Of a DNA stretch of 64,000 nt, positions 1 through 64,000 are shown piece by piece. The position numbers were made by a program, and so were the translations under genes. This DNA is from Gemmatimonadaceae bacterium (lineage in GTDB: Bacteria > Gemmatimonadota > Gemmatimonadetes > Gemmatimonadales > Gemmatimonadaceae). The notes below the pieces were generated by a model, which saw only the letters and a program-made list of their open reading frames with translations, was not told the DNA's origin and searched no databases. Where the stretch lies: contig JAHBVS010000002.1 in the NCBI GenBank assembly GCA_019637445.1, forward strand, positions 1-64,000. The letters run 5' to 3'. Position 1 is the first letter of the stretch. Every line of letters starts with the position of its first letter.

Positions 1-60
1 ACGGCAGGTGCTTGGGGGGTGCGCTGATCGACATCGGCGCGCCCCCATTCACGTAGTAGT

Positions 61-88
61 CCTCTGTGTCTCTGTGCCTCTGTGGCAA
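61..88. repeat. Isolated arm of the MITE-like element
   Basis: This 28-base stretch is the same sequence as the right terminal repeat of the element at 1467-1659 (CCTCTGTG ... GTGGCAA). The bases before it (about 10-50) contain a G-run and a matching C-run that could form the inner hairpin seen in the complete copies, so this may be the right half of a third copy whose left end is outside the window. The shared sequence continues a few bases past the arm (CTCGCCAC-CAGAT), as in the full copy at 1467-1659. Confidence 0.7.
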
Positions 89-139
89 GAACTCGCCACT
101 CAGATGGCGGCCGTGCGGCTGAGACCGCAGATTCATCGG

Positions 140-1438
140 ATGCGCCTCGAAACCCGCTTTCGCCCTCTCGCGCTGCTGCTCGCGCTGATTGCCACGCCGC
201 TTCTCGCTCAGGAGCACTATCCGAGTTCGTGGGATCCCGCCCTGTTGCGCCGCCCGGATGTGCGGGCCGCGCTCGGACACCTCGAGACCAACTTCCCGCA
301 GCAGGTCGAGGAGTGGATCCGCATCGCGCAGATGGAAGGTGCGTCGCGGCACGAGCAGGTGCGCGGGGAATATGTGCGCGAGCAGATGCTGCGCGCGGGG
401 CTTGTGGTGTCGGTGGACTCCGTAGGCAACGTGACCGGCATCCGCCGCGGCACGGGCGGTGGGCCGACCACCGTGTTCGCCGCGCACACCGACATCGCGC
501 ATCCGGTAGGCACCAACACCACCGTGCGCGTCACGGGTGACTCCCTCCACGCGCCCGGCATCTTCGACAACTCGGCGAGCGTCGCCAACATGCTCGCGAT
601 GATCCGCGCGCTGAACGCCGCGCGCGTCGTCACCAAGGGTGATCTCATCTTCGTCGCCACGGTGCAGGAGGAGATCGGCCTGCGTGGGATGGACTACTGG
701 CTCCAGCACAACCCGCGGCCAGACCTGCTCATCGCAATGGACGGTGGGCTCGGGCCCATCAACTACGGCGCGCTCGGCATCTACTGGACGCGCTATCGCT
801 ATACCGCGGACGGCTCGCACACGCTCTATTCGCGTGGGCGGCCGACTCCCGTGCGAGCGCTCGCCGCGGCGATCGAAGGCATCTATGCGCTGCAGTTCCC
901 GCCAATGCCGAACGGCGCGGTGGTCAACGTCGGTCAGGTGCACGGCGGCGTGATCTTCAACGGGATTCCACAGGATCTCTACTTCACGGTGGACCTACGC
1001 TCGCCGGACCCGGCGCTGCTCGACGCGCTGGACCGCAGCATCACGCGGATCGCCGAGGAGTCCGCGCGGCAGGCAGGCGTGGCCTTGGCGATTGAACGCG
1101 AGGTGAAGAACGGCGCCGGCGGCACCGAGGCGATGCTCGCCGGTGCGCGACGGCATCCGTTGGTGCAGACGGCGGTGGACATCCAGCGGCAGTTGGGCGT
1201 TCGCGTTGGGATGCCGGGCGCGCCCGAGGCAATCGCCACGGGCAGCACGGACGCGAACATCGGCGTGGTGATGGGGATCCCCAGCATCTCGATCGGGCGC
1301 GCGTACGGTGGGAACCAACACACGCTCACAGAGTGGGCGGACCGGCCGAGTGCGCTGCTCGGCGCCAAGCTTGCGCTCTTGTTGGCCGCGACCTTCGGCG
1401 ACGGGATCCAGCCGCGCGCGGCGATGCCGACGCCTTAG
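140..1438 (+). CDS. Secreted M20-family metallopeptidase
   Basis: A 432-residue zinc peptidase of the M20/aminoacylase type, probably acting on peptides in the periplasm. I chose the ATG at 140 because it begins a clear signal peptide (basic MRLETRFR, hydrophobic core, cleavage near LLAQ-E at about residue 24); a longer frame runs upstream through the repeat arm and is unlikely to be translated. Likely metal ligands are H116 and D118 (HTD), D143 (GIFDNSA), the Glu pair 177-178 (VQEEIGLRG), D201 (AMDGG) and a late His in GNQHTLTEW. There is no clear Shine-Dalgarno sequence. It converges on the amidohydrolase pair across an inserted palindromic element. The exact substrate cannot be told. Confidence 0.85.
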   Translation: MRLETRFRPLALLLALIATPLLAQEHYPSSWDPALLRRPDVRAALGHLETNFPQQVEEWIRIAQMEGASRHEQVRGEYVREQMLRAGLVVSVDSVGNVTGIRRGTGGGPTTVFAAHTDIAHPVGTNTTVRVTGDSLHAPGIFDNSASVANMLAMIRALNAARVVTKGDLIFVATVQEEIGLRGMDYWLQHNPRPDLLIAMDGGLGPINYGALGIYWTRYRYTADGSHTLYSRGRPTPVRALAAAIEGIYALQFPPMPNGAVVNVGQVHGGVIFNGIPQDLYFTVDLRSPDPALLDALDRSITRIAEESARQAGVALAIEREVKNGAGGTEAMLAGARRHPLVQTAVDIQRQLGVRVGMPGAPEAIATGSTDANIGVVMGIPSISIGRAYGGNQHTLTEWADRPSALLGAKLALLLAATFGDGIQPRAAMPTP

Positions 1439-1466
1439 CAGGCTACGGGACTCGGCCAGGAACTGC

Positions 1467-1659
1467 TTTGCCACAGAGGCACAGAGACACAGAGGTGTCG
1501 CGACGCAACCAGCCCTCTGTGCCCAGGCCAACCGCAACTTCGAAGGGGGCTCGGCGGACATAATCTGTCCACGAAGCCCCCTTCAAAGTTCAGTTGAGAT
1601 CAGACACAGAGGCCAACGCGCACGCTCAACCCTCTGTGTCTCTGTGCCTCTGTGGCAAA
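1467..1659. mobile_element. MITE-like palindromic element, copy 1
   Basis: A 193-bp element in the gap between two convergent genes. Its ends (1467-1495 and 1631-1659) are a perfect 29-bp inverted repeat starting TTTGCCACAGAGG. The middle holds a second inverted repeat, with GAAGGGGGCT near 1541-1550 facing AGCCCCCTTC near 1575-1584. It encodes nothing. A related copy lies at 25525-25714 and single arms at 61-88 and 12864-12891. The layout is that of a non-autonomous miniature transposable element. I do not recognise a named family, and I see no certain target-site duplication. Confidence 0.75.
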
Positions 1660-1690
1660 ACCTCGCCACACAGATCCATCCGCACCGCAG

Positions 1691-3031
1691 TTACATCGCA
1701 ATCTTCCCTTGCTGCTGCCGGATCTTCTCCAGGTACTTCTGGAAGAAGTGCTTCTGGATGTCGTTCATGTTGATCTCACGACCCTGGATGTACGCCTGGT
1801 CGATGTTCGACATCATGTCCAGCGGCGTCCCCGTCGTGATGAGCAGCGTCGCCTGCTTGCCCACCTCCAGCGAGCCGACCTTGTCCGCGATGCCCATCAA
1901 CTCGGCCGCGTTGATCGTCACCGCCTTCAGCGCCTCCTCTTCCGGCAGGCCAAAGGCCACCGCAACACCGGCCTCCCAGGGGAGACGGTTGCTGTAGAGG
2001 CCACCCGCGCCGCCCGAGATGGCGAAGCGCACGCCTGCCTCGTGCAGGCGGGCCGGCATGTGGTACGCGCCATCATAGGCCTCGTGCTGACGGTCCGGCG
2101 CGGCCATCGTGCTCGTGAGGATCACCGGCACGTTCTCCGCCTTCAGGCGGTCGGCCACGTAGATCGCGTCGCGACCACCGCGGATGACGATGCGCAGTCC
2201 CTCTTCCTTGCCCCAAGTCAGGGCGTCGTTGATCTGCGCCACGCCCTCGGCCGCCACGATCACCGGGATGTCGCCGTTGAGCGCGGGAATCATCGCCGCC
2301 AGGCGCACGTCGCTGCGCACCTGCTGGCCTGCCTTCACCGCGTCACGGTAGGCCCGCGCCTCGGCGAAGTAGTCCTTCAGCTCCTGCACCTGCTCGGCGT
2401 AGGTCTTCGGCGCCTGCTGCGGGCCGCCGCGACCTCCGGGGCCACCGAAGAAGCGGCGCGGCCGGGCGATCGGATCCGGCCAGTTCACGTTCAGCGCCGC
2501 GGCGCCCTTCATCGACATCTCCTCCCAGGTCCAGCCCTCGAGCGACATCGCCGAGGAGAGGCCCGAGATGACACCGCCACCCGGCGTGGTGAACGCCACG
2601 AGCACACCGGCCGAACGCGTCGTGCCGATGTGCCGGCTCTCCGCGTTCACCGCAATCTCGGCGCGCACGTTCGGGTTGAAGTCGCCGATCTCGTTGATGT
2701 CGTTCGACACATCCACCGCGCCGATCTCGGTAATGCCCACGGTGCTGTAGGCATCGATGAGGCCCGGATAGATGTGCTTGCCCGTCACGTCGACGACCTT
2801 GGCGCCGCGCGGGATCTCCACGTTGCGGCCGACGGCCACGATCTTGCCGCCATCGAGCACGATGGTGCCGTTCTCGATGGTGCCGTTGGTGACGGTGTGG
2901 ATCGTCGCGCCACGCAACACCACCGGCTCCGACTGCGGCGGCACGGTCATGCGTACCTGCGCGCCGGCGCCGGCCGCACCTGCAAACAGCAGGGCGGCGG
3001 CGCCGAGGAAGCTTCGCTGCATCGGATTCAT
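1691..3031 (-). CDS. Exported amidohydrolase-like protein
   Basis: A 446-residue member of the imidazolonepropionase-like amidohydrolase superfamily. The start is the ATG at 3031, which opens a signal peptide (MNPMQRSFLGAAALLFAG, cleavage near GAQ); a longer frame lacks one. It lies one base after the stop of the larger amidohydrolase gene, so the two are surely co-translated. The fold markers GKHIYPGLIDAYSTVG and a C-terminal EAGVAVAFGLPEEEALKAVTINAAELMG segment (spread over about residues 330-390) are present. However, the metal-binding His-X-His after PGLID is replaced by AYS, so catalysis in the usual way is doubtful. It probably partners the 998-residue protein, as a regulatory or scaffolding subunit. 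The substrate is unknown. Confidence 0.8.
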   Translation of the reverse strand: MNPMQRSFLGAAALLFAGAAGAGAQVRMTVPPQSEPVVLRGATIHTVTNGTIENGTIVLDGGKIVAVGRNVEIPRGAKVVDVTGKHIYPGLIDAYSTVGITEIGAVDVSNDINEIGDFNPNVRAEIAVNAESRHIGTTRSAGVLVAFTTPGGGVISGLSSAMSLEGWTWEEMSMKGAAALNVNWPDPIARPRRFFGGPGGRGGPQQAPKTYAEQVQELKDYFAEARAYRDAVKAGQQVRSDVRLAAMIPALNGDIPVIVAAEGVAQINDALTWGKEEGLRIVIRGGRDAIYVADRLKAENVPVILTSTMAAPDRQHEAYDGAYHMPARLHEAGVRFAISGGAGGLYSNRLPWEAGVAVAFGLPEEEALKAVTINAAELMGIADKVGSLEVGKQATLLITTGTPLDMMSNIDQAYIQGREINMNDIQKHFFQKYLEKIRQQQGKIAM

Positions 3032-3032
3032 C

Positions 3033-6029
3033 TTAGTGGTCCCCCTGCCCAGGCCCACGGGCCGGACGATTGGTGGGTGCATTGCCCTCGGTCCCGCCGG
3101 CGGCCAGCACCGCCTGGATCAACTGCTTGCGCTGGCGCTCGACCTCGACGCGCAGCAGCGCGTCCTCCTCGAGCGAGAAGTAGCGACGGCCGTCCACCCA
3201 GGTCTGCTCGGCCTTGGTGAACTGCGACAGCGGGTGGCCGTTCCAAATAACGAAGTCGGCGTCCTTGCCGGGCTCGAGCGAGCCCACGCGGTTGTCGATG
3301 GCCACCGCCTTCGCGGCCTGCAGCGTGATGGTGGACATCGCCGCCTCCTCCTCGACGCCCGAACGCAGGAGCTTGCCGGCCTCCCAGTTCATGCGCGTGG
3401 AGATCTCGGCGTCGTCCGAGTGCAGCGCCGTCACGACGCCGGCTTCCATCAGCAGGCGCGCGTTGTAATTCGTCGCATCGTAGGACTCGAGCTTGAAAGC
3501 GCCCCAGTCCGACCACACGATGGCGGCGACGCCGGAGTTCTTGAGCTCGGTGGCGATCTTGTATGCCTCGACGCCGTGCTGCAGCGTCTGGATGCGGAAG
3601 CCGAACTCCTCGGCCAGGCGCACCAGCGCGAGGAACTCGTCCGCGCGGTATCCGTGCGAGGCGACCAGCAGGCGCTGGTTCAGGATGTCGACCAACGCCT
3701 CCATGCGGAGGTCGCGGCGCGGCGGGATGCCAGCCTTCGTGCGGTCGGCCTCCCAACGCTTCCACTCCGCCTCGTAGTCACGCGCGGCCATGAAGTGGTC
3801 GCGGATGATTTCCTGCACACCCATACGGGTGTTGGGATAGCGGTTCGGGCTGCGCTTGGGGTTCTCGCCCAGCGCGAACTTCACGGTGCGTGGCGGGTTC
3901 TCGAACTTGAGTGCGTCGGGCAGTGCGCCCCAGCGGTTCTTCACGAACACGTTCTCGCCACCGATGGGGTTGGCCGAACCGTGCTTCACCATCTGCGACG
4001 TAAGCCCGCCGGCCAGCTGGCGGTACATCCAGATGTTCTCGATCGTGAGCACGTCGCCCATCTGCACTTCGGGGACGATGGCGAAGCCGCTCTCGTTCAC
4101 CGAGCTGACGCCGGTGTGCGTGTGCGGATCGATCAACCCCGGCGTGACGTGCTTGCCGGTGGCGTCGATCTCCACCGCGCCGCGCGGCGCGGTCAGGCGC
4201 TGCCCGACCTGCACCACCTTGCCGGCACGTACCAGCAGGTCGGCGTTCTCCATCTTGCCCTGCGGGCCCTGCGTCCAGATGGTGGCGTTGCGCACCACCA
4301 GCACGGCGGGCTGCTCGGGCGGCGTGGCGCGGCCGAACTCCATCGACGGACGGAGCCACGGCAGCTCGATGTTCGGCACCTTGGCCGCCACCGTACCGCG
4401 CGCGGCATCGTCCACCTTCTCGGTGCGCGTGCCGCGATACGCCGGGTCCGAGCCGTTGGGCAGCGACATCCAGCCGAAGAACTCCTCACCGCGCACGTTG
4501 CCCGTGAGGAGGATGGTGCCCTGATAACCCAGCTGCTCACCATTGAAGGTGGCCTCGAGGCGACCCGTCTCGGAGATCACGCGCGCCGAGGCCAGGTTGA
4601 TGGGGCGGCGGTTCGGCACCTCGACCGTGCCGCGCACGCGGTTGATCGGACCCTCGAGGCGCAGCGTCGCCGGGAATCCAGCGGCGTCATCGGTGGCGAT
4701 CGTCCAGGTGCCGCGCGGGTCGATCTGCGGCGGACGGGTCACGCCGTAGCGCATGCCCTGCACCCACACATCGCGCACGCTGGCTTCGGTCGTGAAGAGG
4801 TCGCCGTCGGCGACGACGAGGTTTGCCACCTTGCCGGCGGCGATGGTGCCGTGCGTGCGCTCGATGCCCAGCCAACCGGCGGGCACCGTGGTGAGCGCGG
4901 CCAGTGCCTTGTCCGGCGCGAGTCCACGCGACACCGCGATGCGCAGGTTCGGCAGGAACTGGTTCAGCGACGACAGCCCGTCCGTCGTGATGGCGAAGGG
5001 CACGTTGGCCTCGGCCAGCTTGGCGGCGTTTGTCGGCGCCAGGTACCAGTGGCGCAGCTGCCCCAGCGTCACGTTGATCGCGGCCTCAGGCGTCGCGACC
5101 TCGGGTGCGTCCGGGAAGGTGAGCGGGATGATCAGCGGCTGCGTGCGACCCTTCAGCACGTCGATCAGCTTGTATTCCTCGCCGCTGCCGCGGAACCAGG
5201 GCGTGAGCTTGTAGTCCGCCGCGATCTTGTAGGCGCGGAGGTACTCCTCCTCGCTCGACGTCTGGAACAGCACCGCCTGGCGGCCCTGCACGGCGTCGCC
5301 GAGCGCGGCCAAGGCCTCGCTGGTCTCGGGCGGCAGGATCGAGCGGCCGCTCTTCTCGTAGGCGGCCCAGGCGCGGATGTACCACTCCGCATCCATAAAG
5401 GTCTGCTTCATCAGGGCCGTCGTGCCCATCGCCGAGTTCGGGTACATGCCCCCGAGCTGGAACGAGCGGTTGAACCCGATGGCCTGCACGAGGTCCGGGC
5501 GCAGCACGCGCTCACGGACACCGGCATCGCTGAGGTTCACGACCGAGGCCTTGCCGCGGAAGATGCCCTGCTTCGGGACGGCGAGCGCGGTGCCGAAGCC
5601 CAGCGAGCGCAGGCTCATCCGGCGGGTGCTGTCGTCCTTGAAGCTCGAGGTGGTGCTGTACCAGGCGCGCACCTGCGGATTCCAGTGCGTCGGGCCGACG
5701 TCACCACCCTCGGGCACGGCGTCCATGCCGAGGTCGGCGTGCGCATCGATGAAGCCGGGATAGACCGTCTGGCCGGACAGGTCCCACACGCGGGCGCCAG
5801 CCGGCGCCTGCCCGCGACCGACCGAGACGATCAGGCCGTTGCGAATGACGATGGTGGCGTTCTCGACCACCTGACCCGGCGCCGTGACCACGCGCGCACC
5901 GACGAGGGCGTGGAAGCCCGAGCCGTTGTCGCGAAGCCCCGTGATGGGTTCAGTGCGGGACGATTGCTGGGCATCGAGTCCGCTGGCGAGCAGCAGGGCG
6001 AGGCCCAGAAGGGAGCGAATCACTCTCAC
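3033..6029 (-). CDS. Tandem two-domain exported amidohydrolase
   Basis: A 998-residue protein with two amidohydrolase domains in a row, at about residues 40-430 and 600-970. The GTG at 6029 is taken as start: it is preceded by GGAG at good spacing and opens a signal peptide (MRVIRSLLGLALLLASG). The first domain has an incomplete metal site (PGFIDAHAD). The second keeps PGLIDPHTH, later His residues in ASHGYRAD and LQHGVEAY, and the acidic LHSDDAE, so it is the probable active half. Between them is a beta-rich stretch (FPATLRLEGPINRVRG). Proteins of this layout are usually annotated as amidohydrolase family, and cyclic amides or dipeptides are possible substrates. It overlaps nothing and is followed after one base by the smaller paralogue. 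Confidence 0.85.
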   Translation of the reverse strand: MRVIRSLLGLALLLASGLDAQQSSRTEPITGLRDNGSGFHALVGARVVTAPGQVVENATIVIRNGLIVSVGRGQAPAGARVWDLSGQTVYPGFIDAHADLGMDAVPEGGDVGPTHWNPQVRAWYSTTSSFKDDSTRRMSLRSLGFGTALAVPKQGIFRGKASVVNLSDAGVRERVLRPDLVQAIGFNRSFQLGGMYPNSAMGTTALMKQTFMDAEWYIRAWAAYEKSGRSILPPETSEALAALGDAVQGRQAVLFQTSSEEEYLRAYKIAADYKLTPWFRGSGEEYKLIDVLKGRTQPLIIPLTFPDAPEVATPEAAINVTLGQLRHWYLAPTNAAKLAEANVPFAITTDGLSSLNQFLPNLRIAVSRGLAPDKALAALTTVPAGWLGIERTHGTIAAGKVANLVVADGDLFTTEASVRDVWVQGMRYGVTRPPQIDPRGTWTIATDDAAGFPATLRLEGPINRVRGTVEVPNRRPINLASARVISETGRLEATFNGEQLGYQGTILLTGNVRGEEFFGWMSLPNGSDPAYRGTRTEKVDDAARGTVAAKVPNIELPWLRPSMEFGRATPPEQPAVLVVRNATIWTQGPQGKMENADLLVRAGKVVQVGQRLTAPRGAVEIDATGKHVTPGLIDPHTHTGVSSVNESGFAIVPEVQMGDVLTIENIWMYRQLAGGLTSQMVKHGSANPIGGENVFVKNRWGALPDALKFENPPRTVKFALGENPKRSPNRYPNTRMGVQEIIRDHFMAARDYEAEWKRWEADRTKAGIPPRRDLRMEALVDILNQRLLVASHGYRADEFLALVRLAEEFGFRIQTLQHGVEAYKIATELKNSGVAAIVWSDWGAFKLESYDATNYNARLLMEAGVVTALHSDDAEISTRMNWEAGKLLRSGVEEEAAMSTITLQAAKAVAIDNRVGSLEPGKDADFVIWNGHPLSQFTKAEQTWVDGRRYFSLEEDALLRVEVERQRKQLIQAVLAAGGTEGNAPTNRPARGPGQGDH

Positions 6030-6230
6030 GTCGTACTCCGGTGGTGACCGCCGCCGCTGCGGCGGGTCGCGGGGAGAAGGAAGGGGGACCGTGAGGTCCA
6101 GGTCCAGCAGTCGTGCCGCCCCGAAGGGGGAGGCCGCTGAATCTATACGTCCTTGGGCACCGTGGATGTTGACCGGGGTGGTCGGGCGCCGCCGCGTGGC
6201 ATCTTTCATATAGTGGTAAGTTGGTAGGAC

Positions 6231-6905
6231 ATGGTCTCCATCCTCGACATCATCGGCCCCGTGATGGTGGGCCCCAGCTCCAGCCATACGGCGGGGGCCT
6301 GCCGGCTCGGACTCGTGGCCCGCGACTTGGTGGCCGGCACCCCCGACAAGGCGCTGATCGAACTGCACGGCAGCTTTGCCCGCACCGGTGAGGGCCACGG
6401 CACGGACAAGGCCATCGTCGGCGGCCTGCTCGGCTTCCGTCCCGACGACGAGCGACTGCGCGACGCGCTGAACATCCTGGAGCGCGAAGGCCTCGATTGG
6501 CGTTTCGAGAAGACCAGCCTCGGCGACGAGCCCGAGGTGCATCCCAACTCCGTGCGTATCACCGTCACGCGCGAGCACCGGCACCACGTGATGCTCGGTG
6601 CCTCACTCGGCGCCGGTCGCATCAAGGTCTCGCAGATCGACGGCTATCCCGTCGAGGTCGATGGCTCGCACCACACCATCGTGATGGTGGCCGAGGACGT
6701 GAAGGGCAGCATCGCACGCATCGCGACGTTGCTCAGTGATGGCGGCGTGAACATCGCGACGCTGCGGCTCTCGCGGAAACACCGCGGTGGCGATGCGTTC
6801 ATGGTGATCGAGGTGGACGAGCGGCCACCTGATGAGGTCGGTGCCGCGCTCAAGGCGCTGCCCTGGGTGCGCTGGACGCATCGCATCGACAAGGTGGGCG
6901 GCTGA
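6231..6905 (+). CDS. sdaAB: L-serine ammonia-lyase, beta subunit
   Basis: A 224-residue beta chain of the iron-sulfur L-serine dehydratase, which turns L-serine into pyruvate and ammonia in the cytoplasm. The N-terminus MVSILDIIGPVMVGPSSSHT is the family hallmark. The C-terminal third (from about residue 148, HTIVMVAEDVKGSIARIATL) is an ACT domain that would bind serine or another amino acid. The stop shares one base with the ATG of the alpha chain (TGATG), so the two are co-translated. The split into two genes is the Bacillus-type layout rather than the fused E. coli type. Confidence 0.95.
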   Translation: MVSILDIIGPVMVGPSSSHTAGACRLGLVARDLVAGTPDKALIELHGSFARTGEGHGTDKAIVGGLLGFRPDDERLRDALNILEREGLDWRFEKTSLGDEPEVHPNSVRITVTREHRHHVMLGASLGAGRIKVSQIDGYPVEVDGSHHTIVMVAEDVKGSIARIATLLSDGGVNIATLRLSRKHRGGDAFMVIEVDERPPDEVGAALKALPWVRWTHRIDKVGG

Positions 6906-7783
6906 TGTACCACTCACTCGCCGAGGCGATTGCCGACGCGGAACGCCAGGGCAAGACGCTGGCCGTCTGCGCGCTCGAGATGGAAGCGCGCGACCAGGGG
7001 CGCACGGTCGAGGACATCCGCGAGGCGCTGGGTCGCGCGCTGGCGGTCATGCGGCACGCCGTGGAGCAGGGGCTCACTGGTGATCTGCGGTCCACGTCGG
7101 GGCTCGTCGGCGGCGATGCGGCCAAGCTGCGCAGTGGACCGGCGGGTCCGTTGCACGGCACCGTGTTCCGCGACGTGCTGATGCGCGCACTGGCCGTGCA
7201 GGAGGTGAATGCGGCGATGGGCGTGATCGTCGCGGCGCCGACGGCAGGTGGCGCGGGGGTGTTGCCCGGTGTGCTGCTCGGGCTCGCGGCGAAGCACGAC
7301 CTGGCCGATGCGCAGTTGGTGGATGCGTTGGCGACAGCAGGACTGATTGGCGCGGTCGTCGCGCAGCGCGCGTCGCTTTCGGGTGCGGAAGGCGGCTGTC
7401 AGGCCGAGACCGGTGCCGCGGCGGGCATGGCGGCCGGCGCCGCCACCGAGATGCTCGGCGGGACGCCCGCGCAGGTAGGCACGGCGGTCGCGCTCGCGCA
7501 GCAGGGTACGCTCGGGCTCGTGTGCGATCCGCTCGGTGGCTTGGTCGAGTTGCCCTGCGTCTTCCGCAATGCCACCGGCGCAGCGATCGCGCTGGCCGGC
7601 ATCGAGATGGCGCTGGCGGGCATCACCTTCGCGATTCCAGCCGACGAAGTGATCGACACCATGGGCGAGATCGGCCGTGAGATGGACGTGCGCTACCGGG
7701 AGACGGCGGGCGGCGGGTTGGCGGCGACGCCGACCGGGCGCAGGCTCGCCAAGGAACGGTTGGTGGAACTGAAGAAACGGTGA
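6905..7783 (+). CDS. sdaAA: L-serine ammonia-lyase, alpha subunit
   Basis: A 292-residue catalytic chain of the [4Fe-4S] L-serine dehydratase. The three cysteines expected to hold the cluster are visible: C165 in EGGCQAETG, C207 and C218 in CDPLGGLVELPC. An early STSGLVGGDAAKL segment and a glycine-rich APTAGGAGVLPG match the family. The length is typical for a separate alpha chain. Its TGA lies at the edge of a palindromic element and the following small membrane gene starts about 40 bases on. Confidence 0.95.
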   Translation: MYHSLAEAIADAERQGKTLAVCALEMEARDQGRTVEDIREALGRALAVMRHAVEQGLTGDLRSTSGLVGGDAAKLRSGPAGPLHGTVFRDVLMRALAVQEVNAAMGVIVAAPTAGGAGVLPGVLLGLAAKHDLADAQLVDALATAGLIGAVVAQRASLSGAEGGCQAETGAAAGMAAGAATEMLGGTPAQVGTAVALAQQGTLGLVCDPLGGLVELPCVFRNATGAAIALAGIEMALAGITFAIPADEVIDTMGEIGREMDVRYRETAGGGLAATPTGRRLAKERLVELKKR

Positions 7784-7799
7784 ACGGTGAACGGTGGAC

Positions 7800-7827
7800 G
7801 GGGCGAGGCCGTGCGGCCTCGCCTGTG
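7800..7827. repeat. GAGGCCG palindromic element, copy A
   Basis: The 22 bases at 7802-7823 read as an almost perfect palindrome around GAGGCCG-TG-CGGCCTC. Purine-rich repeats of GTGAACG/GTGGACG lead into it from 7781. The 28 bases 7800-7827 recur exactly, reverse-complemented, at 8331-8358. The element covers the likely start of the next gene. Confidence 0.8.
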
Positions 7828-8325
7828 CGGATCCTCGTCACTGTGGCGCTCGTTCTCCCGTTGCTCGTGGCGACGGTCTACTGGGTCGAGGCGGAGAAGG
7901 AGGCGCGCGTGCTCTGCGGGCTGGCGACGGTCAGCACGCCGGAGTCGGAGGTCCAACGGATGTTCGGGACGGCGACACTGCTTCGCGTCGAAGCCACCGT
8001 AGAGGGGACGACGCGTGAGCTGCGCGCAGCCAGCCCGATGAACCTAGGGCTGAGTGGTTGCACGGTGACAATGACGGATGGTGCAGTCAGCGCCACGGTG
8101 GCCTGGGAGCACTTCCGGAGCTCGGGCGCGGCGAGTCTGGTCCTACTCGTCGGTCTGCCGATCACCGCCGTCTCTTCATTCCGCGCGATCGCCGCCGCGC
8201 GCCGCCGCGGAAAGGACGGAGGCCCGGCACCGGCAAGGAATCGCCTTCGAGTCCTGGCCACGAGAGTCGGCCTCACACTTATCGCGATGGCGACTCTCGT
8301 GCTCCTCCTCGGCGCCCCGTCCTGA
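7825..8325 (+). CDS. Small membrane protein of unknown function
   Basis: A 166-residue protein if the GTG at 7825 is used; an ATG at 7780 would add 15 residues encoded by the palindromic repeat, which seems less likely. Three hydrophobic segments are visible: near residues 4-24 (LVTVALVLPLLVATVYW), about 95-115 (ASLVLLVGLPITAVSSF) and the last 18 residues (LTLIAMATLVLLLG). The stretch between the first two holds two Cys residues (about 33 and 76) and may be a small periplasmic domain. I recognise no family. The gene is bracketed by inverted copies of the same palindromic element. Confidence 0.55.
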   Translation: MRILVTVALVLPLLVATVYWVEAEKEARVLCGLATVSTPESEVQRMFGTATLLRVEATVEGTTRELRAASPMNLGLSGCTVTMTDGAVSATVAWEHFRSSGAASLVLLVGLPITAVSSFRAIAAARRRGKDGGPAPARNRLRVLATRVGLTLIAMATLVLLLGAPS

Positions 8326-8330
8326 CCGTA

Positions 8331-8358
8331 CACAGGCGAGGCCGCACGGCCTCGCCCC
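8331..8358. repeat. GAGGCCG palindromic element, copy B
   Basis: This is an exact reverse complement of 7800-7827 over 28 bases, with its 22-base palindrome at 8335-8356. It is followed by a pyrimidine-rich arm (CCTTCATCC repeats, to about 8382). With copy A it forms an inverted pair around the gene 7825-8325 and could also act as that gene's terminator hairpin. Confidence 0.8.
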
Positions 8359-8403
8359 CTTCATCCTCCACCCTTCATCCCTAGACAGAACCCCCGCGAC
8401 CAC

Positions 8404-8430
8404 TGAAACTTCGTAGCACGCAGCACCGTC
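8404..8430 (+). promoter_or_regulatory. Candidate ECF-type promoter for ybjN-pspA
   Basis: TGAAAC at 8404-8409 is followed after 17 bases by CGTC at 8427-8430, about 30 bases before the ATG at 8460. The B. subtilis sigma-W consensus is TGAAAC-N16-CGTA, and pspA there belongs to the sigma-W regulon, so this fits an envelope-stress sigma factor. A GGAG ribosome site follows at about 8452. The match is by eye only. Confidence 0.4.
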
Positions 8431-8459
8431 CGGACAGATGACTTCTTGAGTGGAGCCAT

Positions 8460-8864
8460 ATGGTCACGCCCGAACAAATCGACGGCTTCCTTGGCCGGCT
8501 TGCCAGCGAAGGCGCATCCTATGAAGAGCTCGAGCCCGGGCTCTGGAAGGTGCAGCCCGGCGGCGAGCTGGACCTCACCGTGGTGGTGCATCACTCGCCG
8601 CCGGTCGTCGTGCTGCGCGTGAAGGTGATGGACCTGCCAGCCAACGCGAATGGTACCTCCAAGCTCTGCCGTCGCCTGCTGGAACTGAATGCCACCGACC
8701 TGCTCCACGGCTCCTACGGGATCCAGGGGAACGAGGTCGTGCTCACCGAGGCGCTCGAGCTCTCCCACCTCGACTACGAGGAGTTCCTGGCCTCGTACGA
8801 AAGCCTTACGCTCTCGCTCGCCGGCCATCTCCGCGAGCTCGCCACTTTCCGCGAGGCCCGCTGA
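8460..8864 (+). CDS. YbjN-domain protein (type III chaperone-like fold)
   Basis: A 134-residue cytoplasmic protein that looks like the YbjN/CesT-like family: an N-terminal helix (TPEQIDGFLGRLASEG), a beta-sheet half with WKVQPGGELDLTVVV and VLRVKVMDLP, then helices (CRRLLELNATDLLHGSYGI). These proteins often sit next to PspA in the envelope-stress response. Here the stop is four bases before pspA, so they form one operon. A GGAG ribosome site precedes the ATG. The biochemical role is unknown; a chaperone or sensor part is possible. Confidence 0.7.
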   Translation: MVTPEQIDGFLGRLASEGASYEELEPGLWKVQPGGELDLTVVVHHSPPVVVLRVKVMDLPANANGTSKLCRRLLELNATDLLHGSYGIQGNEVVLTEALELSHLDYEEFLASYESLTLSLAGHLRELATFREAR

Positions 8865-8868
8865 TCCC

Positions 8869-9633
8869 ATGGGCATCTTCGACCGACTTGCCACGCTGCT
8901 GAAGTCCAACATCAACGACCTGATCTCGCGCGCCGAGAATCCGGAGAAGATGCTGGATCAGATCGTGGTCGATATGCAGAACCAACTGGCGCGGGCCAAG
9001 CAGCAGGTGGCCGCCGCCATTGCCGACGAGAAGCGCCTGAAGGACCAGTTCGAGGCCGAGTACAAGCAGTCGCAGGACTGGGAGAACAAGGCGATGCTCG
9101 CCGTGAAGGAAGGACGCGACGACCTGGCCAAGCAGGCGCTGCTGCGGCAGGCGGAGCATATGGAGCATGCGCAGACGCTCGAGGCGACCTGGCAGTCGCA
9201 CGTCTTGGAGACCGAGAAGCTCAAGAACTCGCTGCGCGACCTGAACGACAAGATCCAGGAAGCGAAACGCAAGAAGAACCTCCTGCTCGCGCGCCAGCGC
9301 CGCGCGCAGGCGCAGCAGAAGATCTCCGAGACGATGTCGTCGATGTCCGAGAAGTCGGCCTTCGAGGCCTTCGCCCGGATGGAGGAGAAGATCGGGCAGA
9401 ACGAGCGCATGCTGAAGGCGAGCAACGAGATCGACGAGGAGTTCAGCGGCGATCGGCTCGCGGGCGATTTCAAGCGGCTGGAGAAGGTCGCCGGCTCGGC
9501 CAACGCCGACCAGCAGCTGCTGGCGCTCAAGCAGAAGATGGGCCTGCTGCCCAGTGGGTCACCGGGCAAGCCTCGACAGCTCAATGCCGGCGAGGAAACG
9601 GTGGACGCGGAGATCGAAGAGGACAAGAAGTAA
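8869..9633 (+). CDS. pspA: Phage-shock protein A / IM30 homologue
   Basis: A 254-residue ESCRT-III-like membrane-maintenance protein. It begins MGIFDRLATLLKSNINDLIS, the amphipathic membrane-binding helix of the family, and continues as nearly unbroken coiled coil (EDPEKML-type segment, then KQQVAAAIADEKRLKDQFE) to about residue 220, with a short acidic tail. PspA coats the inner face of the cytoplasmic membrane when the proton gradient fails. No pspBC or pspF is visible, so regulation is more likely through the ECF-like promoter upstream of ybjN. A strong hairpin follows the stop. Confidence 0.95.
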   Translation: MGIFDRLATLLKSNINDLISRAENPEKMLDQIVVDMQNQLARAKQQVAAAIADEKRLKDQFEAEYKQSQDWENKAMLAVKEGRDDLAKQALLRQAEHMEHAQTLEATWQSHVLETEKLKNSLRDLNDKIQEAKRKKNLLLARQRRAQAQQKISETMSSMSEKSAFEAFARMEEKIGQNERMLKASNEIDEEFSGDRLAGDFKRLEKVAGSANADQQLLALKQKMGLLPSGSPGKPRQLNAGEETVDAEIEEDKK

Positions 9634-9637
9634 GCGA

Positions 9638-9665
9638 GAGGGCGCCGGAGTGATCCGGCGCCCTC
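9638..9665 (+). terminator. Rho-independent terminator after pspA
   Basis: A perfect 12-bp stem (GAGGGCGCCGGA facing TCCGGCGCCCTC) with a four-base GTGA loop starts four bases after the pspA stop. It is followed by TGCGTTTCC, a weak T-tract. Confidence 0.8.
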
Positions 9666-9744
9666 TGCGTTTCCGCTGCATTAACGCTGTGGCTGGCATC
9701 GCGCCGATGATGAAGTGCCGCGCGCAGGTCGTACCCTGTCGCCT

Positions 9745-10698
9745 GTGCCGACCACCCCAATCCTCGAGATGCACGCGGTCACGCGTCGCTGGCGCCCCTC
9801 TCCCCTGGGTGGCAGTGACGAGCGCCTCGCGCTCGCGCCGCTGTCATTGGAACTGAAGAGCGGCGAGCTGATGGCCGTCGTCGGCGCGGCAGGCTCTGGC
9901 AAGAGCACCCTCGCACTGCTGGCGGCGGGCAAGGTCGCACCGAGCTCGGGGATCGCCCGCTGGTGCGGTGGCCCCGACCCTGCAGCGGCGAGGCCGCAGC
10001 TCATCGGACCTCGCCCCTGGGAATACTCCTTCCTCACCGTGCGGCAGGCGCTGGCCTTCCACGCCGATGTGCTCGCGCTGCACGACGACGCGCTCGCCGC
10101 ACCCACGCGCTTCGTGCCGCTGATGCGCGAGGTCGGGCTGCGCGGACTCTCGCGCGTGCGACTTGGCGCCCTGGGCCCGTTGGACCAACTGCGCATCACC
10201 ATCGCGCAGGCGCTGCTGGCCAAGCCGCGTCTCATCTGCATCGAGGAGCCGTTCGTGTTCTGCGGACCCGCCGAGCGTCGCGAGGGCGTGGCGCTGCTGC
10301 ATCGGCTGGTCGGCTCCGGGCTCGCAATCCTGGTGACCGGCCGCACCGTGGAGACCTGTGGCGGCCAGGGCACGGCCGACCGCGTGGTGATGTTGCGCGA
10401 CGGCATGATGCTCAACGCCGAGCCAGCTCGGCCATCGCAGATCGTGCTGGACCTCAAGGTGCCCAGCGCGGAGGAGGCGCTGCGGCGGCTCAGCGCGCGC
10501 CTGCCGAGCGTGCGGAAGCGCGGACGGCGGCTGCGGGTGACGCTCGAGGAGCTTTCACCAGAGGCGGTGCTCGCGGTCTGCCGCTCGGAAGGGGTGGAAG
10601 TCCGCGCCTCACGCGTCGCTGAGGAGCCGTTGCCACCTCGCAGTGAGGACGCGGGGGAAGGCCCCACGCCGTTGCCGCCCCTCCCGCCGAGTCCCTAG
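9745..10698 (+). CDS. Atypical ABC-type ATPase
   Basis: An ATP-binding-cassette protein of about 317 residues from the GTG at 9745; another GTG at 9715 would add 10 residues and neither has a ribosome site. The chosen start leaves the usual few residues before the first strand (ILEMHAVTRRW). Walker A is intact (GAAGSGKST). The signature is eroded to LGALGPLDQ instead of LSGGQ, and Walker B reads LICIEEP with Glu in place of the Asp. A C-terminal domain of about 90 residues (LDLKVPSAEEALRRL onward) resembles the tails of some export ATPases, ending in a Pro-rich run. No permease gene is adjacent. Its function is unknown. Confidence 0.7.
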   Translation: MPTTPILEMHAVTRRWRPSPLGGSDERLALAPLSLELKSGELMAVVGAAGSGKSTLALLAAGKVAPSSGIARWCGGPDPAAARPQLIGPRPWEYSFLTVRQALAFHADVLALHDDALAAPTRFVPLMREVGLRGLSRVRLGALGPLDQLRITIAQALLAKPRLICIEEPFVFCGPAERREGVALLHRLVGSGLAILVTGRTVETCGGQGTADRVVMLRDGMMLNAEPARPSQIVLDLKVPSAEEALRRLSARLPSVRKRGRRLRVTLEELSPEAVLAVCRSEGVEVRASRVAEEPLPPRSEDAGEGPTPLPPLPPSP

Positions 10699-10706
10699 CT
10701 TTGGGG

Positions 10707-12116
10707 ATGCCGGAGTTTCGTCTCTACAACACGATGTCGCGCCGCGTCGAGGACTTTGCGCCCGCCGACGGCGACACGGTGCGTCTCTATACGTGCGGGC
10801 CGACGGTCTATAACCCGGCGCATCTGGGAAACTTCCGCACCTTCCTCTTCGAGGACCTGCTGCGGCGCGTGCTGCGCCTGCGCGGCTGGAAGGTGGAGCA
10901 GGTGATGAACCTGACGGACGTGGACGACAAGATCATCGTGCGCGCCTCGCAGCAGGGGAAGACGATCCACGAGGTGACGGATCCGGTGGTCGAGGTCTTC
11001 CACGCGGACCGGAAATACCTGCGCATCGAGGATGCCGAGCATTATCCGCGGGCGACAGCCTACATCCCGCAGATGATCGCGCTGGTGGAGCGTCTGATTG
11101 CCAACGGCGTGGCCTACGTGGCGGAAGACAAGAGCGTGTACTTCGCCATCACGAAGTTCCAGGGCTACGGGAAGCTGGCGCGGCTGGACACGATCGACGT
11201 GCAGGTCGGCGCGCGCGTGGCGCAGGACGACTACTCGAAGGAGAACGCGCAGGACTTCGCGCTCTGGAAGGCGGCGAAGCCTGAGGACGAGGCCTGCGGT
11301 GCCGCCTGGGATTCGCCCTGGGGCCGCGGACGTCCGGGCTGGCATCTCGAGTGCTCGGCGATGGCGATGAGCATCCTTGGTGAGACGCTGGACCTGCACT
11401 GCGGCGGCATCGACTTGATCTTCCCGCACCACGAGGACGAGATCGCGCAGAGCGAGGCGGCGACGGGCAAGGAGTTCGCGCGCTGCTGGTGCCACGGGGA
11501 GTTCCTGCTCACCGAGGGCGCGAAGATGGCCAAGCGCGTGGGCAACGTGCAGAACGTCGAGGGGCTGCGAGAGGCGGGCATCAGCGGGCCGGCCGTGCGG
11601 CAGTTCGTGTTCAGCACGCACTATCGCAAGCAGCTGAACCTCTCGGGCGATGCGCTTGAGGGCTCGATGGAGGCGGTGCGTCGCATCGCGGACTTCGCGG
11701 AGCGGTTGGCGGGCGCCAAGGGCGGCACGCGCGGGCTTGAGGACGCGGCGGACCGGCTGGAGACGGCGGTGCGCACGGCGTTGTTCGACGACCTCAACGC
11801 TCCTGAGGCGATGGCGGCGCTGTTCGAGTTTATCAGGGCGGCCAACAAGGAACTTGACGCCGGCGGCACGGATCAGGCTGCGCTGCGCCGCGCGCGCGAC
11901 GTCTTTGCGATGGTGGACGGGGTGCTGGACCTCGTGCCGGACAAGGTCGAGGCGGACGCCGAGCTCTCGGGCTGGGTGGAGCAACAGCTTCAGGCGCGCA
12001 AGGAAGCGCGGGGACGGCGGGACTTCGCCGCGGCGGACGCGATCCGCGTGGCGCTCGACGAGAAGGGGATCGTCATCGAGGACACGCCGCAGGGGACGCG
12101 GTGGAAGAAGCGTTGA
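10707..12116 (+). CDS. cysS: Cysteinyl-tRNA synthetase
   Basis: A 469-residue class I synthetase that charges tRNA-Cys. The first signature is HLGN at about residue 39 (YTCGPTVYNPAHLGN, with C30 a zinc ligand). Other zinc ligands lie in GWHLECSAM and the following LHCGGIDLIFPHHEDE. The second signature, usually KMSKS, reads KMAKR at about residue 273. The C-terminal half carries the DALR-type helical domain. The ATG at 10707 gives the usual N-terminus (MPEFRLYNT); a TTG two codons earlier is also open. It lies eight bases after the ABC-type gene. The stop codon is embedded in a long hairpin. Confidence 0.95.
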   Translation: MPEFRLYNTMSRRVEDFAPADGDTVRLYTCGPTVYNPAHLGNFRTFLFEDLLRRVLRLRGWKVEQVMNLTDVDDKIIVRASQQGKTIHEVTDPVVEVFHADRKYLRIEDAEHYPRATAYIPQMIALVERLIANGVAYVAEDKSVYFAITKFQGYGKLARLDTIDVQVGARVAQDDYSKENAQDFALWKAAKPEDEACGAAWDSPWGRGRPGWHLECSAMAMSILGETLDLHCGGIDLIFPHHEDEIAQSEAATGKEFARCWCHGEFLLTEGAKMAKRVGNVQNVEGLREAGISGPAVRQFVFSTHYRKQLNLSGDALEGSMEAVRRIADFAERLAGAKGGTRGLEDAADRLETAVRTALFDDLNAPEAMAALFEFIRAANKELDAGGTDQAALRRARDVFAMVDGVLDLVPDKVEADAELSGWVEQQLQARKEARGRRDFAAADAIRVALDEKGIVIEDTPQGTRWKKR

Positions 12117-12137
12117 GGCGCCGAAGGCGCCTCAACG
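12111..12137 (+). terminator. Hairpin containing the cysS stop codon
   Basis: A perfect 12-bp stem (CGTTGAGGCGCC facing GGCGCCTCAACG) with a GAA loop. The cysS TGA lies at 12114-12116, inside the left arm. There is no T-tract, so it may work with the next palindrome, protect the mRNA end, or both. Confidence 0.5.
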
Positions 12138-12140
12138 GCT

Positions 12141-12210
12141 GACGAAGGACGAAGGCAGCAGGAGGTGAGGCCGTACGGCCTCGCCACTTTCGTCCTCCGT
12201 CCTTCGTCGG
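12141..12210. repeat. GAGGCCG palindromic element, copy C
   Basis: A long imperfect hairpin. The left arm is GACGAAGGACGAAGG, the core 12164-12185 is GAGGCCG-TA-CGGCCTC with extensions, and the right arm ends CCGTCCTTCGTC. It lies between cysS and the tRNA promoter and could fold as one stem of about 30 bp. Related copies are at 7800-7827, 8331-8358 and 12470-12555. Confidence 0.75.
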
Positions 12211-12217
12211 CCCTCGA

Positions 12218-12246
12218 TTGAAAACCGGTCGAGGCCCACTTAACTT
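12218..12246 (+). promoter_or_regulatory. Housekeeping promoter for the tRNA cluster
   Basis: TTGAAA (12218-12223) and TAACTT (12241-12246) are separated by exactly 17 bases. The expected start of transcription near 12253 lies about 18 bases before tRNA-Thr. Confidence 0.6.
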
Positions 12247-12270
12247 GCCCTTTCGCGTAGGGAGAGTTTC

Positions 12271-12343
12271 GCTGACGTAGCTCAGCTGGTAGAGCACCCG
12301 ATTTGTAATCGGGCGGTCGCGAGTTCGATCCTCGCCGTCAGCT
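12271..12343 (+). tRNA. tRNA-Thr(UGU)
   Basis: A 73-base cloverleaf with acceptor pairing GCTGACG/CGTCAGC, anticodon TGT in CGATTTGTAATCG and T-loop GTTCGATCC. The 3' CCA is not encoded. It is the first of four tRNAs in the same order as E. coli thrU-tyrU-glyT-thrT. Confidence 0.95.
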
Positions 12344-12381
12344 CTTGCCGGAAGGTCTGGGCACGATGGTCGACGCGATTG

Positions 12382-12464
12382 GGTGGGGTACCCAAGTGGC
12401 CAACGGGAGCAGACTGTAAATCTGCCGGCTTATGCCTTCGAAGGTTCGAATCCTTCCCCCACCA
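12382..12464 (+). tRNA. tRNA-Tyr(GUA)
   Basis: An 83-base class II tRNA with acceptor GGTGGGG/CCCCACC, anticodon GTA in AGACTGTAAATCT, a long variable arm (CCGGCTTATGCCTTCG) and T-loop GTTCGAATCC. CCA is not encoded. A GAAGGACG-type repeat begins almost directly after it. Confidence 0.95.
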
Positions 12465-12469
12465 TTTTG

Positions 12470-12555
12470 GACGAAGGACAGCGAAGACGAAGGACGGAGG
12501 TTGTAGGAGGCGAGGCCGTACGGCCTCGCCACTTCCGTCCTCCAACCTTCGTCGG
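12470..12555. repeat. GAGGCCG palindromic element, copy D
   Basis: The same design as copy C, with a purine-rich arm of GACGAAGGAC repeats, the 22-base palindrome at 12509-12530 and a pyrimidine-rich arm ending AACCTTCGTCGG. It fills most of the gap between tRNA-Tyr and tRNA-Gly. Further GGACGAAGG runs without a palindrome lie at 12690-12720, between tRNA-Gly and tRNA-Thr. Confidence 0.75.
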
Positions 12556-12610
12556 TTTCGGCAGGATGCGGTCGGAGTGGGCCGTACCTTGGGATGCGGG
12601 ACGAAGTAGT

Positions 12611-12683
12611 GCGGGAGTAGCTCAGCTGGTAGAGCGCAAGCCTTCCAAGCTTGATGTCGCGGGTTCGAGCCCCGTCTCCCGCT
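12611..12683 (+). tRNA. tRNA-Gly(UCC)
   Basis: A 73-base cloverleaf with acceptor GCGGGAG/CTCCCGC, anticodon TCC in GCCTTCCAAGC and T-loop GTTCGAGCC. No CCA is encoded. Confidence 0.95.
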
Positions 12684-12722
12684 CTGTCGTAGGACGAAGG
12701 TGGACGGACGAAGGACGAAAGT

Positions 12723-12795
12723 GCACGCATAGCTCAGTCGGTAGAGCACATCCTTGGTAAGGATGAGGTCACCGGTTCGATCCCGGTTGCGTGCT
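12723..12795 (+). tRNA. tRNA-Thr(GGU)
   Basis: A 73-base cloverleaf with acceptor GCACGCA/TGCGTGC, anticodon GGT in TCCTTGGTAAGGA and T-loop GTTCGATCC. No CCA is encoded. In many bacteria a tuf gene follows this tRNA; here none does. Confidence 0.95.
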
Positions 12796-12825
12796 TTCTC
12801 TAGGTAGAAGGATGGAGGACGAAGG

Positions 12826-12849
12826 AGGGCGGGCCCTGCGGCCCGCCCT
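12826..12849 (+). terminator. Terminator of the tRNA cluster
   Basis: A perfect 10-bp stem (AGGGCGGGCC/GGCCCGCCCT) with a CTGC loop is followed by TTCCTTTATTT. It comes 30 bases after the last tRNA. A GGAGGACGAAGG run before it links it to the palindromic repeat family. Confidence 0.75.
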
Positions 12850-12863
12850 TTCCTTTATTTGGT

Positions 12864-12891
12864 CCTCTGTGTCTCGGTGCCTCTGTGGCAA
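12864..12891. repeat. Isolated arm of the MITE-like element
   Basis: It matches the right terminal repeat of the element at 1467-1659 except for one base (TCTCGGTG for TCTCTGTG). No left partner is present nearby. Confidence 0.65.
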
Positions 12892-12980
12892 GCAGTTGCC
12901 GTTCTCAACGATGAGAACGCGCCCGGACGAGCGGCCCGGGAAGGGGCGCCCAGCGACCGAAATGGCGCTAGCGCAGGGAC

Positions 12981-13009
12981 TTGCAAGCGCCCGCTTGCCC
13001 CCCTACCTT
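12981..13009 (+). promoter_or_regulatory. Housekeeping promoter for rpmG-secE-nusG
   Basis: TTGCAA (12981-12986) and TACCTT (13004-13009) are 17 bases apart, with the rpmG ATG about 95 bases downstream. Confidence 0.55.
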
Positions 13010-13104
13010 TCAAGGCTCGCCGCCTTGCGCCCAGTTGGGGGCAGGGTGGCCCGCCGCGTCCGCGTCCGGACGTGGCTGCAAAACGCCAGACCCGAGAGTG
13101 AGCC

Positions 13105-13257
13105 ATGCCGCGCGACAAGATCATCCTCGCGTGCAGTGAGTGCAAGAATCGCAACTACTTCACCACCAAGAACAAGCGCCTGCACCCGGAGCGCGTCGAG
13201 TGGAAGAAGTATTGCCCGCGCTGCAACAAGCACATGCTCCACAAGGAGACGAAGTAA
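13105..13257 (+). CDS. rpmG: Large ribosomal subunit protein bL33
   Basis: A 50-residue protein starting [18 protein letters not shown]. It is the zinc-binding form, with Cys pairs CSEC (residues 10-13) and CPRC (37-40). The start is preceded by GAGAGTGAGCC. Its TAA directly abuts the GTG start of secE, so the genes form one transcript. bL33 before secE-nusG is a common arrangement. Confidence 0.95.
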
Positions 13258-13491
13258 GTGGCCGGCGAGGTCGTAGCCCAGCAGCCGAGCCTGCCGAAGC
13301 GCATGGTCGGGTTCTGGAACGACGTGGTCGCCGAGATGCGCAAGGTGACCTGGCCGGACCGCCCGCAGGTGCAGCAGCTGTCCATCGGCGTCATCGTGCT
13401 GTCGCTGGTCATCGGCGGCGTCATCTGGCTGCTGGACCTGATCTTCCAGGCCCTGCTGGTGCGCGGGATCCCGTCGCTGTTCGGAGCGTAA
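13258..13491 (+). CDS. secE: Preprotein translocase subunit SecE
   Basis: A 77-residue short-form SecE with one membrane helix (about residues 43-65, IGVIVLSLVIGGVIWLLDLI). The conserved amphipathic stretch FWNDVVAEMRKVTWPDRPQV precedes it. SecE clamps the two halves of SecY. The GTG start abuts the rpmG stop and nusG follows after three bases. Confidence 0.95.
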   Translation: MAGEVVAQQPSLPKRMVGFWNDVVAEMRKVTWPDRPQVQQLSIGVIVLSLVIGGVIWLLDLIFQALLVRGIPSLFGA

Positions 13492-13494
13492 CCC

Positions 13495-14040
13495 GTGCCC
13501 CATCGCTGGTTCGCAGTCCAGACCACGAGCGGTCACGAGAACAAGGTGCGCACCCTGATCCAGCGGAAGATCGACGCGGATCCGGTGGCGGCCGAGGAAC
13601 GGCGCATCCGTGAGGTGCGGGTCCCGACCGAGCAGGTGGTCGAGATCAAGAACGGCAAGAAGGTCACCGTCGAGCGGAAGGTCTACCCGGGCTACGTGCT
13701 CGTGGAGATGGCCCTCTCGGAGGAGACGCTGCACACGATCAACGCCATTCAGGGCGTGATCAAGTTCGTGGGCAACAAGGATCGCGAGCCGCAGGCGTTG
13801 CGGGACGACGAAGTGAACCGACTGCTGGGTCGCGAGATCAAGGAAGAGGAGGCCGCGCCGAAGGAGGAGATTCCGTTCCTCGTCGGTCAGGCCGTGGCGA
13901 TCACGGACGGTCCGTTCTCGGATTTCAACGGGACGGTCGAGGACGTGATGGCGGATAAGGGGAAGGTGCGGGTGAGCGTCAGCTTGTTCGGACGGCCTAC
14001 GTCGGTCGAACTGGATTATCTCCAACTGAAGGCTCACTGA
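13495..14040 (+). CDS. nusG: Transcription elongation/termination factor NusG
   Basis: A 181-residue NusG with a GTG start. The NGN domain begins WFAVQTTSGHENKVRTLI and includes VYPGYVLVEM; the C-terminal KOW domain is at about residues 125-160 (GQAVAITDGPFSDFNG). It binds RNA polymerase and couples to Rho or ribosomal S10. A short charged stretch (KEEEAAPKEE) links the two domains. Confidence 0.97.
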   Translation: MPHRWFAVQTTSGHENKVRTLIQRKIDADPVAAEERRIREVRVPTEQVVEIKNGKKVTVERKVYPGYVLVEMALSEETLHTINAIQGVIKFVGNKDREPQALRDDEVNRLLGREIKEEEAAPKEEIPFLVGQAVAITDGPFSDFNGTVEDVMADKGKVRVSVSLFGRPTSVELDYLQLKAH

Positions 14041-14054
14041 GGATACGGGAAGTT

Positions 14055-14115
14055 GTAAGTCATGAGTTATGAGTCGTGAGTAGTGACTCATCACTCACAA
14101 CTCACAACTCACCAC
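14055..14115. repeat. GAGT-type palindromic repeat
   Basis: Repeats of TGAGT/TCGTGAG on the left (TGAGTTATGAGTCGTGAG) face CTCACAACTCACAACTCA on the right and would fold into an imperfect hairpin of about 25 bp. It lies just after nusG and before rplK, and differs in sequence from the other two repeat families. The rest of the 250-base gap holds a small hairpin at 14238-14254 (TGTCCG/CGGACA), which could belong to the leader where L1 represses its own operon; that is a guess. Confidence 0.6.
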
Positions 14116-14290
14116 TGCAGTTCGATGATGCCCTTGCGCGGGGCAGAGGCGTGAGTGACATCCGCCTTGAGGAGCGCACCGTCGGCTACCACAACGACGT
14201 CAAAACACACCGTGGGAGTCAGCGCACTGCGCCAGCCTGTCCGAAAGCCGGACACGCCCGCGGGCGCTCAACGTTCCTAGCGAGGCAGTA

Positions 14291-14713
14291 ATGGCCAAGA
14301 AGGTCACCGGTTTCGTCAAGCTGCAGATTCCTGCAGGCAAGGCGAATCCGGCCCCGCCGGTCGGTACGGCTCTCGGTCCGCAAGGCATCAACATCATGGC
14401 GTTCTGCAAGGAGTTCAACTCCAAGACGCAGGGCCAGGATGCGATCCTTCCGGTCGAGATCACCATCTATGCCGACAAGTCCTTCACCTTCATCCTGAAG
14501 ACGCCGCCCGCGGCGTTCCTCGTGAAGAAGGAAGCTGGTATCGAGAAGGGCTCGGGTCAGCCGAACCGCAACAAGGTCGGCTCGATTACCCAGGCGCAGG
14601 TCCGGAAGATCGCCGAGATGAAGATGCCCGACCTCAACACCGATTCGCTCGACAGCGCCATGGCGATGGTCGCCGGCGCCGCGCGGTCGATGGGTGTGGA
14701 GGTGAAGGGATGA
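14291..14713 (+). CDS. rplK: Large ribosomal subunit protein uL11
   Basis: A 140-residue L11, start preceded by GAGG. The proline-rich N-terminal motif [20 protein letters not shown] is intact, as is the C-terminal RNA-binding half ([15 protein letters not shown]). L11 with L10 and L7/L12 forms the GTPase stalk base. Its stop overlaps the rplA start by four bases (ATGA). Confidence 0.98.
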
Positions 14714-15399
14714 AGACGCACGGCAAGAAGTACCGCGCTGCCGCCGCCAAGCTCACCGCTGGCGCGCTGCACACCCCCAAGGCGGCCCTCGAGGCCGTGA
14801 AGGGTTCCGCGTTCGCCAAGTTCGACGAGACCGTCGAAGTGGCGGTGCGCCTGGGCGTCGACCCCCGCCACGCCGATCAGGTCGTGCGCGGCACCGTCGT
14901 CCTGCCGGCCGGCACGGGTAAGGCCGTGCGCGTGCTGGTCATCGCCGTCGGCGAGAAGGCCAAGGAGGCCGAGGACGCCGGCGCGGATTTCGTCGGTACC
15001 GAGTTCATCCAGAAGATCAAGGATGGCTGGACCGACTTCGACGTCATGATCGCCACCCCCGACCAGATGGGCCAGGTCGGCCAGCTGGGTCGCGTGCTGG
15101 GCCCCCGCGGCCTGATGCCGAACCCGAAGGCGGGCACGGTGACGTTCAACGTCGGCCAGGCCGTGAAGGAGACGAAGGCCGGCAAGATCGAGTTCCGCGT
15201 CGACAAGGCCGGCAACGTGCAGGCCGCCATCGGCAAGGTCTCGTTCGGCCTCGAGGCGCTCGAGACGAACTTCGGCGCCTTCATGGACCAGATCATCCGC
15301 TCGAAGCCGTCCGCGGCGAAGGGCGTCTATGTGAAGACCGTCGCGGTCAGCTCCACCATGGGGCCTGGCCTGCGCATCGATACCACCCCGTACCGGTAA
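14710..15399 (+). CDS. rplA: Large ribosomal subunit protein uL1
   Basis: A 229-residue L1. It keeps [20 protein letters not shown] followed by MPNPKAGTV, the family signature (about residues 117-142). L1 forms the mobile E-site stalk and in many bacteria represses rplKA translation. The ATG overlaps the rplK stop, and rplJ follows after seven bases, leaving no room for the usual L10 leader. Confidence 0.98.
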
Positions 15400-15406
15400 G
15401 CCAACG

Positions 15407-15892
15407 ATGAAGCGATCCGACAAGGACCAGCTCGTCGCCGAGCTGAAGGCCAAGCTCGATGGCGCCGACGCGGTCTACTATACCGACTTCACCGGGCTGA
15501 ACGTGAAGGCGATGACGACCCTCCGCCGCCGCTTCCGCAAGGCCGGCGTGGAGTACGTGGTCATCAAGAACACGCTCGCCCTGCGTGCGGTCAACGAGGC
15601 CGGCCTGACCGGCACGAAGCTGAAGGGCCCGACCGGCGTCGTCGTGACGAAGGATGCCATCGGCGCCGCGAAGCTCCTCAGCGATTTCGCCAAGGAGAAC
15701 GACTCGAAGCCTGCGATCAAGGGCGGCATCTATGAAGGCGCCGTCATCGACGAGGCGACGGTCAAGAAGCTCGCGTCGCTTCCGACGCGCGATGAGGCCC
15801 TCTCGATCCTCGTCGGCACGTTCAACAGCGTGCTGATGATGTTCGCGCTGGCGCTCGATGCGCGGAAGACGCAGGTCGAAGGTTCAAACTGA
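15407..15892 (+). CDS. rplJ: Large ribosomal subunit protein uL10
   Basis: A 161-residue L10 that anchors the L7/L12 dimers. The N-terminal part ([20 protein letters not shown], then [11 protein letters not shown]) is typical; the C-terminal helix [20 protein letters not shown] binds L7/L12. There are only seven bases between rplA and this start, so the classic L10 autoregulation site is not in its usual place. Confidence 0.97.
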
Positions 15893-15962
15893 TTTCCCCA
15901 GGCGTCTGCCTGATCACACGCCCCTCAGGACCCCTGGGGGAACACCTTTGGAGAATGGAACA

Positions 15963-16352
<390 letters not shown>

Positions 16353-16371
16353 GGGCCGATGGCTCACGGGC

Positions 16372-16389
16372 GGGCGCCATCCGGCGCCC
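16372..16389 (+). terminator. Hairpin after rplL
   Basis: A 7-bp GC-only stem (GGGCGCC/GGCGCCC, loop ATCC) 19 bases after the rplL stop, without a T-tract. It may act as a partial terminator or processing site between the ribosomal genes and rpoBC. Confidence 0.45.
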
Positions 16390-16469
16390 CCCGCGATCCC
16401 TCACCCTTGCTTGGTTTTGAGATGACCCCACTGCAGTCCACGCACATCTGAAGAACCTTTCGCTCCGCT

Positions 16470-16505
16470 CCGCCCGGACCTTCCGGGCGGGGACGGGGCG
16501 GTTTT
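16470..16505 (+). terminator. Attenuator-like hairpin before rpoB
   Basis: A perfect 9-bp stem (CCGCCCGGA/TCCGGGCGG, loop CCT) is followed 11 bases later by GTTTTCG. In E. coli an attenuator between rplL and rpoB reduces polymerase synthesis relative to stalk proteins; this hairpin is in the same place. Confidence 0.55.
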
Positions 16506-16536
16506 CGCCTGTCTTTGGGCCATCGCCCAGGTCGAT

Positions 16537-21120
<4,584 letters not shown>

Positions 21121-21123
21121 CCG

Positions 21124-25443
<4,320 letters not shown>

Positions 25444-25465
25444 CTCTTCGGTCTGCTTTGTTTCG

Positions 25466-25502
25466 AACCCGCTCCCTGGCCTTCGTGGTCAGGGGGCGGG
25501 TT
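25466..25502 (+). terminator. Terminator after rpoC
   Basis: A long imperfect stem (AACCCGCTCCCTGGCC facing GGTCAGGGGGCGGGTT, loop TTCGT) followed by TCGCTTTG, starting 22 bases after the rpoC stop. Confidence 0.8.
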
Positions 25503-25524
25503 TCGCTTTGAGGCTGGGAACTGC

Positions 25525-25714
25525 TTTGCCACAGAGGCACAGAGACTCAGAGGGCATTCGTGCGAGCCGAGGTCTCTGTGTCTTCTTTCCTTGGAACTGA
25601 AGGGGGCTTGGCGGAAAGATCCGTCCCCCGAGCCCCCAAAGAAGTTGCAGTTGGATCAGACACAGAGGCCAACGTGCGTTCCGACCCCTCTGTGCCTCTG
25701 TGCCTCTGTGGCAA
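25525..25714. mobile_element. MITE-like palindromic element, copy 2
   Basis: A 190-bp relative of the element at 1467-1659. The left end (25525-25553) differs from copy 1 at one base, and the right end (25687-25714) at one base. The inner hairpin is kept but diverged: GAAGGGGGCTTGG near 25599-25611 faces CCGAGCCCCC near 25628-25637. The left flank GGAACTGC and the internal string ATCAGACACAGAGGCCAACG are also shared, so the two are true copies rather than chance palindromes. Confidence 0.75.
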
Positions 25715-25781
25715 TCAACACGATCCGTCCAAGCCCCGACCCTAGCGGCGCCACAAAAAGGCCGGGAGATTCCAGCCCCAT

Positions 25782-27095
25782 ATGACAACCGACCGGGTCA
25801 TCCCCAAACGGGCCGTCTCGAGCTGGATCCTCTACGACCTCGCCAACACCATCTTCTCGATGGGCGTGGTGTCGCTGTACTTCTCGCTCTGGGTGCGCGA
25901 CGAGGTGGGCGCCGAGCGGGCAGACACCGTGTATGGGATCATCACGGCCGTGTCGATGGGGATCATCTTCGTCATCAGCCCGCTGCTGGGGGCCATGACC
26001 GACAGGGCGCGGCGGCGCATGCCGTTTCTTGTGGTGAGCACCGTCATCTGCGTGCTCCTCACGGCGACCCTCGCGCGCACGGGCTACTGGATGACCATGC
26101 TGGCCTTCGTGTTCGCGAACGCCGCGTACCAGGCCGGCCTGCAGTTCTATGATGCGCTATTGCCCGAGGTGACCACCGAGGAGAATCGCGGCAGGATCTC
26201 CGGCATCGGCGTCGGCATCGGCTACCTCGGCTCCTACTTCGCGGTGGGCATCGGCTTCCTGCCGCAGTCGGCGGACAAGCCCTTCCTGTTCACGGCCATC
26301 GCGATTGCCTTCCTTGCGTTGTCGATTCCGTGCTTCCTGTTCGTGCACGAGCGCGGCAACCCAAATCCGCGACCCGTGTTCGGCTGGGCGATGATCAAGG
26401 AGTCCACGGGCGAGACGCTGCGCACGCTGCGCGGCGGGCGGGAGTTCCCGGGGCTGATCCGTTTCCTGGTTGGGCGCGTGTTCTATACCGACGCCATCAA
26501 TACCGTTATCAGCATCATGACGCTGTACACGGTGAACATCGCGGTGGCCGGTGGGCTGGAGACCGCGGCGGGCGAGGCGAAGGCCCGATTCGTGATGCTG
26601 TTCGCCATCAGCTTCGCGGTGATCGGTGGGTTCGTGTGGGGGGCGATGGTGGATCGTATCGGGCCCAAGGCGACGCTGAACCGCGTGCTGACCCTTTGGC
26701 TGGCCACCTTTGCGCTGGCGGCGGCGATTGGCCTGCTTGGCTTGAGCGCCAACCTGCTCTTCCTCGTGGCGTCGATGGCTGGCGTGGCGCTGGGCGGCAT
26801 TTGGAGCGCGGACCGCCCGCTGATGCTACGCCTCACGCCGCCGCATCGCATCGGGGAGTTTTACGGCCTGTACGGGATGGTTGGCCGCTTCAGCGCCATC
26901 ATCGGCCCGGGCATCTGGGCCTTCGTGGCCTGGCTGTTCATCGGCAAGCTCGGCATGGCGCCCACGACGGGGCAGGGCATCGGCGTGCTGGTGCTGCTCG
27001 GGATGGTGCTGATCTCGCGCTGGATCCTCAGCCCAGTCACCGATGAGAAGCGTGACTGGGCCGCACTGGGATCCGCCCCGCCTACTGCCCAATGA
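25782..27095 (+). CDS. UMF1-type MFS transporter
   Basis: A 437-residue membrane transporter with about 12 hydrophobic segments. The N-terminal SWILYDLANTIFSMGVVSLY is the mark of the UMF1 / Atg22-like branch of the major facilitator superfamily, whose bacterial substrates are largely unknown. The MFS loop between helices 2 and 3 reads GAMTDRARRRMPF, and the matching loop in the second half is GAMVDRIGPKATLN. Its 3' end overlaps the convergent DsrE-like gene by 14 bases. Confidence 0.85.
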   Translation: MTTDRVIPKRAVSSWILYDLANTIFSMGVVSLYFSLWVRDEVGAERADTVYGIITAVSMGIIFVISPLLGAMTDRARRRMPFLVVSTVICVLLTATLARTGYWMTMLAFVFANAAYQAGLQFYDALLPEVTTEENRGRISGIGVGIGYLGSYFAVGIGFLPQSADKPFLFTAIAIAFLALSIPCFLFVHERGNPNPRPVFGWAMIKESTGETLRTLRGGREFPGLIRFLVGRVFYTDAINTVISIMTLYTVNIAVAGGLETAAGEAKARFVMLFAISFAVIGGFVWGAMVDRIGPKATLNRVLTLWLATFALAAAIGLLGLSANLLFLVASMAGVALGGIWSADRPLMLRLTPPHRIGEFYGLYGMVGRFSAIIGPGIWAFVAWLFIGKLGMAPTTGQGIGVLVLLGMVLISRWILSPVTDEKRDWAALGSAPPTAQ

Positions 27096-27621
27096 CCGTG
27101 TAGCCCTGCGCGGCGAGGATGCCGTGCGCGCTGGTCGCCGTCGTCGCGACCTTCACGAAGGGCAGCAGCTGGTCGCGCGGCACGTTGCGGTTGATCAGGG
27201 CCTGGCCGCAGACGATGATCTGCACGCCGGCCTCGTGCAACGCCGTGAGCAGCGCGATGCTGCCGTTGTCCGCACCGGTGCGCGCCTTGTAGGCCGCGTT
27301 GTTGAGCAGCGATGGCGTGGCCGTGCCGTGCACGATGATGGCCAGCTTCACGTTCGTGCGTGCAACGCCGTTGACGTCCATCAGGCGGAAGAAGTTGGCC
27401 GGCGAGCCGAAGCCGGCGACGCGATCGCCCGCGTTCTCCGGCCCGACCGTCACGTGCCAGGCCATCTTGTAGATGAGGTCCTTGGGCGCGGGGAAGGTTG
27501 GGTCGGTGATGCCGGGCGTGCCGCCGACCTCGCGGATGAGGGCTTCGCCGGTCTGGGCGGCGAGTGACGCGGGCGCGAGGAGCAGCGCGGCAAGGGCAAA
27601 GCGAGCGATGGAGCGACGCAT
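27082..27621 (-). CDS. Exported DsrE-like protein
   Basis: A 179-residue protein with a signal peptide (MRRSIARFALAALLLAPASL, cleavage near AAQ). The rest resembles the DsrE/YchN fold: KLAIIVHGTATPSLLNN, then IALLTALHEAGVQIIVCGQ with one Cys where the active-site Cys of this family usually stands, and RDQLLPFVKVATTATSAHGI. Related exported proteins are found in many bacteria without a proven role; handling of sulfur species is a family-based guess. Its end overlaps the MFS gene tail to tail. Confidence 0.75.
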   Translation of the reverse strand: MRRSIARFALAALLLAPASLAAQTGEALIREVGGTPGITDPTFPAPKDLIYKMAWHVTVGPENAGDRVAGFGSPANFFRLMDVNGVARTNVKLAIIVHGTATPSLLNNAAYKARTGADNGSIALLTALHEAGVQIIVCGQALINRNVPRDQLLPFVKVATTATSAHGILAAQGYTVIGQ

Positions 27622-27653
27622 ACGACGATCCTTGTGGGGGTGAACGGTTGTGG

Positions 27654-27950
27654 CTAGCGAGCCAGCCCGTGGCCACCCACGGGCTTGGTAATGGTTCCTG
27701 GCGCGAACGCGGCGATCAACGGTCGGCCCTTGGCGATGGCAGCTTGCACCGAGGGCAGCCCGAGCGAGGCCTTGTGGGCCTCCGCGCTCTCCCAGACCTC
27801 GGTGATCACAATGTCATCTGCGTTGGATGGGTCCTCGGCCACGACATAGCTGAGGCAACCGGGCATGCCGCTGACGCCATCGAGCAGGATCCGGATGAGC
27901 GCGTCGCGCTGGCCGGGTGTGGCCGTGATGCGGCCGATGAGACCGTGCAT
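27654..27950 (-). CDS. Quinol monooxygenase-like (ABM) protein
   Basis: A 98-residue protein of the antibiotic-biosynthesis-monooxygenase / YgiN ferredoxin-like fold, usually a dimer. Typical elements are GLIGRITATPGQRDALIRIL at the start, the CLSYVVAEDPSNADDIVITE strand pair and the WESAEAHKASL helix, where W and H are conserved. It lies 33 bases upstream of the DsrE-like gene on the same strand, so the two may be co-transcribed. The substrate is unknown; many relatives act on small quinols or have no proven enzyme activity. Confidence 0.75.
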   Translation of the reverse strand: MHGLIGRITATPGQRDALIRILLDGVSGMPGCLSYVVAEDPSNADDIVITEVWESAEAHKASLGLPSVQAAIAKGRPLIAAFAPGTITKPVGGHGLAR

Positions 27951-28045
27951 CGGGCAAACATACCATCGCCGACAGCGACCCGCCCGTTGCGAGGTCGTGA
28001 CCTGCCCGACTTGCCGGCGCGCCCGATTGGCGCGAGCGTCTGTGC

Positions 28046-29584
28046 ATGGACCGCCGACTCTTTCTTGCCGACCTCTCCCGCTACGCCATCCTCTGCGCGG
28101 GCCTCCCGAACGACTGGCGTCTCACGGCGCGACCGCGGCTCGCGGACTATCCGTTCTCACTCGGCGTGGCGAGCGGGGACCCGACATCGGCCGGTGCGGT
28201 GCTGTGGACGCGATTGGCCCCGTCGCCGTTCGAGCCCGACAGCGGGATGAGTGGCCTGCGCACGATCGTGAGCTGGCAGGTGGCCGACGACGAGGCCTTC
28301 ACCAAGATCGTGCGGCAGGGCCGCGCCACCGCGGCCCCCGAACTTGGCTACAGCCTGCACATCGACGTGGACGGCCTCGAGCCGGACCGCTGGTACTTCT
28401 ACCGGTTCGTGCTGAACGACGTGCTGAGTCCGGTGGGGCGGCTGCGCACGCTACCGACAGCCGGGGCCGCGACACCGCTGCGATTTGGTACCGTGTCCTG
28501 CCAGAACTACGAGCAGGGCCTGTTCACCGCCTTCGACCATCTCGCCGCGGAGCGCTGCGACCTGGTCACGCATCTCGGCGACTACATCTACGAGTATGGA
28601 CCCGCCGAAGGCCGCATCCGGCGCCACGCGACGACGGAGGTCCGCAGCGTGGAGCAGTATCGCGCACGCTATGCGCAGTACAAGCTCGAGCCGGCCCTGC
28701 AGGCGGCGCACGCGGCCTGTCCCTGGATCGTCACCTGGGACGACCACGAGGTGGACAACAACTACGCCGGCGACGCCGGCGAGAACGGGATGGAGTCGGT
28801 CGAGCAGATGCGGGCGCGTCGCGCGGCGGGCTACCAGGCTTGGTGGGAGAATCAGCCCGTGCGCGTCCCACGCGCGCGCTCGTGGGCCGACCTGACCATC
28901 ACGCGCGCGTTCGACTGGGGCAACCTGGCGCGCTTCTGGGTGCTGGACACACGGCAGTACCGTGACGACCAAGCCTGTGGCGACGGGATGCGCGTGGTGC
29001 CCTGCGGCGACTGGGATTCCGGCGAGCGGCGGTTGATGGGTGCGGCGCAGGAGCGCTGGCTCACGGATGGGCTGGGAAGCTCACGTGCACGCTGGCAGGT
29101 GCTGGCGCAGCAGATCATGATGGCGCCCTGGGACCGCGCGGTCGGGGCCGACGTGGACCTGAGCATGGACCAGTGGAGCGGGTATCCGCGTGAACGCGAC
29201 CGGGTGCTGCGCGCGATCGGGGAGCGCGCGAAGAACCGCACGGTGGTGCTGACCGGCGACATCCACTCCAATTGGGTGAACGAACTCTCCGCGGGCTTTG
29301 ATCGTCCCGGCCGCGACGTCGTGGCGGCCGAGTTCGTCGGCACGTCGATATCCTCAGGCGGGGACGGCGAGGCGCAGTGGCGCGGCGTGCCGGAGTCGAT
29401 GGGCGAGAATCCCCATCTGAAGTGGCATTCGGCCTGGCGCGGCTACTTCGTCAACGACGTTGCGGCGGACTCGTGGGAGGCCACGTATCGTGAAGTGCCG
29501 TATGTGTCGCGGCCCGGTGTGCCGGTGACGACGGCGACGCGTTGGCGGCTGACGCACGGGCAGCCGGGGATTGCGCGGCTCTAG
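28046..29584 (+). CDS. phoD: PhoD-family alkaline phosphatase
   Basis: A 512-residue metallophosphatase/phosphodiesterase of the PhoD type. The N-terminal MDRRLFLADLSRYA with a following hydrophobic stretch looks like a weak signal; no twin-arginine motif with a good hydrophobic core is evident. The N-terminal Fn3-like domain begins FSLGVASGDPTSAGAVLWTR. The catalytic domain has GTVSCQNYEQG (where PhoD has a metal-binding Cys), HLGDYIYEYG, WDDHEVDNNYAGD and LTGDIHSNWV, the standard metal ligands. It would release phosphate from organic esters outside the cytoplasm. It is divergent from the monooxygenase-like gene across 95 bases. Confidence 0.9.
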   Translation: MDRRLFLADLSRYAILCAGLPNDWRLTARPRLADYPFSLGVASGDPTSAGAVLWTRLAPSPFEPDSGMSGLRTIVSWQVADDEAFTKIVRQGRATAAPELGYSLHIDVDGLEPDRWYFYRFVLNDVLSPVGRLRTLPTAGAATPLRFGTVSCQNYEQGLFTAFDHLAAERCDLVTHLGDYIYEYGPAEGRIRRHATTEVRSVEQYRARYAQYKLEPALQAAHAACPWIVTWDDHEVDNNYAGDAGENGMESVEQMRARRAAGYQAWWENQPVRVPRARSWADLTITRAFDWGNLARFWVLDTRQYRDDQACGDGMRVVPCGDWDSGERRLMGAAQERWLTDGLGSSRARWQVLAQQIMMAPWDRAVGADVDLSMDQWSGYPRERDRVLRAIGERAKNRTVVLTGDIHSNWVNELSAGFDRPGRDVVAAEFVGTSISSGGDGEAQWRGVPESMGENPHLKWHSAWRGYFVNDVAADSWEATYREVPYVSRPGVPVTTATRWRLTHGQPGIARL

Positions 29585-29632
29585 CGACGTCATGCCGCGC
29601 CGCTGACGTCCCGGCGGGCGATCGCGTCGCGA

Positions 29633-30733
29633 CTAGCGGCCGTCGGGCCAGCGCAGCCGCGCCGCGTGTGGGGCTGAGAGGCTGCCGAGGTAGAGCCAGC
29701 CGTCGTGCTCGAGCGCGTGCGTGAGCATCGGGAAGTGCCCATCGGGATCCTGCAACGACGCGAGCACGCGGCCGGAGTCGTTCACCGCCACGACGTGGCT
29801 GTAGTTCACCGGCGCAGGGCGGATCGCATCCGGCAGTCGCCGCACGACCTTACGCAGGAACGGATACGGCGCGAGGCGGTCGACGAGCGCGTTACGCGGT
29901 GAGACGAGGGCGATCCAGTACCTGCCGTCCTCACCGCGGGTGATGTTGTCGGGGAACCCCGGCAGGGCATCGATCAGCGTCGTGACCGCCCCGCGGCCCG
30001 GACCAAGCCGCTCGACGCGCAGGACGCGGTTGCTGCCGGTCTCGGTGACGAGCACGGCCGAGTCGTCGTGCGTCAGCGCCACGCCGTTGGCGAAGACCAG
30101 GCCGCCGAGCAGCACGCGGATGGAATCCGTGCTCGGGTCATACTCGAGCAGGCGGCCATTGCCGCGGTGCTCGAGGATCTCCAGCAGGCTGGCCTCGAGG
30201 GCGTGGCCGTGCGAGCTGCCGAACTTGGTCGTGGCGTCCGAGAAGTACACGCGTCCGTCGCGCGCCACGTCCACATAGTCGGCAAGCCCGATCGGCACGC
30301 CGTCGGCCTCGGTGGCCACGACGCGCAGGCTGCCGTCCGGCGCGATGGCAATCAGGCCGAGCGCGCCGTCCGCGCACCATAGTGTGCCCGTGCTGTCGAA
30401 GGCCATGCCCAGCGGGCGGCCGCCAGTTCGCACCCAGCGCTGCGGTGCCACACCACCGCTGTCGTAGCGGATGATCCAACCATCCGAGGTCCCGGTGTAG
30501 AGACGGCCCGATGCGTCCGCGATGATGGCCTCGGGTCCGCTCTCACCGAGCGTTGTCAGCGAATCCGCGCGCGCGAGTACGTCGTTGGTCGCAAAGACGC
30601 CGACGTAGCCGGGGCTATCGGGCGCCTCCCATGCCACCGGGGAGACCGGCACGGGCCAGACGAGCAGATAGAGGGCGACGGCGGCCGCGAGCGTGGCGAG
30701 CACGAGCGTGCCCTGGACGAGGAGTCTCAGCAC
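29633..30733 (-). CDS. SMP-30/strictosidine synthase-like beta-propeller
   Basis: A 366-residue protein, GTG start, with one N-terminal membrane anchor (about residues 5-28, VQGTLVLATLAAAVALYLLVW) and a six-bladed propeller outside. Blade motifs include PEAIIADASGRLYTGTSDG, RPLGMAFDSTGTLWCADG, YVDVARDGRVYFSDAT and FANGVALTHDDSAVLVTETG. The family includes gluconolactonases, strictosidine synthases and the arylesterase-like APMAP, and this one most resembles the last by its anchor and order of motifs. Its activity is not predictable. It converges on phoD. Confidence 0.8.
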   Translation of the reverse strand: MLRLLVQGTLVLATLAAAVALYLLVWPVPVSPVAWEAPDSPGYVGVFATNDVLARADSLTTLGESGPEAIIADASGRLYTGTSDGWIIRYDSGGVAPQRWVRTGGRPLGMAFDSTGTLWCADGALGLIAIAPDGSLRVVATEADGVPIGLADYVDVARDGRVYFSDATTKFGSSHGHALEASLLEILEHRGNGRLLEYDPSTDSIRVLLGGLVFANGVALTHDDSAVLVTETGSNRVLRVERLGPGRGAVTTLIDALPGFPDNITRGEDGRYWIALVSPRNALVDRLAPYPFLRKVVRRLPDAIRPAPVNYSHVVAVNDSGRVLASLQDPDGHFPMLTHALEHDGWLYLGSLSAPHAARLRWPDGR

Positions 30734-30797
30734 GGGGACCGGTGCGAGGGTTCTGTGCGCCGCGCGGGACGGCGTCGCTCAATGGCGGAAAGCACAA

Positions 30798-30832
30798 GGC
30801 CGGGGCTCACCTTCGAAAAGGTAGCCCCGGCC
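30798..30832 (-). terminator. Terminator of the TonB-C gene
   Basis: A perfect stem apart from one bulge (GGCCGGGGCTACCTT facing AAGGTGAGCCCCGGCC on the minus strand), with a tight TTCG-type loop, about 20 bases after the TAA of 30853-31239. It lies between that gene and the propeller gene, so the latter needs its own promoter. Confidence 0.7.
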
Positions 30833-30852
30833 GGTGCCGCGCGGAACGCGAC

Positions 30853-31239
30853 TTACTTGTACGTGATCGGCAGCGTGACGACGGTGCGCACCGCCTTGCC
30901 ACCGGCCTGCGCCGGACGGAAGCGAATCTCCTCGATCACCGACTTGGCGGCGTCGGCCAGCTCGGGGTTCGTGGACTCGACAACCTTGACCGACGGGCCT
31001 TCGACGCGACCGGACTCGTCGACGACGAACTCGAGCTCGACGTTGCCCGTGATGCCCTGGCGCTTGAGCGCGGGCGGATACGAGCGGGCGAGGATGCGGG
31101 CGGTCATTTCCTGCGAGGCGAGACGCGGCGGCGTGTCGAGGTCGGACTGCGCGACGATGGCGCCCTGGGCGGTCGCGAGCGACGGCGTGAGGACGGCGGC
31201 GAGGGCGATGATGAAGAGACGGAGCGTGCGGAAGGTCAT
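30853..31239 (-). CDS. Exported TonB C-terminal-domain protein
   Basis: A 128-residue protein. The ATG at 31239 starts a signal peptide (MTFRTLRLFIIALAAVLTPS, cleavage near ATAQ); a longer frame is not supported. The rest is a TonB C-terminal domain: YPPALKRQGITGNVELEFVV, DESGRVEGPSVKVVEST, then IEEIRFRPAQAGGKAVRT. It has no membrane anchor and no Pro-rich spacer, so it cannot transmit energy as classical TonB does. It may bind outer-membrane receptors or peptidoglycan. It appears to be a single-gene unit with its own terminator. Confidence 0.85.
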   Translation of the reverse strand: MTFRTLRLFIIALAAVLTPSLATAQGAIVAQSDLDTPPRLASQEMTARILARSYPPALKRQGITGNVELEFVVDESGRVEGPSVKVVESTNPELADAAKSVIEEIRFRPAQAGGKAVRTVVTLPITYK

Positions 31240-31341
31240 TGTCGTAGGGATTGGGGTGGTCTGGGACTTGAGGAGCAGTGTCGGCAACAGCGAGGAACGC
31301 TGAAGCGGAACTGGGCGCGTTATCATTTCGTGACGCGGGGC

Positions 31342-32970
31342 TCAGGCGGCTCGCCGTCGGTCGACCGTGCCGCTGGCCATCCGGTTCACTTCGGCGACCA
31401 ACACGGAGGTCTCGCAGGGCTTGGCCAGCACGCTCATCACGCCGGGCTCGGTGATGACCGCGGCATAGCGATCCGCCACGCCGGAGAACACCACGCAGCC
31501 CACCTCGGGCGCGAGGTCGCGAAGGCGCTGCAGCAGGTCGGTGCCGGAGATGCCGGGCATATGGAAGTCGGTGACCACGACGTCGATCTCGCCGCGACGC
31601 GCCTCGAGCTCCGCGATGGCGCGATGGCCGGAGTCACAGTCATCGACGTGGAAGCCATTGCGTTCGAGCAGCCGTCGGGTCACGTAGCGCACGGCGGGTT
31701 CGTCGTCGACCAGCAGGACGCGCAGGCCCGGCGCGTCGTGTGGGGCACGAGTCGCGGGGACGGCGGCGTCGCCGGACGGCGGCTCGGGAATCGCGGGGAA
31801 ATGGATGCTCACGACGGTACCCTCGCCTGGCTGGCTGTCGAGGGCGATGCGCCCTCCGACGCCCTGCACGATCTCGCGCACCAACCAGAGGCCGAGCCCG
31901 GTGCCACGGCGCTCGCCCTTGGTGGTGAAGAACGGTTCGAAGACGCGGGCGCGGACCTCGGCGGGAACGCCCGATCCGTTGTCCCGCACGGAGAGACGGA
32001 CACGGGGCTCATCGCCGTCGAGCTCGGCGGCGACGGCGACCTCGATGCGTCCGCCCGGACGCGAAGCGTCGCGCGCGTTGAGCACGAGGTTGAGGACCAC
32101 CTGGTCCAGCATCCCGGGGTCGATGGCCGTGGAGAGCTCGACGGGTTCGGCGTCGACGCGCAGGTCGATGGATGCACCGGCGAGCACGCGCAACGTGGGC
32201 TTGAGGCGCTGCAGGTGCGCGCCGACATCCACGAGGCGCATCCGGTTGTCCTCACGGCGTCGCGCGAGTCCCAACAGGTTGCGCGAGAGTCCGGCTGCGC
32301 GCGCCACGAGCAGCCGAATCTGCTCGACGTCGTCGCGCGGGGTGAGTCCGAGCGCGGGTTCCTCGAGCAGCACGTCGGCGAAGCCGCCGATGGCCGTGAG
32401 GACGTTGTTGAAGTCGTGCGCAACGCCGGCCGCGAGTTGGCCCACGATCTCGAGGCGCTGCGAGTGCTGGAGGCGCTGCTCCATCGCGCGGAGTCGCGTG
32501 ACGTCCGTGAGCACGCCGACAACGCGGGCGCCGTGGCCCGCCGTGGCCTCGATGACGCGGCCCTGGTCGTGGACCACGGCGTACTCGCCGCTGGCCCGAC
32601 GGACGCGATAGTCGAGCGACCACTCGCGTGTGCGGCCAGGCAGCGCCGGGCCGATGCGCGAACGGACCACGCCGCGGTCCTCTTCGTGCACCTGCTCCAG
32701 CCACCAGGCGAGCCCGCGGGCCGCCGCTTCGTCGGGCGAGTGTCCGAGGATGCGCTCCATCGCGCCGGAGACGTAGGCGCCACTGCCGTCGAGGCCCCGC
32801 TCGTAGACGATGACGGGCGCCAGCTCGTCGTGCAGCCGCCAGCCGTTGGTCGCGTCCGAGAGCGCGTCGCCGCGCCCCGCTGCGACCGGCGATCCGGATG
32901 GGTCGCCCGGCGGCGCGCTGCCGATACTACTATGGTTGGACGACGCAGCGGCATGCGCGGCAGGTGACAT
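31342..32970 (-). CDS. Hybrid histidine kinase (PAS-HK-REC)
   Basis: A 542-residue soluble sensor kinase without membrane helices. A PAS domain lies at about 50-155 (VIVYERGLDGSGAYVSGAME onward). The dimerisation/phosphoacceptor H-box is VAHDFNNVLTAI with H185. The ATPase domain has NLVLNARDA (N-box, about 294), DNGSG, FEPFFTTK and GTGLGL. The C-terminal receiver carries VDDE at 421-424 and the phosphoacceptor D468 in VVTDFHMPG. The HDFNN type of H-box is that of the large HisKA_4/NtrB-like cytoplasmic kinase group. It is divergent from another hybrid kinase 69 bases away. Confidence 0.93.
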   Translation of the reverse strand: MSPAAHAAASSNHSSIGSAPPGDPSGSPVAAGRGDALSDATNGWRLHDELAPVIVYERGLDGSGAYVSGAMERILGHSPDEAAARGLAWWLEQVHEEDRGVVRSRIGPALPGRTREWSLDYRVRRASGEYAVVHDQGRVIEATAGHGARVVGVLTDVTRLRAMEQRLQHSQRLEIVGQLAAGVAHDFNNVLTAIGGFADVLLEEPALGLTPRDDVEQIRLLVARAAGLSRNLLGLARRREDNRMRLVDVGAHLQRLKPTLRVLAGASIDLRVDAEPVELSTAIDPGMLDQVVLNLVLNARDASRPGGRIEVAVAAELDGDEPRVRLSVRDNGSGVPAEVRARVFEPFFTTKGERRGTGLGLWLVREIVQGVGGRIALDSQPGEGTVVSIHFPAIPEPPSGDAAVPATRAPHDAPGLRVLLVDDEPAVRYVTRRLLERNGFHVDDCDSGHRAIAELEARRGEIDVVVTDFHMPGISGTDLLQRLRDLAPEVGCVVFSGVADRYAAVITEPGVMSVLAKPCETSVLVAEVNRMASGTVDRRRAA

Positions 32971-33039
32971 GGTTCCAGGGGTGAGATAGCCTCAGTGTCG
33001 GCGCGTCAGGCCAATGGTTAAGTCCGTGTCACCCTTTTG

Positions 33040-35079
33040 ATGCCATCCAAGTCCTCGTCCCCCTCCGCGGCACTGCGCCGCGCTGCCCTGCTGGCTGATC
33101 CCCGGCGCCCGGCCGCCCTGGAGGCATTCCGACGCGTGCACGGCATCCCCGGCACGCAGCTCTGCAAGCAGATGGCGGAGCACGGGGCTCTGCTGTTGCG
33201 CGCGGATGCGGCCATTGTCGCGCTACGGGACGCTGCTGGCATCACTTGGTGTGGCGCGTATGCGTGTCAGGAACCAACGCAGCGTATCCATCCTGACCGG
33301 ACACTCGTGGACACCGCACTGCTGGCTGGGGACCCGGTCTTCATCGACGATGCGCAGCAGAGCACGGAAGGCTACGAGGACGTGGAGGCGTTGGGATGGC
33401 GTAGTGCGGCGGCCATGCCGTTGATCAGCCACGGTGTCCCGGTTGGTGCCTTGCTCATCGGCCGGGCGTCGGGGCTGCCGTGGGGCCGACGTGAGCCCCG
33501 CGCCCTGTCCCAGTGGATGACCTACGAGGCGGTGCTCGGCGAACGACGTGCGGGCCAGCAGGGCGCCGGCACGCGTGAGGGCGGCGACCTCGAGCGCCTG
33601 CAGGGCGAGCTGGAGCGCCTGCCACTCCCGATCCTCCTAATGGACGGAGACGGCCGTATCCGATTCGTCAACTCGGCCCTCGCGGCCCTCGCGCAGCGTT
33701 CCGTGCAGGACTGCGTCGGCCTGCCAGCGCGCGCGCTCGTGCAGCCGGAACTGGGGGAGTCTGACGCCGGACTCGATGACCTGCGTGCGGGTCGGCGGCA
33801 CGGCTACAGCGGCAACCGGCGCCTGCGCCACGCCGACGGTTCGGAGACGCGGGTGCGCGTGGTCGTGACCGCGCTGCGCTACGCCGACGCGGGCAAGCAC
33901 CTGTATCTCAAGCTGGTCGAGGACATCAGTGCCGGTGACCAGGTGGCGCGCGCGTTCCGCCAGCGCGAGGAGACCCTGCGACTCGCCCAGCGTCGCGAGG
34001 CGCTCAGCCATCTCGCCGGCGGCCTCGCGCACGAGTTCAACAACGCGCTGGCGGCCATCAGCGGGCTGGCGTCGCTGCTCTCGGAGGACCTACCCGAGGC
34101 AGATCCGCGACGTGGCGACGCGGACGAGATCCTGCGCGTGACACTGTCCGCCAGCGACCTCACGCGGCGACTGCTGGACCTCACGGCGGAGCGCATCTCC
34201 GAGCGCGCCACGTTCGACCTGCGCGAGGTGTTGCGGGCCTTCACCGCGGTCGCACGTCGCGTGCTGCCCTCCACGATTGACTGGAACCTCGAGCTGCCGC
34301 CGGATCGCGTGGCGGTCACGGTGGACCGACCGCAGTTCGAGCAGGCGCTTTTGGGTCTCGTGCTCAATGCCCGCGATGCGATGCCGACTGGCGGGCATCT
34401 CACGGTGTCGCTCAGCGTGCTGACGCGTGGCGAGGGCGAGGCCGTGCGTGTGGCGATCACCGACTCGGGTCCCGGAATCCCGGCCTCCTTGATGGATCGG
34501 CTGTGGACTCCGTTCTTCACCACGAAGCCGGCCGGCAGCGGCCTCGGCCTCGCCTTCGCGCTGGCCGTCCTGCGTGAGCACGGCGGCGACCTGCTCCTGG
34601 AGTCGGCGGCGGACAGCCCCGCGACCTTCGCGATGTACCTGCCCGTCGTGCAGCAGGAGGCGCCGAAGGCCGTCAGCGCGCCTCGCCCGGTCACGCCCGA
34701 GGCCAAGGGCGGATGCGTGCTGTTGGTCGAGGACGACGCGACCGTCCGGACCACGACGCAGCGGGTGCTCGCCCGTGCGGGGTTCCGCGTCATTGAGGCC
34801 AGCGATGGTCCTGCGGCGCTCAAGCTGTTCGAGCAACATCGCGATGAGATCGATGCCGTGGTCACCGACCTGCAGATGCCGCATATGTCGGGCGGCGAAC
34901 TGGTCGCCCGGCTGCGGCGCCACCGCGCCAACCTACCCGTGGTCGTGACCTCGGCGCACCCGCCGGAGGAGTCGGACCCCCGGGAACTGCGCGATGAGCA
35001 CACCTTGCGGCTGCGCAAGCCGTTTACGGTGGCGACCTTGGTCGGGACGCTGCGCGAGGCCCTCGACCGCGGGGACTAG
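33040..35079 (+). CDS. Hybrid histidine kinase (GAF-PAS-HK-REC)
   Basis: A 679-residue soluble sensor kinase. A GAF domain covers about residues 25-165 (TQLCKQMAEHGALLLRADAA), a PAS domain about 185-300 (PLPILLMDGDGRIRFVNSAL). The H-box is GGLAHEFNNALAAISG with H331. The N-box is GLVLNARDAMP, the G-boxes DSGPGIP and GSGLGLAFAL. The receiver has VEDD and a phosphoacceptor Asp near residue 610 (VVTDLQMPH). ATG at 33040 is used; a TTG directly before it is also open. The closeness of the paralogue on the other strand suggests an old duplication or a shared signal. No separate response regulator is adjacent. Confidence 0.93.
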   Translation: MPSKSSSPSAALRRAALLADPRRPAALEAFRRVHGIPGTQLCKQMAEHGALLLRADAAIVALRDAAGITWCGAYACQEPTQRIHPDRTLVDTALLAGDPVFIDDAQQSTEGYEDVEALGWRSAAAMPLISHGVPVGALLIGRASGLPWGRREPRALSQWMTYEAVLGERRAGQQGAGTREGGDLERLQGELERLPLPILLMDGDGRIRFVNSALAALAQRSVQDCVGLPARALVQPELGESDAGLDDLRAGRRHGYSGNRRLRHADGSETRVRVVVTALRYADAGKHLYLKLVEDISAGDQVARAFRQREETLRLAQRREALSHLAGGLAHEFNNALAAISGLASLLSEDLPEADPRRGDADEILRVTLSASDLTRRLLDLTAERISERATFDLREVLRAFTAVARRVLPSTIDWNLELPPDRVAVTVDRPQFEQALLGLVLNARDAMPTGGHLTVSLSVLTRGEGEAVRVAITDSGPGIPASLMDRLWTPFFTTKPAGSGLGLAFALAVLREHGGDLLLESAADSPATFAMYLPVVQQEAPKAVSAPRPVTPEAKGGCVLLVEDDATVRTTTQRVLARAGFRVIEASDGPAALKLFEQHRDEIDAVVTDLQMPHMSGGELVARLRRHRANLPVVVTSAHPPEESDPRELRDEHTLRLRKPFTVATLVGTLREALDRGD

Positions 35080-35111
35080 CGCGCCGCCGCGCAACTGTTC
35101 ACGCGCGCGGA

Positions 35112-35138
35112 TATCGGCAGCCCGCGGAGAAACTTGAG
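35112..35138 (-). promoter_or_regulatory. Sigma-28-like motif facing left
   Basis: On the minus strand CTCAAG (35138-35133) is followed after 15 bases by CCGATA (35117-35112). This is the form of a FliA promoter (Pseudomonas-type TCAAG ... GCCGATA). It points towards the 3' end of the kinase gene, for which it would give an antisense RNA. The similar motif at 37014-37040 also points left. Confidence 0.35.
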
Positions 35139-35163
35139 CCCCTTCCCGCCGCCGTAGCGTCAC

Positions 35164-35190
35164 CTCAAGTATTGCCCGCCCCCTCCGACT
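35164..35190 (+). promoter_or_regulatory. Candidate sigma-28 promoter for the first mcp
   Basis: CTCAAG (35164-35169), 15 bases, CCGACT (35185-35190); the mcp start is 92 bases after the motif. The spacing equals that of the two leftward motifs. fliA is present in this window, and mcp genes are usual sigma-28 targets. Confidence 0.45.
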
Positions 35191-35281
35191 CTAGCTGGGG
35201 AATGAGCCCTCGTTGCCGCGGTCTGGCGCCCAGATCGCCGACGCGGGCCTCCTCCCCCTCACGTGTAGGAGAGTCAGGACC

Positions 35282-36943
35282 ATGCAGTGGTTTGCCAACC
35301 TTCGGATCAAGACCAAGCTCACGATCGGGTTCTCCGTCGTCGCCGCGCTCACCGTGCTGTCGGGCGCGGTGGGCAGCTGGGCCATCCGGACGCTCAATCA
35401 GGCGGACACCAAGATGTACGAGACCGTCGTGGCGCCGTACGCCGACGTGCTCGGTGTCGCCGAGGGCGTGCAGCGCACCCGTCGTGACGTCCGCATGACC
35501 CTGATGGCGGATCCCGGCAGCGAGACGCAGGACGCGCTCGATGGCCTTGAGGAGTCCGCATCGCTGCTGTCGTCGTCGCTGTCGCTGCTGGCACGCGCCG
35601 AGCTTGACTCGTCCGTGCAGCAGTCGGTGACGGCCGTGCAGCAGGCGCACGACGCCTGGGCGCCGGTCAAGGACCAGCTGGCCGGACTGATGCGCGACGG
35701 CAAGCGCAGCGCCGCCGCCAGCCTTGCCTCCGAGTCGCTCGACGCGGCAGCCGAGGCCCTGGTCTCCGCGCAGAGCGACCTGGTGTTCGCGCTCAGTGGT
35801 CGCGGTGACGAGATCGCCCGCGAGAACTCAGTGCTGGCGCGCAACGCGACCATCGCCCTGGCGGCGGTGGTCATTCTCGCCGTGCTACTCGGTGTGCTGC
35901 TTGGCTTGGTGATTGCCCGGCAGATCGGCGTCCCGATTGCGAAGGCCGTCGAGGCGTTGGAGGCCGTGGCCTCGGGCGACCTCACGGTGCGCAGTGAGAT
36001 CGCGGGTTCGGCTGAACTCGGCCGCCTGAGCGATGCGCTCAACCGCGCGACCTCGGCGATGCACGACTCTATGGAACAGATCGACAAGAACGCGCAGGCC
36101 CTGGCCGCCGCGTCGGACCAGCTCAGCGCCGTGGCCTCGCAGATGGGCAACAACGCGCATGAGACCTCGTCGCAGGCGGGCGTGGTGTCCTCGGCCGCCG
36201 AGGAAGTCTCGCGCAACGTGCAGACCGTGGCCTCGGGCAGCGAGGAGATGGGCGTGTCGATCAAGGAGATCGCCCGCAATGCCGCACAGGCCGCGCAGGT
36301 GGCGCTCAGCGCGGTGCAGACCGCCGACCGCACGAACTCGACGGTCACCCAGCTCGGTGTCTCTTCGCAGGAAATCGGCGCCGTGGTGAAGGTGATCACG
36401 GGCATCGCCGAGCAGACGAACCTGCTGGCGCTGAACGCGACGATCGAGGCCGCGCGCGCCGGTGAGGCGGGGAAGGGCTTCGCGGTGGTCGCGAACGAGG
36501 TGAAGGAACTGGCCAAGGAGACGGCGAAGGCGACGGAAGACATCGCCCGCCGCATCGAGGCCATCCAGGGCGACACGAAGGGCGCGGTGGGTGCGATTGG
36601 CGAGATTGCCGGCGTCATCCGTCAGCTGAACGACATCTCCGGCACCATCGCCTCGGCGGTGGAGGAGCAGGCCGCGACCACGAACGAGATCTCGCGCAAC
36701 GTGGAACAGGCGGCCCGGAGCGCGCACGAGATCGCCGGGAGCATCTCCGGCGTCGCGTCGGCTGCGGAGAGCACCTCGCACGGCGTGCAGGACTCGCAGC
36801 AGGCGGCCCGTGAGCTGGCCGCGATGTCGGCGGCGCTGCGCACGCTGGTCTCGCACTTCCGGCTGAGCGGAAGCTCGGCCGATGTGGTGGAGCTGCCCTC
36901 TGCCGGTGCTGCGGCGGAGTTTGGCGTAGCCCGCGCCGCATAA
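35282..36943 (+). CDS. Methyl-accepting chemotaxis protein
   Basis: A 553-residue chemoreceptor. Membrane helices lie at about 13-34 and 190-213, enclosing a helical periplasmic sensor domain of some 150 residues (four-helix-bundle type, rich in Asp/Glu/Ala). A HAMP domain follows (about 214-266, [20 protein letters not shown]). The kinase-contact tip is [20 protein letters not shown], near residue 380. No C-terminal CheR-tethering pentapeptide is present. The ATG at 35282 follows AGGAG. The signalling half is nearly the same as that of the second mcp, 5 kb on, which also has 553 residues. Confidence 0.95.
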
Positions 36944-36960
36944 GGCTTGGTGGTGCGGCA

Positions 36961-36993
36961 CGGGGTCCCGCGCGAAGGGCGCGCGGGACCCCG
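36961..36993 (+). terminator. Hairpin after the first mcp
   Basis: A perfect 14-bp stem (CGGGGTCCCGCGCG/CGCGCGGGACCCCG) with an AAGGG loop, 17 bases after the stop. There is no T-tract. Being symmetrical, it could also stop transcripts coming from the leftward motif at 37014-37040. Confidence 0.65.
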
Positions 36994-37013
36994 TCCGCGT
37001 TCCGGGGCGTCCC

Positions 37014-37040
37014 TATCGGACGCCCGCCGAAAAACTTGAG
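37014..37040 (-). promoter_or_regulatory. Sigma-28-like motif facing left
   Basis: On the minus strand CTCAAG (37040-37035), 15 bases, CCGATA (37019-37014). It shares extra bases with the motif at 35112-35138 (CTCAAGTTT-TC-GCGGGC). It faces the hairpin at 36961-36993, so a transcript would be only about 40 bases long before termination. Confidence 0.35.
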
Positions 37041-37160
37041 TGCCCGTCGTTACGCCGTGACGGAGTTCGCCGCCCGGAGCGGTAAAGATTCGGCCCCCAC
37101 GACCCGACCTTCGAAGGTGAGCCCGTACGACCGGGCCTTTTCCTCATCCCGCCCATTCCC

Positions 37161-39494
37161 ATGGATGACCTGCTTCGCGATTTCCTGACCGAGAGCGCCG
37201 AGAACCTGCAGCAGCTGGACCAGGACCTGGTCGAGCTGGAGCAGCGTTCCGACGACCCGACGCTGATCAACCGCATCTTCCGCGCGATCCACACCATTAA
37301 GGGGACCTGCGGCTTCATCGGGCTTGACCGTCTCGAGCGCGTGGCGCACGCGGCCGAGAGCGTGCTCGACGCCGTACGTGCCAACGAGCTCGGGGTCAGC
37401 GACGCGCTGATCACCGACGTGCTCGCCGCCATCGACGTCATCAAGGCGATCCTGGACGCGCTCGAGCAGACGCAGGCGGAGCCGGCCGGAGACGACTCCG
37501 TGCTCATCGCTCGCCTGGAGGCCTGGCTGACCGGTGACGCCGCGCCCTCCGCCCCTGAGCCGTCGTCGCTGCCGGAGGGTTCGCCCGTTCCGGAGCCGAC
37601 GCGAAAGGGCAAGAAGGCGAAGTCGGCCAAGGTCGCCGAGCGTCCGTCCGCGAAGGTCGTCGAGCATCCGTCCGCCAAGGCCGCGGCGGCTCGCTCCGAG
37701 GAGCGTCCGTCGGCCAAGGTCGCCGCGAAGAAGCCTGCTGCGCCGCGCGCGCCCGATGCGCCCGTCGCCGAGAGTGCCGACGCGAGCGTGGAAGTGCGCA
37801 GCAGCCTCGCCGAGAGTTCCCTGCGCGTGAACGTCGACCTGCTCGACCGCCTGATGACGCTGGTGGGCGAGCTGGTGCTCGACCGCAACCGCCTGTTGCA
37901 GCTGACCGCCCAGCGCGAGGACACGGCCGCCGCGAGCGCCGTGCAGCACCTGAACCGCGTGACCTCGGACCTGCAGGACGCGGTGATGCGCACGCGCATG
38001 CAGCCGATCGGCGGCGCCTGGACCAAGTTGCCGCGCCTGGTGCGCGACCTCGCGCAGATGAGCGGCAAGCAGCTGAAGCTTGAGCAGCACGGCGCCGAGA
38101 CCGAGCTGGATCGTCAGATCCTGCAGGCCATCGGCGATCCGTTGACGCATATGATCCGCAACTCGGCCGACCACGGCATCGAGTCGCCCGAGGTCCGTGT
38201 AGCGGCCGGCAAGCCGGCGCACGGGACCATCAGCCTGACCGCCTTCCACGAGGGCGGCCACGTCATCATCGAAGTGCGTGACGACGGCGCTGGCGTGTCG
38301 GTGGACAAGGTCCGCGAGAAGGCCATCTCCCGTGGGTTGGTGACGCGCGAGGCGGCGTCGGCGATGGGCGAGGCGCAGATCCTGCGCTACATCTTCGAGC
38401 CGGGCTTCTCGACGGCGGAGAAGGTCACGAACGTCAGCGGCCGCGGTGTCGGCATGGACGTGGTGCGCACGAACATCGAGCGCATCGGCGGCTCGGTGTC
38501 GATCGAGAGCGAGTTCGGGAAGGGCAGCGTGGTGCGGACCAAGATTCCGCTCACGCTGGCGATCATCCCCGCGCTGGTCGTGACGGCGGCCGGACAGCGC
38601 TACGCGATCCCGCAGGTGAGCCTGCTGGAGCTCGTGCGCGTCTCTGGCGTCGCGGGCGAGCCCGCGGTGGAGCACCTGCACGGTGCGCCGGTCTACCGCC
38701 TGCGCGGTCGCCTGTTGCCGCTGGTGTTCCTGGACGGCCTGCTCGGCAGCGGCGTGGAGCAGTCGCTCGAGGGGCGCGTGCTCAATATCGTCGTGCTCAA
38801 GGCGGAAGGCCGCACGTTCGGCCTCGTGGTCGACGGCCTGCGCGACACGGAAGAGATCGTCGTGAAGCCGCTGGGCCGCCACCTGCAGTCCACCGGCGCG
38901 TATGCCGGCGCGACCATCATGGGAGATGGCAGCGTCTCGCTGATCCTTGACGTGCCCGGCCTCGCCCGGCACGCCCGGGTGGTGGACGATCGCGCGGTGC
39001 GCGATGCGCAGACCCGCGCCGACGAGGAGAACGCCGCCAAGGGCGACCAGCGCACGCTGCTGGTGGTGCAGGTTGGCGAGCGTGACCGCGCGGCGGTCGA
39101 GCTGGCCCGTGTCAGCCGCCTCGAGGAGCTGGCGGCCGACCAGGTCGAGTTCTCGAACGGCGGACAGGTGGCGCAGTACCGCGGCGAGATCATCCCGCTC
39201 ATCTCGCTGTCCGAGTGGTTCGGCCACAAGGCCGTGGACGTCGCGGCGCGTGGGAAGATCCCGGTGGTCATCCACCGGCACGGCGGGCGCACGGTGGGAC
39301 TCATCGTGGACCGCATCATCGACATCGTCGAGCAGGAGCTCGACGTGCAGCGCGGGCGCGGTGGACGCGGACTCGTTGGCACCGCCTCGGTGCAGGGCCG
39401 CGTGACCGACCTGCTGGACCTTGATCACATCGTCGGGAGCCAGGTCGGCGAAGTCCGCCGTCCGACGCCCGTCGTCCTGGAGGCCGTCGCGTGA
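37161..39494 (+). CDS. cheA: Chemotaxis histidine kinase CheA
   Basis: A 777-residue kinase that phosphorylates CheY and CheB. The P1 domain carries H44 in AIHTIKGTCGFIG. There is no recognisable P2 (CheY-binding) domain; residues about 135-215 are a Lys/Ala/Pro linker with repeated RPSAKV-like units. P3 (dimerisation) starts SSLRVNVDLLDRLM, the P4 ATPase has GDPLTHMIRNSADHGIE and GRGVGMDVV. At the C-terminus there are two CheW-like domains in a row (about 480-610 and 625-765), where most CheA proteins have one. The GTG of cheW overlaps its stop. Confidence 0.96.
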   Translation: MDDLLRDFLTESAENLQQLDQDLVELEQRSDDPTLINRIFRAIHTIKGTCGFIGLDRLERVAHAAESVLDAVRANELGVSDALITDVLAAIDVIKAILDALEQTQAEPAGDDSVLIARLEAWLTGDAAPSAPEPSSLPEGSPVPEPTRKGKKAKSAKVAERPSAKVVEHPSAKAAAARSEERPSAKVAAKKPAAPRAPDAPVAESADASVEVRSSLAESSLRVNVDLLDRLMTLVGELVLDRNRLLQLTAQREDTAAASAVQHLNRVTSDLQDAVMRTRMQPIGGAWTKLPRLVRDLAQMSGKQLKLEQHGAETELDRQILQAIGDPLTHMIRNSADHGIESPEVRVAAGKPAHGTISLTAFHEGGHVIIEVRDDGAGVSVDKVREKAISRGLVTREAASAMGEAQILRYIFEPGFSTAEKVTNVSGRGVGMDVVRTNIERIGGSVSIESEFGKGSVVRTKIPLTLAIIPALVVTAAGQRYAIPQVSLLELVRVSGVAGEPAVEHLHGAPVYRLRGRLLPLVFLDGLLGSGVEQSLEGRVLNIVVLKAEGRTFGLVVDGLRDTEEIVVKPLGRHLQSTGAYAGATIMGDGSVSLILDVPGLARHARVVDDRAVRDAQTRADEENAAKGDQRTLLVVQVGERDRAAVELARVSRLEELAADQVEFSNGGQVAQYRGEIIPLISLSEWFGHKAVDVAARGKIPVVIHRHGGRTVGLIVDRIIDIVEQELDVQRGRGGRGLVGTASVQGRVTDLLDLDHIVGSQVGEVRRPTPVVLEAVA

Positions 39495-39916
39495 CACAGT
39501 ACGCAACGTTCAAAGTGCAGGGGATGCTGTTCGGCGTGGACGTGCAGCGGGTGCAGGAAGTGATCCGCCACCAGCCGATGACCCCCGTGCCGATGGCCGA
39601 CGCCGTGGTGCGTGGCCTGATCAACCTGCGCGGGCAGATCGTGACGGCGCTCGACCTGCGCGTGCGCCTGGACCTGGGCGCGTACCAGGCCGAGGCCACG
39701 CCGATGACGGTCGTGGTGACGACCGAGGACGGGCCGGTGGCGCTGCTGGTCGACGAGATCGGCGACGTGCTTTCGGTGGACCAGGATGACTGGGAGCCGG
39801 CGCCGTCGACGGTGCAGGCCTCGGTGCGTGAGCTGATCCCCGGCGCGTTCAAGTTTGCCGGACAACTGATGTTGCAGCTGGACGTAGACCGCGTGCTTGA
39901 ACTCGCGGCCGCCTGA
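39491..39916 (+). CDS. cheW: Chemotaxis adaptor protein CheW
   Basis: A 141-residue adaptor joining receptors and CheA. The fold is clear: [40 protein letters not shown] and the late [13 protein letters not shown]. The Arg in NLRGQ, important for receptor binding, is present. The GTG start overlaps the cheA stop by four bases (GTGA). Its length is slightly under the E. coli protein. Confidence 0.96.
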
Positions 39917-39998
39917 GCGGCCGCGAGACCCGACTCGTCGCAGGACCAACCTCGAAGCATCCTGTAGGACCACACCCTTACTCCGGAACGCCTCTCCA

Positions 39999-41660
39999 AT
40001 GCTGCAGTGGTTCAAGAACATCCGCATCCGGCCCAAGCTGATCGGCAGCTTCGCCATCGTGGCTGCGGCGGGCGCCTTCGCCGGCACCTTCGCCATCAGG
40101 AGTATGTGGGAGATCGACGACGCGGACACGTATATGTTCACGAGCGTCGTCAAGCCGTACGCGGAGGCGATGTCGCTGATCGACCACGTCCACGTGGCAC
40201 GGATCCATATGCGCAGCGTGTTGCTCGAGACGACGGCGAGCGGTCGCCGTGCCGCCGTGGATCGCACGCACGACGAGGCGGCGCAGGCCAAGTTGGCCTT
40301 GGCGCGCCTCGACGCCCTGCAACTCGACAGCGCCGACCAGGCGGCAGTGACCGCCGTGCGGCAGGCGCACGACAGTTGGGTCCCGGCACGGGAGCGGCTG
40401 CTGGAGTTTGCGTCGGCGGGTCGCGTGCGCGAGGCTGAGCAGGCGCGGGCGGACGTGGACGAGACCGCCGGGGCCCTCGCGCGGCAATTGACGGCCCTCG
40501 CCTCCGCTTTGGCGACGAGCGGAGAGCAGTTGGCCCGCGACAACACGGCGCTCGCCAAGCGCGCCACGGTCGTCGCATCGCTGTTGCTGGCGCTGGCCTT
40601 CATCGCCTCTGTCCTCGGTGGGCTTTTCATCGCCCGGCTGGCAACGACAACCCTCGTGGAGGCGCTACGGGCCCTGCAGAGCGTGGCACAGGGCGATCTC
40701 ACTGCACGCGCCGTCGTCGATTCCGAGGACGAGTTCGGCGAGATGAAGGCCGCCATCAACGCGGCGGCGACCGCGATGCAGGACAGCATTCGGCAGATCG
40801 CCGAGAACGCGCAGGCGCTGGCCGCGGCATCCGAGGAACTCTCGGCGACCTCGACCCAGATGGGCGCCAACGCCCAGCAGACCTCGCAACAGTCCGGGAT
40901 GGTCTCGGCGGCTGCCGAGGAGGTCTCGCGCAACGTGCAGACGGTGGCCTCGGGCAGCGAGGAGATGGGCGTGTCCATTAAGGAGATCGCTTCGAACGCC
41001 GCGCAGGCAGCCCAGGTCGCGCAGGGCGCGGTCGCCACGGCGGACCGCACGAACCAGACCGTCACCCAGCTCGGCGCCTCGTCGCAGGAGATCGGCGCCG
41101 TCATCAAGGTCATCACGAGCATCGCCGAGCAGACGAACCTGTTGGCGCTGAACGCGACGATCGAGGCAGCCCGCGCCGGAGAGGCGGGCAAGGGCTTCGC
41201 AGTCGTCGCGAACGAGGTGAAGGAGCTGGCCAAGGAGACGGCGAAGGCGACGGAGGACATCGCGCGCCGCATTGAGGCGATCCAGGGTGACTCGCAGGGT
41301 GCCGTGTCCGCCATCGGCGAGATCGGTGCCGTGATCCGCCAGCTGAACGACATCTCCGGCACCATCGCCTCGGCGGTGGAGGAGCAGGCCGCGACCACGA
41401 GCGAGATTGCGCGCAACGTGGAGCAGGCCGCCGTGGGCGCCAAGGACATCGCCAGCACCATCACGGGTGTGTCGTCGGCGGCGCAGAGCACCGCGCAGGG
41501 CGTGCAGAACACGCGTCAGGCCGCCGAGGAGTTGGCGGCGATGGCGAGCGCGCTGCAGACCTTGGTGGCGCGCTTCACCTTCGAGGCCGGCGGGCGCAAC
41601 CACACGCCGGTGGTCGACATCACGGCGCGTCGCCCGCGCCACCACAGCAAGGCCGCCTGA
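39999..41660 (+). CDS. Methyl-accepting chemotaxis protein
   Basis: A 553-residue chemoreceptor of the same build as the first: membrane helices at about 13-35 and 190-213, a helical periplasmic domain, HAMP ([20 protein letters not shown]) and the tip [20 protein letters not shown]. The sensor half differs greatly from the first receptor while the signalling half is almost identical, including 61 identical bases at 41340-41400. No C-terminal pentapeptide. It sits between cheW and cheY, 82 bases after cheW, with no clear promoter or ribosome site. Confidence 0.95.
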
Positions 41661-41667
41661 GACTCCG

Positions 41668-42036
41668 ATGCCGCACATCCTCGTCATTGACGATTCCTCG
41701 ACGATCCGCAAGGCGATCCGCCAGATCCTGAACGGCCTCACGCACGACGTGGTCGAGGCGGCGGATGGCGCCGCAGCGCTCGAGACCGTCCGCCAGGACC
41801 ACGGGCTCGACGCGATCCTCTGCGACATCGACATGCCGGTGATGGACGGCCTGACCTTCCTCTCCGCGTTGCGTGAAGACAGCGACCTGCCGCAGCCGCC
41901 GGTCATCATGTGCACCACGCACAACAGCTTTGAGCGCATCAGCGATGCGCTCGGACGCGGGGCGAACGAGTACATCATGAAGCCCTTCACCCCCGAGATC
42001 ATCGCCGAGAAGCTGGCATCTGTCGGGATTGGGTGA
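41668..42036 (+). CDS. cheY: Chemotaxis response regulator CheY
   Basis: A 122-residue single receiver domain. Acidic residues D8 and D9 (VIDDS), phosphoacceptor D53 (LCDIDMPVMDG), a Thr in MCTTHN and the Lys in IMKPF make the complete phosphorylation site. ATG at 41668 is seven bases after the mcp stop. Its TGA shares a base with the cheB ATG. In this cluster it is the obvious flagellar switch regulator. Confidence 0.92.
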   Translation: MPHILVIDDSSTIRKAIRQILNGLTHDVVEAADGAAALETVRQDHGLDAILCDIDMPVMDGLTFLSALREDSDLPQPPVIMCTTHNSFERISDALGRGANEYIMKPFTPEIIAEKLASVGIG

Positions 42037-43139
42037 TGGACGCGCCGATCCGTGTAGTCCTGATCGACGACTCCGCCGTCGTCCGCGGCGCGCTGCGCCG
42101 CATCATCGAGCCCTCGGGTGACATCGTGATTGCGGGGACCGCGTCCAACGGCCGGCTTGGCCTGGAGGCGGTGGCCGCGCACCGGCCCGACGTCGTGCTG
42201 CTCGACATCGAGATGCCCGAGATGGACGGCATGCAGACGTTGCCGCGCCTCTTGGCCGCCAATCCGGGGCTCAAGGTCATCATGGCCTCGAGCCTCACGC
42301 AGCGCGGCGCGCAGGTCACGATGGACGCGCTGGCGCTCGGCGCGGCCGACTACATCACCAAGCCCACGGCACGGGCCGGCCCGGACGCACTCGCGCCGAT
42401 GGCGGCCGAACTGCTTGGCAAGATCCGCGGCCTGGCGCGGCCGCACCGGCACCTGCGGCCCGCGACACCGCTGCGCACGCGCGCCGTGGGGCCCGAGTCC
42501 GACAGTGCGCCGATTCCCGAACCGACGACCGGTGCACTGCGTCGCGGGCTTGGCGGCCGCGCGCCGGAGTTGATTGCGATTGCCTCGAGCACCGGTGGCC
42601 CGAACGCGCTGGCCCAGCTGTTCAAGGCGTTGCCGAACGAGTGCAAGACCCCGATCGTCGTCACGCAGCACATGCCGCCGTTGTTCACGCAGATGCTGGC
42701 CCAGCGCCTGACGCGCGAATCCGGTCGGACCTGCGTGGAAGCCAGCGACCGGATGCCCGTGCAGCCAGGGCACACGTACATCGCGCCCGGCGACAAGCAC
42801 CTGCTCGTGGAGCGCGAGAACGGTGCGCTGCGCATCCGCCTCAGCGATGCGCCGCCGGAGAACCACTGTCGCCCGTCGGCCGATGTGATGTTTCGCTCCA
42901 TCGCAAATGCCGTCGGTGGATCGACGCTGGTCGTGGTGTTGACGGGGATGGGCGAGGACGGCAAGCGTGGCGCCGACGTGCTGCGCCGCGCCGGTGCCCG
43001 CGTGCTCGCGCAGGACGAGGCATCGTCGGTGGTGTGGGGCATGCCCGGCGCCGTCGTCGCCGCTGGACTCGCTGACCAAGTGCTCACCCTGCCGTTGATC
43101 GCGCAGCGCATCGCCCACCTTGAGCTGGCCCTCGCATGA
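42036..43139 (+). CDS. cheB: Chemotaxis methylesterase CheB
   Basis: A 367-residue two-domain protein that demethylates receptors and can deamidate their glutamines. The receiver has D57 (LLDIEMPEMDG). The catalytic domain contains the triad: Ser in IASSTGGPNAL, His in VTQHMPPLF and Asp in GMGEDGKRG. The linker (about residues 118-178) is long, with Pro/Arg. The ATG at 42036 overlaps the cheY stop (TGATG); the GTG just before it would add one residue. Confidence 0.97.
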   Translation: MDAPIRVVLIDDSAVVRGALRRIIEPSGDIVIAGTASNGRLGLEAVAAHRPDVVLLDIEMPEMDGMQTLPRLLAANPGLKVIMASSLTQRGAQVTMDALALGAADYITKPTARAGPDALAPMAAELLGKIRGLARPHRHLRPATPLRTRAVGPESDSAPIPEPTTGALRRGLGGRAPELIAIASSTGGPNALAQLFKALPNECKTPIVVTQHMPPLFTQMLAQRLTRESGRTCVEASDRMPVQPGHTYIAPGDKHLLVERENGALRIRLSDAPPENHCRPSADVMFRSIANAVGGSTLVVVLTGMGEDGKRGADVLRRAGARVLAQDEASSVVWGMPGAVVAAGLADQVLTLPLIAQRIAHLELALA

Positions 43140-43990
43140 TTGCCCCGGACGACTACCGCTTCCTCAGCGACTTCCTGAAGAGGGAGAGCGGCCTGAGCCT
43201 CGGCCCCGGCAAGGACTACCTGCTGGAGAGCCGGCTGCCACCCGTCGCGGCGAACTTTGCCTGCGACGGCGTCGCCGGGCTCGTGCGCGCCCTGCGCATG
43301 GGCGGCAATCGCGCGATGGTGAAGGCCGTGGCCGACGCGATGACCACCGGCGAGACGCTGTTCTTCCGTGACCAGACGCCGTTCACGGTGTTTCGCGAGA
43401 CGCTGCTGCCCGAGGCGGTCCAGCGTGCGCGCCCGACCGGCCGTCCGGTGCGCATCTGGAGCGCCGCCTGTTCGTCGGGCCAGGAGGTCTTCTCGTTGGC
43501 GATGATCGCCGACGAACAGCAGCGCCAGTTGGCCGGTACCCGCGTGGAGTTCCTCGCCACGGACTATTCGACTCCGACCGTGCAACGCGCCGCGCAGGCG
43601 ACGTTCTCGCAGCTCGAGGTCCAGCGCGGCCTGCCCATCCAGCTGCTCGTGAAGTACTTCGACAAGACGCCCGACGGCTTCAGGGTGAAGGATATGCTCA
43701 AGCAGCGCGTCGCGTTCCGCGAGCACAACCTGCTGACGTCGGGGGCGGGCCACGGGTCGTTCGACATCATCTTCGTGCGCAACGTGCTGATCTACTTCGA
43801 CGTGCCGACGAAGCGCGAGGTGCTGGAGCGCCTGAGTGCCCAGTTGGTGCCGGGCGGCGTGATCGTGCTTGGCGGCACCGAGAACACGCTGGGCGTCACG
43901 GATGCCCTGGTGCGCCTGCCGGGCTGTCCGACCGCGGTCTACCAACGCAGCGCGGACCTGACCCAGCGGCGGGCCGCTCCGGCGGCCTAG
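43136..43990 (+). CDS. cheR: Chemotaxis methyltransferase CheR
   Basis: A 284-residue enzyme that methylates receptor glutamates with S-adenosylmethionine. The N-terminal helical domain begins MIAPDDYRFLSDFLKRESG; MTTGETLFFRD is the family's conserved TxNETxFFRD-like stretch with Gly in place of Asn. The SAM site is RIWSAACSSGQEVFSLAM, followed by LATDYS and FVRNVLIYFD. No TPR tail is present. The ATG overlaps the cheB stop by four bases. Confidence 0.96.
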   Translation: MIAPDDYRFLSDFLKRESGLSLGPGKDYLLESRLPPVAANFACDGVAGLVRALRMGGNRAMVKAVADAMTTGETLFFRDQTPFTVFRETLLPEAVQRARPTGRPVRIWSAACSSGQEVFSLAMIADEQQRQLAGTRVEFLATDYSTPTVQRAAQATFSQLEVQRGLPIQLLVKYFDKTPDGFRVKDMLKQRVAFREHNLLTSGAGHGSFDIIFVRNVLIYFDVPTKREVLERLSAQLVPGGVIVLGGTENTLGVTDALVRLPGCPTAVYQRSADLTQRRAAPAA

Positions 43991-44044
43991 CCCCGACGGC
44001 GGCGGTTCCGGCGTCCTCGCCGCAGTGCTGCGGGCGGATCCGGG

Positions 44045-44072
44045 CTCAAGCGGGCGCCTGTCCCTGCCGAAG
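44045..44072 (+). promoter_or_regulatory. Candidate sigma-28 promoter for cheZ-like gene
   Basis: CTCAAG (44045-44050), 16 bases, CCGAAG (44067-44072), 60 bases before the ATG at 44132. The spacer is one base longer than in the three other copies of this motif. Confidence 0.4.
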
Positions 44073-44131
44073 CTCTAATGGACGAAGGTCGTGCCAATCG
44101 GGCGCGACCCCGCGAACCAGGAGAGGCCCGA

Positions 44132-44701
44132 ATGAGCGACGCCACACCGTCGGCGCGTTCCAAGAATCCGGAAACGCTGCCCGACATGCTGATGATGGCG
44201 CACGACGAAGTGTGCGCCATCCTGAACTCCCTGCGCACCAGCCGTGACCTGCTCCAGAAGAGCAGCGTCTCGCACCTCCGCAACACCACGGCCAAGCTGC
44301 AGGAAGTGACGGACGCGACCGAAGTCGCGGCCACCGGCATCCTCGACGGCCTCGATCGCTCGATTGCCCTCGTCGACAAGCTCGACACGCTCGACGCCAG
44401 CGGCAATGGCGAGGCGGTGGATACGCGCAACGCGCTCCGCGACGAGCTGTTCCAGGCGCAGGCCGCGCTGCAGTTCCAGGACATCACGGCGCAGCAGCTG
44501 GCGTATGCCGCCAGCATGCTCATCGAGATGGAGGACCGCATGAAGGGCCTCGCCCACGCGCTGGAACCGCACAACCAGGCGGCGAGCGTGAAGGTCGCCG
44601 CCGTCTCCTCGGCGATGCGCGCGTTCGACCCGAACGCAACGATGGCCAACCCGCAGGGCCGCCAGGCCCTCGCGGACGAGATCTTCACCACCACGCCCTA
44701 A
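44132..44701 (+). CDS. cheZ: CheZ-like CheY-P phosphatase
   Basis: A 189-residue, mostly helical protein. The core motif LQFQDITAQQLAYA (about residues 112-125) matches the CheZ catalytic segment FQDLTGQ, in which the Asp and Gln speed up CheY dephosphorylation. The last residues (ADEIFTTTP) stand where CheZ has its CheY-binding tail. Overall similarity to enteric CheZ is low but the motif, the helical hairpin and the place beside cheR make this the best reading. ATG at 44132 follows AGGAGAGG. No cheC, cheX or cheD is seen. Confidence 0.75.
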   Translation: MSDATPSARSKNPETLPDMLMMAHDEVCAILNSLRTSRDLLQKSSVSHLRNTTAKLQEVTDATEVAATGILDGLDRSIALVDKLDTLDASGNGEAVDTRNALRDELFQAQAALQFQDITAQQLAYAASMLIEMEDRMKGLAHALEPHNQAASVKVAAVSSAMRAFDPNATMANPQGRQALADEIFTTTP

Positions 44702-44711
44702 GGGAATCCGC

Positions 44712-45998
44712 GTGAGCGCCCAGCCCGTCACGGCGCCGGGTGCGGCGACCGCCCCATCCGTCCACGCAGCAGAGGCCCAGGCCCGCTGCGTGGCGCGCCA
44801 GCCGATCTTCGACCGCGAGCGCCGGCTCAAGGGCTATGAACTCCTGTTCCGCTCGCACGGTGGCGCGTCCAGCGCCATCGGCGGCACCAGCCCCGAACAG
44901 ATGTCCGGCAGCACCGTGGTCACCGGTGTGCTGGACATCGGCCTCGACCAACTCACGGGGCCCGTCCCCGCCTGGATCAACGCCTCACGCGAGTTCCTCG
45001 TGAGCGGCGTGCTCGAGGTGCTCGACGCCAAGCGCGTGGTCATCGAGGTGCTCGAGACGGTGGTGCCCGACGCCGAAGTCGTGGCCGCGGTCCAGCGCCT
45101 GCGCGAGCTCGGCTACACGATCGCGCTGGACGACTTCGAGGGCGGCCCGGAATGGGAGCCGCTGCTGCAGATGGCGCAGATCGTGAAGCTCGACGTGATG
45201 AACCAGACCAAGCAGCAGATCGCGCCGCGCGTCTTCCGCCTCAAGCCGTATCGCGTGAAGCTGCTGGCTGAGCGCGTGGAGGACCAGGCGAGCTTCCTCG
45301 ACTGCGTGTCGTTGGGCTTCGAGTACTTCCAGGGCTACCACTTCCGCAAGCCGGAGACGCTGCAGCGAAAGGTGTTGCCCGTGGGCATGGCCCGCGTGGC
45401 GCGCCTGATGTCGCTCGTGAACGACACCCGCGTGACGGACCAGCAGCTCGAGGCCGAACTGCGCGCGGACCCCGGCCTCAGCGTCAAGCTGCTGCGTATC
45501 GTGAACAACGCGGCCACGGGCTACCACTCGGTGTCCTCGCTGCGCCACGCCATCCAGCTCGCCGGCCGTCGGACGCTGTACCACTGGCTCGCCCTCCTGA
45601 TGGTGAGCTCCGTGCCGACCAAGGACGACGCCGAGAAGGAGATCGTGTTGCAGTCGCTGGAGCGCGGACGTTTCTGCGAACTGATGGCGCTGGGCACCGG
45701 GCGTCGCGAACAGGCGGACCCGCTGTTCCTCGCCGGCCTGCTGGCCAACCTCGACCAGATCCTCGGCGTCTCGCGTGACGAGCTCATCACGCAGATGGGG
45801 CTCTCCGGTGAGGTCGCTGCTGCGCTGCGTGGCGAGCCCGGGCCGCACACGGCCTACCTCGCGGTGGCCACGGCCTACGCCGCCGGCGACTGGGAGCGGG
45901 TGGCGCCCTCGGCGGACCGGCTTGGCGTGGAAGAGGAACTGCCCGAGCTCTACGGCGCGGCCGGCGGCTGGGCCCGCGAGGTGTTGCGGGCGGCGTAG
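44712..45998 (+). CDS. EAL/HDOD-domain signalling protein
   Basis: A 428-residue protein with a GTG start, 10 bases after the cheZ-like gene. Residues 25-220 are an EAL-type fold with CVARQPIFDRERRLKGYELL, in which the catalytic EAL motif is ELL, and a short DDFEGG instead of the full metal site, so it probably does not cleave cyclic di-GMP. Residues 225-420 are an HDOD domain (DPGLSVKLLRIVNNAATGYH, SLRHAIQLAGRRTLYHWL). This YuxH-type pair is a regulatory module of unknown mechanism found near chemotaxis genes. Confidence 0.88.
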   Translation: MSAQPVTAPGAATAPSVHAAEAQARCVARQPIFDRERRLKGYELLFRSHGGASSAIGGTSPEQMSGSTVVTGVLDIGLDQLTGPVPAWINASREFLVSGVLEVLDAKRVVIEVLETVVPDAEVVAAVQRLRELGYTIALDDFEGGPEWEPLLQMAQIVKLDVMNQTKQQIAPRVFRLKPYRVKLLAERVEDQASFLDCVSLGFEYFQGYHFRKPETLQRKVLPVGMARVARLMSLVNDTRVTDQQLEAELRADPGLSVKLLRIVNNAATGYHSVSSLRHAIQLAGRRTLYHWLALLMVSSVPTKDDAEKEIVLQSLERGRFCELMALGTGRREQADPLFLAGLLANLDQILGVSRDELITQMGLSGEVAAALRGEPGPHTAYLAVATAYAAGDWERVAPSADRLGVEEELPELYGAAGGWAREVLRAA

Positions 45999-46099
45999 TC
46001 GAAGCGCGGCGTGGGCGTCCGGCGCCAGCAAACCGTTCCGGTGCCGACCGCCAACCGCAGCATCCAGCGGCCAGGGCACGCGGCGTGCATACTTGAGGT

Positions 46100-47023
46100 A
46101 TGTGCCGCTTCACGCTGTACCTCGGCCCGCCGATCAAGCTCTCCACGCTGGTCACCGAGCCTGAACACTCGCTGATCCACCAGAGCAGCCACGCGACCGA
46201 ACGCGCCGAGCCATTGAATGGCGATGGGTTCGGCATCGGCTGGTACTCACCGCGCCTGCACAGCGAGCCCGCGACGTTCCATCAGATCACGCCGGCCTGG
46301 AGTGACCGCAATCTCAAGAGCATCGCCAAGGTCGTGGCGAGCGCCTGCGTGATGGCCCACGTGCGCGCGGCCACGCCGGGCAGCACGGTGGATCTCTCGA
46401 ACTGCCATCCGTTTGCGTACGACAACTACTTGTTGATGCACAACGGGCACATCGGCGGGTTTCGGCGACTGCGGCGTCGGTTGCTCGAGGACCTGACGGA
46501 CGAGGCCTATGGCATCATCCGCGGGAGCACCGATACCGAGCATCTCTTCGCGATCTTCGTGGACGAGATCGTGCGCCACGGCTGTCCCGTGGACGCGCCC
46601 GGCGAGGGGGGACGCAACGGCGAGGCCGCGTTGGGCCTCGCGCAGCGGCTCTCATCGGCGATCGAGCGCACGCTGGCCGTGTCGGCGCGCTTTGGCAACG
46701 GCGAGCCCAGCTTTCTCAACGTGGCCGTCACCGACGGGGATCATGTGGCCGTGTGCCGCTTCGCCTCCGGCGATGGTGCGCAGCCGGAGACGCTGTACCT
46801 GCTCCACGGCGAACTGTATCCTCCGGCGGGGCGCGACTTCCCGCAGCGCCGTCCCACCGACGAGGGCGAGGCAACGGTCGTCGCGTCGGAGCGACTCACC
46901 ACGGATGCGCGCTGGCAGGCTGTGCCCGCCAACCATATGCTGGTGCTCGACCGTTGGGTCAGGCCGCGCGTGCTTCCGATGGACGCGTCGGGGCGGATTG
47001 CCCCTGCCGCGGTGGGCGTCTAA
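46100..47023 (+). CDS. Class II glutamine amidotransferase-like hydrolase
   Basis: A 307-residue Ntn-type amidohydrolase with the catalytic Cys at position 2 (MCRFTLYLG) after removal of Met. Motifs NGDGFGIGWYSP, MAHVRAATPG and LLMHNGHIGG line the glutamine site. Length and motifs fit the EgtC/YafJ/DUG3 group, whose members hydrolyse gamma-glutamyl bonds; no ergothioneine genes are near, so the substrate is open. A GAGG site precedes the ATG. Its last four bases overlap motB tail to tail. Confidence 0.88.
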   Translation: MCRFTLYLGPPIKLSTLVTEPEHSLIHQSSHATERAEPLNGDGFGIGWYSPRLHSEPATFHQITPAWSDRNLKSIAKVVASACVMAHVRAATPGSTVDLSNCHPFAYDNYLLMHNGHIGGFRRLRRRLLEDLTDEAYGIIRGSTDTEHLFAIFVDEIVRHGCPVDAPGEGGRNGEAALGLAQRLSSAIERTLAVSARFGNGEPSFLNVAVTDGDHVAVCRFASGDGAQPETLYLLHGELYPPAGRDFPQRRPTDEGEATVVASERLTTDARWQAVPANHMLVLDRWVRPRVLPMDASGRIAPAAVGV

Positions 47024-47841
47024 CCGACCGGCGAGACGTTGAGGTCGGCGAGCGTCGAGCGCGCCGGCTTCGGCGACAGGAAGGGCAGGATGATCGAGAT
47101 GCGCCGATTCTCCGCCGAGGCGGGTTGATCGGCGTTGCGCAGCCGCGAGGCCCCAAGGGCGCGCACCTCGCGCAGTCGGTCCGCCGCGATGCCCGCGTGC
47201 TCGAGCACGCGTCGCGCCGCGTTGGCGCGGTCCGCCGATAGTTCCCAGTTGGTGTACTGCGCGTTGCGTCCGTAGGGCACGGCGTCCGTGTGTCCTTCCA
47301 GGATGATCGGATTGCGCAGCGCCCCGAGTTCGCCGCCGATGACCTCGAGGGCCACGCGGGCGCTCTGCTGCAAGTGCGCCGAGCCGCGGGGGAAGTAGGT
47401 CTCGCCGTCGCCGGACTCGAGCAGCTCGATGCGCAGGCCGTCCTCGCCGACGACGATCTCCACCTTGGGCGACTGCATCCCGGCGGCCAGGGAATCGAGG
47501 CGGGCCTGGATCTTGTCGGCAACCTCCTCCATCGCAATCGTCTCGCTGCGCCGCACGATGAGGTTGAACCGCACCGTGCCGTCGGAGTTGGGCGACGGAC
47601 CGGCGTTGATGGGGCTGTCGCCCGACGACTGGCCGACGTGATAGCCGGTGGGGTGCGAGAAATACTCCTCGATGTGGCGACGCGTGTTGTCGTCGAGGCC
47701 GACGAGCCACATCACCATGAAGAAGGCCATCATTGCGGTCACGAAGTCCGCGTAGGCCACCTTCCACGATCCGCCGTGGTGGGCGTGCCCCGCCTTCTTG
47801 ATCTTCTTGACGATGACGATCGGTCGTTGCTCGAGCCCCAT
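47020..47841 (-). CDS. motB: Flagellar stator protein MotB
   Basis: A 273-residue stator subunit. The single membrane helix holds the proton-carrying D32 (WKVAYADFVTAMMAFFMVMW). The C-terminal OmpA-like domain binds peptidoglycan (LEGHTDAVPYGRNAQYTNWE, SADRANAARRVLEHAG, NRRISI). The acidic residue and its surroundings are of the proton-driven type. It starts two bases after the motA stop. Confidence 0.97.
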   Translation of the reverse strand: MGLEQRPIVIVKKIKKAGHAHHGGSWKVAYADFVTAMMAFFMVMWLVGLDDNTRRHIEEYFSHPTGYHVGQSSGDSPINAGPSPNSDGTVRFNLIVRRSETIAMEEVADKIQARLDSLAAGMQSPKVEIVVGEDGLRIELLESGDGETYFPRGSAHLQQSARVALEVIGGELGALRNPIILEGHTDAVPYGRNAQYTNWELSADRANAARRVLEHAGIAADRLREVRALGASRLRNADQPASAENRRISIILPFLSPKPARSTLADLNVSPVG

Positions 47842-47843
47842 CG

Positions 47844-48698
47844 TCAGGCCTTCCCGCGCACCAGCGCCTCAAGCTTGGAGAACGAGGGACGCTCGTGCGG
47901 CTCGATGCTGCGGCGCGCAAACTCGACAGCGGACATCGGGGAGTCGCCACGCGCGAAGGCCAGCAGCGCCGTGCGGATGGTCAGCAGGTAGGCGTGCTCC
48001 GCCTGGATGCGCGCCTCGATGGCCTGGGCCATCGGGCCGACGACGCCGTAGGAGAGCAGGATGCCGAGGAAGGTGCCGACCAACGCGGCGGCGACCTTCT
48101 GGCCCACGATCGACGCATCGCCACCGATGGCGCCCATCGTGATGATCACGCCGAGCACCGCGGCCACGATGCCGAAGCCCGGCAGCGCATCACCGACCTT
48201 GGTCAGCGCCGTCGGCGCCGCCATCTGCTCGTGGTGGTGCTGCTCGAGGTCCATGTCGAGCACGTCGGCGAGATGGTGGTTCTCCACCGCGCCCGTGAGC
48301 AGGACCTTGAGCGTGTCGCAGAGCGTGGCCACCGCGTGATGGTTGCCGAGGAAGGCCGGGTACTTCTTGAAGATGTCGCTCTTCTCGGGATCCTCGATGT
48401 GCGCCTCGAGGCCCACCAGGCCGTCCTTGCGGGCCTTCTGGAAAATGGCGTAGAGTACCTGCAGCAACTCCTCGTAGGCCTGGTGCGAGAACGGGGAGGG
48501 CTTGAGCAGGCCGAGGGTCATGGCGACGGCCCGCTTGATGGTGCTGCTCGGGTTCCCGATGATGAGCGCGCCGAGGGCGGCACCACCGATGATGATGAAC
48601 TCGCTGACCTGGATCAGCACGCCGAGCTGCCCGTGGTGCATCACGTAGCCACCAATGACGCTACCAAAGACGACCACGAGGCCGATAATGATCATCAT
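47844..48698 (-). CDS. motA: Flagellar stator protein MotA
   Basis: A 284-residue stator subunit starting MMIIIGLVVVFGSVIGGYVM; the first of two ATG codons is used, and a longer open frame lacks the family N-terminus. Four membrane segments are visible (about 3-20, 30-50, 170-195, 203-225). The cytoplasmic loop has FQKARKDGLVGLEAHIEDPE, with the charged residues that touch the rotor. PGFGIVAAVLGVIITMG contains the conserved Pro near the channel. It lies divergent from the pseudo-kinase gene across 84 bases. Confidence 0.97.
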   Translation of the reverse strand: MMIIIGLVVVFGSVIGGYVMHHGQLGVLIQVSEFIIIGGAALGALIIGNPSSTIKRAVAMTLGLLKPSPFSHQAYEELLQVLYAIFQKARKDGLVGLEAHIEDPEKSDIFKKYPAFLGNHHAVATLCDTLKVLLTGAVENHHLADVLDMDLEQHHHEQMAAPTALTKVGDALPGFGIVAAVLGVIITMGAIGGDASIVGQKVAAALVGTFLGILLSYGVVGPMAQAIEARIQAEHAYLLTIRTALLAFARGDSPMSAVEFARRSIEPHERPSFSKLEALVRGKA

Positions 48699-48751
48699 GG
48701 GAGTGGCGATACTCGGGGGAGGAGGACGGCAGGCTGTCTCACCCATCCGAG

Positions 48752-48778
48752 TATCGGACCATCGGCCCGAAAATAGAC
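48752..48778 (-). promoter_or_regulatory. Possible sigma-28 promoter for motAB
   Basis: On the minus strand CCGATA (48757-48752) lies 54 bases before the motA ATG. Fifteen bases before it is GTCTAT instead of CTCAAG, so only the -10 half matches well. Confidence 0.3.
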
Positions 48779-48782
48779 CCCT

Positions 48783-49460
48783 GTGACCCCCCCAAATCAC
48801 ACAACCGCCGAGTTGGCAGAAGGTCGTGCCGCAGCCGTTTGGATGGCCCGGACCGCTGGCGTTCTTCGCGGCATTTCCCACGCCATGGGAAACCGGCTCC
48901 ACGCCCTCGAGTTCCTGCGGGAGTCCCTGGAGCCGGGTGAGGTCATGGGGGCCGAGATTCGCGACCAGTTGGGGTCTGAATTCGAGACACTGACCAGTCT
49001 TGTCGAGCGGAATCGGATCCTGGTCTTCCTCGACGACGAGGAGCCTCAGCCCTGTCGGGTGGCCGACATACTGCCCACGGCCATCGCGCTGCGGGCACTG
49101 CACGTGGACGTTTTTGAGCCTGGATGCGAGGTGCAGGCCTCCGGCGATCCGCCGGCCATCCTGGCGCCGCTCCGCGCCCTCACGCAGGCGCTGGCGCTCA
49201 TGTTGCTGCCGGTCGGTGGTGAGTCGAACCTTGCGGCCTCGGTCGGGGTCACGGGAACGCCGGAGGCCGTGGCGGTGCGCGTCAGCGGCGGCGCGGCTGT
49301 CGACAGCACGGAGGCCACGCGCGACGCCATTGGTTGGCTGCTGCGTTCAGTGGTGCCGCCCGTGGAGATCGTGCGGGAGGCCGACGCGTCCGGTGCCGCG
49401 CTGCGGCTTACGCTTCCGTCGCTGGCGGCGTCGCGGCGCGCGGAGCGCCAGCAGGACTGA
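48783..49460 (+). CDS. ChpT-like histidine pseudo-kinase
   Basis: A 225-residue soluble protein, GTG start. Residues about 20-75 look like the phosphoacceptor helices of a histidine kinase (RGISHAMGNRLHALEFLRES, with His at about 33), and TSLVERNRILVFLDD resembles the second helix. The C-terminal 120 residues have the size of an ATPase domain but show no clear N-box or Gly-rich lid, so ATP binding is doubtful. This shape recalls ChpT, a phosphotransfer protein. It is divergent from motA and its end overlaps the csrA end by 53 bases. This is inference; I know no named homologue. Confidence 0.5.
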   Translation: MTPPNHTTAELAEGRAAAVWMARTAGVLRGISHAMGNRLHALEFLRESLEPGEVMGAEIRDQLGSEFETLTSLVERNRILVFLDDEEPQPCRVADILPTAIALRALHVDVFEPGCEVQASGDPPAILAPLRALTQALALMLLPVGGESNLAASVGVTGTPEAVAVRVSGGAAVDSTEATRDAIGWLLRSVVPPVEIVREADASGAALRLTLPSLAASRRAERQQD

Positions 49461-49695
49461 GCCGCTGGATCACGGCACCAGCGGCCGCCCCGGCCGCCGC
49501 AAAGCTGGCCGCGGCTTCGACGGCGCGTCGCGTCTCTTCCGCCACACTGTCCACCAGCTCGCCGCGCAGGATGCGCACCGACGACGGCGCCTCGATGCCA
49601 AGGCGCACGGTACGACCGTCGCAGGCCAACACCTCGATGCGGATGTCGCCGTCCAGGACGAACCCCTGGCCGGCGCGGCGAGAGAGAATGAGCAT
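49408..49695 (-). CDS. csrA: Carbon storage regulator CsrA
   Basis: A 95-residue RNA-binding regulator. The first 60 residues are a standard CsrA (MLILSRRAGQGFVLDGDIRI, VRLGIEAPSSVRILRGEL), with the Arg used for GGA binding. A further 30 or so residues are an Ala/Pro-rich tail (FAAAGAAAGAVIQRL) not present in the usual 55-65-residue proteins. CsrA blocks translation of flagellin or other mRNAs. The start is 11 bases after the flgK stop and its 3' end overlaps the convergent pseudo-kinase gene, so the tail coincides with that overlap. No fliW is adjacent. Confidence 0.93.
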   Translation of the reverse strand: MLILSRRAGQGFVLDGDIRIEVLACDGRTVRLGIEAPSSVRILRGELVDSVAEETRRAVEAAASFAAAGAAAGAVIQRLSPAGAPRAATPPATEA

Positions 49696-49706
49696 CGCGA
49701 TCCCGG

Positions 49707-51119
49707 CTAGCGCTTGAGGCTGATAAGGGTCTCCATCATCTCGTCCACGGTCTGGACGACCTTCGCGGCCGCCGCATAAGCCTGCTGGTGCCGCATGAGG
49801 CGCATCAGCTCCTCGTCTGTGCTCACGCCGGTGACGCTGTCGCGGCGCGCCGAGGACTGGGCCAGCAACGTGTTTGACACTGTCGCCGCATCGCCGGCCG
49901 CGCGGCCTGCGCCGGCGATCGTCGCGATGATGCGCTGGAATGCGCCGCCGAAGCTGCCGCTCACCGCACTTGGTGACCCATCGCGCAGTTCGCCGATGGC
50001 CAATGCCACGGCGTTGTCGCCGGTGGCCTGCAACGTTGCGCTCGCGGCGATCGCGCCGGCGTCGGCTGCGACCTCGGCCGACAGTCGGATACCACCCGCG
50101 CTCAGCGCCGTGGGGTCCGCGTCGAAGAAGCTGATGCCTGAGCCCGTGGGCCCGAGCAGGGGGTCCCAGTTGCCACTCACGCCCGCCGTGGGCGACCAAC
50201 CCGTGGTGTGCAGCGCGTTCACGTCGGTGATGAGCGCCGCGGCCAGGGCGTCGAGCTCGGCCCGCGTCCCGGCAATATCAACGTTGGCCAGCTCCACCAG
50301 CGCACCGAGCTTGCCGCCCATCGTGCGCACGGGGCTGGTCTCGCCCGCGATGCGGATCTCCTGCGGGATCGTGACCGTCAGTTCAAGCGCGTTCGTGAAC
50401 ACGCCGTCCACCAACGGGCGACCGCCCAGCATCACCTGGTTGCCGCCGTCGGCGCGGTCGATGACCGTGATGGGCACCAGCGTCCCGAGTTCGTCGAGCA
50501 GCCGGTCGCGCTCGTCGCGCAGGTCGTTGGCGGTGTTGCCACCGCTTTCCATCGGGACGATCTGCTTGTTGATGGCGGCGATGCTCGTCGTGAGCTGGTT
50601 GACCTGCTCGAGCACGGTGGACGCCTGCGTGCGCGTGTCCGTCTCCATTCGCTGCAGTTCGTTCGCGTAGCTATTGAAACGCTGGATCAGCGCCTCGGCG
50701 CGCTGCCGCACGACGGCGCGGGCGCCGGCGTTGTTGGGCTGCGCGGAGAGGTCACTCCAGCTGTTCCAGAACGCGTCGAAGGCAGCGGCGAGGCCGTTGT
50801 CCGACGGCTCGCCGAAGATCTGCTCCACGCGCACGAGTGCATCGCGACGCGTGCTGGAATAGCCGGCGGGCGCGAGCTGGGTACGCACGTCCTGGTCGAG
50901 CAGCATCTCGCGCGCACGTCCGACCGTGGCGATACGCACGCCCGAGCCGAAGATGCCGTAGGTCATCTTCCGCACCGGACCCTGCTCCAGCGACAGCGTC
51001 TGCCGCGTGTAGCCAGGGGTCTCGGCGTTGGCGATGTTGTGGCCCGTGACTTCCATGGCCGCCTGATGCGAGAGCAGGGCGGTGCGGGCCACGCTGAGGA
51101 TGCTGCCGATGCTGGACAT
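49707..51119 (-). CDS. flgK: Flagellar hook-filament junction protein 1
   Basis: A 470-residue hook-associated protein (HAP1). The N-terminus SVARTALLSHQAAMEVTGHN, IANAETPGYTRQ and the C-terminus VSTDEELMRLMRHQQAYAAA, KVVQTVDEMMETLISLKR are the rod/hook-family coiled coils. The central domain is compact compared with E. coli FlgK (547 residues). Its ATG overlaps the flgN stop by one base. Its partner flgL does not follow it as usual; csrA does. Confidence 0.95.
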   Translation of the reverse strand: MSSIGSILSVARTALLSHQAAMEVTGHNIANAETPGYTRQTLSLEQGPVRKMTYGIFGSGVRIATVGRAREMLLDQDVRTQLAPAGYSSTRRDALVRVEQIFGEPSDNGLAAAFDAFWNSWSDLSAQPNNAGARAVVRQRAEALIQRFNSYANELQRMETDTRTQASTVLEQVNQLTTSIAAINKQIVPMESGGNTANDLRDERDRLLDELGTLVPITVIDRADGGNQVMLGGRPLVDGVFTNALELTVTIPQEIRIAGETSPVRTMGGKLGALVELANVDIAGTRAELDALAAALITDVNALHTTGWSPTAGVSGNWDPLLGPTGSGISFFDADPTALSAGGIRLSAEVAADAGAIAASATLQATGDNAVALAIGELRDGSPSAVSGSFGGAFQRIIATIAGAGRAAGDAATVSNTLLAQSSARRDSVTGVSTDEELMRLMRHQQAYAAAAKVVQTVDEMMETLISLKR

Positions 51120-51655
51120 CAGATCGTCCGGTCGAGCAGGCCGGGATCGCCCGGCGTCCCACCGTCGCGGCCGTAGGTGGACGGCGGCTGCAACGCGCCC
51201 GCGAGGGCGCGCACGAGCTGGTCGCCGGCTTCGACGGCGGTGCGCAGGACACGCTGGTTGAGCTGCACTTCCTGGTGCAGCAGCTCGCCAGTGTCGGTCA
51301 GCGCATCAATGGCGGATTGCACCTCGGCGGGCGGCGTGCCACCGAAGGTGTCAAGAAGAGCCGGCATACTCAAATCATCGGCTTCGCCGAGCCGCTGGTT
51401 GAGCGTGATGCGCCGACGGCGCGCCTCTCCCAATGTGACAAGCACACGATGCGTGGCGAAGACCGAGTCATCGAGCCCCTGCAGGTCGTCGCGGGCCAGC
51501 GCCTCGCGCTGACGCTTGAGGATCGAGGCAAGGTCCAGCAGCAGTTGGTTCTCCTCGCGCAGCGCCTTGGCCAGCGCGGTGACGGTGGGAGCAGCGTGGG
51601 CGCCGACCGTGCGCGTCGGCGCGGCCAGGGTGGACGTCGGTGTGAGATGGGTCAC
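51119..51655 (-). CDS. flgN: FlgN-type export chaperone
   Basis: A 178-residue, mainly helical protein from a GTG that overlaps the flgJ stop (GTGA). Family traits are TALAKALREENQLLLDLASI, LKRQREALARDDLQGLD and RRRITLNQRLG. FlgN guards FlgK and FlgL before export, and its place right before flgK supports this. The N-terminal 25 residues (Thr/Ala/Pro) look unstructured. Sequence similarity in this family is always low. Confidence 0.8.
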   Translation of the reverse strand: MTHLTPTSTLAAPTRTVGAHAAPTVTALAKALREENQLLLDLASILKRQREALARDDLQGLDDSVFATHRVLVTLGEARRRRITLNQRLGEADDLSMPALLDTFGGTPPAEVQSAIDALTDTGELLHQEVQLNQRVLRTAVEAGDQLVRALAGALQPPSTYGRDGGTPGDPGLLDRTI

Positions 51656-51978
51656 TTCGACTCCGTCGTCGCAGCGGGCATTGCGGCCGGGGCCGCTGCC
51701 GGGCCGGCGGCGAGTTCGCGAACGAGTGAGGCGGAGAGCCCGCGCGACCATTGCGCGGGCAGCTGGTCGGCGATGAACTCATCGCGCATGGCGGTGAACA
51801 TTTCCTCACCGGCCCCGCCGTGCGTGATGCCGTCACTGGGAACGGTCTCGCGCATCGCGGCGAAGAGCTGACGGACGAACATGCCTTCGAGCGCCTGGGC
51901 CTGCGCGTGCAGCTGCTCGCGCTTGTTCTCGCCCGGCGTGGGCGTGAGCGGCGTGCTGGCGCCAATCGGGCTGGTCAT
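51652..51978 (-). CDS. flgJ: FlgJ-type rod-binding protein
   Basis: A 108-residue protein equal to the N-terminal rod-capping half of FlgJ: QAQALEGMFVRQLFAAMRET and GGAGEEMFTAMRDEFIADQL match the family. The muramidase half found in enteric FlgJ is absent, as in many other phyla, so another enzyme must open the peptidoglycan. It overlaps flgI (ATGA) and flgN (GTGA) by four bases each. Confidence 0.9.
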   Translation of the reverse strand: MTSPIGASTPLTPTPGENKREQLHAQAQALEGMFVRQLFAAMRETVPSDGITHGGAGEEMFTAMRDEFIADQLPAQWSRGLSASLVRELAAGPAAAPAAMPAATTESK

Positions 51979-53024
51979 CGGATCACGACCTCGGCGTGAA
52001 GGGCGCCCGCATCGCGCAGGGCGCTGAAGACTGCGGCGGTCTGCTGCGGCGTCGCCTTGGCATTGCGAAGCGCCTCGGCCACGTGCTGCACCGTCGTGCC
52101 AGTGGGCAGCGCGTCTGGGCCACCGCCGCCAATCACCAGCGTGATGCCTTCGGCACTCACGATGCCGTCACCGACGACGATGTCGGCGCCGGCGACGACC
52201 GTGCCATTGCGCGCGTCCACGAGCAGGCGGTTCGCCGCGCCGCGACGGATGCGCAGGTCGTTGATCTGCTCGTAAAGCGCGGGCAGGCCGTCGGCGCCTC
52301 CCTGCGGCTTGAGCAGAATGGAACCCGGATCCTCGACCTCGGCCGTGCCACGACGACCCGTCACCGAGTCGATGGCCGCGGCGATGCGCAACGCCATCGC
52401 GGCGTCAGGCTGCTTGAGCAGCAGGCGCGAGGTGCGCCGCTGCTGCGGACGCGGCAGCTCGACTTCGATCACGCCACCGTCAGGCACACGACCGGCGGTC
52501 GCCGCGCGCAGGCTGACACGGGTGGCGCTGCCGGACTCGGTGATCATCAGGGCGCCCTGGGCGGCGGCAACCGCGCTGCTGCCGACGTCGCCAACGAGCG
52601 GCGTCATCCACAGGATGCCGCCACGCAGCGACTGAGCATCGCCGATGGAGCTCACCTGCACATCGAAGCGACCACCGGGCCGTAGGTACGGCGAGACTTC
52701 GGCCGTCACGAGCACCGCCGCGACATTGCGCGTGCGGAGCAGGTTGGCCGGCACCTGCACCTCAAAGTTGCGCAGCAGGTTCACAATGGACTGCACGGTG
52801 TGGCGCGAGCCGACGGTGCCAGTGACGCGGTCACCCGTGCCACTGAGGCCGGTGACGAGTCCATAGCCGACCAGGCGCACCGGTCCGCCGCCCTCGGGAA
52901 TCGTGAGGTCGCGGATGGTGACGTCCTGCGCGAGCAGCGCGGCGCCGCCTGTGGTGGCTGCCGGCGCGGTCGCGAGTGCGGCCGCGGCGAGCGCGAGCGT
53001 CGTGACCAGTCGAGGTGCGCGCAT
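51975..53024 (-). CDS. flgI: Flagellar P-ring protein
   Basis: A 349-residue periplasmic ring protein with a signal peptide (MRAPRLVTTLALAAAALATA ...). Mature sequence begins near QDVTIRDLTIPEGG; LVGYGLVTGLSGTGDR and NVAAVLVTAEVSPYLRPGGR are diagnostic. The P-ring is the bushing in the peptidoglycan layer. It is one base after flgH and overlaps flgJ by four. Confidence 0.96.
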   Translation of the reverse strand: MRAPRLVTTLALAAAALATAPAATTGGAALLAQDVTIRDLTIPEGGGPVRLVGYGLVTGLSGTGDRVTGTVGSRHTVQSIVNLLRNFEVQVPANLLRTRNVAAVLVTAEVSPYLRPGGRFDVQVSSIGDAQSLRGGILWMTPLVGDVGSSAVAAAQGALMITESGSATRVSLRAATAGRVPDGGVIEVELPRPQQRRTSRLLLKQPDAAMALRIAAAIDSVTGRRGTAEVEDPGSILLKPQGGADGLPALYEQINDLRIRRGAANRLLVDARNGTVVAGADIVVGDGIVSAEGITLVIGGGGPDALPTGTTVQHVAEALRNAKATPQQTAAVFSALRDAGALHAEVVIR

Positions 53025-53025
53025 C

Positions 53026-53622
53026 TTACGGCCAGATCGCGCCGAAGATCTTGCCGATCAGCCCACCGCGAGCCTTGCCGAGCCGTCCCTTCTGCTTGTA
53101 CTCGATCTTCGCGTCGGCCATGCGCCAGGAGTCCACCGAGTTGGTGGCCACGGCGATGTCATTGGGCCGCACCCATCCGCTGAGGATGATGGTCTGCTTG
53201 GCCTTGTCCACGAAGAGCTCCTTCTGTCCTTCAAGCTGCAGCATCCCGGTCGGCGAGATGGCCACGACGCGCGCGCTGACCTCCGCGCGAAAGCTGTTGC
53301 CGCGCACCGACTGGCCGCTGCGGCGCGAGTCGACAGCCTTGTCGGCGCTCATGCCGGCGCCCATCGCGCTGCCGTCGGGCATCTGCGCGCCGGCGCTCAT
53401 CACGCGGCCACGGTTGTCCGAGGCGTCCTCGCGCAGGTTGGCGGCGGCCAGCGTCTGCTCATCGATGAAGACGGTGACCACATCGCCCACGGCGAGCTGG
53501 ATGCGGTCGGAAGTCCAGGAGCGGCGCGCGGCGTTCGCGGTGGCCTGGGCGGTGACGGATGCCGGGATCGCGACATAGAGCAGCATCGCAATGATCCAGA
53601 GGCGCGTGTCGATGGAGAGCAT
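53026..53622 (-). CDS. flgH: Flagellar L-ring protein, apparently not a lipoprotein
   Basis: A 198-residue outer-membrane ring protein. Typical segments are LAVGDVVTVFIDEQTLAAAN, GNSFRAEVSARVVAISPTG, LQLEGQKELFVDKAKQTIIL and GWVRPNDI. The N-terminus is a signal peptide ending ASVTAQA with no lipobox Cys; indeed no Cys occurs in the protein, although FlgH is usually lipid-anchored. The C-terminal QKGRLGKARGGLIGKIFGAI is usual. It lies six bases after flgA. Confidence 0.94.
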   Translation of the reverse strand: MLSIDTRLWIIAMLLYVAIPASVTAQATANAARRSWTSDRIQLAVGDVVTVFIDEQTLAAANLREDASDNRGRVMSAGAQMPDGSAMGAGMSADKAVDSRRSGQSVRGNSFRAEVSARVVAISPTGMLQLEGQKELFVDKAKQTIILSGWVRPNDIAVATNSVDSWRMADAKIEYKQKGRLGKARGGLIGKIFGAIWP

Positions 53623-53628
53623 AGGACT

Positions 53629-54084
53629 TCAGCGACGAAGAAGGGTGACGGTGCCGCTGTCGCGAACGACGGCGGGAATGTTGCGGCGACGATCGATGCG
53701 GACCATCAGCGTGTCGCCGATGGCGGCATCGGCGAGCGCGACGGCAGTTTGCGTGATGCGGATGCCCGGGCTGACAAAGTCGGCCTGCACGGTGTCGCCG
53801 CGTCGAATGACCGGTCGCGGGGCGACAGCCGGCGTGCGCAACGACTCACCGGGATGAATGAGCCGACGGGCGACCCAGCCGAGCGGCGCGCGGCCAGCCT
53901 CGAGCGTGGAGCCCCCTTCGATGTCCTGCGCCGTGAGGATGCTGCCGCGGGCAATGACGCGGGCGGCGCGGAAGGCCGGCACATCGGGCAGCGAGGCCTG
54001 CGCGCGGGCCGCCGCGCTGGGCGCGGCGGCCGCCACCAGCAACGCCAGCCCGACCGCGGCGTGGTTGGCCGTGCGCGCGCTCAT
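53629..54084 (-). CDS. flgA: Flagellar P-ring assembly chaperone FlgA
   Basis: A 151-residue protein with a signal peptide (cleavage near ARAQA), then a SAF-type domain (ARVIARGSILTAQDIEG) and the C-terminal beta domain (RPVIRRGDTVQADFVSPGIR). FlgA helps the P-ring form in the periplasm. It is short relative to enteric FlgA (219). Its ATG overlaps flgG by four bases. Confidence 0.9.
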   Translation of the reverse strand: MSARTANHAAVGLALLVAAAAPSAAARAQASLPDVPAFRAARVIARGSILTAQDIEGGSTLEAGRAPLGWVARRLIHPGESLRTPAVAPRPVIRRGDTVQADFVSPGIRITQTAVALADAAIGDTLMVRIDRRRNIPAVVRDSGTVTLLRR

Positions 54085-54869
54085 CGACCCAGCCCAGCCT
54101 GCACGTCGGACATCTGCTCGACGTTGCGGATGACCTTGGCATTGATCTCGTACGCGCGCATCGCGGCGATCATGTCCACCATCTCCTGCACGATCTCGAC
54201 GTTGCTGCCCTCGAGATGGCCCTGGAGCAGGCGGCCGATGCCGTCCTCACCCGCGAATCCGACGATCGGCTCGCCGGAGGCCGGCGTGGTGACGTAGAGG
54301 TTCTCGCCCAGCGACTCGAGGCCGGAGGGGTTCGCGAAGCGCGCCAGCTCGAAGCGCCCGATCTCCTGCGGCCGCGCGTCGCCCGGCCGCGTCACGGTCA
54401 CGATGCCGTTGCGCGAGATGGAGATGTTGTTCGCATCGTCGGGCACGCGGATGCCGGGGACGATCGTGTGGCCGAGGGAGTTAACGAGCACGCCCTGGTC
54501 GGAGATCTGCAGCGCGCCATCGCGCGTGTAGCCGGTGAGCCCGTTCTCCATCTGCACCTGCAGGAAGCCATCGCCTTCGATGGCGATGTCCAGCGAGCGC
54601 TGCGTGGCCTCGATGGGGCCGTTGCCCTGCATCCGGAACACGCCGGCGAGGCGCGTGCCACGGCCGACCTGCACGGCGGGCAGGGTCTCGGAGTCGGTGC
54701 CGGCGATCGTCGTGGTGCCCTGCAGCGTCTGGTAGAGCAGGTCCACGAAGTGCGCGCGGCTGCGCTTGAAGGCCGTCGTGTTGACGTTCGCCAGGTTGTT
54801 GGCGATGACCTCGGTGCGCGTCTGCTGCGCGAGCATGCCGGTGGCGGCGGTACGAAGGGCGGGATTCAT
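54081..54869 (-). CDS. flgG: Flagellar distal rod protein FlgG
   Basis: A 262-residue rod protein. The N-terminus ALRTAATGMLAQQTRTEVIA then NNLANVNTTAFKRSR and the C-terminus VDMIAAMRAYEINAKVI are hallmarks; the FLQVQMENGLTGYTRDG stretch is the D1 domain. The length matches FlgG in E. coli (260). It follows flgF after 25 bases. Confidence 0.97.
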   Translation of the reverse strand: MNPALRTAATGMLAQQTRTEVIANNLANVNTTAFKRSRAHFVDLLYQTLQGTTTIAGTDSETLPAVQVGRGTRLAGVFRMQGNGPIEATQRSLDIAIEGDGFLQVQMENGLTGYTRDGALQISDQGVLVNSLGHTIVPGIRVPDDANNISISRNGIVTVTRPGDARPQEIGRFELARFANPSGLESLGENLYVTTPASGEPIVGFAGEDGIGRLLQGHLEGSNVEIVQEMVDMIAAMRAYEINAKVIRNVEQMSDVQAGLGR

Positions 54870-54894
54870 CTGCGGTCCTTGGAAGGGTCAGGCG

Positions 54895-55629
54895 TCAGCG
54901 GGGGCGGGCCAGGTCGCCGACGACAATCGCACGGGCATCGTCGATAGCAGACACGGCGCGCTGCGCCGAGGTGTACGCACGCTGGATATCGATCAACGAG
55001 ACCATCGCCTCGATCTGCGAGACGTTGCTCTCTTCCACCGCGCCCTGTCGCACGGCGCGCTCGGCATTGATCAGCGGCCGTCGGTTGTCGGAGGGGAGGA
55101 AGCGGCCGTCGCCGGCGTGCTGCAGCGATTCATTCGGCGGCACGCCTTCCACACGAAGGCGACCGAAACCCACACCGTCGGCGGTGATGGCACCGTCGCG
55201 GCCAATCGCGATGCGCTGGGCATTTGCCGGCAACTTCACCGGCTCGCTGATGCCGGGCTTGGCCGGATCCTCGCCGAGCACCTTGGCGCCGCGGGCGTCC
55301 ACGAGATAGCCCTCGGTGTCGAGGCGGAAGCTGCCGCCGCGCGTGAGCTGCTCGCCGGTCGGCGTCTGGACGACAAAGAAGCCGTCGCGCTCAAGCGCCA
55401 GGTCCAGCGGGTTGTTGGTGACGGCGATCGAGCCCTGGCGGCGATCGGTCGCCGCGCCGAGCTGCACGTAGTCCGTGTTGCCCATCAGGTGGGCAAAGGC
55501 GCGCTCCGCCTTGAAGCCTGCGGTGGAGACGTTCGCCAGGTTGTTGGCGACAATCTCCTGCTGGCGCTCGAGCTTTCGGAGGGCGGCTGCCGCGTGCGGC
55601 AGTCCCATTGGCCTGATGCTTGTCCCCAC
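54895..55629 (-). CDS. flgF: Flagellar rod protein FlgF
   Basis: A 244-residue proximal-rod protein and first gene of the flgF-csrA operon. Family stretches are EIVANNLANVSTAGFKAERA, LERDGFFVVQTPTGEQLTRG and EAMVSLIDIQRAYTSAQRA. The GTG at 55629 is chosen because GAGG lies at proper distance; an ATG at 55608 is an alternative that would give a slightly shorter N-terminus. A consensus sigma-54 promoter ends 38 bases before the start. Confidence 0.92.
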   Translation of the reverse strand: MGTSIRPMGLPHAAAALRKLERQQEIVANNLANVSTAGFKAERAFAHLMGNTDYVQLGAATDRRQGSIAVTNNPLDLALERDGFFVVQTPTGEQLTRGGSFRLDTEGYLVDARGAKVLGEDPAKPGISEPVKLPANAQRIAIGRDGAITADGVGFGRLRVEGVPPNESLQHAGDGRFLPSDNRRPLINAERAVRQGAVEESNVSQIEAMVSLIDIQRAYTSAQRAVSAIDDARAIVVGDLARPR

Positions 55630-55666
55630 GGTCTGATCCTCGGTGACTGGTCGCTATCTATAGAAG

Positions 55667-55681
55667 GCAAGCGCCGTGCCA
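55667..55681 (-). promoter_or_regulatory. Sigma-54 promoter for flgF-csrA operon
   Basis: On the minus strand TGGCAC (55681-55676), five bases, TTGC (55670-55667): an exact -24/-12 consensus. Transcription would begin near 55655, about 26 bases before the flgF start. Such promoters need an AAA+ activator, which is not in the window. Confidence 0.75.
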
Positions 55682-55739
55682 GTCCTGGACTCTCGTAAGG
55701 CGTTGCGGTATAACGAGTTAGCTAGGTGCTAGATTCGCC

Positions 55740-56048
55740 TCAGGCCGACCACTTTTGCCGAGCGGCGGCAGGGGCTGCCGCTCGCGGCATCTTCTGCCCG
55801 ACCATCGGGACGCGGTGCAACTGCACGGTGAGGGTGGCCACGTCATACGGCAGCCGCGCCTGATGGGCGATGGCTGTGGTGGTCGCGCCCTGGCGGGCGA
55901 GGGCCCGGGCGAGCTCAAGGGCGTTGCGGCGGGCGTCCCGCGTGGCGCGGCGCTGCTGACGCGCCGGGTTCGGACGGCCCGCACGGCCGGCCACCAAGAG
56001 CAGCACGAGCAGGCCGACGATGGCCAGCGACTCCGTGAAGGGGATCAT
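55740..56048 (-). CDS. SwrB-like small membrane protein
   Basis: A 102-residue protein. A single membrane helix lies at about 6-22 (ESLAIVGLLVLLLVAG), then a basic stretch and a helix-turn-helix-like segment (LARALARQGATTTAIAHQAR, LPYDVATLTVQL). The ATG overlaps the fliA stop (TGATG); a GTG one codon earlier is open too. In B. subtilis the gene after sigD is swrB, also a small protein with one membrane helix that helps flagellar export activation. Position and architecture fit, but sequence similarity is weak. Confidence 0.5.
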   Translation of the reverse strand: MIPFTESLAIVGLLVLLLVAGRAGRPNPARQQRRATRDARRNALELARALARQGATTTAIAHQARLPYDVATLTVQLHRVPMVGQKMPRAAAPAAARQKWSA

Positions 56049-56860
56049 CACGCGACCTTCCCGCGCATCGGCGCCAGCTCGGTGCGCAGCTTGGCCAGTG
56101 CCTTCGTGCGGATCTGCGAAACACGCGACTCCGACACGCCAAGCGCGATGGCGATCTCGTGCAGCTTGAGGTCTTCGTAGAAGTACAGCGTGAGCACCAG
56201 ACGCTCCTGCTCCTTCAGGTGCGTGAGCGCGCCGGCGAGCACGTCGATCTCCTGCCGGCGATTCACATCTTCCTCGATGTCCTCGTCGCTGCTGCCGGCA
56301 AGCTGCTCGGCCATCGTCGGGCCAGCCTCGTCTTCGTCGCCATTGCGCGGCGCGCTGTCGAGCGAGACGTGCACGACGCCTTCGACGTCGAGCTGCCAGC
56401 GGCGGAAGGTGTCGAGGTCGACACCCATGCGCGTGGCCATCGCGTCGTCGCTGATCTCCTCGCCGTCCTGGTTCAGCGCCTCGCTGGCCGCCTTGATCTC
56501 GCGCGTCTTGCGACGCACCGAGCGCGGCACGTGGTCCTGGCGGCGGAGCTCGTCGAGAATCGCACCGCGGATGCGCGGGGCCGCGAAGGTGCTGAAGGCC
56601 AGGCCGCGCGAGGCGTCGAAGCTATCGACCGCCGCGGTCAGGCCGAGGGCACCCGCGCTCAACAACTCGTCGAGCTCAATTTCGCCCTTGCGGCCGCGAG
56701 CCAGCTGGCGCGCGATGTAGTGCACCAGGCCCAGGTGCTCGTTGAGCAACTGGTTGCGGGCGAGCTCGTCGCCGGACTGGGCACGTGACCACAGGCTCAA
56801 CGAAGGGGCGGCCGTGGTCCGGGCCACGGGTTCGGTGCGCTGTTCAGACACGGACGGCAT
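56048..56860 (-). CDS. fliA: Flagellar sigma factor FliA (sigma-28)
   Basis: A 270-residue sigma factor. Region 2 includes HLGLVHYIARQLARGRKGE, ELLSAGALGLTAAVDSFDAS, RGLAFSTFAAPRIRGAILDE and the sigma-28 mark LRRQDHVPRSVRRK. Region 4 is VLTLYFYEDLKLHEIAIALG, VSESRVSQI. ATG at 56860 with GAGG at good spacing; it overlaps the flhG end by 17 bases. It should direct late flagellar and chemotaxis genes. No flgM-like anti-sigma gene is seen in the window. Confidence 0.96.
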   Translation of the reverse strand: MPSVSEQRTEPVARTTAAPSLSLWSRAQSGDELARNQLLNEHLGLVHYIARQLARGRKGEIELDELLSAGALGLTAAVDSFDASRGLAFSTFAAPRIRGAILDELRRQDHVPRSVRRKTREIKAASEALNQDGEEISDDAMATRMGVDLDTFRRWQLDVEGVVHVSLDSAPRNGDEDEAGPTMAEQLAGSSDEDIEEDVNRRQEIDVLAGALTHLKEQERLVLTLYFYEDLKLHEIAIALGVSESRVSQIRTKALAKLRTELAPMRGKVA

Positions 56861-57659
56861 CGGGTACCTCGGGGAAGAGAGCGGCAGCGAGCTGCTGCAT
56901 GGCGAGTTCGGTGGTGGAGGCGCAGCGGTGGAACGGTTGGTCGGGCGCAGCGGTGATCTCGGCGTCATTCGGGATCGTGCCGGCGAATCCCAGCGAGCGA
57001 TTCAGGAAGTGCTGCGCGCCGTGGTGGATCTGATCGAAGGAAGCCTTGGCGACGTCAGCGTTGTGGCGGTTGAACACGACATCGACCGTGATGCCGGGCC
57101 AGCGCGACTCGGCCGTCTTGAGCACGGCGTACGACGCGGCGATGCCGGCCGGCGAGCAGCCGCCGACGACGAGGAAGCGGCGCACCCCGGCCTCGGCGGC
57201 GGCGAGCATGCCGTCGAGCTGTGAGCGCGCGTCGATGACCACAGCGTCGTAGGCCGGGTAGGCCTGCGCGATGCGGCGTAGCACGGTACGACGTGCGGTG
57301 GGATCGAAGGGCACGCGGCGCGCGCTGGGCGGTTCGCCGCCGGGCAGCAGCGTGCAACCCGACGAGATCTCCACGGCCACATCGTTCACGGCGACGTTGG
57401 GATCGAGCAGCGCGGCGATGCCGTGGCGGATGCCGACGTTGTGGATGCGGTGCAGCGCACCGACCATCTCGTCGCAGTCCACGAGCAACGTGCGGCGGCC
57501 CGTCTGCGCCGTGGCAGCGGCGAGCAGCGCGGCAACCGTGGAGGTGCCCACACCGCCAGCGGTGCCGACGACGACCACGACCGGCACATCGCTGGGACGC
57601 CAGCCATCGCGCGGACGCGAGCCGACGAACCGACGGAGACCGTCCACCTGCGTGCTCAC
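56844..57659 (-). CDS. flhG: FlhG/CpaE-like MinD-family protein
   Basis: A 271-residue protein of the ParA/MinD superfamily in the usual FlhG place between flhF and fliA. The P-loop reads GTAGGVGTST (residues 32-41): both the signature Lys and the catalytic Lys of GKGGVGKT are missing. Later motifs are kept in part (LLVDCDEMVGAL, YDAVVIDARS). A Lys-free P-loop is also seen in CpaE/TadZ relatives. It probably helps to set flagellar number or position with FlhF but may not hydrolyse ATP. GTG start overlaps the flhF stop. Confidence 0.8.
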   Translation of the reverse strand: MSTQVDGLRRFVGSRPRDGWRPSDVPVVVVVGTAGGVGTSTVAALLAAATAQTGRRTLLVDCDEMVGALHRIHNVGIRHGIAALLDPNVAVNDVAVEISSGCTLLPGGEPPSARRVPFDPTARRTVLRRIAQAYPAYDAVVIDARSQLDGMLAAAEAGVRRFLVVGGCSPAGIAASYAVLKTAESRWPGITVDVVFNRHNADVAKASFDQIHHGAQHFLNRSLGFAGTIPNDAEITAAPDQPFHRCASTTELAMQQLAAALFPEVPDAVRV

Positions 57660-58465
57660 GCCGCCTCCGCGCGCGGGGCCAGGCCCAGCGGCTTGAGGAT
57701 CGGCGTCGGCGCATCGTGCAGCGAGAGCGGCACGTCCTGACCGTCGGTGACCCAGCGCATCGGCAAGCCGAGCAGCGAGGTCAGCGTGCCAAGCGCACGG
57801 TCGGCGGGCACTTCGTCGAGCTTGGTGAGCAACGCGTGCGTCGGCCGCAGCACCTGGTGCGCCTCGCGCACGCGCTCGGCGATGTCGAGGCGCAGCGTGG
57901 CCGGCACGACGAGGTGCGTTTCGTCAGGGCGGAGGATGCCGAGCAGGTCGCGCGTACGGGCCTGCAGTGCGGCGGCGGCGGGCCCACGGCCCGCCGTGTC
58001 GACGAGCACGACCTCGCACTGGGCGAAGCGGCGCAATGCCAACTTCACTTCGTTGGCATCGTAGGCCTGCGCGCAGCTGAGGCCGGCGGCGTCCGCGTAG
58101 GCCTCGAGCTGTTCGACACCACCCGCGCGATGCGTGTCCAGCGTCAGCAGGCCGATGCGGCGACCACCGAAGGCGTCGGGATGCGTCGCGAGCTTGGCCA
58201 GCGTGGTCGTCTTGCCGGCACCCGTGGGGCCGACCAGCGCGATCACGCGCGGGCGCGCACCGTTCGGGCCGGACACACGCGTCGGACGCAACAGGCGACG
58301 CAGGCGCTCGAGATCCTGCGAGAGCGCGGCGACGACCTCGATGCCGGGGCGTCCATCCACCGAGCACGCACGCGTCTCGAGAATCAGCGCGTCGTCGCCC
58401 AGCGCCTTGCGCGCAAGCGCGTGCACGGTGGCGACATCGCGTCCCTTGAACGTCTCAAGCCGCAT
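57656..58465 (-). CDS. flhF: Flagellar SRP-like GTPase FlhF
   Basis: A 269-residue GTPase that guides the site of flagellar assembly. The NG domain has GPTGAGKTTTLAKLA (from about 79), DTHRAGGVEQLEAYA, DTAGRG and TKLDEV. The N-terminal basic domain, often over 100 residues, is reduced to about 70, so the protein is well under the usual 350-450. It overlaps flhA by 11 bases. Confidence 0.93.
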   Translation of the reverse strand: MRLETFKGRDVATVHALARKALGDDALILETRACSVDGRPGIEVVAALSQDLERLRRLLRPTRVSGPNGARPRVIALVGPTGAGKTTTLAKLATHPDAFGGRRIGLLTLDTHRAGGVEQLEAYADAAGLSCAQAYDANEVKLALRRFAQCEVVLVDTAGRGPAAAALQARTRDLLGILRPDETHLVVPATLRLDIAERVREAHQVLRPTHALLTKLDEVPADRALGTLTSLLGLPMRWVTDGQDVPLSLHDAPTPILKPLGLAPRAEAA

Positions 58466-60536
58466 TCTTCATCTCCCAGGTGGCGATCGTGTTGATGTGG
58501 ACCGTCGGCGGCAGCTCGGCCAACGAGAGCACGGGCAGCTTCTGCAGCACCGGCTCGAGCAGTCGGCGCACGCCGATGCGGAGACCCGCCGGCACCAGCA
58601 GCGGCAGCGGGCGTCCATCCGGGCTCTCGCCCGAGAGGCGCTGCAGGTCGCGCAGCGCGTTCACCAGTTGCTCGGGGGCCAGCATGCCGGCGCCACCACC
58701 GCGGTTGGTGAACAGCGCGGTCAGCGTGGCTTCGAGGCGGGGCCCCATGCCGATGGCCCGCACCACACCCGACTCGTCGGCGTGCAGGCGCGCCAGCACC
58801 GGGCCCAGCGCGCGACGCGCGTGCTCGGCCAACTGGTCCGGGTCCTTTGTGATATCGATGGCGTCGCCGACGGCCTCGAGAATCGTGACGAGGTCGCGGA
58901 TCGGCACACGCTCCTTGAGCAGGCGCTGCAACACGCGGTGCAACACACCCAACGTGAGCCTGGCCGGGATCAGCTCCTCGACCAGTGCCGGGTTCGTGCG
59001 CTTCACGGTATCGAGCATCTCCTGCACGTCCTGGCGACCGAGCAGGTCGTGAGCGTGGCTCTTGAGCGTCTCCATCATGTGCGTGGCGATCATCGTCGTG
59101 GCGTCGACCACGGCGTAGCCCAGCGCCTCGGCTTCCTCGCGCGCGCGTGGCGCGATCCAGCGCGCCGGCAGCCCGAAGCTCGGATCCACGGTCTCGATGC
59201 CTTCGACTGGCGCGACCACTGAGCCCGTATCGAGCGCGAGCAGGTGACGCGGCAGCACTTCGCCCTGCGCGACTTCGGTGCCGCGCAGCTTGATGGCGTA
59301 GGCGTGCGTGCCCAGGCGGATGTCGTCGCGGATGCGGATCGCCGGGATCAGCACGCCACTCTCCAGCGCCGCCTGCTTGCGCAGCAGGCCGACGCGCTTG
59401 AGCAGCTCGCCGCCCGAGACCTCGTCGGCCAACGGGATGAGGCCGAAGCCGAGCTCCAGCTCGATCGGATCCAGCGAGAGCAGGTCCTGCACCGGGCTCG
59501 GCGGTGCAACTTCGGCGGCGGCTGGTTCCGGCGTGCTGATCACCGCGCGTGCCTCTTCCTCGGCGATGCGCAGTTCACCCATCCGACCCAGCGCGCCAAA
59601 CACGCCGCCGAGTGCAACGAACGGAATCGTGGGAAGGCCGGGCAGCAGGCCGAACACGGCCAGCGCCGCACCCGCCACGTACAGCGCACGCGGCTGGCCA
59701 CCGAGCTGGCGGCCGACCACCGTGCCCATGCGCGAGCCGGTGGCGGAGTGCGTGACGATAAGGCCGGCAGCCGTGGAGATGATCAGCGCCGGGATCTGCG
59801 TCACAAGGCCGTCGCCGACCGTGAGCACCGTGTACGTGCCGGCCGCTTTCGACAGCGGCAGCCCGCGTTGCGCCACACCGATGATGATGCCACCGACGAT
59901 GTTGATGCCCGTGATAAGCAGGCCGGCGATGGCGTCGCCCTTCACGAACTTCGAGGCGCCGTCCATCGCGCCGTAGAAGTCCGCCTGGCGCGCGATGGTC
60001 TCGCGGCGCGTGCGGGCGGTGGCCTCGTCGATCAGCCCGGCGCCCAAGTCGGCGTCGATGGCCATCTGCTTGCCGGGCATCGCATCGAGGGTGAAGCGCG
60101 CGGCGACTTCGGCCACGCGGCTCGCGCCCTTCGTGATGACGATGAAGTTGATGCCGACGAGGATCAGGAAGATGACGATGCCGACGACGAAGTTGCCGCC
60201 GATGACAAACTCGCCGAACACCTTCACGACCTCGCCCGCGTGGCCCTCACCCAGGATGAGTCGCGTGGTGCTCACGTTGAGCGCCAGGCGGAACAGCGTC
60301 AGGATCAGCAGCAGGGCGGGGAAGGAGCTGAACTCCAGCGGGTCGCGCACGTAGAGCGCCGTCAGCAGCACGACCAGCGCGGCGCCGAACGACAGCGTGA
60401 GGAACAGGTCCAGCAGCAGCGACGGCAGCGGGATGATCAGCAGCGCGAGGATGAAGATCACGCCGATGGCGGTGCCCGCCTCCATCAGGCGAGTGCCCAT
60501 CGTGCCGCGGTCGGAGGTCATGGCAGTGGCGGCCAT
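58455..60536 (-). CDS. flhA: Flagellar export gate protein FlhA
   Basis: A 693-residue type III export gate subunit. The N-terminal half has eight hydrophobic segments beginning at about residue 23 and the conserved FHIPEP-like region (LFRLALNVSTTRLILGEGHA; MPGKQMAIDADLGAGLIDEA). The C-terminal cytoplasmic domain starts near 330 and includes GYAVVDATTMIATHMMETLK and LTLGVLHRVLQRLLKERVPI. Length matches the family. It shares one base with flhB. Confidence 0.97.
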   Translation of the reverse strand: MAATAMTSDRGTMGTRLMEAGTAIGVIFILALLIIPLPSLLLDLFLTLSFGAALVVLLTALYVRDPLEFSSFPALLLILTLFRLALNVSTTRLILGEGHAGEVVKVFGEFVIGGNFVVGIVIFLILVGINFIVITKGASRVAEVAARFTLDAMPGKQMAIDADLGAGLIDEATARTRRETIARQADFYGAMDGASKFVKGDAIAGLLITGINIVGGIIIGVAQRGLPLSKAAGTYTVLTVGDGLVTQIPALIISTAAGLIVTHSATGSRMGTVVGRQLGGQPRALYVAGAALAVFGLLPGLPTIPFVALGGVFGALGRMGELRIAEEEARAVISTPEPAAAEVAPPSPVQDLLSLDPIELELGFGLIPLADEVSGGELLKRVGLLRKQAALESGVLIPAIRIRDDIRLGTHAYAIKLRGTEVAQGEVLPRHLLALDTGSVVAPVEGIETVDPSFGLPARWIAPRAREEAEALGYAVVDATTMIATHMMETLKSHAHDLLGRQDVQEMLDTVKRTNPALVEELIPARLTLGVLHRVLQRLLKERVPIRDLVTILEAVGDAIDITKDPDQLAEHARRALGPVLARLHADESGVVRAIGMGPRLEATLTALFTNRGGGAGMLAPEQLVNALRDLQRLSGESPDGRPLPLLVPAGLRIGVRRLLEPVLQKLPVLSLAELPPTVHINTIATWEMKNAA

Positions 60537-61630
60537 CAGTTGGCGCCCCGCACCCAGGAGGGCTGCTCACCGCGCAGCGCCCGCTGGCGGAAGACGAAGG
60601 CGAGGATTTCGGCGACGGCCACGTAGAGCTCCGCAGGGATCATCATGCCGACCTTGGCGCTGGCGATCAGCGCGATGGCCAGCGGCTTGTTCTCGATCAT
60701 CGGGATGCCGTGCTGCTTGGCGATCTCCTTGATGCGCTCGGCGACCTTGCGCTCGCCCATCGCCAGCACGATCGGCGCGGGGGCGGTCATCGGGTCGTAC
60801 TGCAGGGCCACGGCGCGGTGCGTCGGGTTGACGATGATGACGTCGGCCTTCGGCACGGCGGCCATCATCTGCTTGCGCAGGCGGGCGCGGGCCATCGCGC
60901 GGACGCGCGACTTGAGCATCGGGTCGCCGTCGGTCTGCTTCATCTCCTGCTTCACTTCTTCCTTCGTCATCTTGAGCTGCTGCTGGTGCTGCCAGAGCTG
61001 CCAGCCGAAGTCGCCGGCGGCGAGCAGCGCAAAGGCGCCACCCGCGACGAAGAACAGGCGCACGCCGGTCTGGCGCAGCACGGCCAGCAGGCTCTGCGCA
61101 TCACGTGCGCCAAGGTCGAGCAGGTCCGGCCAGGCGCGGCGCAGCACCACATAGGTGCAGAGCGCAATCAGCGCCACCTTGGCCAGCGCCTTGAGCAGCT
61201 CGACCAGAGCCTTGGAGCTGACGAGGTTCTTGCCGTTCGCGAGCGGTGAGACGCGGTTCCACTTGGGCGCCAGCGGCTTCGGCGTCAGCGTGCCACGGGC
61301 CTGCACGGCGCCGGTGGCCAACGCGAGCAGTGCCGTGGCCGCGCAGAGCACGGCCACGATCATCAGCATGGACCAGCCGCTGTGCTCGATCAGCCGCAGC
61401 ACGTTGGCCGCGTCGCGGGCCTCGCCGAGGCGAGAGAGCGACTCGCCGACCAACTGCAGCAGCTGGCCGCCGGCGCTGGGCGCCAGCATCGTGATCGTGA
61501 GCGCGGCGCCAAGCAGCAGCGTCGCCGTGGAGAGCTCCTGCGAGCGCGCCACGCGGCCGTCCTCACGCGCCTGCTGGAGGCGGCGTTGGGTCGGGTCCTC
61601 AGTCTTTTCCTGTTCGCTCTGCTCGGCCAT
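60536..61630 (-). CDS. flhB: Flagellar export protein FlhB
   Basis: A 364-residue export switch protein. Four membrane segments are followed by the cytoplasmic domain with the self-cleavage motif NPTH at about residue 268 (ADVIIVNPTHRAVALQYD), which governs the change from hook to filament export. KMTKEEVKQEMKQTDGDP is also typical. It starts six bases after fliR ends. Confidence 0.97.
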   Translation of the reverse strand: MAEQSEQEKTEDPTQRRLQQAREDGRVARSQELSTATLLLGAALTITMLAPSAGGQLLQLVGESLSRLGEARDAANVLRLIEHSGWSMLMIVAVLCAATALLALATGAVQARGTLTPKPLAPKWNRVSPLANGKNLVSSKALVELLKALAKVALIALCTYVVLRRAWPDLLDLGARDAQSLLAVLRQTGVRLFFVAGGAFALLAAGDFGWQLWQHQQQLKMTKEEVKQEMKQTDGDPMLKSRVRAMARARLRKQMMAAVPKADVIIVNPTHRAVALQYDPMTAPAPIVLAMGERKVAERIKEIAKQHGIPMIENKPLAIALIASAKVGMMIPAELYVAVAEILAFVFRQRALRGEQPSWVRGAN

Positions 61631-61635
61631 GGGGC

Positions 61636-62418
61636 TTACGGCGTGGCGACGAACCCGTCGCCCGTGCGGGCAAGCAGGTCCTGGTAGACGGAGGGCCAGC
61701 CCTGCAGCGTGCGGCCAATGGCCGGCAGGGCAGCGGAGAGTACGAACAGCCCGATGGCGATCTGCACCGGGAAGGAGACGCTGATCAGGTTGATCTGCGG
61801 CGCCGCGCGCGAGAGGATCGCGAGCGCGATCGTGGCGAGCAGCACAACGGCGATGACCGGTGCGGCGAAGCGGATGCCAATCGCGAACAGCGCCGAGCCG
61901 ACCGCGACCATCGAGCGCAGGCCACCGGCGGCGTCCACCGCCGAGCCCGGCACCAGCGTCGAGAAGCTGTCGGCCATCGCCTGCAGCATCACGTGGTGCA
62001 GGTCCAGCGTGAGCAGCAGCGCGATGGTGAACATCCGCAGCAGCACGCCGAGCACCGGCAGCTGCGCGCTGGTATCGACGGGATCAAGAATGGCGGAACC
62101 GGACAGGCCGATCTGCACGGCCATCACGTCACCGGCCATCTCGGCGGCGCCGACGATGACGGCGGCACCCAATCCAATAGCGAAGCCGACCAGTGCTTCC
62201 GTGGCGACCGCCGACAGCGTCAGCTGCGGATCGGTCACCAACGGAAGCACGGCCGGCTGCAAGAGCACAGTGAGCAGCACCACAATGGCGACGCGCACGA
62301 GGCGCGGGACCACGGTCGTGGCGAAGCTCGGGGCAATGAGCATCATCCCGCTCACGCGCGTGCCGACAAGCACGAGCGTCGCGGCGGAGCCGGGAGCGAG
62401 GGGATCGAAGCTGGCCAT
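61636..62418 (-). CDS. fliR: Flagellar export protein FliR
   Basis: A 260-residue membrane protein with about six segments. Typical parts are RVSGMMLIAPSFATTVVPRL, EALVGFAIGLGAAVIVGAAE and QINLISVSFPVQIAIGL. FliR joins FliP and FliQ to form the core of the export channel. The ATG at 62418 overlaps the fliQ stop (TGATG). Confidence 0.96.
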   Translation of the reverse strand: MASFDPLAPGSAATLVLVGTRVSGMMLIAPSFATTVVPRLVRVAIVVLLTVLLQPAVLPLVTDPQLTLSAVATEALVGFAIGLGAAVIVGAAEMAGDVMAVQIGLSGSAILDPVDTSAQLPVLGVLLRMFTIALLLTLDLHHVMLQAMADSFSTLVPGSAVDAAGGLRSMVAVGSALFAIGIRFAAPVIAVVLLATIALAILSRAAPQINLISVSFPVQIAIGLFVLSAALPAIGRTLQGWPSVYQDLLARTGDGFVATP

Positions 62419-62687
62419 CAGCCCGTGATCCCCGGAATGGCGCGGAAGATCTCGGCCGTGTAGCGCACGGCGGTCTGGATCAACCAGGGCAGGGCGAGCA
62501 GGAAGACAATCGCGACTGCCGCGAACTTGGGCACGAAGGCCAGCGTCTGTTCCTGGATCTGCGTCACCGCCTGCAGGAGGCTGACCACGAGGCCAAGCGC
62601 CAACGCGGTGAGCAGCATCGGCGCGCCGAGCAGCATGGCCATCAGCATCGCGCGGCGCGCGAGATCGACGATCATCGCGTCCGACAT
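62418..62687 (-). CDS. fliQ: Flagellar export protein FliQ
   Basis: An 89-residue protein with two membrane helices (about 15-40 and 52-75). MSDAMIVDLARRAMLMAMLL and QAVTQIQEQTLAFVPK match the family. The start overlaps the fliO-P stop by one base. Confidence 0.96.
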   Translation of the reverse strand: MSDAMIVDLARRAMLMAMLLGAPMLLTALALGLVVSLLQAVTQIQEQTLAFVPKFAAVAIVFLLALPWLIQTAVRYTAEIFRAIPGITG

Positions 62688-63883
62688 CAGGCGAAGCTCC
62701 GGATGAGGCCCTGGATGACCAGCGTCCAACCATCCACGAGCACGAAGAGCAGCAGCTTGAACGGCAGCGAGATCATCGCCGGCGGCACCATCATCATGCC
62801 CACCGACATCAGCACGGAGGCGACGACGATGTCGATGACGATGAACGGCAGGAACAGCGCGAAGCCGATCTGGAACGCGGTGCGCAGCTCGGAGGTGACG
62901 AAGGCCGAGGTCAGCACGAGGATGGGGATCTCCTCGGGGCTGTTGACGGCCGGCGTGTTGGAGAGCTCGAGGAAGTTCTCGACGTCCTCCTCGCGTACCT
63001 GCGAGAGCATGAACGTGCGGAAGGGATGCGAGGCCGTCTTCAGCATCTCGGCCTGCTCCATCGCGCCGTCCATCCAGGGCGTGAAGGCCGTGCGGTTGGC
63101 TTCTTCGATCGTCGGCGCCATCACGAACAGCGTCAGCAGCAGCGAGAGGCCGGCGACCAACTGGGCGGGCGGGGCGCTCTGCGCGCCGATGGCCTGCCGC
63201 AGGAAGTGCATCACGATGAGGATGCGGGTGAAGCCCGTCATCATCAGGACCAGCATGGGCAGCATCGTGAGCAGGCCCATCATCACGACGATGCCCACGG
63301 TGCCCGAGAGGCGGAGGCCGCCGTTGTTCTGCTGCCCGACCTGCAGCGACATCTGCGGGGCGAGGCGCGGGATCAGGCTGTCGAGGCGGGCGGCCGAGGC
63401 ACCGCCCTGCGCGGCCACGGCCTGCGCGGGGGTGGCGGCACGCGGCGCAGCCTGCGCATTCAGGGAACGCGGAGCAGCCAGCGAGAGCGCGACCAGCAGC
63501 GCGAGCCCCGTGTTGCGCAGCGTCTGCGAGACGGCGCGGCTCAGGGTCTCCTGCCAGCTCGCGCGCAGCTGTACATCATTGGAAGCGAGGGCTGCCGCGC
63601 GTGCCGGCGGCAGGACCGCGGCGGCCGTGGGTGCGTCGGCGTCGAACTCCGTCAGGAGTCGCACGCCGCCGTCACCCACGGACACCGCGAGTACCCGCTG
63701 GTCGATCTGCACCAGCGCAATCGCCTGCTTCGGCCCCAGCGGCAAACGCCGGAGCACCTGCATGGGGATCCCGGACGCGCCCGCGCCGGCCACGGGCGCA
63801 TAGCGCCTGAGCAGCTTCGCCGCGAGGAAGATCAACCCCAGCACGAAGGCCAGGGCGGAGAGCATGCCGAGGATCCCCGTCAT
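62687..63883 (-). CDS. fliP: FliO-FliP fusion protein
   Basis: A 398-residue protein whose parts are normally separate. Residues 1-80 look like FliO: a membrane helix (about 4-23), then LRRLPLGPKQAIALVQIDQR and LAVSVGDGGVRLLTEF. From about 125 a second hydrophobic segment like the FliP signal peptide follows (TGLALLVALSLAAPRSLNAQ). Residues 195-398 are full FliP (TRILIVMHFLRQAIGAQSAP; TAFTPWMDGAMEQAEML; IVIDIVVASVLMSVGMMMVP). The frame is continuous, without stop or internal ribosome site visible. FliP is a pore protein and FliO its assembly factor. Cleavage at the inner signal could still separate the two. Confidence 0.9.
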   Translation of the reverse strand: MTGILGMLSALAFVLGLIFLAAKLLRRYAPVAGAGASGIPMQVLRRLPLGPKQAIALVQIDQRVLAVSVGDGGVRLLTEFDADAPTAAAVLPPARAAALASNDVQLRASWQETLSRAVSQTLRNTGLALLVALSLAAPRSLNAQAAPRAATPAQAVAAQGGASAARLDSLIPRLAPQMSLQVGQQNNGGLRLSGTVGIVVMMGLLTMLPMLVLMMTGFTRILIVMHFLRQAIGAQSAPPAQLVAGLSLLLTLFVMAPTIEEANRTAFTPWMDGAMEQAEMLKTASHPFRTFMLSQVREEDVENFLELSNTPAVNSPEEIPILVLTSAFVTSELRTAFQIGFALFLPFIVIDIVVASVLMSVGMMMVPPAMISLPFKLLLFVLVDGWTLVIQGLIRSFA

Positions 63884-63885
63884 GG

Positions 63886-64000
63886 TTACGCGGCCGACTC
63901 CTGCGGCTGCATCGGGGCCAGGATCCGCGTGATGCGGATGCCGAAGTGCTCGTTCACCACCAACACCTCGCCCTCGGCGAAGTGCTTGTCGGCGACGTAG
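63886..64000 (-). CDS. fliN: Flagellar switch protein FliN (C-terminal end)
   Basis: The last 37 codons of a gene entering from the right edge. YVADKHFAEGEVLVVNEHFG then IRITRIL is the end of the FliN/FliY SpoA domain. Its TAA is two bases before the fliO-P start. It shows that the flagellar operon continues beyond the window. Confidence 0.85.
   Translation of the reverse strand, partial: YVADKHFAEGEVLVVNEHFGIRITRILAPMQPQESAA

Follow-up and report, generated by a model that had tools for sequence, protein, structure and literature searches.

Dispersed extragenic palindromes of a Gemmatimonadaceae bacterium and their probable tie to a stationary GxxExxY nuclease gene

In this study, we analyzed a window of 64,000 nucleotides at the beginning of contig JAHBVS010000002.1 of a Gemmatimonadaceae bacterium, together with its genome and those of relatives, and found a family of palindromes probably linked to a stationary gene that encodes a GxxExxY nuclease of the PD-(D/E)XK type, in an arrangement like that of REPINs and RAYTs in which the nuclease replaces the HUH transposase. 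The family is multi-copy, symmetric in arms and core and placed at the 3' ends of genes, and it is linked with the gene by matching arm dialects and by co-occurrence. From this association, which does not prove causation, we infer that the nuclease moves, maintains or homogenizes the repeats. The element at 1467-1659 of the window is best explained as a non-autonomous member of a genome-wide extragenic palindrome family whose arms are inverted short tandem units.

This element is 193 bp long and lies between convergent neighbors, a forward-strand gene with its stop at 1438 and a reverse-strand gene at 1691-3082. Its ends (1467-1495 and 1631-1659) form the perfect 29-bp terminal inverted repeat described in the original prediction. 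The left arm, on the forward strand, consists of TTTGCC and three CACAGAGR units and is 100% complementary to the right arm, on the reverse strand. Judging by their letters, the subterminal CCCTCTGTG (1513-1521, reverse strand) could pair with the left arm and GACACAGAGG (1603-1612, forward strand) with the right arm, each giving a side hairpin. At 1545-1581 lies the core palindrome GGGGGCTCGGCGGACATA/a/TCTGTCCACGAAGCCCCC, for which compensatory changes were seen in a set of 28 cores. The folding energy of the element as single-stranded RNA is -120.5 kcal/mol, with z = -12.6 relative to 200 shuffled sequences. The predicted copy at 25525-25714 proved to be a real second full element, in which 27 of the 29 bases of the arms are complementary, the fold z is -10.2, and, by comparison of cores, a core palindrome lies at 25602-25637; it follows an rpoC-like gene and the ordinary terminator of that gene and precedes an MFS-like gene. 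Two solo right arms, both on the reverse strand, also occur in the window. The partner of that at 61-88 may be off the contig, which begins at base 1, and that at 12864-12891 stands directly after an ordinary terminator-like hairpin and is not in the equivalent spacer of three relatives (G010, G012, and G006). Apart from tRNAs, no known RNA families were found in positions 1-27000.

Two further repeats were observed in the window. Palindromes of another family, with arms of the GACGAAGG type and the core GAGGCCGTACGGCCTC, occur at 7781-7827/8331-8377, 12132-12217, and 12466-12555, and the copy between two tRNA genes (spacer 12466-12610) is absent from G005, G012, G010, and G006, where the spacers measure 11-54 bp. 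In addition, 36140-36439 and 40857-41156 are a 300-bp direct repeat, 83% identical, in neighboring coding regions.

The source genome (G000; 3.35 Mb in seven contigs) gave 112 matches to the window element, and, the element being nearly palindromic throughout, copies align on either strand. Arm matches with at most three mismatches numbered 133, against 12 for the reversed control, and approximately 48 outward-facing arm pairs and 12 solo arms were delineated in about 55 fetched stretches, including the two solo arms of the window. The earlier count of two full copies is therefore correct for the window and far too low for the genome, and the family is not a pair of copies fixed at the same sites; some orthologous sites lack the element. 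Pairs are 50-320 bp long, mostly 189-199 bp with the longest at 320 bp, and a short class of approximately 75 bp has the form arm-loop-arm. Each arm (28-29 bp) is composed of GCC and three 8-bp CACAGAGR units, uniformly pointing inwards. Outside the arms are the modules AACTGC, GCGCTGAG, and GTGGCGAG, frequently symmetric as well; what had been taken for shared outer flanks is an extra AACTGC module found on many copies. Long-class elements carry a further inverted pair, CACAGAGG, that could form side hairpins, and their center is a near-perfect 36-bp palindrome, most commonly GGGGGCTCGGCGGACAGATCTGTCCGCCGAGCCCCC. Across 28 cores, pairing partners co-vary at nearly every position in some copies, and the core palindromes are maintained by compensatory changes. 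Arms are more alike within than between elements (1.9 vs. 2.4 mismatches; permutation p = 1e-4), and identity between copies reaches 95% in arms and approximately 63% in interiors, relative to a shuffled baseline of 50%. Neither excision, nor target-site duplications, nor recent near-identical copies were seen in the family; target-site duplications, which the original prediction had proposed to look for, cannot be defined here because the palindromic modules run beyond the arms.

According to a simple codon-based gene caller, by which orientations are approximate, the genes on either side are convergent for 33 elements or arms of the source genome, tandem for 19, and divergent for none. Gene junctions of these three kinds in the window number 5, 44, and 4, respectively, and the excess of convergent over other placements was significant (p = 5e-9). 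The typical position is approximately 20 bases beyond a stop codon, and this placement behind genes agrees with that described for REPs (PMC3733652). At one locus (L049), four genomes (G000, G002, G012, and G005) carry elements of differing units and cores behind the same gene, and G003 has a plain terminator-like hairpin only. Behind rpoC, the element is present in the source genome alone among five genomes compared, an intact terminator precedes it, and approximately 5 kb of G005 and G012 is missing from G000. Empty sites had been suggested as a further check; one relative site holds a plain terminator-like hairpin, another has a differing gene order, and a clean insertion with duplication was not seen among them. 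Orthologous sites thus reveal turnover without clean insertion plus duplication. At the position of this element behind rpoC, G005 carries a long GGGAGAT/GGGAGGT heptad palindrome (L179, ∼10120-10500), and related solo heptad arrays are present in other genomes.

The exact 28-base arm was also found in genomes assigned to Verrucomicrobia, Geobacter, Anaerolineae, Acidobacteria, Kiritimatiellae, Planctomycetota, and Gemmatimonadaceae. A CCACRRAG pattern of three units at a period of 8-9 bp was detected in 14 of 61 relatives and never in reversed controls, and the arrays are patchily present among close relatives. In G022, the few matches possibly represent a tandem repeat within coding sequence (L231). 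Units differ between genomes in the manner of dialects: CACAGAGR in G000, CACAGAGGR in G005, CACGAAGR besides CACAGAGR in G012, and CACRGAGGA in Gemmatirosa kalamazoonensis (G032). Individual loci showed other architectures, including a four-shell nested palindrome with shells of different tandem units in G005 (L236) and an interleaved palindrome of the order A B core A' B', again of different tandem units, in G012 (L247). In an Acidobacteria genome (G064), a Y1 transposase fragment lies approximately 80 bp from a CACAGAG arm pair (L164).

In one relative of the same genus, G008, inverted arms bound a 432-bp stretch with a single family-recognizable reading frame of 124 amino acids, a GxxExxY protein (TIGR04256, 134.6 bits with a cut-off of 35; PF13366, PDDEXK_3, 132.3 bits). 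The catalytic D...E-x-K residues are conserved in the family, with D, E, and K each at 94% or more of 54 aligned domains, and judged by these profiles and residues the partner is a clear member of the GxxExxY family and a predicted PD-(D/E)XK nuclease. A profile search of the PDB matched 4ic1 non-significantly (E = 0.41). The protein had no match among known defence families, a pattern scan of viral contigs found no relative, and we found neither a link between the GxxExxY/PF13366 family and repeats nor a paper on the repeat sequence itself in the open-access library searched. GxxExxY proteins are widespread, and we know of no established function for them.

Inverted arms flank 21 of 51 GxxExxY loci, as opposed to 5 of 403 ordinary genes (p = 7e-18), and the other 30 GxxExxY genes have no detectable arms. 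The 21 loci scored above all 5,100 shuffles, which preserve base composition only. When TIGR04256 was searched in the same 61 relatives that were scanned for arrays, GxxExxY was present in 12 of 14 array-bearing and 9 of 47 array-free genomes (p = 1e-5), and within the genus in 6 of 6 and 1 of 11 (p = 6e-4); the Fisher p-values throughout overstate independence because the genomes share kinship, and several of the contrasts were picked post hoc. Arrays are numerous in G058, where GxxExxY gave no match. The gene occurs once per genome in the genus, and all six array-bearing genus genomes have it with arms, each with a version of its own. One site is common to G000, G002, G008, and G012, with differing arms, and another to G005, G016, and G003, so that the gene appears stationary at orthologous sites. 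G003 carries the gene without arms and has arrays nowhere in its genome, and it serves as a natural control. At another locus (L374; G060:C94:14093-14389), intact arms flank an internally deleted GxxExxY gene, possibly a step from a gene-bearing to a gene-less element. On plasmids of Bacteroides, Bernardetia, and Sphingomonas, the gene is set tightly between others with scant room for arms; on that of Sphingomonas parapaucimobilis (L379), it lies almost without spacers between fabD and fabG of a fatty-acid operon.

The arms at the gene match those dispersed through the same genome. The contrast framed as a prediction was the dispersal test, in which 12 arms were defined at GxxExxY loci of six genomes and sought in approximately 1.26 Mb from seven genomes, with the defining gene of each arm excluded by coordinates. 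All 31 matches fell in the genome of origin, with none in other genomes and none for reversed controls, and several sit in two-sided hairpins. For four of the 12 arms, the sampled DNA yielded no dispersed copy; one of these was that of G021, which could not score because no G021 stretch was in the sample. The gene arms of G025 are not of the CACRRAG type and no CACRRAG arrays occur in that genome, yet they disperse within it. CACAGGG units, which are found in the gene arms of G008, occur 13 times in its elements and 0, 0, and 1 times in those of three other genomes. In the source genome, the exact 29-mer at the GxxExxY gene is also present in two dispersed copies; the gene arms (ACCACGGAG type) fit a minority subfamily, and the window element is of the majority GCCACAGAG type.

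The element resembles bacterial MITEs such as NEMIS, RUP, and ERIC in size, in terminal inverted repeats or a long palindrome, and in being non-coding and intergenic (PMC3733652), but the arms here are tandem 8-9 bp units, and neither a duplication nor a matching insertion sequence was found. The TIR repeats of TIR-associated tyrosine transposases (PMC3733652) similarly hold a gene inside the terminal inverted repeats of a dispersed family, with an enzyme of another family and a Y1 domain that is absent here. With REPINs and RAYTs (PMC3116915), the family has in common that hairpins of two inverted units are scattered outside genes and accompanied by solo remnants, that a non-mobile gene, mostly present once, has identical units nearby, and that each genome and gene has unit types of its own. 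In contrast, the present family has multi-repeat arms within nested palindromes of 50-320 bp, and its partner is a PD-(D/E)XK nuclease instead of a Y1 HUH enzyme. Like REPs and REPINs, it is high-copy, extragenic, and mainly 3' of genes, as its 133 arm matches and the 33/19/0 placements show; a Y1 RAYT gene beside the repeat was found neither in G000 nor in its 16 genus relatives, in place of a 20-40 bp unit tagged with GTAG or CGTC there are 28-29 bp arms flanked by AACTGC or GCGCTGAG modules, among which no constant GTAG/CGTC tag was visible by eye.

Several other explanations were weighed. It is unlikely that GxxExxY is a mere passenger and that another activity spreads palindromes which capture or border the gene. 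Arms without the gene in G058, the 30 of 51 genes without arms, and a gene fixed in place while arms turn over would all suit a passenger, but ordinary genes are bracketed far more rarely, a single gene family is bracketed by many unrelated dialects, the majority of the dialects tested also occur dispersed in the genome they come from, and within the genus the presence of the gene predicts arrays. Less probable again is an origin without any mobility protein, from terminators or 3'-UTR hairpins whose growth and symmetry come from replication slippage and template switching between arms. Because dozens of unlinked loci have the same arm and core, local growth is insufficient; moreover, the element at 25525 sits past an intact terminator, the arm direction is uniform, and the GxxExxY link would be left unexplained. 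These points outweigh what such an origin would account for, namely the invariable position 3' of genes with no divergent sites, the ordinary terminator-like hairpins at equivalent sites in relatives, the compensatory core changes, and the ability of template switching to create and maintain hairpins (PMC8794818).

We consider it very improbable that this is a classic REP/REPIN family whose mobilizing RAYT (Y1 HUH) transposase was lost from G000. The Y1 profile (PF01797) had no match at E ≤ 1 in G000 and none in the 16 genus relatives, so that Y1_Tnp is absent from all 17 genus genomes, the array-bearing ones included, and only one of 50 fetched Y1 loci, a fragment, was near an arm; this stands against the palindromic, extragenic, REP-like singlets and doublets behind genes (PMC3116915; PMC3733652) and the Y1 proteins that were found in other phyla, in several genomes with arrays. 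A RAYT partner was accordingly not supported at the sensitivity used. The least credible candidate is a MITE belonging to an ordinary insertion sequence of the DDE type, yet to be found: despite the 29-bp terminal inverted repeats of a non-coding, dispersed family, no duplication was seen, and as the widest spacing among fetched G000 arm pairs is 320 bp, no pair brackets a transposase-sized gene. The original prediction of no transposase in the window was borne out, and a full-length transposon with the same ends was not found, the transposase family searched being Y1_Tnp. Ends of the same type do bracket GxxExxY in G008 and others, as they would an autonomous partner of a MITE, but that gene looks stationary. 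The mobile non-autonomous family originally proposed therefore holds as to its dispersed, non-coding copies with terminal inverted repeats, patchy among close relatives; a classic MITE of an active transposon is not favored, because the partner found is a nuclease whose gene appears stationary and neither a duplication nor, with Y1_Tnp as the family searched, an IS-type transposase with these ends was found, and a REPIN/RAYT-like arrangement is favored instead.

In such an arrangement, the most likely mechanism is that the nuclease would recognize the arm units as a cruciform or single-stranded hairpin and cut hairpins or cruciforms that contain arms; repair or recombination would then copy arms and entire elements elsewhere and homogenize the arms, and insertions would persist only behind gene ends. 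This mechanism would explain why arms are homogenized within a species despite drift of the interiors, and why the arms at the gene change jointly with the dispersed ones. To our knowledge, no PD-(D/E)XK nuclease has been described that transposes DNA by itself, and the stronger claim, that the GxxExxY nuclease reads the short tandem units and alone spreads and rewrites palindromic repeats in trans, is one that we put forward tentatively, as possible rather than likely. If true, such a system would mobilize DNA with no need of a transposase, recombinase, or reverse transcriptase, and it might operate in several phyla. The link itself offers a function for the GxxExxY family that can be tested, and a second enzyme class beside the HUH transposases to which the spread of REP-like repeats has been tied. 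The dialects, furthermore, offer a natural recognition code, in which gene arms and repeats of sister species change in step.
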